Assembly (NCBI GenBank): GCA_947502595.1
Contig: CANNAM010000001.1
Span: 248,001-312,000 of the forward strand
Length of the DNA stretch: 64,000 nt
Direction of reading: 5' to 3'
DNA from: an uncultured Marinicella sp.
GTDB taxonomy: Bacteria > Pseudomonadota > Gammaproteobacteria > Xanthomonadales > Marinicellaceae
Position 1 is the stretch's first letter. Each line of letters opens with the position of its first letter. Both the position numbers and the translations under genes were made by a program. The notes under the pieces were generated by a model. That model was not told the origin of the DNA. It was given only the letters and a program-made list of their open reading frames with translations, and searched no databases. Positions 1 to 64,000 of the stretch are shown one piece after another.

Positions 1-465
1 TGCTATTTGATTGATTGGCATTCGGGTTTGATGCAGCAACTGTTTGGCCATCAAACATTGTTGATACAAAGCGTAGGCCTTGGGGGCTGTACCTATGTAT
101 TTAACAAATAACTGACGCAGGTAACGGTCACTGACACCTAAGTACTCAGCAAATTCAGTTAAAGTTTGGTGGGTTAAGTCACCGGCATCAATACATTTTA
201 TGGCGCGGTTCAGTAGTGCTTGATTGCCGAGCCAAGCTGCTGATTGCGGTGCGCTGTCGGGTCGGCACCTTAAGCAAGGTCGAAAACCTGCTTGTGCGGC
301 CTGGTGTGCGGTTGGGTAGTATTCAACATTGCTTGCCTTGGGTGGTGTGGCTGGACAAATGCTCCGACAATATATGCCAGTGGTTTTAACTGCAGTAAAA
401 AAACTGCCGTCAAAACGGGCGTCTCTTGATAAACGGGCTTGGTGACAAATTTCTTGGCTCAGCAC
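1..465 (-). CDS. Ada-like N-terminal metal-binding domain plus AraC-type HTH (Ada/AlkA-type methylation-response protein), truncated by window start
   Basis: My reverse-strand translation from a GTG at 463-465: VLSQEICHQARLSRDARFDGSFFTAVKTTGIYCRSICPATPPKASNVEYYPTAHQAAQAGFRPCLRCRPD..., then an HTH-like segment (LTEFAEYLGVSDRYLRQLFVKYIG). The Cys pattern CRSIC...CLRC is typical of the Ada N-terminal domain. Not in the ORF track because it runs off the edge. Confidence 0.8.
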   Translation of the reverse strand, partial: MLSQEICHQARLSRDARFDGSFFTAVKTTGIYCRSICPATPPKASNVEYYPTAHQAAQAGFRPCLRCRPDSAPQSAAWLGNQALLNRAIKCIDAGDLTHQTLTEFAEYLGVSDRYLRQLFVKYIGTAPKAYALYQQCLMAKQLLHQTRMPINQIA

Positions 466-560
466 AGTATTTCAGCACAATTGAATCAGTCCATTGTAAA
501 TGATGATGTCTGTCAAACCAGCCATTTTCGGAACTGAATGTTAATGGGCCAGCAGAGCAT

Positions 561-1652
561 CTAGGGCAGCTCGAGTTCTATTTCATCAACATGGTTAAAT
601 AATTGCCACAAGTCACCTTCGATGCCTTTAAAAGTTTGTCTGAAGCGCTTGTTTTGGCGGTCTTCGTTGCTGACATTGCGAATCAGTATTTTTAGAATTT
701 GAGCAGGGAATTGTTGCTGTATTTGCGCATATATCTCAGGGTCATGCTCTCCGCTGTCACCAACCAAGATAAATTGTCTTGCTGGGTACCTTTGTAAAAT
801 CTGAATGATTTGTGGCGGTTTAGTTTGGGTACTTTCGACAAACAAATTAAACAATGTTCGGTCTTTAAAGCGGAACAATTTCATGGCGTAGTCTGCGGCA
901 GGAAAGCCAGTGCGTTCAATGAATTCATGCAATGCTGGGTACAGTTGCCAAGGGCTGGAAGTAACAAAATGTAAGCCACCATTGTCAGGCAGCCACTGTT
1001 GGTACTTCTCAGCAATGCCAGGTACAACTGTGAAATCTTTGTAAAATGTACTTTCCAACAGAAGTTTGCGGTTGTTAACCTGTGAAATTTTGATGGTGTC
1101 GTCGATGTCACTGATGATGGAAAGTCCTTCGGGCTGCAATAAATTAACCTTGCCGCTGAACACCCGTGAATCATTATTGGGCAACACGGCTTGGTAGTGT
1201 AATTGCTTGGTTGGCCCCATGGCCCGTTTGATGATTTCAGCATCGACCTTTAGTGTGTCAGAGAAGTGGCCATTGGGTTGTGACTTGGTTATCGTGTAAC
1301 TGCGTTCAGCAAAGCGAATAACTATCGACCGGTTTCTTTTGTTGTCTGCCAGCAACAGGTTAATACGTTGGTCAAACTTATCCTGCGTTGAAGGCTGGGT
1401 GCTGAGCCCATACAAAACATGCATGCTTTTGGCAATCATTTCCTTTCTGACCACCGAGATAGCTGGTTCAAATACCCAGCCATGTATGGGGATGTGCCAT
1501 TGCTTGGTGTGCGGGTCAAACCAGGCGCTGGTGTCAAAAAACACCAAGTTTTGGTCCTGCTTCAATTGACTGGCAGTGGTTGGTCGATTTGCAGCTGAGC
1601 AATCAGAATAGGCCATCAATAACAAGATTGTTACCAGTAATATTTGTTTCAT
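561..1652 (-). CDS. App1-family (DUF2183) phosphatase domain protein, secreted
   Basis: ORF 561..1691. Met14 (MKQILLVTILLLMAYSDCSA) begins a signal peptide. HAD-like SDIDDTIK motif and VTSSPWQLYPAL, as in the App1 phosphatidate phosphatase catalytic domain. Confidence 0.75.
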   Translation of the reverse strand: MKQILLVTILLLMAYSDCSAANRPTTASQLKQDQNLVFFDTSAWFDPHTKQWHIPIHGWVFEPAISVVRKEMIAKSMHVLYGLSTQPSTQDKFDQRINLLLADNKRNRSIVIRFAERSYTITKSQPNGHFSDTLKVDAEIIKRAMGPTKQLHYQAVLPNNDSRVFSGKVNLLQPEGLSIISDIDDTIKISQVNNRKLLLESTFYKDFTVVPGIAEKYQQWLPDNGGLHFVTSSPWQLYPALHEFIERTGFPAADYAMKLFRFKDRTLFNLFVESTQTKPPQIIQILQRYPARQFILVGDSGEHDPEIYAQIQQQFPAQILKILIRNVSNEDRQNKRFRQTFKGIEGDLWQLFNHVDEIELELP

Positions 1653-1792
1653 GTGGTCGCTTGAAGTGTTTTTTTTAACAGGGGATAGCATACCTGATAA
1701 AACAGTATTATGGCGAACCAGTATCGTCCATTTGGCCTATTCAAACAATTTTGTTGACTGAGGTATAATCTCACCGCTTATTTTTTTTAACT

Positions 1793-4700
1793 ATGGTAAC
1801 TAACGAGATTCTTATGACGCGTAAACTGGCATTTTTTGTTTTGATATTAACACTCAGCGTGGCTGCTGCTGCCAAACCTGGGTACTTCAGGTCACCAGCA
1901 TTACATGATAATACCTTGGTTTTTACTGCAGAAGGGGACCTGTGGCTGGCAGATATACAGACTGGACAAACGCAACGTTTAACCACCCACCCCGCTGAGG
2001 AAAAAGCAGCTGCCATCTCACCAGATGGCCAATGGATCGCTTTCAGTGCCAATTATGAGGGTGCAACAGAAGTGTATATAATTTCCCGCTCTGGTGGTGT
2101 AGCAAAACGATTGAGCTATGAGCATGCTGTTGCAATGGTACAAGGTTGGACTACTGCTGGTGATGTCCTTTACAGCAGCAATAACAGTTTATCCACACCG
2201 GGAGGTTGGGGTTTGGTGAGCGTCAACTCCAAGACCTTAATCACGCAGCAATTGCCTTTAGCTGATGCCATCCAAGGAGTGGTTGATGAGCAAGGCGAAT
2301 ATGTATACTTTGTTAGGTTTGGCTTACAAGTATCAACTGATAACGTCAAAATGTACCGCGGTGGAGCGCAAGGAAAATTATGGCGTTACCGTTTGGGTGC
2401 TGCACAAGAGGCCACTCAATTGGCAGTGAATCATGTCGGTTCTATCCGCCAACCCATGGTTGTTGGTGATCAGGTGTATTTTATCAGCGATGCCAGTGGC
2501 ACAGATAACATTTGGTCAATACCTGTCGATGCAACAAACAGCGATGTTGCAGCGCAACAAATCACTGCATTTACCGACTGGGAAGTCCGCACGGCTCAAG
2601 TGGCTGCGCAATCTATTGCCCCACAAATTGTTTTCCAACAAGGACCAGACATCAAGCTGCTGAACTTGCAAGACCATTCTGTTAATAGCATACAGTTAGA
2701 TTTGGTTTCAGATTTTCCGCATTTGCGTGAACACTGGGAGTCACAGCCACTGCAATATTTAACCAGTGCTCAGTTAGCACCTAACTCCAATCAAGTGGTG
2801 CTTACTGCTCGAGGTCGAGTTGCCATAGCTGGCATGCAACAGTCAAGATTGACTGAAGTCAATACTGGGTCAGCTTCGCGAACCCGTCGAGCCATTCTTA
2901 GCCATGATGGTCAATGGGTTTATGCCATCAATGACGGCAGTGGTGAACATGAAATATGGCGATTTGCTGCCGATGGTTCGGCTCAGGCCAAACAATTGAC
3001 AGCCGATGGCACTGTGTTCAGGTGGGGATTGAGTTTGTCCCCAGATGGTCAGTGGTTGGCCCATGATGACAAAGCGGGGCGTTTGTTCTTGTTGAACCTA
3101 ACCACTGGAAAAAACCGTCAGATCTTGGCAGATAACCAGGGATTGGACTCCTATCGAGATGTGGTTTGGTCAGCAGACAGTCAATACTTGGCCATCACTC
3201 GCAATCACGTTGATGATTTGCGCAGCCGCATTCAATTGTATGCAGTCAAAAGTGGTAAAACCGCAGTCTTAACTTCAGACAAGTACGACTCTTATTCACC
3301 GGCCTTCAGTGTTGATGGCCAATGGTTGTATTTCCTGTCAGACCGGAATTTCAAAGCCACCCCGGGGCACCCTTGGGGCGACCGCAACACAGGCAGTCAA
3401 TTTGATCGCAGAACCGAAGTTTATGCTTATGCATTGCAAGAAAAGGCAGCGTTTCCTTTTCAAGCAGCCAATGAGTTGATGGATTCTAGTCCAGTTGATG
3501 GTGCGGCCAGCAAAGCGCAGAAAAACAAGACTGCTGAAAAAGCCAATATTCAATGGCAAGGTTTACCAACGCGTTTATGGCATGTGCCGGTGGCTGCTGG
3601 TAATTATGCAAAACTGTTGTTGAATGACCAATTTATCTACCTCAAATCCAGCTCCAATGAACCTGGTAGTCAAGCAGAACTTTTATCTCTGAAAATGTCG
3701 TTTGATGCCAAACCAAAAACGTTCTCTGCTGCTGTGGAAGACTTTCAGCTCAGTCAAGACGGTAAACAAATGTTGTTACGTAAAGTGGCTGAGGACAATG
3801 CCAGTATTTTTATTGTGCCGGCGGTTGAGGAGTTCCCTAAAGATGCCGCAGTAGCAGCAGCAGCGCAAGTGGTTACTAAGGACTGGCAATTGTTGATTGA
3901 GCCCAAACTGGAGTGGCAACAGGTATTTTATGACACATGGCTGATGCACCGTGATTCACTGTTTGATACGGGTATGCGCGGTTTAGATTGGGCTGCGGTA
4001 AAACAGATGTACCAGCCGTTATTGGCGAGAGTCACTGACCGTTATGAGTTGAATGATGTGTTGGGTCAAATGACTGGCGAGCTCAATGCTTTACACTCGC
4101 AAGTCCGTGGTGGTGATGTGCCTGAGGACAGTGACAGTCCACAAGCTGCTAATTTAGGTGCGCATTTGGTGCAAACCAATGAGGGGGTAATGGTTCAGCA
4201 AATTTACCATCATGATCCAGAGCTGCCCACCTCAGGTTCGCCATTGGCCTTGGCTGGTGTCGATGTACTTGAAGGTGATGTCATTGTCAAAATCAATGGA
4301 ACGGCCACTCCAACATTGGCTGTTATAGGCCGACAATTGCGTAATCAAGTGGGTAAACAGGTGTTGCTGGAGTTACAGCGAGGCAAACAAACCCACCAAA
4401 CTATAGTCAAACCAGTGAGCACGCAGGATAACAATCGCTTGCGCTATCAACATTGGGTGGCTGCTAAAAAATCAGCGGTGGAACAACACCATAAGGACAT
4501 CGGTTATTTACATTTATACGCCATGGGGTCCAATGATTTTGCCAACTTTACCCGTGAATTTTATGCTCTTTATAACAAGCCGGGTTTAATCATTGATGTG
4601 CGCCGTAATCGCGGCGGTAATGTAGACAGTTTGATGCTGGAAAAATTATTGCGTCGTAATTGGATGTATTGGCAGGGGACGCGAGGTGAAGCTTATGGCA

Positions 4701-5128
4701 ACATGCAACAATCTTTTGGTGGTCACTTGGTGGTGTTGGCAGATCAATTCACTTATTCAGATGGAGAAACCTTTACAGCAGGTGTCAAAGCCATGGGTTT
4801 AGGTACTGTGATAGGTAAACAGACTGCTGGCGCAGGGGTGTGGCTCAGTGGTCGCAATCGGGTCTCAGATAATGGCATCGCTAGGGTGGCTGAATACCCG
4901 GTGTTTGATGTTGCAGGTAACTGGGTGGTTGAAGGCCATGGTGTAACGCCTGATATTGAAGTCAATAATTTACCTTATGCCACTTTCAACGGCGGGGATG
5001 CTCAACTACAAGCTGCTTTGCAGTACTTACAACAAAAATTAAAAGCTGAGCCTGTTGAGCCGTTTAAAGCCAAAGGTTTTCCAGCAGTCGACCAGCCAGC
5101 CATGGATGTGAAAAAAATAAAGCCATAA
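1793..5128 (+). CDS. Tricorn protease-like S41 family peptidase (WD40-like propeller repeats + PDZ + S41)
   Basis: 1111 aa ORF with N-terminal signal, PD40-like repeats (SPDGQWIAF, SPDGQWLA, SVDGQWLYFLSD), PDZ-like segment, and C-terminal IIDVRRNRGGNVDS...DQFTYSDGETF typical of S41/tricorn. Confidence 0.85.
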   Translation: MVTNEILMTRKLAFFVLILTLSVAAAAKPGYFRSPALHDNTLVFTAEGDLWLADIQTGQTQRLTTHPAEEKAAAISPDGQWIAFSANYEGATEVYIISRSGGVAKRLSYEHAVAMVQGWTTAGDVLYSSNNSLSTPGGWGLVSVNSKTLITQQLPLADAIQGVVDEQGEYVYFVRFGLQVSTDNVKMYRGGAQGKLWRYRLGAAQEATQLAVNHVGSIRQPMVVGDQVYFISDASGTDNIWSIPVDATNSDVAAQQITAFTDWEVRTAQVAAQSIAPQIVFQQGPDIKLLNLQDHSVNSIQLDLVSDFPHLREHWESQPLQYLTSAQLAPNSNQVVLTARGRVAIAGMQQSRLTEVNTGSASRTRRAILSHDGQWVYAINDGSGEHEIWRFAADGSAQAKQLTADGTVFRWGLSLSPDGQWLAHDDKAGRLFLLNLTTGKNRQILADNQGLDSYRDVVWSADSQYLAITRNHVDDLRSRIQLYAVKSGKTAVLTSDKYDSYSPAFSVDGQWLYFLSDRNFKATPGHPWGDRNTGSQFDRRTEVYAYALQEKAAFPFQAANELMDSSPVDGAASKAQKNKTAEKANIQWQGLPTRLWHVPVAAGNYAKLLLNDQFIYLKSSSNEPGSQAELLSLKMSFDAKPKTFSAAVEDFQLSQDGKQMLLRKVAEDNASIFIVPAVEEFPKDAAVAAAAQVVTKDWQLLIEPKLEWQQVFYDTWLMHRDSLFDTGMRGLDWAAVKQMYQPLLARVTDRYELNDVLGQMTGELNALHSQVRGGDVPEDSDSPQAANLGAHLVQTNEGVMVQQIYHHDPELPTSGSPLALAGVDVLEGDVIVKINGTATPTLAVIGRQLRNQVGKQVLLELQRGKQTHQTIVKPVSTQDNNRLRYQHWVAAKKSAVEQHHKDIGYLHLYAMGSNDFANFTREFYALYNKPGLIIDVRRNRGGNVDSLMLEKLLRRNWMYWQGTRGEAYGNMQQSFGGHLVVLADQFTYSDGETFTAGVKAMGLGTVIGKQTAGAGVWLSGRNRVSDNGIARVAEYPVFDVAGNWVVEGHGVTPDIEVNNLPYATFNGGDAQLQAALQYLQQKLKAEPVEPFKAKGFPAVDQPAMDVKKIKP

Positions 5129-5131
5129 AAA

Positions 5132-5155
5132 AAGGCCGTCTCGGTGGACGGCCTT
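5132..5155. terminator. Intrinsic terminator hairpin after the tricorn-like gene (possibly bidirectional)
   Basis: AAGGCCGTC-tcggtg-GACGGCCTT, flanked by an A-run upstream and TTTTT a few bases downstream. Confidence 0.7.
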
Positions 5156-5161
5156 GAATTT

Positions 5162-5308
5162 TTAATGCTTGTTGTGGAGGTACTTTGTAATACACCTCAA
5201 CCAAGACTTTGGTTTTTCTGGTTTTAAACCGTGATAAGCAGGGTAGGGGCTAAAAACCTCTAAACTCTCATCAATACTTGTGTTTGTATTTTTGTTTTCA
5301 GCAATCAT
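5162..5308 (-). CDS. Putative 48-aa small protein, unknown function
   Basis: Not in the ORF track. Reverse-strand ATG (5306-5308) preceded by AGGTGATTT. Translation MIAENKNTNTSIDESLEVFSPYPAYHGLKPEKPKSWLRCITKYLHNKH*; the stop lies just before the 5132-5155 hairpin. Confidence 0.45.
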   Translation of the reverse strand: MIAENKNTNTSIDESLEVFSPYPAYHGLKPEKPKSWLRCITKYLHNKH

Positions 5309-5454
5309 AAATCACCTATAGGTTATTGTGCTGAGTTTAATTTTAGCCAGAAAAATAGAGTAAACCACCCAAAATAAGGCGTTCTGACATATATTTTATG
5401 GTAATTAAGGAAATCAGCTTAATTGACAGCTGCTTAGTTGGTGTTGTCAGTGCA

Positions 5455-5484
5455 ACCACTCAAACTGCTGAAGTTTGAGTGGTT
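5455..5484. repeat. Perfect 12-bp inverted repeat (hairpin), possible 3' end structure of the 5503-6045 gene
   Basis: AACCACTCAAAC-tgctga-GTTTGAGTGGTT; little or no T-tract. Confidence 0.5.
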
Positions 5485-5502
5485 GAATGGGGTTTTACAA
5501 GC

Positions 5503-6045
5503 TTAACGCTCTGCCCTTTCCCAGTAAGCGCGCATTTCTTCAATCCGTTCTAAAGGTTCAAAAACTACTGGGCCACCTGGTTCGCCTGGTAACACAGGGC
5601 CGACAAATTTTTCTAGCTCAAAGACTTCTACCAGTGGTGGAATGGTATAACATTTTTTCAATTTGAACTTAACCCCTTCAGATGTACTGTATAGGCTGGG
5701 CGCATTGGTGTAATTATGGGGTGCGTAGGGATGTACCAGCACTTGTCCTGATCCTGGTACACTGTAACCACCAAAGCTTCCACCACCACCTGCAAAGCTA
5801 TTGGCGTATTGATTGGTCGAAGTGAAGGTAATGTGTGTATCGACGTTACCATAGATGACTGGTGGGAGACCGCCTGGCACACCACCAGGGTAATTGGCGA
5901 GGATGCTTGACTCACCCCAATGTACATCAGCAATTTGTACTATGGTGCCTTTATGACACCATGGCACTGCTTGTGCGATGGTGGTGGCCATGCCAGCGGC
6001 AACGATCAGTAAGCCTATGGATTTTTTATATTTAATCTTTTTCAT
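5503..6045 (-). CDS. Hypothetical secreted Gly/Pro-rich protein
   Basis: ORF 5503..6270. Preferred start Met76 (6045) with upstream CAGAGGAAAACTA, giving signal peptide MKKIKYKKSIGLLIVAAGMATTIAQA. Confidence 0.65.
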   Translation of the reverse strand: MKKIKYKKSIGLLIVAAGMATTIAQAVPWCHKGTIVQIADVHWGESSILANYPGGVPGGLPPVIYGNVDTHITFTSTNQYANSFAGGGGSFGGYSVPGSGQVLVHPYAPHNYTNAPSLYSTSEGVKFKLKKCYTIPPLVEVFELEKFVGPVLPGEPGGPVVFEPLERIEEMRAYWERAER

Positions 6046-6497
6046 TAGTTTTCCTCTGTTTAAAATAAATTTTAAGTTAATTTTGTTATGGCATAAAACA
6101 CTGGGATAAAAATGACCCTGTGCTTGAACGCTACATGCATAACATGCTACTAAATCCTCAGCGCGAATGGCTGTCAATCGGACTGAGAAGTGGCCTTTAT
6201 TGTGGAAGATTTTTACAGTCATCGACAGCGAAACAGCAGACCAAAATGGCAAAAATTTTGTTTGTACCAAATTTTTCCAGTAAGCAGCGCTGTGTGGAGC
6301 TGACGGGGCTGAAGAAGGGTGTTAATATGATGTTAATATTGTCTAATTATTTCAGTTGTAAAATTTTTTAATTGTTATATATATCAATAACTTGGTGATT
6401 AATTTACCAGTTTTTTCCAGTAAATATGACGCGGTTCAATGCATTTGAAATAAAAATTAACTACAATCTTTATCATCACAATTATAGGTAGAAAATA

Positions 6498-7031
6498 ATG
6501 ATTAAAAAAATAACTTTATTGGTGGTTTTAGGCAGTCAGTTCAGTGCAGTGCAGGCGCATGATTTTACAGCGCCTTCTGGTGACATTGTAGTGGCCAGTT
6601 ATGATGTTTCAGGCAGTGAGATTTGGAATGGTTATTTTGCATCACCATTGCGTTTATTGGCTCAACCTGTGACCCGTATACAACAAGACATTGAACAAGA
6701 GTTTGTGTTTATTAATCGACCACGGTATATAAAAACCCAGATGCCTGAGCACCGCATGGTGTGTCAACTTAAAGAAGCAGGGGGGCAAGGTGGAAACCCT
6801 GACAGCAGATGTCGTGATGAATTTCCGCATGTGCATGTTGATGATTTTAAAATGGCTTTAGATTTTGGTAATTCCAAGTGTCAGTCGCATGGCTCAGGTG
6901 TTGTTGCTGAGTTTGTCGGGCCCAATACTTTTGTAGGCTGGGATAAACAGCCAGCTGACTCGCATCATTATCACTATAAATTAATCCAAGGTTTATCATT
7001 TGATTGTGTGGCTGCATTGCCGAGTTATTGA
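6498..7031 (+). CDS. Hypothetical secreted protein
   Basis: 177 aa, signal peptide MIKKITLLVVLGSQFSAVQA; several Cys residues; no recognised family. Confidence 0.65.
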   Translation: MIKKITLLVVLGSQFSAVQAHDFTAPSGDIVVASYDVSGSEIWNGYFASPLRLLAQPVTRIQQDIEQEFVFINRPRYIKTQMPEHRMVCQLKEAGGQGGNPDSRCRDEFPHVHVDDFKMALDFGNSKCQSHGSGVVAEFVGPNTFVGWDKQPADSHHYHYKLIQGLSFDCVAALPSY

Positions 7032-7050
7032 TTTCGCTTAGATGCTGTAT

Positions 7051-7079
7051 CAACCCAGCGGTATCAACATGCTGGGTTG
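7051..7079. terminator. Inverted repeat between convergent genes; possible terminator
   Basis: CAACCCAGC-ggtatcaacat-GCTGGGTTG between the stops of 6498-7031(+) and 7108-8991(-). Confidence 0.4.
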
Positions 7080-7107
7080 GTTGGACCGTTACAACCTTTT
7101 CTGCTAC

Positions 7108-8991
7108 TTACTTACCTGTACCATAAAACTCTTTGATCACTTGAATCACTGACTCAAGCCGGGCATTCAATTGGTTGCGATGCTTGGGGTTTAGAGTAGG
7201 TTCTGCCAATACAAAATGGCAGGTACGAACCACATTACGCCACCGAGGATTTTTAGGTATTTTTTGAATGTCTAAATACTTTTCTAAAGACCTGGCCCTG
7301 AGTGTGCCGTTATCATTGGTGATGGTCCAAATTTTACTGCGATCAGCCAATTCAATTAAATTCTCACCAGTTATCTCAACCCATAGGTTGGTGGCATCAT
7401 GCATGATTTGCACCAGCATTTCATTGACAGATGCTTGGTTGACCTTTTGTGGGCTGTTGTCATCAGCTTGTAGTTCCTTAGGTGAAGTTGATAGCGACAA
7501 CACCGCCAACTGATTCTTGTGGTAATTTATCGAGGCCAATAAATCAGTTTGTTGGCGCTTTTTCTTCACATACAAATAGATGATCAACGCCGTCAGTACC
7601 ACCAATAGCAACAGTGCCCTTAAATATTTGTTATTCAGCGTCTGAATTTTTACTTTTTGTTTGATGTTTTCTAATTGACTGGTGACTAATTTGTTTTGAT
7701 TTTTTTCCAACTCTATTTGGTGTTGTATGGTTTTCAGGTCGGTGTTGTATTTTGTGTTCAAGAACACTTCACGTGATTGGTTATATGCATTGGCATATCG
7801 CAAAGCCTTTGCAGGGTTAGATTGGGCGTATAGTTGGCTTAACAGCAGATAGCTTTGTCCTGTAATTGGGCTGTTTGTTTGTTTATCGGAAGTGGACTGT
7901 ATGGCCTGAAGCGCAAAATTAACCGCCAAATCAAGTTGTTCAGTTTGTTGGTAGACTTTGGCCAACAGGTAATTAACTTCCGCCGGATTTTTGATGCCCT
8001 CTGCTTGAAACAGGTTCAGCGCGCTGATTAATTTTTTAATGGCTGCTGCATAATCTTCCAGTTCTATCAGTTGTTTGGCTTGTTGGACCATGCCACTGGC
8101 GCGGTCATGATCATTGGATAAGCTGGCTTGTGATTGTTCGAATAACTCGACATAATGTTTGGCCTCAACAGTTTGGCCTGAGGTTTGGTGTGCTTCCATT
8201 AAACCTTCATATACCGACGCCATGCGGTTGTGCACCCGGTGGTCATAAAATGGCTCTTCGGTGTATTTTTCATAATGACTTAGGGCAGAATCAAAATATT
8301 TGATGGCTGCGCTGTATTCTTCTAATCGCATATAAGCATCAGCAACACTTTTTAGTGACAGACCGGTGGCATAAGGGTCATTCATTTGTCGGGTTAATTC
8401 TAGGCTGGTGCGGTAATGATTCAGTGCTGTTTTAAAGTCTCCCATAGCAACAGCAGATATACCCAGATCAATGTTACTGTCTGAAATCTTTTTCTCGTCA
8501 TTGATGTCGATGGCCAGCTGCAAAGCCGCAGAAAATAATTCGTTTGAAGCCGCTAAGTTTTTGGTGTGATGTAATCTGATGGCTTTTAATCTCAGCCACT
8601 GGTATTTTGATTCACTTGCTGTTTCAAACAACGGGTGTTGTTGCGCCTGAGTTAAATAATCTGAAAACAGTTCATCATTGCCTAAGTGTCTGTGGGTATT
8701 GGCCAATGCTATATATAATGCCAGTACACTGGATAGGTTGTTTTGCTGTTCGGCTTGTTGTAATTGTTTTTCACAAACTTGTTGAGCCAGTGCAAAATTT
8801 TCAGTTCTGATGGCATTGATACAAATGGATTCAAATTTAGACTGATTGCTGTTATCAGCACTTGTTGAAAACCCCATGCCCAGTAAAAACAGCAGGGTGA
8901 GAAAATGAGTGGTGTTAAATTTGCAGCAGCGGTAATCTGTGCGTATTTGGACTGGCAAATTTACTGCGTAAAAAATCATTACAATACCCAT
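7108..8991 (-). CDS. TPR-repeat membrane protein with conserved-looking C-terminal cytoplasmic domain
   Basis: 627 aa: N-terminal hydrophobic segment, many TPR-like helices (ALNHYRTSLELTRQMNDPYATGLSLKSVADAYMRLEEYSAAIKYFDSAL), late TM helix (YLRALLLLVVLTALIIYLYVKKK), C-terminal WTITNDNGTLRARSLEKYLDIQKIPKNPRWRNVVRT. Confidence 0.75.
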   Translation of the reverse strand: MGIVMIFYAVNLPVQIRTDYRCCKFNTTHFLTLLFLLGMGFSTSADNSNQSKFESICINAIRTENFALAQQVCEKQLQQAEQQNNLSSVLALYIALANTHRHLGNDELFSDYLTQAQQHPLFETASESKYQWLRLKAIRLHHTKNLAASNELFSAALQLAIDINDEKKISDSNIDLGISAVAMGDFKTALNHYRTSLELTRQMNDPYATGLSLKSVADAYMRLEEYSAAIKYFDSALSHYEKYTEEPFYDHRVHNRMASVYEGLMEAHQTSGQTVEAKHYVELFEQSQASLSNDHDRASGMVQQAKQLIELEDYAAAIKKLISALNLFQAEGIKNPAEVNYLLAKVYQQTEQLDLAVNFALQAIQSTSDKQTNSPITGQSYLLLSQLYAQSNPAKALRYANAYNQSREVFLNTKYNTDLKTIQHQIELEKNQNKLVTSQLENIKQKVKIQTLNNKYLRALLLLVVLTALIIYLYVKKKRQQTDLLASINYHKNQLAVLSLSTSPKELQADDNSPQKVNQASVNEMLVQIMHDATNLWVEITGENLIELADRSKIWTITNDNGTLRARSLEKYLDIQKIPKNPRWRNVVRTCHFVLAEPTLNPKHRNQLNARLESVIQVIKEFYGTGK

Positions 8992-9435
8992 TTAAAATTA
9001 TTTTGACAGTTCATTGGTATTTGGCTTTGTCTGCAATACAAATAAGCTGCTTCGGTTTAAAAAAATCATTGTTACAGACGCAGTACAACAAACAGTTTTC
9101 GTCTTGTAGCTTGTAGGTCAAACAGCCACAGTCAACCACAACCCTTTATGTAACTGTTGATAATTACAGTTTTAGCAGCAAATTGTTGGGGTTGGTTATT
9201 GCGCCGAATTAAAAATTACGACCTTTTATTATATAAGTTAATACTTAATAAGTCTGATGAACAGTTCCCATTTTGAGGTGTTGGGTGTATTGAATGGGTT
9301 AAATGTGTGGAGTTTTGCTTGACCTATTGATTTTGCAGTTTGGCAGGGTGTCAGTCTTATATGGGGTAAAAAAGTCAGTTACAACAACCACATAAAAAAT
9401 GTATCGATATGCTAAAATCAAAACTTTACCCACAG

Positions 9436-9466
9436 CCGATCTTTGTCCTGGGGACATGCAAGACCG
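9436..9466 (+). promoter_or_regulatory. Imperfect hairpin in the region upstream of rnk (possible 5'UTR structure or operator)
   Basis: ccgaTCTTtgTCCtggGGAcatgcAAGAccgg: TGTCC/GGACA core with flanking TCTT/AAGA and CCG/CGG complementarity. Confidence 0.35.
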
Positions 9467-9504
9467 GTGTCATATTTTACAGGTATTTTTATTGAGGTTA
9501 TGTG

Positions 9505-9918
9505 ATGAACGTAAGACCAGAGATAACCATCTCATCATTGGATGCTGATAGGTTGTATAAAATAATAGAATCATTGCCAGCAAATAGCTTTCCTGGCATT
9601 GATGAGCTTGAAGCCGAGCTTGATCGTGCCAACGTAGTGGACCCTAAGGAAGTACCGCCTGACATCGTGACCATGAACTCAACTGTTAAATTTGTTGTTG
9701 AATCATCAAAGGATGAAGTTGAGTTAACCTTGGTTTACCCAAAGGATGTTGACTCCAGCGGTAAAAGCATTTCTGTTCTTGCTCCAGTTGGCAGCGCCTT
9801 GTTAGGTTTGTCAGTAGGCAATGAAATAGAGTGGCCTAAACCTGGCGGTGGTTTCATCAAGGTAACTATTAAAGAGATTACTTTTCAACCTGAAAGAGCT
9901 GGCGAATACCACCGATGA
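9505..9918 (+). CDS. rnk: Nucleoside diphosphate kinase regulator-like (Rnk; GreA/GreB C-terminal domain family)
   Basis: 137 aa from the ATG at 9505; VYPKDVDSSGKSISVLAPVGSALLGLSVGNEIEWPKPGG matches the GreA/B C-terminal/Rnk signature. Confidence 0.85.
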   Translation: MNVRPEITISSLDADRLYKIIESLPANSFPGIDELEAELDRANVVDPKEVPPDIVTMNSTVKFVVESSKDEVELTLVYPKDVDSSGKSISVLAPVGSALLGLSVGNEIEWPKPGGGFIKVTIKEITFQPERAGEYHR

Positions 9919-10140
9919 ATGGTTCACAGCAAACCTTTCAATAAAGTTCAAAAATAAATAACAGCACAGCGATCAATTTTGTCATTTACTCAATTTAATA
10001 GGAAGTATTGAGGAATATGAATTTTTGAAGCTGTGTTGTTACGTCAGTAAAACATCTTCTATTGCGTTTCCAAGCTGTCTTGTGTGAGCTACAGGGCTGG
10101 GAATCAATACTCAACAGAGTCAAACCCTCTAACAGGGTAT

Positions 10141-10905
10141 TTATTCTTCATCACCGACTAAAAAAGTAGCCACCACAGGCAAGTGGTCACTGGCGACCTT
10201 GGCAATACGCATTTTGGTGCTGCTGACATGTTTGGTCTTTATTTTGCCGCGGTAATAAAGGCGGTCTAAGGCACCGCGTGGTGAAAAAGATGGGTAAGTT
10301 TTCATGGCAATTTCAGAACCTCTGGTCGATGTCCGGTCGGTGGCACACTGAAAGTCTTTGCCAATAATGAACAAGGCACGTAACATCGAGCGCCAATCAT
10401 TGAAGTCTCCACCAATGATACATGGTTGGTGCTCGTCAATGCGTTTGAATTCTTTGGATTTAAACAATTTACCGGCTTGCTTCTGACGTTCTTTGGCCGA
10501 CAAACCCATATGTAAATTAAACACTTCCAAAAACTGGATGTCAGTTTTAGAGTCACTGATACGCAGGGTGGTGTGTTGGCAGCCACGTTTCTTTTTGTTG
10601 TCGATGGTCAAATCAATGTTACTTTGTTTGTGGATTGGAAATCGACTTAAGGTGGCGTTGCCATAATGGCCTTTCTTAAGGGTCACGTTGTGGCTCAAGG
10701 CAAAATGCTCATAGCCGCAAGCCTCAGCCAAAACTTCAGCTAAATTCAATTCATTGGATCTTGGTACACCGTTGTCAACTTCTTGCAACAACACCACATC
10801 GCCATCCAATGTTTTTAAAATATCAATGATGCGCTCAGGGGAGAACTTACGGTCAATGCCAATGGCACGGTGAATATTGTATGTGACTACTTTGATTGGT
10901 TTCAA
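10141..10905 (-). CDS. Endonuclease/exonuclease/phosphatase family protein
   Basis: 254 aa; VVTYNIHRAIG, VLLQEVDN, IIGGDFNDW, ASDHLPVVATF motifs. Confidence 0.9.
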   Translation of the reverse strand: MKPIKVVTYNIHRAIGIDRKFSPERIIDILKTLDGDVVLLQEVDNGVPRSNELNLAEVLAEACGYEHFALSHNVTLKKGHYGNATLSRFPIHKQSNIDLTIDNKKKRGCQHTTLRISDSKTDIQFLEVFNLHMGLSAKERQKQAGKLFKSKEFKRIDEHQPCIIGGDFNDWRSMLRALFIIGKDFQCATDRTSTRGSEIAMKTYPSFSPRGALDRLYYRGKIKTKHVSSTKMRIAKVASDHLPVVATFLVGDEE

Positions 10906-11010
10906 TTTTACAGGCTGTTGATTGATAAAAATAGACCGTATTTTAACTTAATTTGTTGCGGCCAACGTGGTAGCCAATATATATGGTGTGACATTGGGTT
11001 GATTTCAAGT

Positions 11011-11451
11011 TCAGGTTTTAAGTCTGACCACCAAAACATCGCAGCCACAGCCATGAATGACTGCGCTGGAAGTTGATCCCAATAACAAACCCAAGCCATG
11101 ACGACCATGCGAACCAATCACCACTGCATCACAGGATTGTTCTGCTGCATAGCGTTTGATCTGAGCGGCAGTGCTGCCAGATAAAATCCGCAGTGCATCT
11201 GCTTTCAATTGATGTTTGTGTAATAGAGACTGTAAATGTTCAATCGCCGAAGCTTTAACCTGAGCTTCAATTTTTGTGGTATCAATCACCACTGGTGCGT
11301 ACGGTGCCGTTGGGAGTGCGCACATCAGCTCCATCACATGTACCAAAGTGATGTTTTGTTTGTCTGCTGTGATGGCGATGGCTTTTTGAATTAAATCATC
11401 CGATTCAACGCAAGGGTCAATGGCAACAAGGGTGTTTTGATACAAAGACAT
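11011..11451 (-). CDS. Universal stress protein (UspA family)
   Basis: 146 aa; NTLVAIDPC N-terminus, VIGSHGRHGLGLLLGSTSSAVIHGCGCDVLVVR ATP-binding signature. Confidence 0.9.
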   Translation of the reverse strand: MSLYQNTLVAIDPCVESDDLIQKAIAITADKQNITLVHVMELMCALPTAPYAPVVIDTTKIEAQVKASAIEHLQSLLHKHQLKADALRILSGSTAAQIKRYAAEQSCDAVVIGSHGRHGLGLLLGSTSSAVIHGCGCDVLVVRLKT

Positions 11452-11663
11452 GAGTAACTCCAGTGTTTTAATACCAACTATTATAGCAATTGTGGCTTGA
11501 GGTGAAATTGATTGAAGTCAATTATCACAGTCCTAAGCTTGGCAACAGTGGTACAAGCTCAAAGGTCGTGAATCCGCAGGTCAATTGTATAATCTATCAA
11601 TTGTATCGGTTGTTGGTCTCAGCTAAACTAAGGGCTCTAACAACCTTTGCCAATAAATCAGCA

Positions 11664-13085
11664 ATGATTATCGTCCCCACAGAAAAGCGTTTTGATTGGC
11701 AAAACGCACCCGTCGTTTTATTCTTCATTGTGATCATCAATGTGCTGGTATTCTATGTTTACCAAACAGGTGATTCTGAACACTTCGAAGAAGCCCTCAG
11801 TATTTATGTCAGTGATGGCTTGTACGCCAAAGAAGTGCCTTTGTACCGAGAATACTTAAATCAAAGCGGAGACTTTGAAGCGGTGGCGCTGTTCAAAGAA
11901 ATAGAACAACTACCCAATAACAGCTATGCTGCCGCATACATACTACAAGATGAACTGTTTTATGCGTATTTGATGGCTAATAGCACAGCATTAATCGAAG
12001 CTGATTACCTTAATTACTGGCAGTTTCAACGCGAGCACATCCATGCTCTGATGTATGAAGTCAGCTTTAAAAAACATGGTCTCATTGCCAATGACATAAA
12101 AATCACTTCACTGATCACCCATCAGTTTTTGCACGGTGGTGTCATGCATTTAATCGGCAACATGTTCTTTCTGGTTATCTGTGGTTTCGCTGTTGAGGCC
12201 AGCTTGGGTCATAAAACATTCTTGCTGTTTTATTTATTGGCAGGGATTGCTGGAGGTTTAGCTCACGCTGTGATGGATTTGAACAGTGCCACCCCTTTGA
12301 TTGGCGCATCAGGCGCGGTTTCAGGTGTTATGGCGATGTACCTGGGCATTTTCAGGTTGCGTAAAATAGAATTTTTCTATTGGTTTTTCGTATTTGTTGG
12401 GTATTTTCGTGCGCCTGCTTTGCTGATATTGCCTTTTTATATTGGCAATGAATTGATTTCGCTGTGGACACAACCTGACACCAATGTGGCTTTCATGGCC
12501 CATGTGGGCGGTTTTGTAACGGGCGCAGCTTTGATTGCCTTAATCATTTGGCAAAAACCTGCAGTCTTGAATGAGGAATATATAGAACAAGATCAAACGG
12601 CCAGCCCTAAACAACTGAGTTTGGACTTGCTGTTTCAAAGTATGGAAAAGTTTCAGTTTGAATCAGCCATGCAACAGCTGAATACGCACATGGTTACTTA
12701 CGGTGCTGATTTTGATGCAAAGGTATTGAAATTTAAACTGCTGCAAGTCCTTCAGCCTGAAGAAGCGCCAGCTTATTTAAAACAAATTATCAGCGGCACA
12801 AGGCCGAATAAGCGACAATTGGCTGAAATAGAAAAAATATGGCAAAGCTTACCCAAGGATGAAAGGTATCTGGATCAAGAGTCACAGTACAAGTTGGCTT
12901 GGAACTTCATTACCATTCCTGAACACATTGAACAGGCAGTTGATATATTTGAACAAATGTATCAGGCGGAAAACCAACACCCTTCTTTGAATATATTGGC
13001 AAAAAAAATTGCATTTGCTTACAAGCGCCTTGAAAACCCTTCAGCAACACAGAAATACCAGGGCATTGCTCAGGAGTTGAGCTGA
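11664..13085 (+). CDS. Rhomboid family intramembrane serine protease with C-terminal helical extension
   Basis: Preferred start Met59 of ORF 11490..13085. HGGVMHLIGNMFF, GASGAVSG (catalytic Ser), AHVGGFVTG (catalytic His). Confidence 0.88.
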   Translation: MIIVPTEKRFDWQNAPVVLFFIVIINVLVFYVYQTGDSEHFEEALSIYVSDGLYAKEVPLYREYLNQSGDFEAVALFKEIEQLPNNSYAAAYILQDELFYAYLMANSTALIEADYLNYWQFQREHIHALMYEVSFKKHGLIANDIKITSLITHQFLHGGVMHLIGNMFFLVICGFAVEASLGHKTFLLFYLLAGIAGGLAHAVMDLNSATPLIGASGAVSGVMAMYLGIFRLRKIEFFYWFFVFVGYFRAPALLILPFYIGNELISLWTQPDTNVAFMAHVGGFVTGAALIALIIWQKPAVLNEEYIEQDQTASPKQLSLDLLFQSMEKFQFESAMQQLNTHMVTYGADFDAKVLKFKLLQVLQPEEAPAYLKQIISGTRPNKRQLAEIEKIWQSLPKDERYLDQESQYKLAWNFITIPEHIEQAVDIFEQMYQAENQHPSLNILAKKIAFAYKRLENPSATQKYQGIAQELS

Positions 13086-14419
13086 TGGAACAGGCATGTC
13101 AATTCCATCCATTAGAACCAGCCACATACCTGTGTACTGAGTGTGAATCCCATAGCTGCGATCGGTGTGTGGATGATTCTAGCTACAACCCAGTGCCTCG
13201 TTGTTTTCGTTGTAACCGTTCGCTGGAAACACTGGGTCCAGGTAATATTGAGCCCTTTTGGCGTAGGCTACAACAAAGCTTCAAATACCCGTTAACAACC
13301 CAATCATTGGTTTTTATTGTGGTTTTATCGGTGTTGTGTTCGATTGCAATTTACATGCCATTTGCACTGCTGATTTATTTGGCTTTGTTTGGTTCTGGTT
13401 TTAAATACTGTTTAAGCTGTCTGAGTCACACGGCCGATGGTTATATGAAGCCGCCAGACATCACTGAGGCTTATGAGGGTGGCTTCAGAAAGATGTTGGT
13501 ACTCATCGCCATGCTATTTATAACAGGGTTGGTGATGAAATTGGCCAACACCTATTTAGGTTCTGCCATCGGTGGGTTGGTCGCTTTAATGGTGACTTTA
13601 TCGTTTCCTGCGATCATCATCAATTATGCCATTTCAGATAACATGATCGAGTCACTGAACCCAGCCAATATTTTCAAGTTGGTTAATTCAATTGGCTTGC
13701 CTTATGGGTTGATTCTGGCATTTATCTTAATTATGTTGGGCTCAATTGCAGTGCTCTATCAATTGGTGGCTGTTATTCCATCAAGTCTGGATTCCATATT
13801 TTTGTTTGCGGTGACTTTTTATTATGCCGTCGTGCTGCACCACTTAATGGGCTATATGGTATTTCAATACCAAACTGCGCTTGGTTACAGCGCTCGATTG
13901 CAAGGTGGTGCCAATAAACGGCGCGACAGCCATGCCATTGCGATGGCTAAGTTTTCAGCTTTAATTAAGGCTGCTGAGGTCTCTGATGCCACTCAGTTGT
14001 TGCAAGAACAGGTTCAACTTAATCCTGATAATCTGGCCTTAAACAGTCGGTATTTTGAGCTGTTACTGGCCAGCAAGAACCAACCAGCCCTCGTAAGTAT
14101 TGTACCAAAGTATTTTGACTTGCTTGAACGCAATGGGCGACCAGACTTGATCAGTCGCAACTACAAAAGATTGATTATCAATTTGCCCAAATTTGAAATT
14201 GAAGACGCCTGTTTAAAACTGCTGATTGCACAAGTTTGTTTCGCCAACAACGACCCCAAAGTAGCCATCAAACTACTGCATGGTATGCATAAAAAACACC
14301 CTGATTTTAAACAGTTGATTCCAGCGCTGACATTGTTGGCAGAGGCCTTAGATGAGTTCCCACAATACCAAGCCCACAGCTCAGCCTGTAGAAAAATGAT
14401 CAGCAGATTAACTAGCTGA
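13085..14419 (+). CDS. Membrane protein with N-terminal B-box-like zinc finger, multi-TM region and C-terminal TPR-like helices
   Basis: Start overlaps the rhomboid stop (TGATG). CQFHPLEPATYLCTECESHSCDRCVDD...PRCFRC Cys/His cluster, then several TM helices. Confidence 0.75.
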   Translation: MEQACQFHPLEPATYLCTECESHSCDRCVDDSSYNPVPRCFRCNRSLETLGPGNIEPFWRRLQQSFKYPLTTQSLVFIVVLSVLCSIAIYMPFALLIYLALFGSGFKYCLSCLSHTADGYMKPPDITEAYEGGFRKMLVLIAMLFITGLVMKLANTYLGSAIGGLVALMVTLSFPAIIINYAISDNMIESLNPANIFKLVNSIGLPYGLILAFILIMLGSIAVLYQLVAVIPSSLDSIFLFAVTFYYAVVLHHLMGYMVFQYQTALGYSARLQGGANKRRDSHAIAMAKFSALIKAAEVSDATQLLQEQVQLNPDNLALNSRYFELLLASKNQPALVSIVPKYFDLLERNGRPDLISRNYKRLIINLPKFEIEDACLKLLIAQVCFANNDPKVAIKLLHGMHKKHPDFKQLIPALTLLAEALDEFPQYQAHSSACRKMISRLTS

Positions 14420-14884
14420 AGAAGTTTGAGAAATAAATGAATGAAGCATTAAAGAGGAAACTGGAACTGAAAATAATAAGGAAGTTCTTGAACTGTACTG
14501 GAATAAGGTTAAATAAATATTCAGTGAAAAAAGAATTTCAGCCATTTTCAGATGTTAGTTGTACTGTTCATGGAAAAGGCAAATTATGGTTTGAATTAGC
14601 TGCAGTTTGTTCACTTAAATCTTGTTCTAGTTAATGGGACTGGACAATTTAAAAAAAAGTTTGGTTTATGGGGGTAAATGTAAATCAAGCATGGCCAATA
14701 CATGGCTTATAAAGTTCAATATAAACACACATGATAAAGGGCTTTCTTTGGCTGCAGCAACACAATGTCAAACACCAATAAAATAAAAATGTTATGTAAT
14801 AAGTGCCAATGAACCACAATTTTTTATCCTTTGATAGTGTGTAAAAGCAATGTCTTTTAACATTTACACCGTTGTGTTTGGAGT

Positions 14885-15568
14885 TTGTGCCTTTTGAAAG
14901 TAAGTTATTTGCTGTTATTTTTTGTGCTGCTTTCACAGGAGGTTGCTTCACAAACCAGCACCTGTTTTGGAACAACTTCCAATGGCAGGCTTATTAATGG
15001 CGTGAAGTTACCTGCAGCAGGAAACAACTTTGTGGGATACAGCACACTGGCAAGATTGGCTGGGCGTACCTACGTTCACTCAGAAGTAAAAAATATCATA
15101 ATTGCTGCTTATCAAGAGCTTGAAACAGAACAACCAACCAAACTTTATAAGTACGCTGAAACTGGCTTCAAAACAGGTGGACAATTCAAACCACATAAAA
15201 CCCATAGCAATGGACTTTCGGTTGATTTCATGACTCCAGTAATAAATGAACGGGGGCAATCGGTTTATTTACCAACAAACCCAATGAACAAACTGGGCTA
15301 TGCCATTGAGTTTGATAAAAACGATCATTATGCCGGTGTGTATATTGATTACGAAGCCCTTGCGGCTCATATAGTGGCCTTACACAAACAAGCCAAAACT
15401 CATGGACATGATTTATGGCGAGTGATTTTTGACCCGAAACTGCAACCAAAACTATTTACGACAAAATATGCAAATTACTTACAAGAAAATATTCAGTTTT
15501 CTAAACAGCCATCGTGGGTGAGGCATGATGAACATTATCATGTTGATTTTGCTGTTGCATGCAAATAA
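14885..15568 (+). CDS. MepA-like (M74) penicillin-insensitive murein endopeptidase, secreted
   Basis: TTG-start ORF (14885 or 14894) with N-terminal hydrophobic signal; HSNGLSVDF and HDEHYHVDF resemble the Zn-ligand motifs of MepA/LAS peptidases. Confidence 0.7.
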   Translation: MCLLKVSYLLLFFVLLSQEVASQTSTCFGTTSNGRLINGVKLPAAGNNFVGYSTLARLAGRTYVHSEVKNIIIAAYQELETEQPTKLYKYAETGFKTGGQFKPHKTHSNGLSVDFMTPVINERGQSVYLPTNPMNKLGYAIEFDKNDHYAGVYIDYEALAAHIVALHKQAKTHGHDLWRVIFDPKLQPKLFTTKYANYLQENIQFSKQPSWVRHDEHYHVDFAVACK

Positions 15569-15726
15569 TTTATTACCGGTGCATTGAAGTGCCAGTGGAG
15601 TCGTTTTGTTTTAACAACTAATACCCGCAGTAAGAAGCATGCAGGTATTGAATCACGTGAACCGCTTTATGTTGTTTTATTTGGTGCTACTTGATGGGCA
15701 TAAAACCAACAAGGTGGTCGAATGTA

Positions 15727-17361
15727 TTACCTTGCTGATTTCCAAAAGCATATGGCTGTCAGACCGGCAGCTATCAGCGCTGAATTGGGCGCCCAGCTGA
15801 GCCAGGTGCTGGTTTCATCTAGGCTGTAGAGTAGGGCTGTGGTAATCAGGCCGCCAACCGTCAGTAGGGTATAACGGTCCTGCTTGCTTTCATGCCGCTT
15901 GGCTTGCAGTTCAGCTTGTTGAGCCAGTTTCAAATGTCTGGGTAAGGGTTTGACCTGTTGGCTGAGCAGTTGGTGGATCAGCATTGGTGCTTCAGCGGCC
16001 TGCTCAATCCACTTAGGTAGGTTTTCCTTGAACTTTTCAATCGACTGTTGCGGGCCATAATGATCCCTCATGATGTCGCGTAAAATGGGCTCAGACAGTT
16101 GCCAAATGTCTAACTGTGGGTACAGCTGTCTGCCCAGACCTTCAATGTTCAACAGCGTTTTTTGTAGCAATATCAGCTCAGGTTGGATGATTAATTTAAA
16201 ACGTTTGGCCATTTGGAAGGTTTTCAACATCACTTCGCCAAAAGAAATTTCCTCAATCGGTTTGGCCATATAGGGTTCGCAGATGGTTCTGGTGGCGGCT
16301 TCCAGGTCTTCAAGATTGGTATCGGGTGGTACCCAGCCAGCTTCGATATGTAATTCAGCTATGCGGCGGTAATCTTGTTTAAAAAATGCCATGAAGTTAT
16401 TGGCTAAATCAACCCGATGGCCTTTCGGTAAAGAGCCACAAATACCAAAGTCCAGCAAGATAATTTGTGGGTCATCGGGATTGTCAGGATTGATGAATAT
16501 ATTGCCGGGGTGCATATCGGCATGGAAAAAGTTGTCTCTGAAGACTTGGGTATAAAATATTTTTATGCCTTTTTCGGCCAACTTTTCTAAATTGATATTG
16601 GCAGCTTTTAAGGCTTCAAAGTCTTTGATGGAGATGCCATGGATGCGCTCTTGGACCATCACTTGTGGTTTGCAAAAATCCCAGTAAATTTTGGGAATAT
16701 ACACATCTTTAGAGTGGGGGAAGTTCTTTTTCAGTACCGAAGCGTTGGCCGCTTCACGCTGTAAGTCCAATTCATCGTAAATGGTTTTTTCAAACTCAGC
16801 GACTATTTCTGTAGGGTCAACTTGCACCCCAGGATTCAAGTATTTTTTGGCCAAAGCTGCCACAGCTTGCATCAACTTCACATCGCGTTGAATGCGTTTA
16901 GCAATACCTGGACGCAATACTTTGATTACCACAGCATCACCATTTTTCAGGGTGGCGGCATGAACTTGAGCAATCGATGCAGATGCCAACGCGATTTCAT
17001 CCACCTGAGCGAACTGGTCGAGTAACTCTCTGGGCAGCTGTGCCTGCACCACCTGTTTGGCCTGTTCCCAAGTGATGGGCTCAACGTCATCTTGTAATTT
17101 TTCTAACGCTTGAGCAATTTCAACTGGAACCAAGTCAGGTCGAGTGGAGAGGGTTTGTCCCAGCTTAATAAATATAGGGCCCAGCGACTCCAGCGCACCG
17201 CGAACCCTTTCACCGTCACTCATGTCCTTTAAACCGGAGTGGCCAAAGGGAGACAGTATGTTAATCAGTTTAAGAAAATTGAATCCGTTGCTGGGAATCA
17301 AATTGGTTAAACGGTAGGCTGCAAAAGTGTGGGTGATCTTGAGTAGTCGGAAAGTTTTCAT
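15727..17361 (-). CDS. ubiB: Ubiquinone biosynthesis ABC1/AarF kinase-like protein UbiB
   Basis: 544 aa; LGPIFIKLGQTLSTRPDLVP (KxGQ), ALASASIAQVHAA, HADMHPGNIFI, ILLDFGICG; C-terminal TM helices; linked to ubiJ and ubiE. Confidence 0.95.
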   Translation of the reverse strand: MKTFRLLKITHTFAAYRLTNLIPSNGFNFLKLINILSPFGHSGLKDMSDGERVRGALESLGPIFIKLGQTLSTRPDLVPVEIAQALEKLQDDVEPITWEQAKQVVQAQLPRELLDQFAQVDEIALASASIAQVHAATLKNGDAVVIKVLRPGIAKRIQRDVKLMQAVAALAKKYLNPGVQVDPTEIVAEFEKTIYDELDLQREAANASVLKKNFPHSKDVYIPKIYWDFCKPQVMVQERIHGISIKDFEALKAANINLEKLAEKGIKIFYTQVFRDNFFHADMHPGNIFINPDNPDDPQIILLDFGICGSLPKGHRVDLANNFMAFFKQDYRRIAELHIEAGWVPPDTNLEDLEAATRTICEPYMAKPIEEISFGEVMLKTFQMAKRFKLIIQPELILLQKTLLNIEGLGRQLYPQLDIWQLSEPILRDIMRDHYGPQQSIEKFKENLPKWIEQAAEAPMLIHQLLSQQVKPLPRHLKLAQQAELQAKRHESKQDRYTLLTVGGLITTALLYSLDETSTWLSWAPNSALIAAGLTAICFWKSAR

Positions 17362-17373
17362 GTTGTTTTTGGG

Positions 17374-18000
17374 TCAGTCTTTGGCGGCCAGTTGAGCTTG
17401 GTATTGGGCCAGTTTGCGTTCCAGTCTGACTGTATCCGATTTCAAATCATCCACTTGGTCTAAAAACTGTTCCATTTCATGAGGTGAAACCAGCTCACGG
17501 TTTTCTTCCAGTAAATACTCTTGGGTACTTTGGCGCAATGAGCTGAATAAGCTGCTGCCAGCTTGGTGGATGCCTTTAAGCAACTCTGACACTTGGTAGC
17601 CAGGTCCTTCACCCAATAAATCACACCAAGCGTCTTCCCAGTCAGGTTTCAATTGTTTCAGGAAGTCAGCGACAAACTGCCCCGTAGTGGCATCGCCGTT
17701 GATGGTGACACCATCCAGCCCGGGGATGTGTTGGTTGGTACTCATGGCAAATAAAGCCGTGGGTTTGCCACTGATGGTGGTGTCAACGGTCAAAGTGTCG
17801 TCGGTACTGACTTCTATGGTATCAGTTTGTAGTATCAGTACCACTGATTGGTTGATGGGTTGAATGTGAATTTTTACTTTCTTGCCAGCCAAAGGTTTGA
17901 GCTTTTTGACCGCATCGGCATCGTATTGAATCATTTTCTGCATCGCAGCAGTCAATAATCTGGCAATTGTCGAAGGGGCTTTATCAGTGGTCTCGTTCAT
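17374..18000 (-). CDS. ubiJ: Ubiquinone biosynthesis accessory factor UbiJ (SCP2 domain)
   Basis: 208 aa; SCP2-like domain and C-terminal coiled coil; between ubiE and ubiB. Confidence 0.88.
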   Translation of the reverse strand: MNETTDKAPSTIARLLTAAMQKMIQYDADAVKKLKPLAGKKVKIHIQPINQSVVLILQTDTIEVSTDDTLTVDTTISGKPTALFAMSTNQHIPGLDGVTINGDATTGQFVADFLKQLKPDWEDAWCDLLGEGPGYQVSELLKGIHQAGSSLFSSLRQSTQEYLLEENRELVSPHEMEQFLDQVDDLKSDTVRLERKLAQYQAQLAAKD

Positions 18001-18011
18001 ATGCGATTGCT

Positions 18012-18758
18012 TTAGATTTTGTAGCCTTTGTGGATGGCTACTATGCCACCCGATAAGTTTTCATAAGAACACATTTCCATGCCTGCTTGTTCAAACATTG
18101 CTTGCAAAGTGGCTTGGTCAGGGTGCTGTTCAATAGATTCAACCAGGTACTGGTAAGAGTCACGGTCATTGGCGACAAAATGTCCAATTTCGGGCAGTAT
18201 TTTGAATGAATAAAAGTTATATATTTGTTTCAATAAGCTGTTGTTTACTTTTGAAAACTCCAAAACCAAGGCTTTACCACCCGGTTTAAGTACCCGCTGC
18301 ATTTCATTCAATGCCTGTTGTTTATTGGTGACATTGCGCAAGCCGAAAGCCATGGTGATGGCATCGATGGTATTGTCATCAAACGGCAAATTTTCGGCAT
18401 TCATTTGAATGCACTCAAAACGGCCGTAAAAACCAGCATCAATCATGCGATCATACCCCACATCCAACATGGCTTGGTTGATGTCGCCGATGATGACTTT
18501 GCCGGTATCGCCTATTTGTGGCATCAATAATTTTGCAATATCACCGGTGCCACCAGCCAAATCCAACACCAAATCACCACTGTGAATGCCACTGGTGGCA
18601 ACAAAATGCCTTTTCCACAGGCGGTGAACACCACCTGACATCATGTCATTCATCAAATCATATTTACTGGCAACTGAAGTGAATACTTGGCCCACCAGCC
18701 CTTCTTTGCTTTCAGTGGCGACTTCTTTGAAGCCAAAATGGGTGGTTTTGTTATTCAT
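18012..18758 (-). CDS. ubiE: Ubiquinone/menaquinone biosynthesis C-methyltransferase UbiE
   Basis: 248 aa; THFGFKEV, FTSVASKYDLMNDMMSGGVHRLWKR, LDLAGGTGD, FGLRNVT. Confidence 0.97.
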   Translation of the reverse strand: MNNKTTHFGFKEVATESKEGLVGQVFTSVASKYDLMNDMMSGGVHRLWKRHFVATSGIHSGDLVLDLAGGTGDIAKLLMPQIGDTGKVIIGDINQAMLDVGYDRMIDAGFYGRFECIQMNAENLPFDDNTIDAITMAFGLRNVTNKQQALNEMQRVLKPGGKALVLEFSKVNNSLLKQIYNFYSFKILPEIGHFVANDRDSYQYLVESIEQHPDQATLQAMFEQAGMEMCSYENLSGGIVAIHKGYKI

Positions 18759-19656
18759 CGGAAGCCCCTCCTTCTGGTGAAAAAAGCATTCTTTTCAAGC
18801 GTATCAAAGCAGAAATGTCTTCGTCACTGTGCTCCATTTCGATCAGTTGTGCATAGTCTTCAATGCTGTCATTGACCAAGGGTAGGCTGGCATCCATTTC
18901 AGCAGCAGTGGATTGGCAAATCTTCAAGTCTTTAAGTAATAAATTAAGTTTAAAGCCGACTTTGAATTCATCATTGACCATGGTCATGCCACGGTTATCT
19001 AAAAACCAATTGCCGGCGGCGCCAGCACTGAGTACTTCGATGGTTTTTTTCATGTCTAAATTACAGTTTTCTGCAAAGGCCAAAGCCGTACAGACGGCTT
19101 GGGCCACACCCGCCACCATCACTTGATTAACGGCTTTGGTGGATTGGCCTTGACCAACTCGACCCATGTGGGTGATCTGACTACCAATGGCAGCAAACAC
19201 ATCAGAGGCGCGTTTGTATTGCTCGCGGTCGGCACCTACCATGATTGATAAGGAACCTTTTTTTGCACCTTCAACGCCGCCTGAAACCGGTGCGTCCATA
19301 AAACTGATGCCTTTGGATGCCAAATCATCTGCCAAAGTCCTGGCGGTGTTTGGGCTGACAGTTGAACAATCAATCACCACTGAACCAGGTTTTAAGTAGT
19401 CAATAAAATCGTTCACTACCGCCTTCAGATCATCATCAGCCGCTACACATGTCAGTACACAATCGGCCTGTGAAAACATTTCTTCATCGTCTTCAAATTC
19501 GGGTAAACCCAATTCGTTTCGGATGGCCAAGGCTTTGCCTTCTGTGCGGTTTTTGACACCAATCAACAAGCCATGATCCTTGAGGTTGCGTGCCATTGGA
19601 CGGCCCATGGCGCCCAATCCATAAACAATAACTTTTTTGAGTTTAATTTCGCTCAT
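18751..19656 (-). CDS. NAD(P)-dependent oxidoreductase, 3-hydroxyisobutyrate/6-phosphogluconate dehydrogenase-like
   Basis: Preferred start Met31 of ORF 18751..19746. VYGLGAMGRPMARNL, FMDAPVSGGVEGAKKGSLSIMVGAD, KAVNQVMVAG. Confidence 0.9.
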   Translation of the reverse strand: MSEIKLKKVIVYGLGAMGRPMARNLKDHGLLIGVKNRTEGKALAIRNELGLPEFEDDEEMFSQADCVLTCVAADDDLKAVVNDFIDYLKPGSVVIDCSTVSPNTARTLADDLASKGISFMDAPVSGGVEGAKKGSLSIMVGADREQYKRASDVFAAIGSQITHMGRVGQGQSTKAVNQVMVAGVAQAVCTALAFAENCNLDMKKTIEVLSAGAAGNWFLDNRGMTMVNDEFKVGFKLNLLLKDLKICQSTAAEMDASLPLVNDSIEDYAQLIEMEHSDEDISALIRLKRMLFSPEGGASDE

Positions 19657-19882
19657 AGTTTTGAAGGTTGTTGTACTGTTGGAAAAGCCGACATTATACC
19701 CGATTGTGGTGAGGGCCTTCTTAATTATCAGAAAGTTGCCAGCCAAGTTTAATTTTATGCGTTTTAATGCTTACACAGTGACACTTATTATCTGTACTTT
19801 TATCGATTGAAAGCTTGAGATATGGCTTCAACATCCCAATGTAGAGTGTCAACTCTATTCATAACACAACAGGTATTAAACC

Positions 19883-22759
19883 ATGACGCAATTTAAGAAA
19901 TCGCTGCTATCATTGGCTTCCTTGCTGGCTTTGTCAGCCTGCGCGCCGCCCCAGCAGCTTAAAAACTCAAGCCAACCCATCGAAGCTGAATCAGACTCCA
20001 GGGTGTTTACACAACCGTATGATCTTCGCGAACTGGATAATGGCTTAAAAGTCATGGTGGTAAAAACTGACTACCCAGGCGTGGTGTCGTTACAAATACC
20101 GGTGCAAACGGGTTCAAGAAATGAAGTGGAGCCAGGCAAGTCAGGTTTTGCACATTTTTTTGAACACATGATGTTTCGTGGCACAGACAACTACTCTCAA
20201 GAGCAGTATGGTGCCATGTTAAAAGAAGTTGGGGCTGATCAAAATGCTTACACCACTGACGATTACACCAACTACCACGTGACTTTCATCAATGAAGATT
20301 TAGAGCGCATGTTGATGTTAGAAGCTGACCGCTTCAAAAACCTTAAGTATTCAGAGGCACAATTTAAAACTGAAGCCTTGGCAGTTAAAGGCGAGTATTT
20401 GAAAAACAGTGCCAGCCCGTTCAGTAAATTATTTGAAACGGTCAGAAAAAATGCATTCAAACACCACACTTACCGGCATACAACCATGGGCTTTTTGGAA
20501 GACATTGAAGCAATGCCTGATCAAATGGACTATTCTTTAAAGTTCTTTGATCGTTGGTACCGTCCTGAAAAAGCCGCTGTGATTGTGGTCGGTGATGTTG
20601 ATGTTGAACAAACTCACGCCATGGTTAAGCAATATTTCGGTGATTGGCAACGTGGTGATTACCATGTTGATATTCCTGTAGAGCCACCGGCCAAAGGTAC
20701 CCAGTCACATCACATTAAGTGGGAATCTGAAACTTTACCGATGTTGGGTTTGGTGTTCAGAGGAGCTTCGGCAGACCCTACAGTTAAAGACAAAGCTGCC
20801 ATTGATATGCTGGGCCAAGTTTATTTTGGTCGTAATTCTGATGTGTACCAAGATTTAGTGGTTTCTAGACAACTGGCAGACTCTTTGTTTTTCTACACAC
20901 CAGACAGCAAGGACCCAGGTTTGATCTACATTTTGGCGCGCTTAACCAATGAAGATAATTATGCTGCTGTACAACAAGCGATGTTGGATACCATTGTTAA
21001 AGCCCGCTCAAACACAGCAGATGAAAGTAAACTGGCTGATATCAAATCAGCTGCACGGTACAGTTTTGCCAACTCTTTGGATAACTCTGAAGCAATCGGT
21101 GACATGTTGGCATCAGTGGTGCAATACAACCGTGATCCAGAGTTCATCAATCAACAGTACGCGCAATTAGATGCAATTACCGCAGCCGACATCAAGTGGG
21201 CAGCAAATAAATATTTGGTTGATGATGGTCGCATCATGGTGACATTGGCCCAAGCTGATTCAATCGACACAATCAACAATGATTTCAGTCTGGCTGAGCA
21301 AGTGGCTGCCGCCAGTCAACCCAAAGTGGCACAGTACCAAGTCACTGACATGAGCAACTCCAGTGACATTGTAGATGTGAACTTTCTATTCAACACTGGT
21401 TCGGCACAAGACCCTGCTGGTAAGAAAGGTTTGGCGGCATTGACTGCTTCCATGTTAACCAACGGGGGTTCGGCGACTAAATCAATCAAAGACATTCAAC
21501 AAGAGATGTTGCCTATGGCAGCTTATTTTTCTTCGCAAGTGGACAAAGAAATGATTGCCTTGTCTGGTCGTGTGCACCGGGAAAAAGCTGAACAATGGTT
21601 GGACTTGGTGTTAGAGAGTTTACTCAACCCAGGGTTTCGTGAAGATGATTTCAAACGTTTGAAAACCCAGCAAATTAACAACATCCAAACTGACTTGAAA
21701 CAAAACAATGACGAAGAATTGGGTAAAGAAGTTTTGTATCAAAAAATCTACCCTAACCACCCATATGAATCGCTGAATTTAGGCCATGTGTCTGACTTAG
21801 AAAACATTACGTTAGATGATGTTAAGGCGTTTTATGCTGAACAGTTGACCCAGTCTAATTTAAATCTAGGCATCACTGGCAGTTTAGCGGCTGAACAAAA
21901 ACAGCACATGTTCGAGCGCATCACCAATGAACTAAATCCAAGTGGTGCAAGCAAAGTAGCCATCGAAGCTGCGCCTGAATTTTCAGGTCGGCATGTAACC
22001 ATCGTAGAAAAACAAACCATGCCAACTGCAGTGTCGTTTGGTTTTCCAATTGAAGTCAATCGTTCTCATCCAGACTGGGTCGCTTTGTGGTTGGTGCGTT
22101 CGTTCTTAGGCGAACACCGAAATTCAAACTCATTTTTGTACCAACGCATCCGCGAAGCACGTGGCATGAACTATGGTGACTATGCTTATATTGAATACTT
22201 TCCTGCAGGCATGTACCGAACCCAACCGGCAGCCAATTTGGGGCGTTCTGAGCAAATTTTCCAAGTGTGGTTGCGACCATTGCGCAGCAATGCCGATGCA
22301 CATTTTGCCACCAGAACAGCCATGTATGAGTTAGAGAAACTGATAGGAAATGGGCTGACTGAAGAACAGTTCAGCGCCACCAAAGCTTTTTTGAGTAAGT
22401 ACGCAGGTTTGTTGCTCAAAGGTCAGGATCGTGTTTTGGGCTACCGCATGGACAGTGATTTTTACGGCACTGAGGGCTTTGTTGAACTGGTCAAAAATGG
22501 CCTCAACGAACTGACTTTGGCGCAAGTAAATGCCGTGATTAAAAAGCATTTACAAACCGATGACATAAAGTTTGTCTTCATCACCAGTGACGGTGCTGAC
22601 ATGCAAGACCGATTGGTCAATGACACTTCGTCACCGATGACCTATAACTCAGAAAAACCAGCCAGTTTGATGGCTGAAGATGTCATCATTCAAGATTATA
22701 AGCTGCACTTAAAATCAAGTCACACTGCAGTTGTAAGTATTGAAGATGTGTTTAAGTAA
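19883..22759 (+). CDS. M16 family metallopeptidase, lipoprotein signal, two-domain
   Basis: 958 aa; lipobox LALSAC, HFFEHMMFRGT (HxxEH) with downstream E residues; second inactive-like M16 domain. Confidence 0.92.
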   Translation: MTQFKKSLLSLASLLALSACAPPQQLKNSSQPIEAESDSRVFTQPYDLRELDNGLKVMVVKTDYPGVVSLQIPVQTGSRNEVEPGKSGFAHFFEHMMFRGTDNYSQEQYGAMLKEVGADQNAYTTDDYTNYHVTFINEDLERMLMLEADRFKNLKYSEAQFKTEALAVKGEYLKNSASPFSKLFETVRKNAFKHHTYRHTTMGFLEDIEAMPDQMDYSLKFFDRWYRPEKAAVIVVGDVDVEQTHAMVKQYFGDWQRGDYHVDIPVEPPAKGTQSHHIKWESETLPMLGLVFRGASADPTVKDKAAIDMLGQVYFGRNSDVYQDLVVSRQLADSLFFYTPDSKDPGLIYILARLTNEDNYAAVQQAMLDTIVKARSNTADESKLADIKSAARYSFANSLDNSEAIGDMLASVVQYNRDPEFINQQYAQLDAITAADIKWAANKYLVDDGRIMVTLAQADSIDTINNDFSLAEQVAAASQPKVAQYQVTDMSNSSDIVDVNFLFNTGSAQDPAGKKGLAALTASMLTNGGSATKSIKDIQQEMLPMAAYFSSQVDKEMIALSGRVHREKAEQWLDLVLESLLNPGFREDDFKRLKTQQINNIQTDLKQNNDEELGKEVLYQKIYPNHPYESLNLGHVSDLENITLDDVKAFYAEQLTQSNLNLGITGSLAAEQKQHMFERITNELNPSGASKVAIEAAPEFSGRHVTIVEKQTMPTAVSFGFPIEVNRSHPDWVALWLVRSFLGEHRNSNSFLYQRIREARGMNYGDYAYIEYFPAGMYRTQPAANLGRSEQIFQVWLRPLRSNADAHFATRTAMYELEKLIGNGLTEEQFSATKAFLSKYAGLLLKGQDRVLGYRMDSDFYGTEGFVELVKNGLNELTLAQVNAVIKKHLQTDDIKFVFITSDGADMQDRLVNDTSSPMTYNSEKPASLMAEDVIIQDYKLHLKSSHTAVVSIEDVFK

Positions 22760-22782
22760 ATAAGACAACCTTTGATTGTAAG

Positions 22783-22848
22783 CCCTGGATTATCTAGCCA
22801 GGGTTTAACTGTAAAAGCCAAGCTTTCGAGTTTGGCTTTTTTTTGCCA
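22783..22848 (+). terminator. Tandem hairpins with T-tract downstream of the M16 peptidase gene
   Basis: CCCTGG..CCAGGG hairpin, then AAAGCCAA-gctttcgag-TTTGGCTTTTTTTT. Confidence 0.8.
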
Positions 22849-22976
22849 GCAGGGTTGGATAAAGCTGAGGTTGCTGTAAATAAACCAAGCAAACTTTGCT
22901 GGTAAGCCTGGTGAGTAGCAGGGTACAAGCAATGGGGCATTGCAAGTTTATGAGCAATTCCTGGGAAACAGGTCAA

Positions 22977-23010
22977 GAAAAACCCAGCCAGTTATTTAAC
23001 TGTCTGGGTT
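22977..23010 (-). terminator. Intrinsic terminator for the OmpA-family gene
   Basis: On the minus strand AACCCAG-a-CAGTTA-aa-TAACTG-g-CTGGGTTTTTC. Confidence 0.75.
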
Positions 23011-23035
23011 GTGTTGATCAATATGAGCGTTCGAG

Positions 23036-23677
23036 TTACTGTTGAATCGCGGTGATGTAAAGCTCTACACGTCGATTTTGACTGCGTCCATATTCGGTGT
23101 TGTTGTCGGCTATGGGCTGTGACTCACCCAGTCCCAATGGTGATAAACGGTTGCCAGGAATGCCTTGAGCAGCAAGGTAATCAGCAACACTGTAAGCGCG
23201 TTTATAGCTCAACTCGCGGTTGTAGTCGTCTCTGCCAACCGAGTCAGTATGACCAATCACATCTAAATTGGTGTCTTTGTATTTGTACAGCACCTTGGCC
23301 ACTGAGTTTAAGCTTGGGTAGAAACTGCTTTTTATGTCGTATTCAGCGGTGTTGAAAGTGATGTTGCTGGGCATGATTAATTGTATTTGGTCACCTTCGC
23401 GAACCACTTGCACGCCAGTGCCTTGTAACTCTTCACGCAGCTCAGCTTCTTGGTGGTCCATGTATGCGCCAACCCCTGCACCAATGGCGGCACAACCGGC
23501 TGCTGCATTGCGGGCACTTTCTGAATTCCTGGTGGCGCCGATTAAACCACAAACAATCGCACCTGCAGCGCCGTATTTAACACTTTTGCGTACTTTTTGT
23601 TCACCTGTATAAGGATCAGACGTGGTACATGCGGCCAAAATAAATACTGACAGTATAGGAATCGTAATTTTTTTCAT
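23036..23677 (-). CDS. OmpA family lipoprotein (glycine-zipper + peptidoglycan-binding domain)
   Basis: 213 aa; lipobox ILAAC, Gly-zipper region, VIGHTDSVGRDDYNRELSYKRAYSVADYL...NRRVELYI. Confidence 0.92.
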   Translation of the reverse strand: MKKITIPILSVFILAACTTSDPYTGEQKVRKSVKYGAAGAIVCGLIGATRNSESARNAAAGCAAIGAGVGAYMDHQEAELREELQGTGVQVVREGDQIQLIMPSNITFNTAEYDIKSSFYPSLNSVAKVLYKYKDTNLDVIGHTDSVGRDDYNRELSYKRAYSVADYLAAQGIPGNRLSPLGLGESQPIADNNTEYGRSQNRRVELYITAIQQ

Positions 23678-23778
23678 GGTTGATTTATATCCTGTTAAAA
23701 GACTTTAATGATACACACTAATGGCTTAATAAAATGTGAATGATTGCTGATTATTATCTCGTGAACAACAAAAGCAGT

Positions 23779-23805
23779 TAAAAAAAGGGGCAATGCCCCT
23801 TTTTA
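23779..23805. terminator. Intrinsic terminator (bidirectional) downstream of 23828-24583
   Basis: AAAAAAAGGGGcaatgCCCCTTTTTAAA. Confidence 0.75.
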
Positions 23806-23827
23806 AAGTGCTTGATATATAACTGAA

Positions 23828-24583
23828 CTACTGTTTGTCTTTGTGCATTGATAATGCTTTGTCATGACGCCAAATGGTGTAGTCGGATGAGCTGAATGAA
23901 CTGTTGAAGTCTTTGAACATTTCGTCGGCCTTTTTTTCAGATTTCAGGTGTTTTTTAGCAAATTGATAAAAGTTTTCTTGCAAAGGTGCCATGTCAGCGT
24001 AGTTTTTAAAAGGAGTTGCCAGCATCACCCGTTGAGAACCACCAACAGGGGATGACCATGACCAATTACGTGGCCAGTTATTTTCTTTGGCCATTGTGCT
24101 CATAGCAGCAATGGCGGCATTGGCTTGCGCACCTTTACCTGGTTTAACTTGCCACATAGTTACACCCACAAAATTGGCCTCTACATTTTCATCCCAGTGG
24201 CTGTTGTCCATATCAATTTCACCGAAATTATGCATATAGGATGCCACATGTGGGTGGACTGTTTCACTGAAGTGTTCGCCAAGGTGTTCTTTGCTCCATG
24301 CTCGGTAGCTGTCTTGTTCTGCCCATGGTTGGCAACACGATCGAACCACATAACGATTCAGGTCATTGCCTGTCACTGGCACATAGGTGTCCCACTGTCT
24401 GGTGTCGCCTTTTTCTGCCCGGTAAGCCAGATGGGCTTTCAGTGCGGTTTCAAGCTGATCAGCGTGACCAGCTTTGGGCACCATAGTCCAGCTGTCTGAT
24501 ATGACTTGAGGCGGTTGGTCTTCTGCCACACACAAGGCAGGAATTAGGATTAACGTGAATAGAACTGAATAAAATTTATTCAT
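23828..24583 (-). CDS. Hypothetical secreted protein with apparent internal duplication
   Basis: Preferred start Met20 of ORF 23828..24640; signal MNKFYSVLFTLILIPALCVA. Confidence 0.65.
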   Translation of the reverse strand: MNKFYSVLFTLILIPALCVAEDQPPQVISDSWTMVPKAGHADQLETALKAHLAYRAEKGDTRQWDTYVPVTGNDLNRYVVRSCCQPWAEQDSYRAWSKEHLGEHFSETVHPHVASYMHNFGEIDMDNSHWDENVEANFVGVTMWQVKPGKGAQANAAIAAMSTMAKENNWPRNWSWSSPVGGSQRVMLATPFKNYADMAPLQENFYQFAKKHLKSEKKADEMFKDFNSSFSSSDYTIWRHDKALSMHKDKQ

Positions 24584-24887
24584 TTGATTTCCCCTGATAT
24601 ATTTTGCCAGTTGAATCAATAGATGCTGACTATAATTCAAATGACAGTTATAGGGTCGACGTAAAATAACTATAAAGCAACATAATTGGTGTGTCTATGA
24701 ATAAGGTATTTAGTTGATGTTTTGGTCGAAATCACAAGAGTTTAGGGCTGAATCACCCCAGCTTTAGGTTTTAATGCAGCCTATACAGGTGCAATTAACT
24801 GGTCTTATGCTGTAAACAAGTCAGGCTGCAGGGCATAGTTCGGTCGGCAATGGTTAGTAATTGTTTAAAGTGTTTTTTGCTGTGGCT

Positions 24888-25637
24888 TTACATTTGGTCT
24901 GAACTGATTCTCGGTTTACTGGTGATCTTCATCAGTTTCCGGATTTCGTACAGCATCACACCTTGGGTGTAGGTCAGGTAATAGAATTTTTGAAACATAT
25001 CGGCTTCTTGGGTTAAGGTGCTGGCATATTTTAGTTGGTGTTGATCACGAGAGATACCGGTCCAATCTGTGACATTGATTCGCGCATTGGGATCATTAAA
25101 CTGAATATGTTTAACCAGCTCTGAATCAATTTCGAAATCTAAATCTAAAGGGTAACGTAATGCATATTCGCCGGTATCGGTTAATAATATTTGTAGTTGG
25201 CAATAAGGTTTAAAGCCATGGTACTCACCTTCGTTTTTGGATTTTTTTAAAAACACCAAAAAGCGCTCACCTTCGCCAGCGCGATCGGGGTAATAGCAGT
25301 TATGTGGCGCAAAACCTTTGCTGCTGACTACCAGTAAATCATTTTTATTCACCCCTTTGTAGGGTACATGCACATTCAAGAAGGCCTGACCTTTGGCGTT
25401 CAACTCTCGGGTTTGTTGGTAGTCAACATTCACTACTTGCGCGACTGCAATCACATCGGCCCATTCAGCCACTGCGGCAAAGGAGTCGAATTTAACCGGT
25501 ACAATATCAGTGTAATCGAATTGATAGTCTTGATTGGCCTCAGGCAATAAACCGTCGACACTGTGTTGTGCCTGGCTGTCAGGTGACCACCACAAAGCGT
25601 GACAGAGAAGGGTGAAAATGAGCAGTATTTTATTCAT
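24888..25637 (-). CDS. Hypothetical secreted protein
   Basis: 249 aa, signal MNKILLIFTLLCHALWWSPDSQA; start is 4 nt downstream of the psd stop. Confidence 0.65.
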   Translation of the reverse strand: MNKILLIFTLLCHALWWSPDSQAQHSVDGLLPEANQDYQFDYTDIVPVKFDSFAAVAEWADVIAVAQVVNVDYQQTRELNAKGQAFLNVHVPYKGVNKNDLLVVSSKGFAPHNCYYPDRAGEGERFLVFLKKSKNEGEYHGFKPYCQLQILLTDTGEYALRYPLDLDFEIDSELVKHIQFNDPNARINVTDWTGISRDQHQLKYASTLTQEADMFQKFYYLTYTQGVMLYEIRKLMKITSKPRISSDQM

Positions 25638-25641
25638 GGTG

Positions 25642-26508
25642 TTATTGACCTTTTTCTGGAGTAATAATTCCCTCTAAAGTGCCGATTCTTTGTCCCAGTT
25701 TCAATTCTGAGCCAGCTTTTAATTCTGCATTGAAAGTAACCGCATTTTTTGGAAACAACAAAATCACCGTTGAACCCATATTGAATCGACCCATTTCTTG
25801 CCCTTTTTTATATTGGCTTTGACCTTGGACCAAAATGTCAGTGACTTGATTAGCGTACGGTGGTGTAATGACGCCGTTACTGATGGTCTCGATACTGGAA
25901 ACCAGTATGGCGCCAACATACACATAGGCAATGTGACCGGCTGGGGTATGCAAATGATTGACCAACCGTTCATTGCGTGCAAATAACCGGGGTATTTTTT
26001 GTGTGGTCCAATCAGCAACGCTGAACAACCTGCCTGGGATGTGACGCATTGATTTGATTTGACAGTCCAATGGCGCATGTAAACGGTGGTAGTCTTTGGG
26101 CGAGAGGTAGATAGTAATGAATTGTCCATTGAGAAAATCTTCAGTCATTTCAGTCGCCAGCAGCTCTTTGATGGTGTAATGGTGGCCTTTGGCTTGCAAG
26201 ATTGCATCATGATCAATTTTTCCCAGTTGCGAGATCACACCATCCACTGGTGACACCAGGCTGTTGGCGGTTTGATCGATAGGCCGAGCAGATGGTTTCA
26301 ATGCGCGGGTAAAGAAGGCGTTGAAATGGGGGTAGTCATCGTAGTTTTTAGATACCGCTTCTGCTGTATTGATGTTGAACTTTTTAATCATCAAATTCAG
26401 CGTTATGTGCTTAATGGGTTTAAAACGAATGCGCATCAAGCCATACATCATTCTTGATAACAAGCGGTGCGGTAAAATATATTGCAACAGCAAAGCCAGG
26501 GTTTTCAT
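25642..26508 (-). CDS. psd: Phosphatidylserine decarboxylase proenzyme
   Basis: 288 aa; FNAFFTRALKP, SPVDG, LSPKDYHRLHAPL, RFNMGSTVILLFP (GST self-cleavage site). Confidence 0.96.
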   Translation of the reverse strand: MKTLALLLQYILPHRLLSRMMYGLMRIRFKPIKHITLNLMIKKFNINTAEAVSKNYDDYPHFNAFFTRALKPSARPIDQTANSLVSPVDGVISQLGKIDHDAILQAKGHHYTIKELLATEMTEDFLNGQFITIYLSPKDYHRLHAPLDCQIKSMRHIPGRLFSVADWTTQKIPRLFARNERLVNHLHTPAGHIAYVYVGAILVSSIETISNGVITPPYANQVTDILVQGQSQYKKGQEMGRFNMGSTVILLFPKNAVTFNAELKAGSELKLGQRIGTLEGIITPEKGQ

Positions 26509-27128
26509 AATGCTTCCATAAATTGGGCCAAATCATCGGCTATCAAACGACTGTCATGTGGTGCTGGAAATAAGCCGATCCGCTCTCCTGCCGGGTTGAG
26601 TAGGAACAAAGCTGAAGCGTGGTCCACATCGTAAATCAGGTCACCTTCTTCATGCGCAGCCACTTTGTAAGCAACGCCTAATTGTGATGTCAGTGAAAGT
26701 ATGTTGGGAGCATCACCGGTTAAAGCATGAAACTCAGGATTGAAGTAGTTAATGTATTCTTTCAAGACAGCTGGGCTGTCCCGGTCAGGGTCGACTGAAA
26801 TAAATACAAACCGAGGACTGAGAAATTGTCGTTCGGCCAAATCTTTATCCACTTTTTGCAGGTCCAATAGGGTGGTGGGACAGATGTCAGGGCAGTGAGT
26901 GAAACCAAAGAACAGCACTGAATAGCTGCCTTTGAAGTCATCAGCAACCCAAGTTTCTGCATTTTGGTTGGTAAGCTGAAAGCCGGAAAATGATTTACCC
27001 TCTGGAAACAGTTTCAGTGCTTTGAAAGTTTTGTTGTGCAGTGAGTTTTCTGTAGTGCCGCCACAACTGAGTAGTGCCAAGCACAAGAACATGACCAGCC
27101 AGTGTGATTTATTTAAAAGATACGACAT
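26505..27128 (-). CDS. SCO family protein (SCO1/SenC, thioredoxin-like copper chaperone)
   Basis: 207 aa; FFGFTHCPDICPTTL (CxxxC), FISVDPDRDSP, DVDHASALFLLNPAG. Confidence 0.95.
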   Translation of the reverse strand: MSYLLNKSHWLVMFLCLALLSCGGTTENSLHNKTFKALKLFPEGKSFSGFQLTNQNAETWVADDFKGSYSVLFFGFTHCPDICPTTLLDLQKVDKDLAERQFLSPRFVFISVDPDRDSPAVLKEYINYFNPEFHALTGDAPNILSLTSQLGVAYKVAAHEEGDLIYDVDHASALFLLNPAGERIGLFPAPHDSRLIADDLAQFMEAL

Positions 27129-27200
27129 AATGCTGTTTTATCCATTGACCTGATTAATAAAAACAGGCATTGTATAACTTTTTGTCAGTTGGTGTAATAC

Positions 27201-28112
27201 GTGGCGACTTTGTTGCAAGATTTATTCAAACAATCAGTGGAGGTTTTATCTAACCAACAACTGTTTTACGGCCATGGTGTCGAGGTAGCAGAAGATGAGG
27301 TGGTGCTGTTGTTGATGCATGTACTGCAAATGGATTTTGCAACTTTAAACACCCAAGCAGATCATCCAGTCACTGAAGCACAAATTGAGTTGGCCAATCA
27401 CCTGATGGAACAGCGCATTCAACAACGCATGCCAATGGCTTATGTGGTGGGTTTTGCCATTTTTGCGGGTTTGCGTTTTAAAGTGGACCAGCGGGTGTTG
27501 ATACCACGCTCTCCTTTTGTGGAGTTGATTGATTTAGGTTTCCAGCCTTGGATGAATTTAAATCAACCCAGTAAAGTCATGGACTTGTGCTGTGGTTCAG
27601 GGTGTATTGGTTTGGCCATTGCGCATTATTTTACAGCTGCCCAAGTTGACCTTGTTGACCTCAGCGAGGCGGCACTCGAATTGGCGCTGGAAAATGCCAG
27701 GGATTTACAGTTGACAGAACAAGTGCGCACCATTCAATCGGATTTATTCAATGAGTTGGATGGTCCATATGATTTAATCGCGGCCAATCCACCTTATGTA
27801 GATGAGGGTGAGTACCAGGAATTGCCTGAAGAATTTAGCCATGAACCGAAGATGGCTTTGGTGAGTCAGAAAAATGGCATGGAATTGCCAGTTAAAATAT
27901 TGGCGCAAGCAGCTGACTACTTGGCTGATAACGGTTATTTGTTCCTGGAGGTTGGCTACAATGATGAAGTTTTGGCTGAAAGTTTGCCTGATGTACCGTT
28001 CGAATGGCTGGATTTCAGCCTAGGTGGGCAAGGAATTTGTGTTTTTAGTCGTCATGATTTGTTAAAGTACCGCACTGACTTTATGGAGTTTTTGCAAACC
28101 GATGTCACATAA
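27201..28112 (+). CDS. prmB: 50S ribosomal protein L3 N5-glutamine methyltransferase
   Basis: 303 aa; [16 protein letters not shown]...[35 protein letters not shown]; immediately upstream of aroC. Confidence 0.92.
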
Positions 28113-29172
28113 CACATTTGGTAAAAATTTACGTTTCACTTCTTTTGGCGAATCGCATGGCAGTACCATTGGTTGTGTGCTTGATGGTTTTCCACCGGGT
28201 ATGGCAATTACGCCTGAAGAAATCAAGCAGCAGCTGATACGCCGTGCCACTGGCCAGTCGCGTCACACCTCGCAACGCAAGGAGCAAGATGATGTGCAAA
28301 TTGTGTCTGGTGTGTTTGAAGGTGTAACCACAGGCCACCCCATAGCGCTGATTATCGAAAACACCGATGCACGCAGCAAAGACTATACAGCCATTGCCAA
28401 ACAAATTCGTCCAGGACATGCTGACTTTTCCTACTGGAAAAAATACGGTGTTCGAGATTACCGTGGTGGCGGACGTTCTTCGGCACGCGAAACCACCATG
28501 CGGGTTGCCGCTGGCGCCTTAGCGCGCAAGTGGTTGCTGGAAAATTACCGCATAACCATCACGGCATGGTTGGCTCAATTGGGCGACATCAAGTTGGCCC
28601 CAGGGGATTTGTCTCGAATTGATGAAAGCCCATTTTTTACCGGTGAAATAGACCGGGTTCCTGAACTGGATCAGTACATGGACGCATTGAGAAAATCAGG
28701 AGATTCTGTGGGTGCTCGCATCAATGCCTGCGCCAGTCATGTGCCAGCTGGATTGGGCGAACCAGTGTATGGTAAGTTGGATGCAGAATTGGCATTGGCA
28801 ATGATGAGTATCAATGCCACCAAGGGGGTTGAAATTGGTGCTGGATTTGAGTCAGTGAATCAAAATGGATCGGTACACCGTGATGAAATCATAGCGGGTG
28901 AGTTTGCCAGCAACCATGCTGGTGGTATTTTGGCAGGTGTTTCAACTGGCCAGGACATCACTTTGAGTGTGGCTTTCAAGCCCACTTCCTCATTGCGAAT
29001 TCCGGGTCAAAGTATCGACACAGAAGGGCGTGCGATAGAAGTGGTGACCAAAGGTCGACATGATCCTTGTGTTGGCATTCGCGCCACGCCAATAGTTGAA
29101 GCCATGATGGCACTGGTGATCATGGATCATATCATGCGACATCAGGCGCAAACAGGTTCAAGCAATAAATAA
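28102..29172 (+). CDS. aroC: Chorismate synthase
   Basis: 356 aa; [47 protein letters not shown]. Confidence 0.98.
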
Positions 29173-29207
29173 AACCTTCAATAAAACAAGATTATTAGAT
29201 TACATAT

Positions 29208-30236
29208 ATGAATAAAAAATACAATGTTGCCGTGGTCGGCGCCACAGGCGCCGTCGGTAAAACCATACTGAGTATACTGGAAGAGAGGAAATTTCCAGTG
29301 GCTGAAATTTTCCCATTGGCCAGTGAACGCAGTGCTGGAGAAGTCATCGACTTCAACAACAAGCAGGTGAGAATTGGCAACTTGGCGGACTTTGATTTTG
29401 CCCGGGCTGACATTGCCTTGTTTTCTGCTGGTGCCAGTGTTTCTGCTGAATATGCACCCAAAGCGGCGAGTAAAAAGTGTGTGGTCATTGATAACACCTC
29501 GTACTTTAGAAATGAACAAGACGTGCCCTTGGTGGTTGCAGAAGTCAATCCTGAAGCCATACAAGATTACCAACAGACTTTTATCATTGCCAATCCTAAT
29601 TGTTCAACCATCCAAATGTTGGTTGCTCTGGCCCCCATTCATCAGCAAGTAGGTATTGAACGCATCAATGTGGCAACCTACCAATCTGTTTCTGGGGCAG
29701 GCAATAAAGGGGTGGATGAATTGGCGGAGCAAACTAAGTCTCTGTTGAATTTCAAACCGTTAAAAATCAATGCTTTTTCGCAGCAAATTGCATTTAATGT
29801 GATTCCTCATATAGATCAGTTTCAGGACAATGGCTACACCAAAGAGGAAATGAAAATGGTTTGGGAAACGCAAAAAATTCTTGGGGACAGGAGTATTTTA
29901 GTGAACCCTACTTGTGTCAGGGTGCCAGTATTTTATGGACATGCTGAAGCAGTTAATATTGAAACCAGAGAAAAAATTACCGCCGCAGAAGTTAAACAAT
30001 TAATGACTGATGCTGTAGGCGTTGAGCTGATGGATGAGCCAAGCTCGCTGAGCTACCCATCACCGGCGGTACATTGTGCAGGTAATGATCCAGTATATGT
30101 GGGCAGGATTCGAGAAGATATATCCTACGAAAAGGGCATAAACCTATGGATTGTAGCGGATAATATCCGTAAAGGAGCGGCTTTAAACAGTGTGCAAATT
30201 GCAGAAATTCTAGTAAATATACTGGATAAAGAGTAA
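29208..30236 (+). CDS. asd: Aspartate-semialdehyde dehydrogenase
   Basis: 342 aa; VAVVGATGAVG, NPNCSTIQM catalytic Cys, VRVPVFYGHAEAV. Confidence 0.97.
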   Translation: MNKKYNVAVVGATGAVGKTILSILEERKFPVAEIFPLASERSAGEVIDFNNKQVRIGNLADFDFARADIALFSAGASVSAEYAPKAASKKCVVIDNTSYFRNEQDVPLVVAEVNPEAIQDYQQTFIIANPNCSTIQMLVALAPIHQQVGIERINVATYQSVSGAGNKGVDELAEQTKSLLNFKPLKINAFSQQIAFNVIPHIDQFQDNGYTKEEMKMVWETQKILGDRSILVNPTCVRVPVFYGHAEAVNIETREKITAAEVKQLMTDAVGVELMDEPSSLSYPSPAVHCAGNDPVYVGRIREDISYEKGINLWIVADNIRKGAALNSVQIAEILVNILDKE

Positions 30237-30337
30237 GTTAGCTGACTTTTATTAGACAAATTCTTGGATTTTTAATGTAGAATTAGTTACCATCAATCAC
30301 AATAACTTAAAATAACTTAAAAAGCACTGGGTAAATT

Positions 30338-32989
30338 ATGAAACAAAAACTGACTTTATTGGCCTTGGTTATTGGATTAACCATCGTTTCACAAACATCT
30401 TTTTCATTGGGCATGAGTAAAATTCAAGTCTATACAGCCTTGGATGAGCCGTTGCGATCAAGCATCGAGTTGTTGACCAGTGCAGATGAGGAGTTGGTTG
30501 ACTTAGAAGTTAAATTAGCCAGCAGTGAGGATTACCAAAAAGTCGGTTTGGATAAATCATTTGTGCCAAGCAACATCTTGGTAGAGCTTGATAAAGAAAA
30601 TCCCCACCTGATTAATGTGACTTCAAATGGTCCGGTTTCTGAGCCAATAGTCAGTATTTTATTGGATGTGAATTGGAAAAATGGACGCATCCTCAGGGAG
30701 TTCACTGTCTTACTGGATCCTCCTTCCTATGAAAACGCCAATTACCAAGCCCAAGTTAACAATGTAGTGGTTGAGCCGTTGCAGAATGATGTGATTGAAG
30801 AACCTATTGCTGAGGAGCCTGTGCTTGTAGAGTCTGTGTCTGAGGTTGAGTCTGAGCCGGTGGTTGAGGGTTCAGAGCAAAGCATCACTTATACCAATGA
30901 AGACTTTGAGCAGTATGAAGACAACGAAACTGAAGTAGCAAACAGTGTACAAACTGACTACAGCAGCAATGCATCTGAAGTGTATGTTGAAGCAGGTGAT
31001 ACCTTGTGGCGCATAGCCAATGAGAATAAAGTTGCTGACCTTTCGGCACAGCAAATGATGATGGCAATTTACAACAGCAACCCCAGTGCATTTATTGATA
31101 ACAACATCAATAAATTAATCAAAGGCAGTCGATTGAATATGCCAACAGCTGATGAAGCCAAAAGTATTGGTTTTTCAGATGCACTTGCACAAGTTGAATC
31201 GCATCATCAGTCTTGGACACCAGAACAAGCAAGCTATAACACTTACCAAACTGAGACAGACGTTGCACCAGCAGTTGAGGACAGTCCTTCGGGCTTAGAT
31301 TATGGAGTGCAGTTATCTGGTGGCGACAGTGAAGGCTCAGATACCGGACAGTCTAATTCTGACCAAGGTTCTGCCGACACTGCCATCGCTTTAGAGGAAG
31401 ATTTGTATAATAAAGATGCAGAAAACTCTGAGTTAAAAGAACGCATCACTGAGTTAGAAGATATTGTTGAGCAACAACAAGATGTGCTTGACATCAGTGA
31501 CGATGGTTTGGCGAATTTAGAAAGCCAGTTGGCTGCAGCCGCCGATGAAACCACTGATGAAGTTCAAGATGTATTGGCTGAAACTGGTGATGCAGTTGAA
31601 GCTGTGGCTGATGATATTTGGGATGCTGCAACTGACGAGTCGGATGACTTGAGTTTATCTGTCGATGTTGATACTTCTGAAGATGGCTTGGATGATGAAT
31701 CATCAGACAGCCTACAAGCTGGTGACTTTGATGGCGGCGTAGACAGTGACATTGATGCTGATAATGATAATGAGCAGGTTGCTGAAGACACCACAGTTGC
31801 TGACACTGAAAGCACCAGCCCTGCTGTGTTCAGTGGCAATACGCAACATAGCGAATCTTTTGTAGACACAGCAATCAATTGGGTTATGGATAATCTGCTG
31901 TGGGTTTTGGCTGGTTTGGTTGGCTTGATAGTGTTGATATTTTTGCCCAAGGCATTGCGCAGTGATGCTGGTGAAGATGAAGATGGCACCAGCTTTTTAG
32001 ATGACATCAAAAACAATAAGCGCCAAACTGAAGAAGTCGAAGATATGGATACAGCTGAGACTAAAATGAACCAACCTTTGGTTGATGATGACCAAGCAGA
32101 AGATGAAGCAGAAGCCGATAGTGAAGGAGACGTCTTGGCAGAGCTAGATAAACGCATTGATTTTGATGAGCCAGCTGATGAGCCTACATTCGAAGAACTG
32201 TCAGGTGAAGCAGACGAATTAACTGAGTTGAATGAAACCGGAGCGTTCGAAACTGTTGAAGATGATGGGTTTGATTTAGATGGCTTCCTGAATGATGAAC
32301 CAGCAGATCTCAGTGACGACAATGACATGACGGCGACTAAGGACCACGCGGCCACTTTGGCAGGAGTGGACTTCGCCGATGAATCTGAAGCAGATGAAAA
32401 AGGTGAGTCTGAAGATGTTGCTGATGACTTTTTCAGTGTTGAAGACGATGCTGATCTTGAGGATTTGTCACTTGATGATATTTCGATGGATGATTTAGAC
32501 TTGGATGATGCCGCTGATACGTTAGAAACAGCCGCCGAAGAAACCACCCAAGCTGTTGAAATAACTGCTGATGATTTAGACGATGAATTCAGTTTCGATG
32601 GTGAAGATGATTTTGACTTTGATCTTGATGATGAGTTAGAAGAGTTGGAACAAGCAGAAGACGGTGAGCTTAAAGAGGTTGCCGATCAGGTGATTGACAA
32701 TACAGAAGATGCTGCTGAGGAGTTCAACGACATGTTGGATATTTCTGATGAGGACACTGAAAGTTTTGAAATAATAGATGAGGCAGACAGCACTATGGAT
32801 GAAGAAATTGATTTGGGTTTAGAAGATTTGATTGATGAAGGTGATGTAGTTGAAACCAAAATTGATTTGGCCAAAGCCTACATTGAGATGGGTGATGCTG
32901 AAGGGGCGAAAAACTTACTCAATGAGATTTATACTGAAGGCACTGAAGAACAAATCGCCAAAGCCAAGAAATTGCTGGATGATATGTAA
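30338..32989 (+). CDS. fimV: FimV-family pilus assembly/peptidoglycan-binding protein, strongly acidic
   Basis: 883 aa; FimV N-terminal domain (LGMSKIQVYTALDEPLRSSIELLTS), LysM-like (VEAGDTLWRIANEN), one TM helix, long D/E-rich cytoplasmic region, C-terminal IDLAKAYIEMGDAEGAKNLLNEI; between asd and truA. Confidence 0.92.
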   Translation: MKQKLTLLALVIGLTIVSQTSFSLGMSKIQVYTALDEPLRSSIELLTSADEELVDLEVKLASSEDYQKVGLDKSFVPSNILVELDKENPHLINVTSNGPVSEPIVSILLDVNWKNGRILREFTVLLDPPSYENANYQAQVNNVVVEPLQNDVIEEPIAEEPVLVESVSEVESEPVVEGSEQSITYTNEDFEQYEDNETEVANSVQTDYSSNASEVYVEAGDTLWRIANENKVADLSAQQMMMAIYNSNPSAFIDNNINKLIKGSRLNMPTADEAKSIGFSDALAQVESHHQSWTPEQASYNTYQTETDVAPAVEDSPSGLDYGVQLSGGDSEGSDTGQSNSDQGSADTAIALEEDLYNKDAENSELKERITELEDIVEQQQDVLDISDDGLANLESQLAAAADETTDEVQDVLAETGDAVEAVADDIWDAATDESDDLSLSVDVDTSEDGLDDESSDSLQAGDFDGGVDSDIDADNDNEQVAEDTTVADTESTSPAVFSGNTQHSESFVDTAINWVMDNLLWVLAGLVGLIVLIFLPKALRSDAGEDEDGTSFLDDIKNNKRQTEEVEDMDTAETKMNQPLVDDDQAEDEAEADSEGDVLAELDKRIDFDEPADEPTFEELSGEADELTELNETGAFETVEDDGFDLDGFLNDEPADLSDDNDMTATKDHAATLAGVDFADESEADEKGESEDVADDFFSVEDDADLEDLSLDDISMDDLDLDDAADTLETAAEETTQAVEITADDLDDEFSFDGEDDFDFDLDDELEELEQAEDGELKEVADQVIDNTEDAAEEFNDMLDISDEDTESFEIIDEADSTMDEEIDLGLEDLIDEGDVVETKIDLAKAYIEMGDAEGAKNLLNEIYTEGTEEQIAKAKKLLDDM

Positions 32990-33026
32990 CAGCTGAGTAG
33001 CTAAAGACATACTCATAATTTATAAT

Positions 33027-33055
33027 AAGCCGGGTTTAACCACCCGGCTTTTTTT
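33027..33055 (+). terminator. Intrinsic terminator after fimV, abutting the truA start codon
   Basis: AAGCCGGG-tttaacca-CCCGGCTTTTTTT followed directly by ATG of truA. Confidence 0.85.
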
Positions 33056-33817
33056 ATGCGCATAGCCTGCGGAATTGAGTATGACGGTCACCCGTTTTAT
33101 GGTTTTCAGGTTCAAATCCAAGAGCCAACCGTACAATCATGTTTAGAACAAGCCATCAGTCGTGTGGCGAATCACCCCGTTAAAATCTACTGTGCTGGTA
33201 GGACTGACACCGGCGTCAGTGCTACGCAACAAGTGATACATTTCGAGACTGATGCGATTCGAACAGCGCACCAATGGCTGCTAGGGATTAATACAGCTGT
33301 CAATAATGGCATCGTAGTTTTGTGGGTTAAGTTTGTCGGTGATGATTTTCATGCCAGGTTTTCTGCCACCAGTCGCAGTTATGAGTACCGCATACTGAAC
33401 CGGAGGGTCAGACCAGCCATTAACCGTCATCATTTGACGTGGATTTTACAGCCGCTGAATGATAATGCCATGCATGAGGCGGTGCAATGTCTAATGGGAA
33501 CGCATGATTTCAGTGCGTTCAGATCCAGTCGTTGTCAAGCCAATCATGCTGAGCGAACCATGTTGCATGCAGCTGTGAGTAGGCAAGGTGAAATTATTAA
33601 TTGCACTTTTAGAGCCAATGGCTTCTTACATCATATGATAAGAAACATTATGGGAACCATTATAAAAGTTGGTAAAGGCGAGCAACCTGTTGCATGGGTG
33701 CAAGCAGTTTTAAACAGCAAAGACCGCACCCAAGCCGGTATGACAGCAGCACCCAATGGCTTAACCTTTTGTGGAGTCACTTATCCTGAAAAATATGAAA
33801 TTCCAAACCATGAATAA
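33056..33817 (+). CDS. truA: tRNA pseudouridine synthase A
   Basis: 253 aa; GIEYDGHPFYGFQ, CAGRTDTGVSATQQVIHF, MVRN-like HHMIRNIMGTII. Confidence 0.97.
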   Translation: MRIACGIEYDGHPFYGFQVQIQEPTVQSCLEQAISRVANHPVKIYCAGRTDTGVSATQQVIHFETDAIRTAHQWLLGINTAVNNGIVVLWVKFVGDDFHARFSATSRSYEYRILNRRVRPAINRHHLTWILQPLNDNAMHEAVQCLMGTHDFSAFRSSRCQANHAERTMLHAAVSRQGEIINCTFRANGFLHHMIRNIMGTIIKVGKGEQPVAWVQAVLNSKDRTQAGMTAAPNGLTFCGVTYPEKYEIPNHE

Positions 33818-34466
33818 AATCAGTGTTAAATTTTGCGGATTAAAGACGTTGGCAGAAGTGGACGCTGCAATTGCTGCTCAAGTAGACGCCATTGGTTTGG
33901 TGTTTGTTGAGAAAAGTCCGCGGTTTATCACTCCTGAACAGGCTTTGCCTTTGGCTGCATCAGCAAAACAATCAGGTGTAAAGGTGGTGGCTTTGTTTGC
34001 TGACCATCCTGTGGAAGTGGTTGAACAAGTTATCCAAGTCATTGAACCTGATATTTTGCAATTCCATGGGGCTGAGTCGGGTGCTTTTTGTGAGCAGTTC
34101 AATCGTGCCTACTGGAAAGCTGTGCCGATGTTGGCTGTTAGTGACTACGTAAGCTATATGATAAATTACCCCAAAGCTGAAGCATTTTTACTTGATGCCT
34201 TTGGTGGAAAAACAACAGGTGGTTCAGGCCAAGCTTTTAAGTGGTTTAAGTTGCCTGATGAATGGCTTTCAAAGCTGATCTTAGCAGGTGGTATCAATGC
34301 CGATAATGTGGCTTTGGCTTTAACTGCAACAGGCGCGCAATTTATCGATACCAGCAGTGGAATTGAGTCTGTACCTGGCGTAAAATCGACAACTAAAATG
34401 ATGGCTTTGATGGCTCAAATTAAGGCATTCCAAACTGCTCTACAGTTAAATAAGTCAACAACATAA
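33810..34466 (+). CDS. trpF: Phosphoribosylanthranilate isomerase
   Basis: Preferred start Met14 of ORF 33771..34466. VKFCGLKTLAEVDAAIAAQVDAIGLVF, LLDAFGGKTTGGSGQAFKW, LAGGINADNV, DTSSGIESVPGVKS. Confidence 0.96.
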   Translation: MNKISVKFCGLKTLAEVDAAIAAQVDAIGLVFVEKSPRFITPEQALPLAASAKQSGVKVVALFADHPVEVVEQVIQVIEPDILQFHGAESGAFCEQFNRAYWKAVPMLAVSDYVSYMINYPKAEAFLLDAFGGKTTGGSGQAFKWFKLPDEWLSKLILAGGINADNVALALTATGAQFIDTSSGIESVPGVKSTTKMMALMAQIKAFQTALQLNKSTT

Positions 34467-34498
34467 AAAATAAATGAAAATCCAACCCAAGCAAAATT

Positions 34499-35704
34499 AT
34501 GACCATTAAATATTCAGAATATCCCGACAGTAAAGGCCATTTCGGTCAATTTGGTGGCGTATTCGCCAGTGAAACTTTGATGCACTGTTTAGATGAGCTC
34601 AGCTCAGCTTACAGTCGACTAAAAACTGACCCAGATTTTTTGGCTCAATTTAATCAAGATTTGGCTGACTATGTCGGCCGTCCTTCACCACTGTATTTGG
34701 CTGAACGTTTAACCGCGCAATGTGGTGGTGCCAAGATTTGGTTGAAACGTGAAGACTTGAATCACACTGGTGCCCATAAAATTAACAACACCGTGGGTCA
34801 AATTTTATTGGCCAAAGCAATGGGTAAAAAGCGCATCATAGCTGAAACGGGCGCTGGCCAACATGGCGTTGCCACTGCCACAGTATGTGCTCGGATGGGT
34901 CTGGACTGTGTGATTTATATGGGTGAAGTAGACATTCAACGACAAGCCATCAATGTGTATCGGATGAAGCTGATGGGAGCGGAAGTTCGCAGTGTTGACA
35001 CCGGTTCAAAAACCTTAAAAGATGCCTTGAATGAAGCCATGCGTGACTGGGTTACCAATGTGGATGATACCTTTTACATCATCGGTACAGTGGCTGGTCC
35101 TGACCCCTACCCACAAATGGTCAGAGACTTTAATTCAGTGATAGGCAAGGAGGCCAAGCAACAGTTTGCAGAAAAAGTTGGTGGATTGCCAGATGCATTG
35201 GTTGCCTGTGTGGGTGGTGGTTCAAATGCGATGGGTTTGTTTCATCCCTTCCTAGACGATGCTGAAGTGGCGCTTTATGGGGTTGAGGCTGGTGGACATG
35301 GGGTTGATTCCGGTGAGCATGCTGCATCAATCACCGCTGGTAAAGTCGGTGTTTTACATGGCAACAGAACCTACGTGATGTCAAACGACCAGGGACAAAT
35401 TACAGAAACACATTCCATCTCCGCTGGACTGGATTATCCAGGGGTAGGGCCTGAACATGCTTTCTTGAATGAATCTGGTCGCGCTCAATACGTGACCATT
35501 AATGACGACGAAGCCTTGGCGGCTTTCCACAGCTTAACCCGCATTGAGGGCATTCTACCTGCTTTGGAGAGTGCGCATGCGATTGCTTTTGGGATGCAAC
35601 TTGCAGGTCAGTTAAAGGCAGAACAAAACATCATCGTTAACTTGTCAGGGCGTGGTGATAAAGATGTGCACACAATCGCTGCAATTGAAGGGGTAACAGT
35701 ATGA
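34499..35704 (+). CDS. trpB: Tryptophan synthase beta chain
   Basis: 401 aa; [46 protein letters not shown]. Confidence 0.98.
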
Positions 35705-36498
35705 GTTTATTGGCAACAACCTTCCAGCAACTGGCTGGAAAAAAAGCCTTGGTGCCTTTCATCACTGCCGGCCACCCAAAACCTGAATTAACAGTTGGTA
35801 TCATGCACGAGTTGGTAAATAGCGGGGTGAATATCATTGAATTAGGCATGCCATTTTCTGATCCAATGGCTGATGGTCCCGTGATACAACATGCTTCTGA
35901 ACGCGCCATTGCACAGGGCGTTGGCATTGAAGATTGTTTGGCCATGGTCAAAGCATTTCGCCAAACCGACCAAGTCACTCCAGTGGTGTTGATGGGCTAT
36001 TTGAATCCAGTGGAATGCATGGGATACAGTCGCTTTGTTGCAGTGGCAAAAGATGCCGGTGTTGATGGGCTGTTGTTGGTGGACTCACCGCCTGAGGAAT
36101 CGGCAGAGTTGCTGCAAAAGTTGCATGCCCATGACATGGAACAAATATTCTTGGTGGCACCAACCACCACTGAAAGTCGCATGAATATGATTTGTCAGCA
36201 TGCCTCTGGCTTTGTTTACTATGTGGCGCTGAAAGGAGTTACCGGTTCTGCAGATTTAAACAGCCAAGCGGTTAACACTGATGTGAATAAAATCAAACAA
36301 CACACTGACTTACCGGTTGCCGTGGGCTTTGGTGTCAAAGATGCTGCTTCTGCTGTGGCCGTGGCTGAACAAGCCGATGCCGTGGTGATTGGCAGTGCTT
36401 TGGTCAGTTTATTGGACAGTTGTGATGATCTTGAGTCAGCCACTCAAGCCATCCGTCAATTTATCAAACCTATCCGAACCGCCTTAGATTCGTTATAA
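35701..36498 (+). CDS. trpA: Tryptophan synthase alpha chain
   Basis: 265 aa; [39 protein letters not shown]; overlaps the trpB stop by 4 nt. Confidence 0.98.
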
Positions 36499-36531
36499 TC
36501 GGAGGTTGTTCAGCATTTTATTGGAGTTTAA

Positions 36532-37470
36532 ATGAGCTGGTTTCAAAAAATAATGTCATCACGTATTCGCACAGAAGGTGGCAATAAGAAGACAAATATT
36601 CCCGAGGGACTGTGGGGCAAGTGTAAAGAATGCGAAGCAGTTCTGTACCAGCCTGAAAGTGTAAAGCAGGGTAAAGTTTGCCCTAAATGTGGACACCACG
36701 AATCTTTATCAGGTCGTGACCGCATAGAGTTCTTTCTGGATGACGGTGCAGCTTATGAAGAAATAGGCACCCAAGTTAAGCCAGAAGACCCGTTGAAATT
36801 CAGGGACAGTAAAAAATACAAAGACCGTTTGGTGGCGGCACAAAAAGCCACCGGTGAAAACGATGCCTTGGTCGCAGTTAAAGGCCAATTGCATGGTCGA
36901 GATGTGGTGGTAACTGCGTTTGATTTTAAATTCATGGCTGGCTCTATGGGTTCTGTGGTGGGTGAGAAGTTTGTCCGTGCAGTACATTTGGCCTTAGAAC
37001 AACAGCTGCCGTTGATTAATTTCTCGGCATCTGGTGGTGCACGAATGCAAGAGTCCTTGTTTTCTTTGTTGCAGATGTCAAAGACTGCGGCTGCTTTGAA
37101 GCGCATGAAGTTGGCAGGTCTGCCCTATATTTCAGTGCTTACCAACCCAACCACTGGTGGTGTTTCTGCGTCTCTGGCGATGCTGGGCGATGTCAACATT
37201 GCTGAACCCAACGCACTGATTTGTTTTGCTGGCCCTCGAGTGATTGAGCAAACCGTTCGCGAAACTTTGCCTGAGGGTTTTCAACGCAGTGAATTTTTAT
37301 TGGAAAAAGGTGCCATAGACATGATTGTCTCACGCCATGATTTAAGTGAACGAATCTACCAATTGTTGGATTTGTTGCTGCCGATCAATGGTCAACTCGA
37401 AGCGACCGATGCCGAAACTTTGATTGTGCCAGATGAAGTGATAGTGGCTGATGACCACCCCAAAGACTGA
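36532..37470 (+). CDS. accD: Acetyl-CoA carboxylase carboxyltransferase subunit beta
   Basis: 312 aa; zinc finger [13 protein letters not shown]...[38 protein letters not shown]. Confidence 0.98.
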
Positions 37471-38713
37471 CCGTTTAACTCAGCTCGAACAACGTTTGGC
37501 CGACCTGAATCAGTTTAAAATTGATTTGGGCTTGGCCAGGCTGCAACAAGTTCTGGTGCGTTTGAACCTCACATCACCCAACGCCCAGATCATCACTGTT
37601 GGTGGTACCAATGGTAAAGGCTCTACCGTCGCTGCATTGTGTTCTTTGCTTAAAACACAAGGCAAATCATACGGGGCGTTCACCTCTCCACATTTATTTA
37701 AATTCAATGAGCGAATTAATATCAATGGACAATTGGCCACTGATGAAGAAGTGCTCAAGGCTTTTGCTTCGGTTGATGCAGCCAAAGCGGCAATCAACTT
37801 GTCTTATTTCGAATATGCCTTGTTGGCTGCTTTGCTGCTGTTCAGTGAATATGAAGTTGATGTTATGGTGCTCGAAGTCGGCTTGGGTGGTCGCTTAGAT
37901 GCCACCAATGCACTGGATGCGGATGCTTGTATCATAACCACTGTAGACGTTGATCACACCAATTGGTTAGGTGATACCATTGAAGCCATTGCCCAAGAGA
38001 AAGCCGGTATCATGCGCGCTGATAAACCCGTGGTGTTTGGTGATGAAGCCACACCCAGTGCAATCACCGCCCATGCGCAACAACTCAGTGCACAATTACT
38101 GGAACTGAATACAGCCTATCAAATCAGTTTGCATGAGCACACTTTCGATTACCGCTGTGCAACACATGAGTTTATTGAACTGCAGCGGCCGTCACTTAAG
38201 GGTGATTGGCAAATCAAAAACTTCAGTAGTGCATTGACTGTGCTGCTGGCCTTGGGTTATCAATTCAGTACAGAACAAGTCCAGCTAGCCATCGACTCTT
38301 GGCAAGTACCAGGTCGTTTACAAACCATGCAAACGGAACCTTTGGTATTGGCCGACGTGGCGCACAATCGTCAATCAGCACAACAATTGGCTGCCTACCT
38401 CAAAGCCCACCCCATTGGTGGCCGAACCCGTGCGGTGTTTTCCGTGTTGGCGGATAAACAGTTAGACAGTTGGCTGGGTGAGTTAAACCCAGTGATTGAC
38501 CATTGGTTTGTGTTTCAATTGCCTGGTGAACGGGCATTGGACATGCTGCATTTGAAAACCAGTTTGGCTGATCATGTTACTTTGTTTTCACAGTTTGATT
38601 GCGGCAAGCAAGCCCACGAGATGGCATTGTTGTGCTCTGAACCTGAAGACCGCATCATCGTATTTGGTTCGTTTCATGTGCTTGAAGAAGTTTTTAAAGC
38701 CACAGTCAGCTGA
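37451..38713 (+). CDS. folC: Bifunctional folylpolyglutamate/dihydrofolate synthase
   Basis: 420 aa; [44 protein letters not shown]; overlaps the end of accD. Confidence 0.96.
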
Positions 38714-38721
38714 TTTAAGGC

Positions 38722-38753
38722 AAAAAAACCGCTGACTGTTAAGTCAACGGTTT
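38722..38753 (-). terminator. Intrinsic terminator for the S8 peptidase gene, between convergent folC and the S8 gene
   Basis: Minus strand AAACCGttGACTTaacAGTCagCGGTTTTTTT. Confidence 0.75.
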
Positions 38754-38772
38754 ATCACTACCGAGTTAATGC

Positions 38773-41700
38773 TTAGTTTTCAAAGCCATCTTTAAAAATC
38801 AAATCCAAATCAGCAACACAAAGGTTGAAAGTGTTGACGCCATTGTAATTCACTTGATCCAGATAAAACCCTTCTTCCTCGTAGCCCGGGTCTGAAGAAA
38901 AGCTCCAACGTATTTGCACTGTTTCACCTAGATAAGCCGACAGATCATGTGTAAATGAATCAAAACCAGTTGAAGCGCCACCAAATGCGCCTTGTGAAGC
39001 TGGGTAACCACAACCATTGATTGGTGGGTTCAGGGTAGAGCTGAAATCGCTGGGGTAGCCACCCACAGGAGGTAAGTCATTCCAGCTGTCACCACCGTCG
39101 GTAGATATTTCAACCACCACACCATCCCAATTGGCCTCAAGTTGATACCAAGCTTGGTAATCAACTGAAGGTGTGCCCGCATTCGGGATCGACAGTGCTG
39201 GTGACAGCAACCTCGAACAGGTATTTGAGGTGTAAGTGCTGGCCCCTTCATAGGTGCTGCGGTAACTTAGTGTGCCGTTGCTGGCACGGTCATTGGACAC
39301 CGACCAAGTGCCTGATAGGTTCATCAATAAATCATTGTCAACATCATCGCTGATGTTGCCAATGGCGCTTGAGGGCGTGCCTAGGGTGCTGCTGGCAAGT
39401 TCAGGTGAGGTCTCTGAAGCATTGCCATTGTTGACCGCTTCGATGCGATAAAAATACACTTGTTCAGCTGTAGCTGATATGTCACTGAATTGGCTTGCAT
39501 CGTTGACAGTAGTGAGTAGGTTTTCGCTGCCAGGAACAAAGTTATGCTCACTTGAACGGTAAATGTTGTAACTGATTTGGGTGTTATTAGGGCAGTTGCT
39601 GCTGGCTGCTGGCCAAGCCAAATCAATCGTGCAACTGGCACCTATGTTATTGACCACTGATGATTCTGCGGCACTGAACTGTGGTGGAAGTAAACAAGCT
39701 TGGTTAGACACTATGTCAGTACAATTACTGAAAGAACTTTCGAAATCACTGTTAAAAGCACGCACTTGATAAGCATAATTATAACCTCCTGTGGTGTCAG
39801 CATCTACAAAGGTGTTGCTGTTGTTTTGGCCGATGTAACGCAGACTGCCAGGCTCCATGTCAGCGCATGTGCCGTTACTGCGATACACTTCATAGTATGT
39901 GGCATTACTAGCGATTTCCCAGTTCAATCCGACACCTGTAGCACCTAAATCTGCAGCGTTTAGATCAGTTGGGTTGCCGATTACCATGGGGTTGTCACTG
40001 CCTAAATCACCTGAAACCACCAAAGCAAATCCTTGTTTTTGCGACTCCAAAGAGCCGTCACCTGGTACATTGGGTGCGGATACAGTGATTTGATAGTTGC
40101 CACTGACTGGGCTGATGAATCTGACTTGTTCTACGGTATTGATGGCATCTGCAGTGCCGCCTGTGGTAGAAACTGCAGCGCTGAAGTGATTGCCTAAATA
40201 AGTATCTACAGGGGTGGTGACAGTCAGGTCTAAGTTATTGACCAAGGTGATTCCAGAACCAGTTGGTCCAGCCACATCATACCAAACCAAGGTGGCGCGA
40301 AACTCTTGACCAGCCAATACATCAACATCGAATGTCAAACCCTCGGAAGTACTGAGGCCTGACTCATGGGTGATGTCCCAAAATTTAAATTTACGTTCAT
40401 CACCAGTAAAGTAGAGGGTGTTTTCTAGCCAGACTTTACCCCAACCAGCGCGGTTCGAAAAGAAGCCAGGGCCGGTATTGGTACCGTTGAGTAACATGGC
40501 TTTCATTAATTGGCCACTTGGCGTGATGCTGTCATTGCTGGTTTTTACCCCATTGGGGTAGAAGCCGTCCATAAAATATTGGCGCAATAAAGCTGTAGCA
40601 CCAGCAGTAATGGGCGTGGCCATGGAAGTGCCACTGGTGTGCCTGCGAGCTGGTGTGTCAATAACTGCTGAATTGTTTGCATCACCTGCAGCGGAACCAA
40701 TTGAGGTGCCGGTGGCAGATATATCGGGTTTCAATCGACCGTCATCGGTGGGGCCGCCGTTGGAATAACTGGCCACGGTATCGCTGTTACCATGGTTTAA
40801 AGCGCCTACTGTTAAACCACTTTTTGAGTTACCTGGTGAGCTGGTGGTGTTGGTGAATCCATTGTCATTACCTGCTGCAAAAATGATTATCATGTCATCC
40901 AATGAGCGCAAAGAATTGTCGAGATTTTGATCAGACGAAACATATTCCCCTAAGGTAACAGCCCCATAACTGTTTGAGTGGATTTTTGCTCCTGCAGCAT
41001 AAGCCTGTTGCCACATTGGTGATGAGCCTGAACCAGTCAAACCACTGTTACTGCCCAGGTCCTGAAATAAAATTTGGGCATTGGGAGCCATGCCATCATC
41101 ATTGTCATAGCCTGAATTGCTGGGTGATGAAGTGCTGGGCATCGGCGAGTCACAGGTGCCAATACAGTCTTCACGGTCACCAGCGACTGAACCCGATGTG
41201 TGGGTGCCATGATAGGTGCCGTTGTCATAAGCTGTAGCTCCTGGCATGGTCCAATAGGCGATGACTTTGTTGTTGGGATAAAGCGCTCCAGTTAATGGCG
41301 GTACCACGTTTTCTGCGTTGGTGATGGCTGTATTGATGCCAGAGCCGTCGTTATAGTTTACAAACCAGCCTTCGTTCCGGTCCAGGCCTGAGTCCGCTAC
41401 CGCCACAATTTGTCCTGAACCATAAATGCCTTGATCAAATAGGGGTGTTGTGTTGGGGCGATAAGTATTGCCAGAACCACCTGAATCAGAGGCAGCTTGA
41501 ACAGCTGATACGGCCTCAGTATTCATGAATTTTTCCGGATAGTAATGGTTAATCCATTGGATTGCTTCAAAAGAACTCAGCTTGTTTAAGGCTTGATTTA
41601 ACTGGTTGGCGGGTACTTCTATACCAATTTCACCACTGTTAGCAACGATGTTGGTTGGCACAAACATGGCGTTAGGAACGGCTTTTTTAATCAGGTTTTT

Positions 41701-42201
41701 AAGTTGTGTTGTTGGGTAATCTTTAAATGCTTTGACACTGAGGGTGTAGCTACTCAGGGCCGTCCGGTTGTTCAACCAAAGCTTGGGTGAAACTTTATAC
41801 CCACTGAGAAAGGGGCCGTACCAACGTATGTCTGCATTGAGTGCCAATAAGCCTTGATCGGCTTGCTGCCAATTAACTAAGTAGGCGTGGTTTGAAAAGG
41901 ATTGCATGACTTGAAAACCATGCTTCTTTAACCAAGTGGCATCACTGTTGCCTGCTGTGAATTGCACAATACCATAGTGCTGTGAGGCAGAGTTTGTGAT
42001 GCCACTGTGTTGAAAATCCAAACTTTGTTCTTTGGGATCAAATATTCCAGCAGCTAAGATCAAATCATAGCTGTTTATGGCTTGTTTTATTTGTACTGGA
42101 TTGGGTTGTGCAGCATAGAGTGTTTGAAGTTCGGCATGGGCTGTGGTGGTACTGAGCATGATTGCAGCCACCAGTGGTTTCAGGTTGATTTTTTTATTCA
42201 T
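38773..42201 (-). CDS. Secreted S8 (subtilisin-like) serine peptidase with Fn3-like modules and a C-terminal DLIFKDGFEN tail
   Basis: 1142 aa; signal peptide, VADSGLDR (Asp), YHGTHTSGSVAGD (His), SGTSMATPITAGA (Ser), C-terminal Fn3-like and sugar-binding-like segments, last residues LDLIFKDGFEN. Confidence 0.93.
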   Translation of the reverse strand: MNKKINLKPLVAAIMLSTTTAHAELQTLYAAQPNPVQIKQAINSYDLILAAGIFDPKEQSLDFQHSGITNSASQHYGIVQFTAGNSDATWLKKHGFQVMQSFSNHAYLVNWQQADQGLLALNADIRWYGPFLSGYKVSPKLWLNNRTALSSYTLSVKAFKDYPTTQLKNLIKKAVPNAMFVPTNIVANSGEIGIEVPANQLNQALNKLSSFEAIQWINHYYPEKFMNTEAVSAVQAASDSGGSGNTYRPNTTPLFDQGIYGSGQIVAVADSGLDRNEGWFVNYNDGSGINTAITNAENVVPPLTGALYPNNKVIAYWTMPGATAYDNGTYHGTHTSGSVAGDREDCIGTCDSPMPSTSSPSNSGYDNDDGMAPNAQILFQDLGSNSGLTGSGSSPMWQQAYAAGAKIHSNSYGAVTLGEYVSSDQNLDNSLRSLDDMIIIFAAGNDNGFTNTTSSPGNSKSGLTVGALNHGNSDTVASYSNGGPTDDGRLKPDISATGTSIGSAAGDANNSAVIDTPARRHTSGTSMATPITAGATALLRQYFMDGFYPNGVKTSNDSITPSGQLMKAMLLNGTNTGPGFFSNRAGWGKVWLENTLYFTGDERKFKFWDITHESGLSTSEGLTFDVDVLAGQEFRATLVWYDVAGPTGSGITLVNNLDLTVTTPVDTYLGNHFSAAVSTTGGTADAINTVEQVRFISPVSGNYQITVSAPNVPGDGSLESQKQGFALVVSGDLGSDNPMVIGNPTDLNAADLGATGVGLNWEIASNATYYEVYRSNGTCADMEPGSLRYIGQNNSNTFVDADTTGGYNYAYQVRAFNSDFESSFSNCTDIVSNQACLLPPQFSAAESSVVNNIGASCTIDLAWPAASSNCPNNTQISYNIYRSSEHNFVPGSENLLTTVNDASQFSDISATAEQVYFYRIEAVNNGNASETSPELASSTLGTPSSAIGNISDDVDNDLLMNLSGTWSVSNDRASNGTLSYRSTYEGASTYTSNTCSRLLSPALSIPNAGTPSVDYQAWYQLEANWDGVVVEISTDGGDSWNDLPPVGGYPSDFSSTLNPPINGCGYPASQGAFGGASTGFDSFTHDLSAYLGETVQIRWSFSSDPGYEEEGFYLDQVNYNGVNTFNLCVADLDLIFKDGFEN

Positions 42202-42524
42202 GGATCCTCTATTTAAATTATTTTTTTATTGATAAATGTGTTATTTACTGACTACAACAGGGGTATTTTCACCGTTAGTGCGATGGGATGCATGGCTGCA
42301 GTGGTATGATTGCGTAGACATTGGGCTCAGCTTAATTGATTTTAAGTGTGTTGGCAGTAATTTTTTGCATCAAGATTAAAAAACTTAATTGATGAGAAGT
42401 TTGCTTGCTTAGGAGGAATAGTGGGCTTTGAATTATGCTGCTGAATTACTGCGTTACTTTGGTGGAGCCAGCACATTATGCGGGTTGAATTTGCTGATTA
42501 AAGACTGATGCTAAAGCCTAAAGC

Positions 42525-42550
42525 AGCCACCATTCAATTAAACGGTGGCT
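42525..42550 (-). terminator. Hairpin downstream of ppsA, possible terminator
   Basis: AGCCACC-attcaattaaac-GGTGGCT, weak T content. Confidence 0.35.
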
Positions 42551-42573
42551 GAGTTAGGCTTCAAACCAAAGGT

Positions 42574-44952
42574 TTATTGCTTGGCCAACTGTAACCAAGT
42601 TTCAACCACCGTGTCAGGGTTGAGTGAGACACTTTCTATGCCCTCATCAAGCAGCCATTGTGCCAAGTCAGGATGATCTGATGGGCCTTGACCACAAATG
42701 CCGATGTATTTACCGCGCCTTTTACAAGCGCTGATGGCCATAGACAACATTTTCTTTACGGCTGGATCGCGTTCATCAAATAAATGGGCAATGGTGCCAG
42801 AGTCACGGTCTAAGCCCAGGGTTAATTGGGTCATGTCGTTGGAGCCAATCGAGAAACCATCAAAAATGTCTAAAAATTCATCGGCCAACAAAGCATTGGA
42901 TGGCAGCTCACACATCATGATGATTTTTAAGCCGTTATCACCTTGTTTCAGGCCATTTTTGGCCATCAAGTCAATCACTCCTTGGCCTTCTGCCAAAGTC
43001 CTGACGAATGGCACCATTGCCCAAACATTGGTCAAACCCATTTCATCGCGAATGAATTTCAAGGCTTCACACTCCATCTCAAAACAGTCCACAAATGAGT
43101 CGTCCAAATAGCGTGATGCGCCGCGGAAACCCAACATTGGGTTTTCCTCATGCGGCTCGTAGGCCTTACCACCTATCAAGTTGGCGTATTCGTTGGATTT
43201 AAAATCCGACAACCTGACTATCACTGGTGCTGGGTTAAAAGCGGCAGCCAAAGTAGAGATGCCTTCGGCCAGTCGTTTAACAAAGTAATCCCTTGGTGAA
43301 GCATAGGCTGACACCATCGGATCAGTGAGTTTTTTGACTTCTTCGGGCTGTGTGTCGTAATTTAATAAGGCTTTGGGGTGGATACCAATCATGCGGTTAA
43401 TAATGAATTCCAATCTGGCTAAACCAATGCCAAAGTTAGGTAGGTTTTGGAAGTCAAAAGCGCGGTCTGGGTTGCCTATATTCATCATGATTTTTAAGGG
43501 TGCTTCTGGCATGTTTTCCAAGTCGGTGGTGTGGATGTCAAAGCCCAGTAAACCATCATAAACAAAACCTGTATCGCCTTCACAACAAGCCACTGTGACT
43601 GCTTGTTGGTGTTGGATTTTGCTGGTGGCATCGCCACAACCTACGATGGCCGGAATACCTAACTCGCGAGCAATAATGGCTGCATGGCAAGTTCTGCCAC
43701 CCCGGTTGGTGACAATGGCCGAAGCTTTTTTCATGATCGGTTCCCAATCTGGGTCGGTCATGTCGGTGACCAATACATCGCCGGTGTTGATTTGATCCAT
43801 TTGGGCGATGCTGCTGATGACTTTGGCGGTGCCTTGGCCAACTTTTTGGCCGATGCTGCGGCCTTCACACACCACTTGGCCAGATTTCTGTAAAGCATAG
43901 CGTTCAATTTTTTGACCTTTGCTTTCACGTGACTTGACAGTTTCAGGACGGGCTTGAACGATGTATAGCTCACCAGTAACACCGTCTTTGGCCCACTCAA
44001 TGTCCATTGGTCGGCCATAATGCTGTTCAATAATTATCGCCTGTTTGGCCAATTGTTCAACTTCAACGTCGTTGATTGAAAACTGTTGGCTGCGTTTGGC
44101 TTCAATGTTTAAAGTTTGTACTCCAGCATCTGCATAGGTCATTTCAATCGCTTTTGAACCTAAGTTTCTACGCAATACGGCTGGTTTGTTGGCTTTAAGT
44201 GATGGTTTATAAACATAGAACTCATCAGGATTAACTGCACCTTGAACCACCATTTCGCCTAAGCCATAAGAGGAAGTGATGAACACCACATCGTTGAAAC
44301 CGGATTCAGTGTCCATGGTAAACATCACGCCACTGGCAGCAATGTCAGAGCGCACCATTTGCTGTACGCCCACCGATAAATACACATCATCATGGTCAAA
44401 GTTGTGGTGTACTCGGTATGAAATGGCACGGTCGTTGTATAAGGAGGCAAACACCTCATGGGCTTTTTCCAATATAGCATCAGCACCTTTGACGTTCAAA
44501 AATGTTTCTTGTTGACCGGCAAATGAGGCGTCCGGTAAATCTTCGGCAGTGGCTGATGAGCGTACCGCCACTGAAAAATCATCTGTGCCTAAATCGGCTT
44601 GCATGGCTTGGTAAGCACCACGGATGGCTTGTTCCAATGGTGCTTGAAACGGGGTTTCCATGACCCAGTTTCTGATTTTTTGCCCAGCTGCCCGCAGCGC
44701 ATCAATGTTGTCGGTATCTAAATTTTTCAGTTGCTCACTGATTCTCTGGTTTAAGCCAGAGGTTTGTAGAAATTCCTTGAAGGCATCAGCGGTGGTGGCA
44801 AAGCCTCCGGGCACTTTTACACCCAAAGCATTTAAGTGCGTAATCATCTCTCCCAATGAAGCATTTTTACCACCCACTTGGTCTAAATCTTGCAAGGTTA
44901 GCTGGTCAAGTTTAATGATGTAATCAGACATGAAATTCCTTCGGCTTAGCAA
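42574..44952 (-). CDS. ppsA: Phosphoenolpyruvate synthase
   Basis: 792 aa; [80 protein letters not shown]. The probable start may be the internal Met at [11 protein letters not shown]. Confidence 0.97.
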
Positions 44953-45268
44953 AAGTCCTCTATTCTAGCTTGAAGCGAGGTTGGCTTAAACATTCATCTT
45001 GATAAAAATAAGAAATTCCATTGTTTACAGTCCGATTGGTAGTAAATAACTGATTCAAGTTGGGTAGATTCAGGGCATTTAGTACTGGTACCTGTATTCT
45101 TGCGGTATGACTCAAAAGTCAAAGCACAATAAGCTTGAATTAACGGATGCTGGTGCTGATGCTCAAGACATCAGAACAATTTCAGAACGTTTTCAGGTTT
45201 CAAACAACAGCTGCCTATAAGCTGTAGCTAAGTACATCAATGTTATGAAATTTTAAACAGGAGTTTTT

Positions 45269-48200
45269 ATGGCACCATCCAAGTCACTTAATTGTATTGT
45301 TAGCATGCTTATGTTGTTAAATACTGGCCAAGCTGCTGTCAGCACAGGCTCAAGTACAGCACCTTATCTAGAGGGTTCTCAGTTTTCAGCGAATCAGCCG
45401 AACACCAGCCGTCATCACGGTCTACAGGTGAAACCAGGTCAAGTTCCAGTTGGGATTGCTCAATCTGAATGGCATAGTATCCAATCTCAGGTTAATCAGG
45501 CAGCCTACCAAGTTTATCCAAGCAAACAAGGTGGTTATACATCGTCAAATCCGGCCAATGGCTGGCATATTGTTTTTGGAATGGATGGCACCACCACTGT
45601 ATCTGCTTATGACAAAAGTACAGCTGAGGATTATAGGATTTCCTTGCACCTCAATTCGGTGGCCTATCAGTCCTCGGCGGCCAATCAAGTCAGTGGCTTT
45701 GCTCAACCTGCTGGTATCAGTTTTAATGGCGACCGATTGAATTACCATTGGAATGATGACATCACAGAGTATTGGATCAATTCTGAACAAAAGCTTGAAC
45801 AGTGGTTTGAGATCAAACAACGTCCGCAAAACAGTGGCGCAGACAGTTCGTCTGGCTTGTTGCAAGTGCAAATGAATTTGGATACAGACCTCGAAGTGAG
45901 TTTGATGGGCAACCGGCTGCGCTTAGGTGACATCACTTATGATCAGCTTAAAGTGTGGGATGCCAACGGACAAGCTGTCGATGCCCATTTGGATTTACAA
46001 GGCCAGCACCTCAGTTTATTGATTGAAGATGAACATGCCACCTATCCATTGACTGTTGACCCCAGTTTCACCCAACAAGCCTATTTGAAAGCAGCCAATG
46101 CCGAGGCAGGAGATGTTTTTGGCTCAGCGGTGGCAATTTTCGGTAATACTTTGGTGGTTGGCGCACCGCGTGAGGGTAATTCAGGTGCAGTTTATGTGTT
46201 TATTCGCACTGGTACGACATGGAGTCAGCAGGCCTATTTAAAAGCGGCTCAGCCCAGTGTCGATGATTTTTTTGGCATATCGGTGTCAATTTTTGCCGAT
46301 ACGCTGGTAGTAGGGGCGTCAGGTGAGGGCAGTATTGCTACCGGAGTGAACGGTAATGAAACTGATAACTCAGCCCCTGATTCAGGGGCAGCTTATGTGT
46401 TTGTGCGTAATTTTGGGGTCTGGACCCAGCAGGCCTATATAAAAGCCTCAAACACGGATGCCGGTGACAGGTTTGGTACTGCTGTGGCTTATTACAATGA
46501 AACACTGGTCATTGGTGCTTATAAAGAGGCCAGTATTGCCACGGGTATTGATGGTGATCAGAGTAACAACACCATAACCGAATCTGGTGCGGCATATGTG
46601 TTTGTTCGAAATGGTACGACTTGGTCGCAACAGGCCTATTTAAAAGCATCCAATACCGATGCTTTTGATTACTTTGGGCGGTCGGTATCGCTTTCATTAG
46701 ATACTGTGGTGATTGGGGCAACTGGTGAGGACAGTAACGCCACTGGGGTCAACGGTAACCAAGGCAGTCAATTACTCAGTGATTCAGGTGCAGCTTATGT
46801 CTTCGTGCGCAATGGCTCAACTTGGTCGCAACAAGCTTACGTTAAAGCCTCTAATACGGGTTTCGGCGATGCATTTGGTGGTGCTGTTCACATTTTGAAT
46901 AATACCTTAGTGATCGGAGCAGCCAGTGAGGACAGTCACGCCACTGGCGTAGGTGGTGATCAGTTCAATAATTCTGCCGAAGGCTCAGGTGCGGTTTATG
47001 TGTTTGTTCGCGATGGCCTGTCATGGTCACAGCAAGCTTATTTAAAAGCGTCCAATACAGGTACTGGTGATGGTTTTGGCGACGCCATAGCGGTCCATTT
47101 TGATTCATTGTTGATTGGCGCGCCAAGAGAGGACAGTGATGCCATAGGGGTGAATGGCAATCAGACCAATGATGCCGCCAATAACTCCGGTGCTGCCTAT
47201 GTTTTTGTTCGTTCTGGTTCAACTTGGTCTCAGCAAGCCTATCTAAAAGCTTCCAATACGGGATCTGGTGATTTTTTTGGTGATGCGGTGTCTTACTCAG
47301 GAGGCAGTATATCGATTGGTGCTATTGGTGAGTCCAGCAACGCCACTGGAATCAATGGCAATCAGGCGAGTAACTCAGCTGCTGATGCGGGTGCTGCCTA
47401 TGTCACAAGTGTTGCTTACAAAGTGGGCGGTACGGTCACTGGATTGGCCTCAGGTAACAGTGTGACCCTGCAGAACAATGGTACAGATGACTTGAACATC
47501 AGTGCCAATGGTTTGTTCTCTTTTCCTAACGCACTGCCTGCGCCGGCTACGAACTATGCGGTAACGGTTCTGAATCAGCCAACCACGCCCAATCAAACCT
47601 GTACTGTAGACAATGCCAGTGGTACCGTTACGAATACAGACATTAATGATGTAGTGGTGAGCTGCAATGCCATACCGACTATTGTGGCTGATTTTTATAC
47701 CACACTTGAGGACTTGGAACTACAGGTACTGGATAAGGATGGTCAACAAACCCCTGATCCAAATGATGACAGTGTCTTGGTTAATGATTCTGACCCTGAT
47801 TTCAATGAGTTGTTTGTGGTCACTCAAGGTATTTTCACTGCTGGCGGCGTTGGCGGTTTAATTCAAATGTTTGATAATGGTACCTTTATATACCAACCAC
47901 CTGATGATGCATTTGGTACCGCGACCTTTGATTATGAAGTCAGTGATGGCTTGGTAACGGTATCCGCCCAATTGGAGATTGATGTATTATCAGTCAATGA
48001 TGCACCGAGCTTTTCTTTGGCCGGTGATGTAGAACTGGATTCTGCTGACTTAATTAGCAATCCACTGGAAATCAACGGGTTTATCACTGGTTTTAACTTA
48101 GGCCCTGCCAATGAATCGACACAAGTGATAGATGAATACGAAGTATTGATTCAGTCGGATACAGACAACATTGTGAATGCGGTTACAGTGGACAATGAGG

Positions 48201-48631
48201 GTGTTTTAGAGATTGATTTCACCACCAATACGGGGGTGGCTTTAATCGATGTGACTTTACAGGATGATGGGGGTACAGCACTTGGAGGTGTTGATAGGTC
48301 AGCGGCACAATCATTTTTTATTGCTTTTAATGATGACCTGATTTTTATCAATGGATTTGAAATCTCCAATGATGGGTTGATTTTACAGTACATTAATCAG
48401 ATCCAGCAAGGCGCTGCTAATCTGGATTTTCCTGTCTATGATGTGGCTGTTGATGCGGTTGAATTTTATGGAGAGTGGTATTTTATTAGCGGTGATCATC
48501 AACAACCCAGAAAGCTGCAAACATTCGAGCATTGGTTAAAAGAAGTGCTGTTATACCAAGCGCCTTTTGTTGATTATGATAATGACGGTGTAGAAAATTA
48601 CTTGGATCAGCAACCATTTAATGGCCAATAA
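45269..48631 (+). CDS. Large secreted FG-GAP beta-propeller protein with C-terminal Ig/cadherin-like domains and a DLIFINGFE motif
   Basis: 1120 aa; signal peptide; repeated WSQQAYLKASNTxxxDxFGxAVxxxxxTLVIGAxxEDS...GAAYVFVR; cadherin-like/Ig-like region (DDSVLVNDSDPDFNELFVV); VTLQDDGGTALGGVD; DDLIFINGFE; TSP3-like DYDNDGVENYLDQQP. Confidence 0.9.
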   Translation: MAPSKSLNCIVSMLMLLNTGQAAVSTGSSTAPYLEGSQFSANQPNTSRHHGLQVKPGQVPVGIAQSEWHSIQSQVNQAAYQVYPSKQGGYTSSNPANGWHIVFGMDGTTTVSAYDKSTAEDYRISLHLNSVAYQSSAANQVSGFAQPAGISFNGDRLNYHWNDDITEYWINSEQKLEQWFEIKQRPQNSGADSSSGLLQVQMNLDTDLEVSLMGNRLRLGDITYDQLKVWDANGQAVDAHLDLQGQHLSLLIEDEHATYPLTVDPSFTQQAYLKAANAEAGDVFGSAVAIFGNTLVVGAPREGNSGAVYVFIRTGTTWSQQAYLKAAQPSVDDFFGISVSIFADTLVVGASGEGSIATGVNGNETDNSAPDSGAAYVFVRNFGVWTQQAYIKASNTDAGDRFGTAVAYYNETLVIGAYKEASIATGIDGDQSNNTITESGAAYVFVRNGTTWSQQAYLKASNTDAFDYFGRSVSLSLDTVVIGATGEDSNATGVNGNQGSQLLSDSGAAYVFVRNGSTWSQQAYVKASNTGFGDAFGGAVHILNNTLVIGAASEDSHATGVGGDQFNNSAEGSGAVYVFVRDGLSWSQQAYLKASNTGTGDGFGDAIAVHFDSLLIGAPREDSDAIGVNGNQTNDAANNSGAAYVFVRSGSTWSQQAYLKASNTGSGDFFGDAVSYSGGSISIGAIGESSNATGINGNQASNSAADAGAAYVTSVAYKVGGTVTGLASGNSVTLQNNGTDDLNISANGLFSFPNALPAPATNYAVTVLNQPTTPNQTCTVDNASGTVTNTDINDVVVSCNAIPTIVADFYTTLEDLELQVLDKDGQQTPDPNDDSVLVNDSDPDFNELFVVTQGIFTAGGVGGLIQMFDNGTFIYQPPDDAFGTATFDYEVSDGLVTVSAQLEIDVLSVNDAPSFSLAGDVELDSADLISNPLEINGFITGFNLGPANESTQVIDEYEVLIQSDTDNIVNAVTVDNEGVLEIDFTTNTGVALIDVTLQDDGGTALGGVDRSAAQSFFIAFNDDLIFINGFEISNDGLILQYINQIQQGAANLDFPVYDVAVDAVEFYGEWYFISGDHQQPRKLQTFEHWLKEVLLYQAPFVDYDNDGVENYLDQQPFNGQ
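46070..47408 (+). repeat. FG-GAP coding repeats, about 7 units, 201-bp period over the last six motif occurrences
   Basis: The TGG codon of WxQQAYxKA lies at 46220, 46421, 46622, 46823, 47024 and 47225, i.e. exactly 201 bp apart five times. The first unit (46070 to 46223) is only 153 bp. Confidence 0.9.
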
Positions 48632-48639
48632 AAATCATT

Positions 48640-48686
48640 CTGCCAGCTGGCTAATTACATAACAATTTGTTGCTGGCAGTTTGTTT
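48640..48686 (+). terminator. Possible terminator after the FG-GAP gene
   Basis: CTGCCAGC ... GCTGGCAG TTTGTTTT with a 24-nt loop. Confidence 0.45.
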
Positions 48687-48821
48687 TGGCTGACCGCAAA
48701 ATCATTAACGGAGGTTCTAAATACTTGAATTAGTTTGGCTAAACAATTAAGCTGAAATACTCAATTTTTAACGTGGAAATCGGCCTTCATTAACTTGAGC
48801 GCTGAATAAAAACACCTGAAT

Positions 48822-49643
48822 ATGACTGACAGAAAAAAGTGCGCCATCTTTTATGTTTCTGATGGTACAGCCATCACTGCTGAAACGGTGGGACGCAGTT
48901 TAATTACCCAATTTACTGGCATTGATTTCACTGAAAAACGCTTGGCGTTCATCAATGACCCTGAGTCAGCACAAGCAGCTGCTGACATCATTAAAAGTAC
49001 ACCGTCAGATTATCAGGCCTTGGTGATCAATACCGTGGTTGATATCAAACTGCGAAAAATCATTCATTCAGCAGGTGGCTTAAAACTTGATCCATTCAAT
49101 CGTTTGTTGCGTCGCATTGAAAGAAACTTAGGCATCAAAAGTGATCCAGGTGTGGGCAGAACGCATGGTATGTCAGATGCCGGGTCTTACAACGCACGCA
49201 TTGAAGCCACTAACTATGCCTTGTCACATGATGATGGGGTGAATATGAACTTACAAAAAGCAGACATAATTTTGCTGGGTGTATCCCGCAGTGGTAAGAC
49301 CCCAACCTGTTTGTATTTGGCTTTACATTATGGCCTAAAAGCAGCCAATTACCCCATCACTGATGAAGACTTGGAGCGCATGCGTTTGCCTGAAGATGTG
49401 ATGCAACACAAAGAAAAGTTGTATGGTCTAACCATTGATCCATTCCGTTTGTCACAGATCAGAAGTGAGCGTCGCCCGAACTCTAGGTACGCTGAATTAC
49501 GTAAGTGCCAAAAAGAGGTCAGTGATGCTGAGGTTATTTACCAGCACAATCAAATTCAGTTTTTAAACACAACACACACCTCAATCGAAGAAATTTCAGG
49601 TAAGATAATGATTGCCTTGAATTTGAATAAAAGACTCTATTAA
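48822..49643 (+). CDS. ppsR: Pyruvate,water dikinase (PEP synthase) regulatory protein, kinase/pyrophosphorylase
   Basis: 273 aa; FYVSDGTAITAETVGRSLITQF, LLGVSRSGKTPTCLYLALHYGLKAANYPI (P-loop-like). Confidence 0.95.
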   Translation: MTDRKKCAIFYVSDGTAITAETVGRSLITQFTGIDFTEKRLAFINDPESAQAAADIIKSTPSDYQALVINTVVDIKLRKIIHSAGGLKLDPFNRLLRRIERNLGIKSDPGVGRTHGMSDAGSYNARIEATNYALSHDDGVNMNLQKADIILLGVSRSGKTPTCLYLALHYGLKAANYPITDEDLERMRLPEDVMQHKEKLYGLTIDPFRLSQIRSERRPNSRYAELRKCQKEVSDAEVIYQHNQIQFLNTTHTSIEEISGKIMIALNLNKRLY

Positions 49644-50105
49644 ATGATTTTGACCGAACAGTACTTAACTCACAGACAGTATGTCCGTCGACACAATATC
49701 AGTTTGATGCAGTTACATGAGTTCAACCACAAGCTGTTAGGTGCCTTGCTCCCAACTTGCTCTGACCAGGCCAAAATCTTTCGATCTACTTTAAAAAATA
49801 AAGCCACATTACAGGTAACCATCAGAGAGCGGTTTAAATTCACCACTGAAATATCGATGTGTATGTTGTTTGATGATGCCGTTTCTGATGCTTTGGTTAT
49901 CCGAATTTACCATGATGCTCAACTGGCTGAATTGATTTACTCCAATGAGTTTGAAAAACAATACCGACAGTTGGGTGGCAAAGTAGACAGCAGTAACCAA
50001 GCCAGCTTGCGATACAGTCAAAATTGCTTTCTGAATAAATGGTTGATATATTTATTAGAAAATCACTATACTTCAATGACATGGACTGCCATCAATAACA
50101 CTTAA
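49644..50105 (+). CDS. DUF1249 family protein (YqiB-like)
   Basis: 153 aa; YVRRHNISLMQLHEFNHKLLGALLP, size and composition as in YqiB; directly abuts the ppsR stop. Confidence 0.7.
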   Translation: MILTEQYLTHRQYVRRHNISLMQLHEFNHKLLGALLPTCSDQAKIFRSTLKNKATLQVTIRERFKFTTEISMCMLFDDAVSDALVIRIYHDAQLAELIYSNEFEKQYRQLGGKVDSSNQASLRYSQNCFLNKWLIYLLENHYTSMTWTAINNT

Positions 50106-50139
50106 AGGATTTTTTATAACAGATAAAGAGGGTACCGCC

Positions 50140-51912
50140 ATGAAGCCAACCGACATTACCGATCCAGAGTATTTCCACAAAGTGGTTGATTGTCAATATG
50201 CCTGCCCAGCGCACACCCCGGTACCAGAATACATTCGGTTGATTGCGGCTGGTCGTTACAATGATGCTTACATGATCAACTGGCAGTCAAATGTTTTTCC
50301 TGGCGTGCTTGGACGAACCTGTGACCGCCCTTGTGAGCCTGCATGTAGGCGTGGTCGGGTGGAAGAAGAACCTGTTGCGATTTGTCGATTGAAACGGGTT
50401 GCGGCCGATAATAAGACCGATATCCGCGACCGTTTGCCGGCGATTCCTGAACAAAAAAATGGCAAGAAAATTGCACTCATAGGCGCTGGGCCAGCAGCCT
50501 TGACTGTGGCCAGAGACTTGATGCCTTTAGGCTATGAAGTTGATTTGTATGACGACCAAAGTAAAGGCGGTGGTTTTATGCGCAGCCAAATACCGGCCTT
50601 CAGGTTGCCTGAGTCGGTTCTAGACGAGGAAGTCAATTATATATTGGATATGGGGGTGATGACCCATTTCAACCAACACGTCGACAGCATGCAAAGCATA
50701 TTGGATAAAAATTACGACGCCATATTTGTTGGCACTGGTGCGCCCAGAGGCAGAGATTTGCCTGACTTGCCAGGACGCAGCGAAGGCGATGCCAATATTC
50801 ATATAGGCATTGATTGGTTGGCATCGGTGGCCTTTGAGCATACCAAGAAAATTGGTAAAAAGGTCTTGGTTTTGGGAGGTGGAAACACTGCCATGGACTG
50901 TTGTCGTACAGCCATCCGTTTGGGCGGTAAAGATGTGCGGGTGGTGGTCAGAAGCCCCAAAACAGACATGAAAGCATCACCTTGGGAAATCGAAGATGCG
51001 ATGCATGAAGACATCCCTATGTATGAGAACCATAACCCAAAAGCTTTTGTAACTGAAAATGGTCGCCTGACTGGCATGTTGTTTGAGTTGGTTGAGCCAG
51101 TGTTTGATACACAAGGTAAACGCACCTTGGTGCCCACTGGCGAAGAAGTCATAATGCCTTGTGATGATGTGTTGATGGCCATTGGTCAATTAAATTCATT
51201 TCCTTGGATAGAACGGGATATTGGTATCGAGTTCAATGATTGGGACATGCCTGAAGTGAATAAAACCACCTTCCAAACCTCACTGCCACAAGTTTTTGTT
51301 GGTGGTGATGCCGCATGGGGCCCTGAAAATGTCATTACTGCGGTGGCCCATGGGCACCAGGCGGCAATTTCAATTCATAAACACTGTCATGCTGAGGACG
51401 TACAACAGCGCCCTGCGCCAGATTTTACCTTGGTCAGCCAAAAGATGGGTTTTCATGATTGGTTGTATGATGCGCATATCTCAGATGAGGATCGTCGCAT
51501 AGTGGCCTTAGAAGACAAGCAAACCGCAATTTCTGATCGTAAACTTGAAGTTGAGAAGGGGTTTGATTTATCCCAAGGTTATGCAGAAGCGATGCGTTGT
51601 CTGAACTGTGATGTGCAAACGGTGTTTGAGACTGATCGCTGTATTGAATGTGATGCTTGTGAAGACATTTGTCCGGTTGATTGTATTAACTTTATTGAAA
51701 ACGATGAAGAAGATGTATTGCGCGATAAACTCAATGTCAAAGCCACCAACCTTGAACAAGACCTGTATGTGTCAGACGTATTAAAAACCAAACGGGTGAT
51801 GGTGAAGGATGAAAACGTGTGTTTGCATTGTGGGTTATGTGCAGAACGCTGTCCAACAGGTGCGTGGGACATGCAAAAGTTTTTACTTTTCACCGCCACA
51901 GCTGGCAAATAA
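50140..51912 (+). CDS. GltD-like FAD/NAD(P)-binding oxidoreductase fused to a C-terminal 2x[4Fe-4S] ferredoxin domain
   Basis: 590 aa; N-terminal CQYACPAHTPVPEYIRLI...RTCDRPCEPACRRG, IALIGAGPAALTVA, VLVLGGGNTAMDCCR; C-terminal CIECDACEDICPVDCI and CLHCGLCAERCPTGAW. Confidence 0.9.
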   Translation: MKPTDITDPEYFHKVVDCQYACPAHTPVPEYIRLIAAGRYNDAYMINWQSNVFPGVLGRTCDRPCEPACRRGRVEEEPVAICRLKRVAADNKTDIRDRLPAIPEQKNGKKIALIGAGPAALTVARDLMPLGYEVDLYDDQSKGGGFMRSQIPAFRLPESVLDEEVNYILDMGVMTHFNQHVDSMQSILDKNYDAIFVGTGAPRGRDLPDLPGRSEGDANIHIGIDWLASVAFEHTKKIGKKVLVLGGGNTAMDCCRTAIRLGGKDVRVVVRSPKTDMKASPWEIEDAMHEDIPMYENHNPKAFVTENGRLTGMLFELVEPVFDTQGKRTLVPTGEEVIMPCDDVLMAIGQLNSFPWIERDIGIEFNDWDMPEVNKTTFQTSLPQVFVGGDAAWGPENVITAVAHGHQAAISIHKHCHAEDVQQRPAPDFTLVSQKMGFHDWLYDAHISDEDRRIVALEDKQTAISDRKLEVEKGFDLSQGYAEAMRCLNCDVQTVFETDRCIECDACEDICPVDCINFIENDEEDVLRDKLNVKATNLEQDLYVSDVLKTKRVMVKDENVCLHCGLCAERCPTGAWDMQKFLLFTATAGK

Positions 51913-51927
51913 CTGGAGCCCCAAATA

Positions 51928-53796
51928 ATGAATAATACAGTAGCATCAAGTAACAGCAATCACCACCCAGATAAAATTTCAGCCACCAATGATTTTGTTA
52001 TCCGTTTTGCTAACGTCAATGGTTCTGGTTCGGCCTCTGCAAATAACTTATTCAGCAAAGCTGTGTTCAGGTTAGGTGTACCCGTTTCTTCGAAAAATAT
52101 ATTTCCGTCCAACATCCAAGGCTTGCCTACTTGGTTTGAGGTCAGAATTAATGAACAAGGTTATTTGGGGCGCCGCGGTGGTTATGATTTTGTGGTGGCT
52201 GACAATGGTCAAACAATGGTCAAAGACTACAGCGAGTTAATGCCAGGTGGTTATTTTTTTTATGATTCATCAAAACGGTTACCTGATACTTTCACGCGGC
52301 AGGACATCACTGAAATTGGGGTGCCGCTGACTGATATGTGCAATGCCAATTATACCGATCCTCGTCACCGCCAAATTTTTAAAAACATCATATATGTGGG
52401 GGCTTTGGCTTATTTGCTGGAGATGGATTTTACGGTTTTTGAGGATTCAATTAAAGCCCTTTTCAGCAAAAAACCAAAGCTCATTGAGCCCAATATTAAA
52501 GCCTTGCGGCTGGGTTTTGACTATGCTGAACAGCAGCACAAAGACGTGTGTTTGTTAAACATCCACCGCCGTAACCTCAATGGTGAGCAAATATTGATGG
52601 AGGGCAATGCTGCAGCTGGTTTGGGCGCAGTTTATGCCGGCGCCACAGTGGCTGGCTGGTACCCAATCACGCCTTCAACATCGGTGGTTGAGGCGTTTGA
52701 ACAATACTGTAAAGCCTACCGCGTTGATGCTGCCACCGGCAAGAACAAGTTTGCTATTTTACAAGCTGAAGATGAATTGGCTGCGATTGGTATAGTAATT
52801 GGCGCCAGTTGGAATGGTGCCAGGGCCTTTACCGCTACTTCAGGACCAGGTGTGTCTTTGATGAGTGAATTTTTAGGGCTGGCTTATTTTGCTGAAATTC
52901 CAGTGATGTTGATGGACATTCAACGCACTGGACCCAGTACTGGCATGCCAACCCGAACACAACAATCTGACCTCCTCAGCGCAGCCTATGCCTCACATGG
53001 TGACACCAAAAACGTGTTGTTGTTTCCATCGAATCCAAAAGAATGTTTCGAGATGACGGTTGTTGGTTTTGATTTGGCTGAACGTTTACAAACCCCGGTT
53101 ATTTTAATGAGTGATTTAGATTTGGGGATGAATGTCCACCAATGTGATCCGATTGAGTGGGATGACAATCAAGTTTATGACCGCGGTAAAGTGTTGAATG
53201 AACAGCAACTGACTGATTTGAGTGAGCGTTGGGGACGGTATTTAGATGTCGATGGTGATGGTATACCATACCGCACCATTCCTGGCACCCACCCAGAAAA
53301 GGGCGCTTTTTTCACCCGCGGCTCATCTCACGATGAATATGCCGGGTACACAGAGGACGGTGAGGTGTATGCCAAGGGTATGCAGCGTTTGTTGCTTAAA
53401 TGGGGTACCGCTAAAACGCTGGTGCCAGCTGCAGAAACAGTTTCAGAAGGCTGCTCATTTGGGGTGGTTTTTTACGGCACCAGTGCATACTCCAGCCAAG
53501 AAGCACTGGATCGATTGCGCAACAAACAAGCAATTGATGCGATGCGTATCAGGGCTTTTCCATTTGGCCAAGAGGTTGGAGATTTCATTGATAAGCATGC
53601 GCTGATTTTTCTGATAGAACAAAATCGAGATGCACAGATGAAAACCCTGATAGTCAATGAATTGGCCGTTGAGCCAAACAAAATCATTTCAATCTTGAAT
53701 ATTGATGGCATGCCCATCACGGCTGACTTTTTGGTCAGTGAAATACAACAGCACTTAGATTTATTGTCCAACAGCAACATACAGCAGGAGGCCTGA
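51928..53796 (+). CDS. korA: 2-oxoacid:acceptor (2-oxoglutarate ferredoxin) oxidoreductase, fused gamma-alpha subunit
   Basis: 622 aa; gamma-domain N-terminus (FANVNGSGSASANNLFSKAVFRLGVPVSSKNIFPSNIQGLPTWFEVR) fused to alpha domain (GNAAAGLGAVYAGATVAGWYPITPSTSVVEAFEQY, TATSGPGVSLMSEFLGLAYFAEIPVMLMDIQRTGPSTGMPTRTQQSDL). Confidence 0.88.
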   Translation: MNNTVASSNSNHHPDKISATNDFVIRFANVNGSGSASANNLFSKAVFRLGVPVSSKNIFPSNIQGLPTWFEVRINEQGYLGRRGGYDFVVADNGQTMVKDYSELMPGGYFFYDSSKRLPDTFTRQDITEIGVPLTDMCNANYTDPRHRQIFKNIIYVGALAYLLEMDFTVFEDSIKALFSKKPKLIEPNIKALRLGFDYAEQQHKDVCLLNIHRRNLNGEQILMEGNAAAGLGAVYAGATVAGWYPITPSTSVVEAFEQYCKAYRVDAATGKNKFAILQAEDELAAIGIVIGASWNGARAFTATSGPGVSLMSEFLGLAYFAEIPVMLMDIQRTGPSTGMPTRTQQSDLLSAAYASHGDTKNVLLFPSNPKECFEMTVVGFDLAERLQTPVILMSDLDLGMNVHQCDPIEWDDNQVYDRGKVLNEQQLTDLSERWGRYLDVDGDGIPYRTIPGTHPEKGAFFTRGSSHDEYAGYTEDGEVYAKGMQRLLLKWGTAKTLVPAAETVSEGCSFGVVFYGTSAYSSQEALDRLRNKQAIDAMRIRAFPFGQEVGDFIDKHALIFLIEQNRDAQMKTLIVNELAVEPNKIISILNIDGMPITADFLVSEIQQHLDLLSNSNIQQEA

Positions 53797-53797
53797 T

Positions 53798-54850
53798 ATG
53801 ACTTTTGTAAGACCCAACTTCAGGCACCCAGAAAAACAACGCAATCAGCTGGGCTACTCAGTCAGAAACTATGAAGGTGCATTATCCACTTTGTGTGCTG
53901 GCTGTGGTCATGATTCGATCAGTGCTGCGATTATCAAATCATGTTTTGATTTAAACTTAGAACCGCATAAGATAGCTAAAATATCTGGTATTGGGTGTTC
54001 ATCTAAAACCCCAACTTATTTTTTAGGCAAGGCCCATGGCTTCAATTCCGTTCACGGGCGCATGCCATCAGTCACGACTGGGGCCAATATGGCCAACAAA
54101 GATTTGTTGTATCTTGGGGTTTCTGGTGATGGTGACACTGCTTCAATCGGAATGGGTCAATTCGCACATGTGGTTAGGCGCAATCTGAACATGGTGTATT
54201 TGGTGATGAATAATGGCTGTTATGGATTAACCAAAGGGCAAGATTCAGCCACTGCAGACAAGGGTTCTGCCAGTAAAAAAGGGGAGCCGAGTGTGTTTGA
54301 TTCAATCGACTTATGTCAATTGGCTTTACAGTTAGGTGCGGGGTTTGTGGCACGCAGTTTTTCAGGGGATAAACGGCAATTGACTCCATTGATTAAAGCC
54401 GCCATTAAGCACCCAGGGTTTGCCTTTATTGATGTGGTATCACCCTGTGTGACCTTCAACAACACCCCGTCCTCAACCAAAGGTTATGAGTGGGTACGCG
54501 ACCACTTGGACGCCACTGGGACCATTGACTTTGTGCCGAAAAAGTCTGAAATTACCATCGACTACCCAGTGGGCAGTTCTAGAAAAATTACTTTACATGA
54601 TGGCAGTGAGTTGTATTTACAAAAAAATGCAGAAGATTATGATTTAAGCTGCCGCAAGGATGCGATGCACCGCATTGAATCGGTGAAAGAACAACAAAAA
54701 ATCTTAACCGGATTGATCTATCACAATGAAGCTGAGATGGATACGCATGGTAAAATCGCCACGGTAGATAAGCCGTTGAACGCCCTGACTCAACAAGAGT
54801 TGTGTCCGGGGTCAGCGGTGCTGGATGCGTTGAATGCAAAATTACGTTGA
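53798..54850 (+). CDS. korB: 2-oxoacid:ferredoxin oxidoreductase beta (TPP-binding) subunit
   Basis: 350 aa; LCAGCGHDSISAAIIKSC, ISGIGCSSKTPTYFLG, GVSGDGDTASIGMGQFAHVVRRNLNMVYLVMNNGCYGLTKGQ. Confidence 0.9.
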   Translation: MTFVRPNFRHPEKQRNQLGYSVRNYEGALSTLCAGCGHDSISAAIIKSCFDLNLEPHKIAKISGIGCSSKTPTYFLGKAHGFNSVHGRMPSVTTGANMANKDLLYLGVSGDGDTASIGMGQFAHVVRRNLNMVYLVMNNGCYGLTKGQDSATADKGSASKKGEPSVFDSIDLCQLALQLGAGFVARSFSGDKRQLTPLIKAAIKHPGFAFIDVVSPCVTFNNTPSSTKGYEWVRDHLDATGTIDFVPKKSEITIDYPVGSSRKITLHDGSELYLQKNAEDYDLSCRKDAMHRIESVKEQQKILTGLIYHNEAEMDTHGKIATVDKPLNALTQQELCPGSAVLDALNAKLR

Positions 54851-54911
54851 ATTGATACCAAGCGACTCAATATACTTGAGTCATGCGCAATAATTAAGGA
54901 CTGAATTCATT

Positions 54912-55688
54912 TTGGACAAACATCATTTTTATCAAAACTCGGTACAGTGTGTCGAAGCTGAAATAGACTTTGTGGAAGCCACCTACCAAGCGCTCAAAGG
55001 TCGGCCCGCTCGAAAATTACGAGAAGATTTTTGTGGCACGGCTCAGACCGCTTGTGAGTGGATCAGTCGCCATACAGACAACCACGCTTGGGGTGTGGAT
55101 TTAGATCCTCTGGTGCTGCAGTGGGGACAGCAAAACAACTTAAGTGAATTGTCTGTTGAACAGCAGCAACGCATACAATTATTACATGAAGATGTGATGT
55201 CAGCTTCAGTCGCTGAATTGGATGTGGTGTTGGCGATGAATTTCAGTTATTTCATTTTCATGCAAAGGGAGTTGATGATTCGCTACTTCAAAACGGTTAA
55301 GGCATCGTTGCAACCTGATGGGGTATTTTTTCTCGATGCTTTTGGTGGTTATGAAGCCGCTAAAGAGCTGGTTGAGGAACGTGAATGTGATGGTTTTACC
55401 TACATTTGGGAGCAAGCGTCCTTCAATCCAATCAATTCTGAGATGCAGTGCTATATCCATTTTGTAACCGATGAGGGTGTGCGTATGGATCAGGCATTTG
55501 ATTATTATTGGCGTCTTTGGACATTGCCTGAAATCACTGAGATGTTATTGGCCGCAGGGTTTAAAACAGCTGAGGTGTACTGGGAAGGCACTGATGAAAA
55601 AACCGGTGAGGGTGATGGTGTATATACTGCAGCTAAAGTAGGTACTGCGGATGCTGGTTGGGTGTGTTATATCGTGGCTGAAAAATAG
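54912..55688 (+). CDS. Class I SAM-dependent methyltransferase
   Basis: 258 aa (TTG start); LREDFCGTAQTACEW...AWGVDLDPLVLQWG, VLAMNFSYFIF, VFFLDAFGGYEA. Confidence 0.8.
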   Translation: MDKHHFYQNSVQCVEAEIDFVEATYQALKGRPARKLREDFCGTAQTACEWISRHTDNHAWGVDLDPLVLQWGQQNNLSELSVEQQQRIQLLHEDVMSASVAELDVVLAMNFSYFIFMQRELMIRYFKTVKASLQPDGVFFLDAFGGYEAAKELVEERECDGFTYIWEQASFNPINSEMQCYIHFVTDEGVRMDQAFDYYWRLWTLPEITEMLLAAGFKTAEVYWEGTDEKTGEGDGVYTAAKVGTADAGWVCYIVAEK

Positions 55689-55722
55689 TTAATTTAAAGC
55701 AAAGTCTTAAAATTTAACTGAA

Positions 55723-56109
55723 TTACTCTGCCAGCGTTTTGATGTCTTGTCGCAGGTTGTCCTTTTCGTTTATATTCAGTTCAATAATCCTTTTTAAACT
55801 GGCAAAACTGTCCATATCAATTTGCGTCCACTCAGCACCAAAAACGTCTGGGTTTGCATGCACCACTTTAATGTTCATGATAATGGCTGGTGAGCCTTCC
55901 ATTGGTATGCTCAAGCGGTACAGGCCTTCAAGTTTAGGTTGGTGGTTCTCAGGACATTTGAGTAAGATGCCTTTCAGTGAGATGTCGATTATTTCTGTGA
56001 GCAGCGCTTCCATACCAGAATACAGAGTGACCTGCTTGGATAATGGTATGCGTGTATATCGGCGTCTTTCGTGGTTGCTGTGTTCGTTCATGCGGTAAAT
56101 TGTACCCAT
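55723..56109 (-). CDS. PilZ domain protein
   Basis: 128 aa; ERRRYTRIPLSKQVTLY and EIIDISLKGILLKCPE (RxxxR and DxSxxG motifs). Confidence 0.8.
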   Translation of the reverse strand: MGTIYRMNEHSNHERRRYTRIPLSKQVTLYSGMEALLTEIIDISLKGILLKCPENHQPKLEGLYRLSIPMEGSPAIIMNIKVVHANPDVFGAEWTQIDMDSFASLKRIIELNINEKDNLRQDIKTLAE

Positions 56110-56181
56110 GTTTTTTCACAGTACAAGTAATTCAATAAACTGATATCTACAGTACAGTGATTGACCGCATGAAACTGTGAC

Positions 56182-56976
56182 TCAGTACCTTAATTTAATC
56201 AATAAATCCAATAATTCTTGGTACTCTTCGCCATCGGTTTCAATGAACCCTGTTGAATTTAGTTCAGCCAACACTGCATACGATTCATCGTCTTTGCCAA
56301 GGCTTAACACTGCTTCTTTGAACGCCTCTCGGGCTGCTGGGCTTACTCTTGGTGAGGCTAAGAAGGTCAAACCTGGGTAACTTTTGCTTTGTTGTAATGA
56401 GATGAAGTTGGGGTAAAGCTCAAGCAAGTAGTTTGGGATGATTGCAGCACTGGCAGATTGAGCAAAAACTTGTTCAATGACATCCTCCCAAGACAGTGCG
56501 GTGACGGTTTTACGCGGTTGTAAAAACAAGTCAGTGAACCATTGGTCAAACAAAATTGAGCCCATATTGGGGCTGGGCAAAGTCATGACATTTTCTCCTA
56601 CTAAAAATTCACCTATACTTTGGCCGTTGGCTGGCTCTGTATTTGAAATCAAGTGAAATGACACGTCTTCATTGAGTCGAGCCAGTGGCAGGTAGTTGTG
56701 TTTGTTCATTCTGTAGGCAGCTACGTGCGATGCATCCAGGGTGAAATCTGGTTGTTCTTGTTTAGCGGCACGCCAATAAAAATAGTAATTATCTGCACTC
56801 TCAATTTCTACCTTTAAGCCGGTTTTTTTCTCCAACCATGCCTTTAATGGTTGGTATACAAATTCAGCTTGGTCTTTGGGGTAAGTGGCTTCAATTGCTA
56901 AAGTGATGGTTTGAGCATGGCTCATAAAGACTGAGCTCATCAGTACCAACAATATAAAACACTTCATTAGTCGCAT
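56182..56976 (-). CDS. PhnD-like periplasmic substrate-binding protein
   Basis: 264 aa; signal MRLMKCFILLVLMSSVFMSHA; IEATYPKDQAEFVYQPLKAWLEKKTGLKVEI, SPAAREAFKEAVLSL. Confidence 0.75.
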   Translation of the reverse strand: MRLMKCFILLVLMSSVFMSHAQTITLAIEATYPKDQAEFVYQPLKAWLEKKTGLKVEIESADNYYFYWRAAKQEQPDFTLDASHVAAYRMNKHNYLPLARLNEDVSFHLISNTEPANGQSIGEFLVGENVMTLPSPNMGSILFDQWFTDLFLQPRKTVTALSWEDVIEQVFAQSASAAIIPNYLLELYPNFISLQQSKSYPGLTFLASPRVSPAAREAFKEAVLSLGKDDESYAVLAELNSTGFIETDGEEYQELLDLLIKLRY

Positions 56977-57127
56977 AAGTTTTTCTCGGCTTGGCCAGCT
57001 ATTTGATTAATCAGCAATTATGTTAGCATGATAAAAACTTACAAAGCAATGATTATGCGAGAGAGACTTACTGTAAAATGAACAGCATCACAACAGCCTT
57101 AAACGGTAAGTTTCAATGTTTTTGTGC

Positions 57128-57841
57128 TTAGGTTTTACAAGCCGAAACTGCCTGTGCATGCCATTCACCTTGGTGCCGTATAGAGGGCGAGCAAAATTCC
57201 ATTTTTTGCTCAAACTCTGAAAGTTGTGTGGTGTCAGTTATGCGGACAGGCGTGGCTGCTTGGTATTGGATGTATTGCATGCGTTTCTTTACTTTGCCCA
57301 AAAAGTGCAGCCTGGCTACTATCTCTTGCCCTGGGTAACAACCCTTGTCAAAATCTATGGCACCCAGTTGGTCTAAATTCAGGTGCTGCGGAATAAACTG
57401 TTCTGTGGTTTCTGCGATGATCCAAGGCAGGCCAGCTTTGAACATGAACAGCCAGAAGTCATTGGTGTCAGTTATTGGCAATTCAGGGTCATCAGAAAAC
57501 GCCACGTCATCGATTAATTTTGGGTGGTCAGTTGATGAGTTTATTGTCAATTTGAGGTTGGATTGTCGGATGTTGACTTCCATGCGAAAACGACGCATGT
57601 TGACAAACTGAAAAAAATTGTCACTTAAACTAGTGGCCACAGCAATGTATGTTGCATCTGTTTGCTGCTGCATGATTAATGTATAGGTTATTCGACCCTT
57701 GGGATTGCATATGGCGGTAAATTTGATGGGCTCTGGTGAAGTCCCTATGGCGGTAACAACTTGGTTGTTCAAGAAAGTAGGTACATCCTTACCGGTCAGT
57801 TCAAACACGGTTATTGTTTCATTATTGATTGTTGTGGTCAT
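57128..57841 (-). CDS. ygfZ: YgfZ/GcvT-domain folate-binding protein
   Basis: 237 aa; FDKGCYPGQEIVARLHFLGKVKKR carries the KGCYxGQE signature. Confidence 0.92.
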   Translation of the reverse strand: MTTTINNETITVFELTGKDVPTFLNNQVVTAIGTSPEPIKFTAICNPKGRITYTLIMQQQTDATYIAVATSLSDNFFQFVNMRRFRMEVNIRQSNLKLTINSSTDHPKLIDDVAFSDDPELPITDTNDFWLFMFKAGLPWIIAETTEQFIPQHLNLDQLGAIDFDKGCYPGQEIVARLHFLGKVKKRMQYIQYQAATPVRITDTTQLSEFEQKMEFCSPSIRHQGEWHAQAVSACKT

Positions 57842-57870
57842 TTTGAATGGTTTTATTGGTGGCGGTTAAA

Positions 57871-57879
57871 TGCTATAAT
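57871..57879 (+). promoter_or_regulatory. Candidate extended -10 promoter for the DUF1674-sdh operon
   Basis: TGCTATAAT between divergent ygfZ and the DUF1674 ORF; no convincing -35 at standard spacing. Confidence 0.4.
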
Positions 57880-57993
57880 TTGCAATTCTTTAAGTGGTTG
57901 CTGGCGAAGCCAATTTCAAGGGCAAAGTCGAGCAAATGCTGGAGAAATAAATTGACCGATTATTTAGCCTCAAATGGCGGTATAGAACTACAT

Positions 57994-58191
57994 ATGAAAC
58001 AACATAAACATGACAGTAATAAGTCAGCAACCGTTGGTCAAGCTGAAAAAAAACCAGCCACCCACAATACCGATGGAGCTGAAGCTCAGAAAACCGATCG
58101 CCAGCCTAAGGAATACGGTGGCAGAAAAGATGGTTTAGACCCAACCCGTTTTGGCGATTGGGAAAAAAACGGACGTTGTATCGATTTTTAA
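57994..58191 (+). CDS. DUF1674 protein, succinate dehydrogenase assembly factor 4-like
   Basis: C-terminus KEYGGRKDGLDPTRFGDWEKNGRCIDF is the DUF1674/SDHAF4 signature; immediately upstream of sdhC. Start uncertain: ATG 57994, or TTG 57952 with GGAG upstream. Confidence 0.85.
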   Translation: MKQHKHDSNKSATVGQAEKKPATHNTDGAEAQKTDRQPKEYGGRKDGLDPTRFGDWEKNGRCIDF

Positions 58192-58238
58192 AGCCAGTAA
58201 ACTTATTCTATAATTATAATTTTTAATCAGGGTATTAA

Positions 58239-58616
58239 ATGAATAAATCACAAAGACCATTGTCACCTCATTTGCAGGTGTATAAGCCACAGCTTACTTC
58301 CATGATGTCCATTGTACACAGAATCACCGGTCTGTTTTTGTCATTTGGCTTGGTGGTATTTGTTTACTGGCTGTATCGCTTGGCTACAGATGTCCTAATT
58401 GCCAATGAAGTGATGGACTTTTTTCAAACGGGACTGGGTTGTACCCTGTTGTATGTATGGGTGTTCGCTTTTGCTTACCACTTATGTAATGGCATCAGAC
58501 ATTTTTTCTGGGATGTTGGCAAAGGTTACTCCCTGCCAGTTGTTTACCGCTCAGGGTATTTGGTTATATTGTCTGCAGCTGTTTTAACTGCACTGGTATA
58601 CTTTTTAAGTCGATAG
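58239..58616 (+). CDS. sdhC: Succinate dehydrogenase cytochrome b556 subunit
   Basis: 125 aa; RPLSPHLQVYKPQLTSMMSIVHRITG, HLCNGIRHFFWD; three TM helices. Confidence 0.96.
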   Translation: MNKSQRPLSPHLQVYKPQLTSMMSIVHRITGLFLSFGLVVFVYWLYRLATDVLIANEVMDFFQTGLGCTLLYVWVFAFAYHLCNGIRHFFWDVGKGYSLPVVYRSGYLVILSAAVLTALVYFLSR

Positions 58617-58625
58617 GAGTGACAA

Positions 58626-59018
58626 ATGAATCAACAAACAAATAATTACCAATCAGATATGGCCAAAGTCAAAGGCTTGGGCTCGTCTAAAAGTGGTTTT
58701 GGACATTGGTGGATGCAGCGCATGAGCGCAATTGTGTTGATACCATGTGGTTTGTATGTGCTGTTCAGCTTAGCAGCTTTTGATGTGCTGAATGCCCAAG
58801 CAGTGATCAATTGGTTGACTCAACCAGTGAATGCAGCTGTGACGCTGTTGTTTGTTTTGGCTGGCAGTTACCATGGCGCTTTGGGAATTCAGGTTGTGTT
58901 AGAGGATTATGTACATAACCACGCTGTGAATTTGACCTTAAGGATTTTAACTCAACTGCTGATGATAGTGATGATGTTAGCCAGTATCTATGCACTTGCA
59001 ACAATTTTATTTGGATGA
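58626..59018 (+). CDS. sdhD: Succinate dehydrogenase hydrophobic membrane anchor subunit
   Basis: 130 aa; [47 protein letters not shown]. Confidence 0.95.
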
Positions 59019-59022
59019 ACCC

Positions 59023-60834
59023 ATGACCCAAACTAAGCACAACATGAACAAAGATAAATACAAAATAACTGAACATAAATTTGATGCCATTGTGGTTGGT
59101 GCCGGCGGCGCAGGATTGCGCGCCACCATGGGCTTGGCTACCGAAGGTTTGTCAACTGCCTGCATCACCAAGGTATTTCCAACCCGTTCTCATACGGTGG
59201 CAGCCCAAGGTGGTATGTCAGCTTCACTGGGTAATATGGGTGAAGATGATTGGCGCTGGCATATGTATGACACCATTAAAGGCTCAGACTGGCTGGGTGA
59301 TCAGGACGCCATTGAGTACATGTGTCGTGAAGCAGTGCCTTCAGTGGTTGAGTTAGAACATTATGGTGTGCCATTTTCAAGAACCGAAGAAGGCAAGATT
59401 TACCAACGGCCATTCGGCGGCATGACCACTAATTTTGGTGAGGGGACTGCACAACGTACCTGTGCTGCTGCAGACCGCACCGGCCATGCAATTTTACATA
59501 CCCTTTATCAGCAGTCATTGAAGCATGATGCCTCATTTTTTATTGAGTATTTTGCCATTGATTTGGTGATGGAGGATGGCGAGTGTAAAGGGGTGTTGGC
59601 ATGGAATTTAGCTGATGGTACTTTACATTTATTCCGCGGCCATGCTGTTATCTTAGCCACTGGTGGTTATGGACGAGCGTATTTCTCATGTACATCAGCC
59701 CACACCTGTACGGGTGATGGTAATGCCATGGTTTTGCGAGCTGGTTTACCGCTGCAGGACATGGAGTTTGTACAGTTTCATCCAACCGGTATTTATGGTG
59801 CTGGTTGCTTAATTACTGAGGGTGTGCGGGGAGAAGGTGGATTTTTAACCAACTCCAAAGGCGAACGCTTTATGGAGCGCTATGCCCCGAATGCCAAAGA
59901 CTTGGCATCTCGTGATGTGGTGTCACGCTCAATGACCATCGAAATTCGTGAAGGCCGAGGCGTGGGTGCTGAAGGCGACCACATTCACTTGAACTTGCAG
60001 CATCTAGGCGCTGATGTAATCAATAAAAGATTACCAGGTATTGCTGAATCAGCTGAGATTTTTGCTGGTGTAGATGTGGCTAAAGAGCCGATTCCAGTCT
60101 TACCTACCGTACATTACAACATGGGCGGTATCCCAACCAATTACCACGGTGAAGTGGTCAATAAGGTTGGCGATGATCCAGATAAAGTGGTACCGGGTTT
60201 GTTTGCCATTGGTGAAGCCGCATGTGTCTCTGTGCATGGTGCTAATCGTTTGGGCTCCAACTCACTTTTGGACTTAATCGTGTTCGGTAGAGCTGTGGCC
60301 AAACGTTGTGCTAAGATCATTAAACCTGGTGCCACACACAAAGAACTGGCCAAAGGGGCTTTGGATAAATCTTTAGATAATTTAGACAAGACTCGCTATG
60401 CACAAGGTGACATCAAAACTGCAGATTTACGCCTAGAAATGCAACGAATCATGCAAAACAATGCGGCTGTGTTCAGAACCGGTGAAGTGTTACAGGAAGG
60501 TTGTGAAAAAATAACCGCTACGGCGGCTAAAATTGGCAACGTCAATGTGACCGATACTTCTATGGTATGGAACACTGATTTGGTGGAAACCTTGGAGTTG
60601 CAAAACCTGATGATTCAAGCCAAGGTCACCATGTTTGCAGCTGAAAATCGCAAGGAGTCACGAGGTGCGCATGCCCGCGAAGATTACCCAGAACGTGATG
60701 ATGATCAATGGATGAAACATTCATTGGCATACATTAATGACAGCGGTGAAATCAGTTTTGAATACCGACCAGTACACATGTACACCTTGTCTGATGAGTG
60801 TGAAGTTGTTCCTCCAAAACCACGCGTTTACTGA
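59023..60834 (+). CDS. sdhA: Succinate dehydrogenase flavoprotein subunit
   Basis: [56 protein letters not shown]; start at 59023 or 59044. Confidence 0.98.
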
Positions 60835-60860
60835 TAAATATAGGCTTACTGAGAATCAAT

Positions 60861-61649
60861 ATGGCAGAATTTAGACTACCCAAAAACTCAAGAGTGCAAA
60901 AAGGCCAACACCACCCAGCAAAAAGTGGTGGCAACAACCTCGCTACGGTAAAAGTGTATCGTTGGTCTCCAGATGATGGTGAAAACCCAAGAACCGATAC
61001 CTATGAAGTTGATTTGGACCAATGCGGGCCGATGGTTTTGGACGCATTAATTAAAATCAAAGATGAAATGGATTCAACTGTTACATTCAGGCGTTCTTGC
61101 CGTGAAGGTATATGTGGTTCATGTGCGATGAACATCAATGGCACCAATACATTGGCTTGTACCACTTCGATCAAACAATTCAAAGGCAAAGAGATTGCAG
61201 TATATCCCTTACCTCACATGGAAGTCATCAAAGACTTGGTGCCAGATTTGACCCATTTCTATGCCCAATACGCTTCAATTAAGCCATGGATGCAAACCGA
61301 CTCGGTGCCATTACCTGATAAAGAGCGCTTGCAGTCTATAGAAGAGCGTGAGCGTCTAGATGGACTGTATGAGTGTATACTCTGTGCCTGTTGTCAAACT
61401 TCTTGCCCCAGTTACTGGTGGAATGGTGACCGTTATCTAGGTCCTGCGGTGTTGTTACAATCATACCGTTGGCTGGCTGATTCACGTGATGAATACACCG
61501 GTGAGCGCTTGGAAGATTTGGAAGACCCTTTCAAAGTCTATCGTTGTCATACCATCATGAATTGCAGCAACACTTGCCCGAAAGGATTGAATCCTGGTAA
61601 AGCCATCGGTGAAATTAAGAAAATGATTGCTGAAAGACACGCCCTCTAA
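60861..61649 (+). CDS. sdhB: Succinate dehydrogenase iron-sulfur subunit
   Basis: 262 aa; [64 protein letters not shown]. Confidence 0.98.
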
Positions 61650-61662
61650 TGCATGCAATGCG

Positions 61663-61938
61663 ATGAATGGACCTGCTACTGCTGCATTGACTGAAGGCTA
61701 CTTCCGTTGGCGAGTGCGCCGCGGCATGAAAGAGTTGGATTTCATTCTTAATCGTTATTTGGATGCAGAGTACAGTCGCATGGATAACGCCACTAAGCAG
61801 CTGTTTGATGACATGCTGGCTGAAGAAGACATGTTGCTTTGGTATTGGCTCAGTGGAAAAACTGAACCTGCTGATACAACCCTGCGGTTTAAACCATTGG
61901 TGGAGCAAATTTGTGCAGCCGGTTACCATAAAAAGTAA
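61663..61938 (+). CDS. sdhE: FAD assembly factor SdhE
   Basis: Preferred start Met13 of ORF 61627..61938. YFRWRVRRGMKELDFILNRYLD (RGxxE), LFDDMLAEEDMLLWYWL. Confidence 0.93.
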   Translation: MNGPATAALTEGYFRWRVRRGMKELDFILNRYLDAEYSRMDNATKQLFDDMLAEEDMLLWYWLSGKTEPADTTLRFKPLVEQICAAGYHKK

Positions 61939-61969
61939 CCAATGTTTTAACAGTTTATGGTTCAGTCAA

Positions 61970-62389
61970 ATGATTCTACTGTTGATGTTGGTGCTGGTTA
62001 TTTGTTTAGCCATTTTATACCAGTGGATGTTTATGCTGCTGGTGCCATTGCTATTGACGGTGTTACTATTGAATCACCAACATTTAACAAATCAAGCCAA
62101 GTTACAGTATTTTATGCGTACCAATGGACGATTGATGGTATCAAAAACCAGGGTGGATTTGGTTGCAGACAACAATGTCACAAGTGAAAATGTTGAAATC
62201 AAAGCCTATTGGTATTTGCCGCACATGCTGTTACTAAAATTTAAAACACCTTATGCTAAGCAATGTGTGCACCTCACATTATTTCGATCTGTGCTGGGTG
62301 CCCGTAAGTTTTCACAACTTTTGGTCGGATTAACTCAGTTCAACAGTGCTTTAAACCCTCAAGATGATGCCCATGTCCACAAACAATAA
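61970..62389 (+). CDS. YgfX-like membrane protein
   Basis: Preferred start Met70 of ORF 61763..62389: [34 protein letters not shown] (two TM segments) followed by a soluble C-terminus. Position directly after sdhE matches the sdhE-ygfX arrangement. Confidence 0.65.
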
Positions 62390-63581
62390 ATTAAAACGAA
62401 CTGCTGTAAAAGTAGGTGATGTTGAGGTCGGTGCAGGTCGCGTTGTGGTGCAATCCATGACCAACACCGACACTGCCGATGCCAAAGCAACTGCACAACA
62501 GATTTATCAATTGCATCAAGCAGGATCTGAATTGGTGCGCATCACTGTAAATAACGAAGCATCAGCTGCTGCTGTACCGGAAATCATTGATCGTTTGCAT
62601 GCTGCTCATTGCCATGTGCCAGTGATTGGTGACTTTCACTACAATGGTCATCGTTTGTTGCAGGACTATCCTTTGTGTGCAGAGAAACTAGCTAAATACC
62701 GCATCAACCCAGGGAATGTGGGCTTTGGTAAAAAACGTGATCAACAATTTGAGGAAATAATTCAAATTGCTCAAGACTTAGACAAGCCTGTAAGGATAGG
62801 TGGTAATTGGGGCAGTTTAGATCAAAAATTAATGGCAAAACTCATGGATGAAAATGCCCAGCTACCGCAACCATTATCCAGTGGTGCTTTGATAGAAAAG
62901 GCTTTGATTGAATCGGTTCTAACCAGTGCGCGACAAGCTGAATCTTTTGGTCTGTCTGCCGATAAGATCATCGTCAGCTGTAAAGTAAGTAGCGTACAGT
63001 CTTTAATCCGGATTTATCAAGAGCTGCATGCCAGTTGCCAATATGCCTTGCACTTGGGCTTAACTGAAGCGGGAATGGGTCACAAAGGGATTGTGGCTTC
63101 TACTGCAGCTTTGTCGGTGTTGTTGCAGCAAGGTATAGGCGACACCATAAGGGTATCGTTGACTCCAGAGCCTAATCAGGCCAGAACCGAAGAAGTTAAA
63201 ATTGCGCAGCAAATACTGCAAAGTTTAGAGTTGCAATCATTTAAACCTGAAGTCACTGCCTGTCCAGGGTGTGGAAGAACCACCAGTGAGTTTTTTCAAG
63301 TGTTGGCCAAACAAGTCACTGAGCACATGGATGCCAAAATGCCAGCATGGCGAATATCACATCCGGGCGTTAAAGACATGAATGTTGCGGTTATGGGCTG
63401 TATAGTAAATGGGCCAGGTGAATCAAAACATGCCGATATTGGGATTTCTTTGCCTGGTACTGGTGAAACCCCTTCTGCACCTATTTTCATCCGTGGTGAA
63501 AAAACACACACCCTAAAAGGGGATAACATCGCCCAACAATTCATTGATATCCTGGATGATTTTGTACTCAAAAATTACTGA
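62364..63581 (+). CDS. ispG: Flavodoxin-dependent (E)-4-hydroxy-3-methylbut-2-enyl-diphosphate synthase
   Basis: 405 aa; [24 protein letters not shown]-like [54 protein letters not shown]. Confidence 0.97.
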
Positions 63582-63713
63582 TTATTGAATCCAACTGCAC
63601 CTCTCTTGAGGTTAGGCTTTGCCGCTTCTGAATCAATGTATCAGTATCAATACTGCTTAACTGAACTGCTTGCAGTTCATCATCAAGCAATAAATATTTA
63701 TCCATAGAAAAAA

Positions 63714-63740
63714 CAAAACCCCTGATATACAGGGGTTTTG
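63714..63740. terminator. Bidirectional intrinsic terminator between ispG and the convergent right-edge CDS
   Basis: CAAAACCCCTG-atata-CAGGGGTTTTG with flanking A/T runs. Confidence 0.8.
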
Positions 63741-63788
63741 TCATGCTTGTAAGCCAAGTTAATTGGCTTGGTTATGGTTAACTGCTGA

Positions 63789-64000
63789 TCATTGACAAAC
63801 TTCAGTGGTAACCACATCTTCGAAACCATTTCTGAAGATGTAATCTTCAACATTGATTTCAATTTGCAGTGCTGTACTGGTATCAATGCCACCATTGGTG
63901 GTACCGCCATCATCTTGTAAAGCAACGCTTACTGTAGCAGAACCCAGGTTGCCGGCATAGACAGCATTGATGGTACCGTCATTGTTGACATCAACTGAAG
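63789..64000 (-). CDS. C-terminal fragment of a secreted Ig-like repeat protein carrying a DYIFRNGFE motif (5' end outside window)
   Basis: My reverse-strand translation: ...SVDVNNDGTINAVYAGNLGSATVSVALQDDGGTTNGGIDTSTALQIEINVEDYIFRNGFEDVVTTEVCQ*. Not in the ORF track. Confidence 0.75.
   Translation of the reverse strand, partial: SVDVNNDGTINAVYAGNLGSATVSVALQDDGGTTNGGIDTSTALQIEINVEDYIFRNGFEDVVTTEVCQ

Follow-up and report, generated by a model that had tools for sequence, protein, structure and literature searches.

A nine-residue peptide with the consensus D-[LVI]-I-F-x-[DN]-G-F-E, located at the C-terminus of exported-type proteins or within a few residues of it, is, as judged from sequence, a real, abundant, and lineage-restricted C-terminal sorting-type signal. 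Its co-distribution with one lineage of type II secretion system (T2SS), which we call T2SS-a, is well supported. We consider it probable, at roughly 60%, that this tag is a linear signal that targets proteins from their C-terminus to T2SS-a, for export or for display on the surface. How a T2SS chooses its cargo is a long-standing open question, and a tag of nine residues makes the question directly testable.

The tag in the window and in its genome

The window is the whole 64-kb stretch of DNA that was analyzed. An earlier note on it described a nonapeptide at the C-terminus of an S8 protease and two further copies, all in secreted proteins. The positions and the differing codons are borne out (Table 1), and a window search that allowed at most one mismatch returned three matches, a number reached in 0 of 100 shuffles. 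The protease terminates in LDLIFKDGFEN, with a single N between tag and stop codon, so this copy is indeed terminal, but the second lies 89 aa and the third 9 aa from the stop. The full-length subtilase that bears the third copy (1135 aa, at L037) has the C-terminus DYIFRNGFEDVVTTEVCQ. Beyond the internal copy, the protein runs on for 89 aa (48362-48628, plus strand) and terminates in a calcium-type DYDNDGVENYLD stretch; these 89 aa may have been added beyond a one-time C-terminus.

Table 1. Tag copies in the 64-kb window and the proteins that bear them
Feature	Position	Strand	Details
C-terminal tag DLIFKDGFE	38779-38805 (S8 protease end including the extra N: 38776..38805)	-	Stop 38773-38775
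Tagged 1142-aa secreted S8 protease	38773..42201	-	Peptidase_S8 aa 261-588, InhA-like MAM domain aa 997-1120, tag last
Internal tag copy DLIFINGFE	48335..48361	+	89 aa ahead of stop
1120-aa protein bearing the internal tag copy	45269..48631	+	Signal-peptide-like start, tandem-95-type repeat
Tag copy DYIFRNGFE	63819..63845	-	9 aa ahead of stop; C-terminus ...DVVTTEVCQ
C-terminal part of 1135-aa subtilase leaving the window	63789..63998	-	Complete as L037:6974-10378

Across the 3.24-Mb genome, which is of Marinicella type and belongs to the order Lysobacterales, the exact pattern IFx[DN]GFE matched 30 times and its reversed control 0 times; a looser pattern that included the stop codon matched 81 times, again with 0 matches for the control. 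The genome-wide search that the earlier note had proposed thus gave matches far above chance, and a chance origin of the tag is ruled out by the reversed-pattern controls together with the window shuffles. Among the 29 distinct tagged proteins of the genome, 16 terminate exactly at the E of the tag and 9 carry 1 to 4 residues after it, placing the tag 0 to 4 residues from the stop in 25 of the 29. Two others have 9 to 11 residues after the tag, and two hold the motif internally, 89 or 176 aa from the end.

Synonymous codons differ at every invariant position of the tag, and selection therefore acts on the peptide. This variation rules out a DNA-level repeat as the origin of the tag, in agreement with the view of the earlier note that the motif is conserved as protein. 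Flanking the core, the only strong preferences are D at -2 and an aliphatic residue at -1, both partly biased by the search pattern, and the linker ahead of the tag is not conserved. Some proteins carry the tag in tandem, for example, one that ends in DSIFRNGFEGDLIFANGFEGDPEPPLCPSF; at the protein ends of L048, L049, L092, L120, and L172, two tandem tags lie about 10 to 15 residues apart at the C-terminus. In one tagged beta-helix protein modeled with AlphaFold2, the body has a confidence of about 90, and residues 420-437, which include the tag, fall below 50 and have no secondary structure; the alignment behind the model had only 15 rows, which makes this weak evidence. The tail is conserved but predicted to be disordered. 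At L051:7473-10322 (minus strand), DLIFKDGFE, 176 aa from the end, opens a jelly-roll-like domain, and a similar string, IFHDDVENG (IFHDDVENG..GW), starts another jelly-roll-like domain in L041. The tag might be derived from the first strand of such a domain.

All 28 full-length tagged proteins begin with a hydrophobic, signal-peptide-like stretch. By a crude hydrophobicity rule, used for the signal-peptide calls in place of SignalP, such an N-terminus is present in 26/28 tagged proteins versus 92/236 other ORFs; since the rule over-calls, the contrast is conservative. Matches in cytoplasmic proteins had been named in the earlier note as a result that would speak against a sorting signal, and the tag-bearing proteins are of the exported type. 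The domains ahead of the tag comprise S8, M14, Endonuclease I with LTD, reprolysin, beta-helix, FG-GAP, and P-domain; a choice-of-anchor Q domain is found in 7 of the 28, and the set includes look-alikes of rhombosortase-, myxosortase-, and T9SS-dependent M36 proteases. Enrichment, exported carriers, and a near-terminal position after unrelated folds all lend support to the C-terminal sorting, anchoring, or secretion signal that the earlier note had suspected.

Individual members of the set are also worth recording. The tagged LTD and Endonuclease I protein at L047:4992-7163 (minus strand) is an analogue of the GlyGly-CTERM extracellular nucleases in Vibrio. One tagged protein matches the hydrazine-synthase-alpha middle-domain model, and a tagged protein of 979 aa (L050:7085-10021, plus strand) has a haem-type CxxCH site. 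A choice-of-anchor Q protein of genome G415 (L272) has an IPTL-CTERM-like tail; this genome is tagged as well, giving two kinds of tail per cell.

Distribution of the tag and of a second type II secretion system

A search of 369 genomes of the class gave 0 to 2 matches per genome outside the order, randomly placed in ORFs and not C-terminal; matches within the order are C-terminal. The strict tag is present in 109 of 299 genomes of the order, patchily, with up to 74 copies per genome, and the named records that bear it are Marinicella, Dokdonella, Pseudofulvimonas, and Lysobacterales bins. With the pattern relaxed to IFx[DN][GR]F[ED], the count rises to 136 in one genome. A genome of genus f190/g281 (G401) has 0 strict tags, and in the stretches of it that were read, 15 proteins, including S8 proteases and choice-of-anchor Q proteins, end in [ILV]Fx[DNS]DRF[EQ], 1 to 8 aa from the stop, one with a terminal D instead. 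This lineage has switched its tag genome-wide to DRFE; if a single receptor served these unrelated proteins, their tags would be expected to change together in this way. The tail VFTDGYEN is found on an S8 protease of family f188. The strict pattern was therefore the wrong definition of tag absence, given that f190/g281 uses DRFE and f188 uses DGYE. In the tag-negative genomes G396 and G464, the cargo domain terminates without a tail.

The earlier note had suggested looking for a co-occurring processing enzyme. Of the sortase-type families profiled, exosortase and rhombosortase, neither co-occurs with the tag; what does co-occur is a second T2SS. Tag-positive genomes have two full-length type II secretins (GspD) and most tag-negative genomes have one, and GspG repeats the pattern, with two lineages versus one. 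GspD-b is the Xps-type lipoprotein secretin, present almost everywhere. GspD-a forms its own clade, with a tree that roughly matches the families, and is encoded in a gspC-D-E-F cluster (L302; about 62.9-68.3 kb of genome C1, outside the window). The T2SS-a pseudopilin genes, gspG and its neighbors, are at a separate locus (L442). A PDZ domain is present in five of the six T2SS-a GspC proteins read and in none of the Xps-type ones. These genes (GspC with PDZ, D, E, F, and G) make T2SS-a a canonical T2SS, present in addition to the near-universal Xps-type system and distinct from it. A further divergent clade of T2SS-type secretins, distinct from GspD-a and GspD-b, is found at L355 (G408) and L370 (G439).

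We scored a genome as tag positive if it had at least three relaxed matches and as GspD-a positive at a threshold of E about 1e-85, which excludes the Xcs-like matches of genus f2/g3; a shorter, 86%-identical GspD-a fragment in G476 was counted as present. By these rules, the 299 genomes comprise 104 with both tag and GspD-a, 13 with the tag only, 14 with GspD-a only, and 168 with neither, counts that are inflated by phylogeny, as are those that follow. Among the 225 genomes that are at least 95% complete, the corresponding numbers are 64, 2, 6, and 153, such that GspD-a is present in 64/66 tag-bearing genomes and absent from 153/159 others. Counted by genus, they are 23, 1, 4, and 43. A tree built from the GspD-b proteins of 39 genomes shows four independent lineages without GspD-a, and the tag is absent in the same four (4/4); with only four independent contrasts, the sign test gives a P value of 0.125 and has limited power. 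One of the four, G417, is sister to a tag-rich genome.

The correspondence has exceptions on both sides. GspD-a is present with fewer than three tags in G446, G457, G592, G621, and others; among the GspD-a-positive, low-tag genomes, G373, G382, and G421 have the variant tails VFTDGYE or RIYKDDFD. G427 and G460 (about 97 to 98% complete) have 7 and 3 tag matches, respectively, without a GspD-a match. The profiling covered only a few gene families, and the real partner of the tag could be a different gene that disappeared along with T2SS-a. A complete relative without a type II secretin or GspG match (G384, family f1, genus g273) is also without the tag; its single relaxed match falls in a DnaK-like frame.

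Several other candidates for the reader of the tag were rejected. Rhombosortase is above its cut-off only in the tag-negative genomes G165 and G417. Exosortase is absent from many tag-positive genomes and, taken as a control on the same GspD-b tree, gave two phylogeny-aware pairs for and two against. An enzyme encoded beside the tagged genes was rejected as well, for no neighbor recurs across 169 loci. Thus, for the sortase-type families profiled, exosortase and rhombosortase, there is no link to the tag.

How the tag might be read

When isolated native tails were searched, no NCBIfam or Pfam model covered the tag, and a literature search for the string returned text noise only. The comparison that the earlier note drew with CTERM-type signals holds for role and fails for architecture. 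The tag is a C-terminal signature on signal-peptide proteins, as CTERM signals are, but the transmembrane helix and basic tail are missing: the last 45 aa of the tagged proteins have no membrane-spanning stretch (highest 17-residue Kyte-Doolittle mean, 1.45) and no basic cluster, with a net charge of -1 to -5 over the last 12 residues in 27/28. Type I secretion with a C-terminal signal handles cargo that lacks an N-terminal signal peptide, and the tagged proteins have signal-peptide-like N-termini. The features expected of T2SS substrates are there, namely, a signal-peptide-like start and a T2SS that is present and co-distributed.

Export by Sec, folding in the periplasm, and then transport by a T2SS are an established route, and canonical T2SS elsewhere function without such a tag. 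Along this route, the tagged proteins would cross the inner membrane via the Sec pathway and fold in the periplasm. T2SS-a would then select the folded cargo through its exposed tail and export it to the cell surface or the medium, where it might be released, anchored, or cleaved. The reader could be the PDZ domain of T2SS-a GspC, our first candidate, or the secretin. No conserved signal has been identified for the outer-membrane transport step, and a likely docking site is GspC, in its second periplasmic region, which is often a PDZ domain (PMC11981180); the EpsC PDZ domain is required for one substrate (PMC12369372). Given this role of PDZ domains in docking and the presence of one in T2SS-a GspC, we propose that the exposed tail brings the cargo to dock with T2SS-a, with GspC as the foremost candidate reader. 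In classical PDZ ligands, the C-terminal residue is hydrophobic. The tag ends in E and tolerates 1 to 8 extra residues, and it therefore has no hydrophobic free carboxyl end, so binding could be non-classical or could be to the secretin.

A separate enzyme might instead read the tag as a surface-anchoring or processing signal, after or during export, with T2SS-a only bringing the cargo out. The cargo does overlap with known anchoring systems, through choice-of-anchor Q and the rhombosortase-, myxosortase-, and T9SS-dependent M36 look-alikes; the same Q domain bears the IPTL-CTERM-like tail in G415; and a C-terminal tag and a T2SS act together in GlyGly-CTERM (PMC13393428) and MYXO-CTERM (PMC11980579). 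However, the tagged tails are without a basic end, and they lack a membrane-spanning segment that would keep the protein within reach of an enzyme in the membrane; this lack disfavors an intramembrane sorting enzyme. The patchy exosortase, the rhombosortase confined to two tag-negative genomes, and the lack of a recurring neighbor gene also count against this explanation, and we regard it as unlikely.

We consider it quite improbable that the tag and T2SS-a are simply long-standing traits of the order that were retained or lost jointly, along with many further genes, for ecological reasons such as large secretomes, without physical contact. Both traits look ancestral, the GspD-a tree roughly tracks families, and the joint losses counted are only four. 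Yet mere loss of secreted proteins does not explain why the tag is lost from homologues that remain (G396 and G464) or why it is remodeled in concert, and neither the other T2SS nor exosortase nor rhombosortase follows the distribution of the tag. Most improbable of all is a purely structural role without targeting, in which the tag, as a beta-strand or calcium-binding turn, would complete the preceding fold or aid periplasmic folding. The internal L051 copy and the IFHDDVENG..GW string, both of which begin jelly-roll-like domains, would fit such a role; a tag that follows many unrelated folds after non-conserved linkers, occurs in tandem, is predicted to be disordered in the single model made, and changes in concert across a genome would not.

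The reading we prefer therefore is still that of a targeting signal for T2SS-a. The occurrence of the tag on dozens of unrelated proteins, nearly confined to one T2SS lineage, suggests a candidate "address label." A stronger version is tentative and falls somewhat short of even odds: the tag may be a general, transferable linear T2SS export signal, the first of its kind, read by the T2SS itself (GspC PDZ or secretin), with the lineage dialects DGFE, DRFE, and DGYE having co-evolved with the machine. If true, the exported proteins of a whole order could be named from sequence alone, and engineered enzymes could be given the tag for export.

Comparison with known systems

Like the tag, the C-terminal domains (CTDs) of T9SS cargo are C-terminal signals that stand apart from the cargo fold and are carried by many unrelated signal-peptide proteins. 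T9SS CTDs are whole domains of about 70 to 100 aa, whereas the tag has about 9 aa; no T9SS tail model is among the NCBIfam matches, and the one T9SS-dependent M36 protease model that matched a tagged protein did so far below its cut-off. MYXO-CTERM with myxosortase (PMC11980579) likewise marks dozens of signal-peptide proteins at the C-terminus, is restricted to a lineage, and is linked to T2SS, but its invariant Cys, its transmembrane helix, and its Arg-rich end have no counterpart in the tag, which is acidic. GlyGly-CTERM with rhombosortase in Vibrio cholerae (PMC13393428) shares with the tag a short independent C-terminal motif after a linker, Sec-exported proteases and nucleases as a genome-wide cargo family, and action with a T2SS. 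It differs in being tripartite, with a transmembrane helix, and in being cleaved by rhombosortase; the tag has no helix, and rhombosortase does not track it. Known T2SS recognition, through the loops of Pel3 (PMC7949064) or the Ig fold of VesB with the EpsC PDZ domain (PMC12369372), resembles what we propose in that folded periplasmic cargo is selected, flexible elements take part, and the GspC PDZ domain can be required. The known determinants are composite, structural, and protein specific, whereas the determinant proposed here would be one linear C-terminal string common to the tagged cargo.
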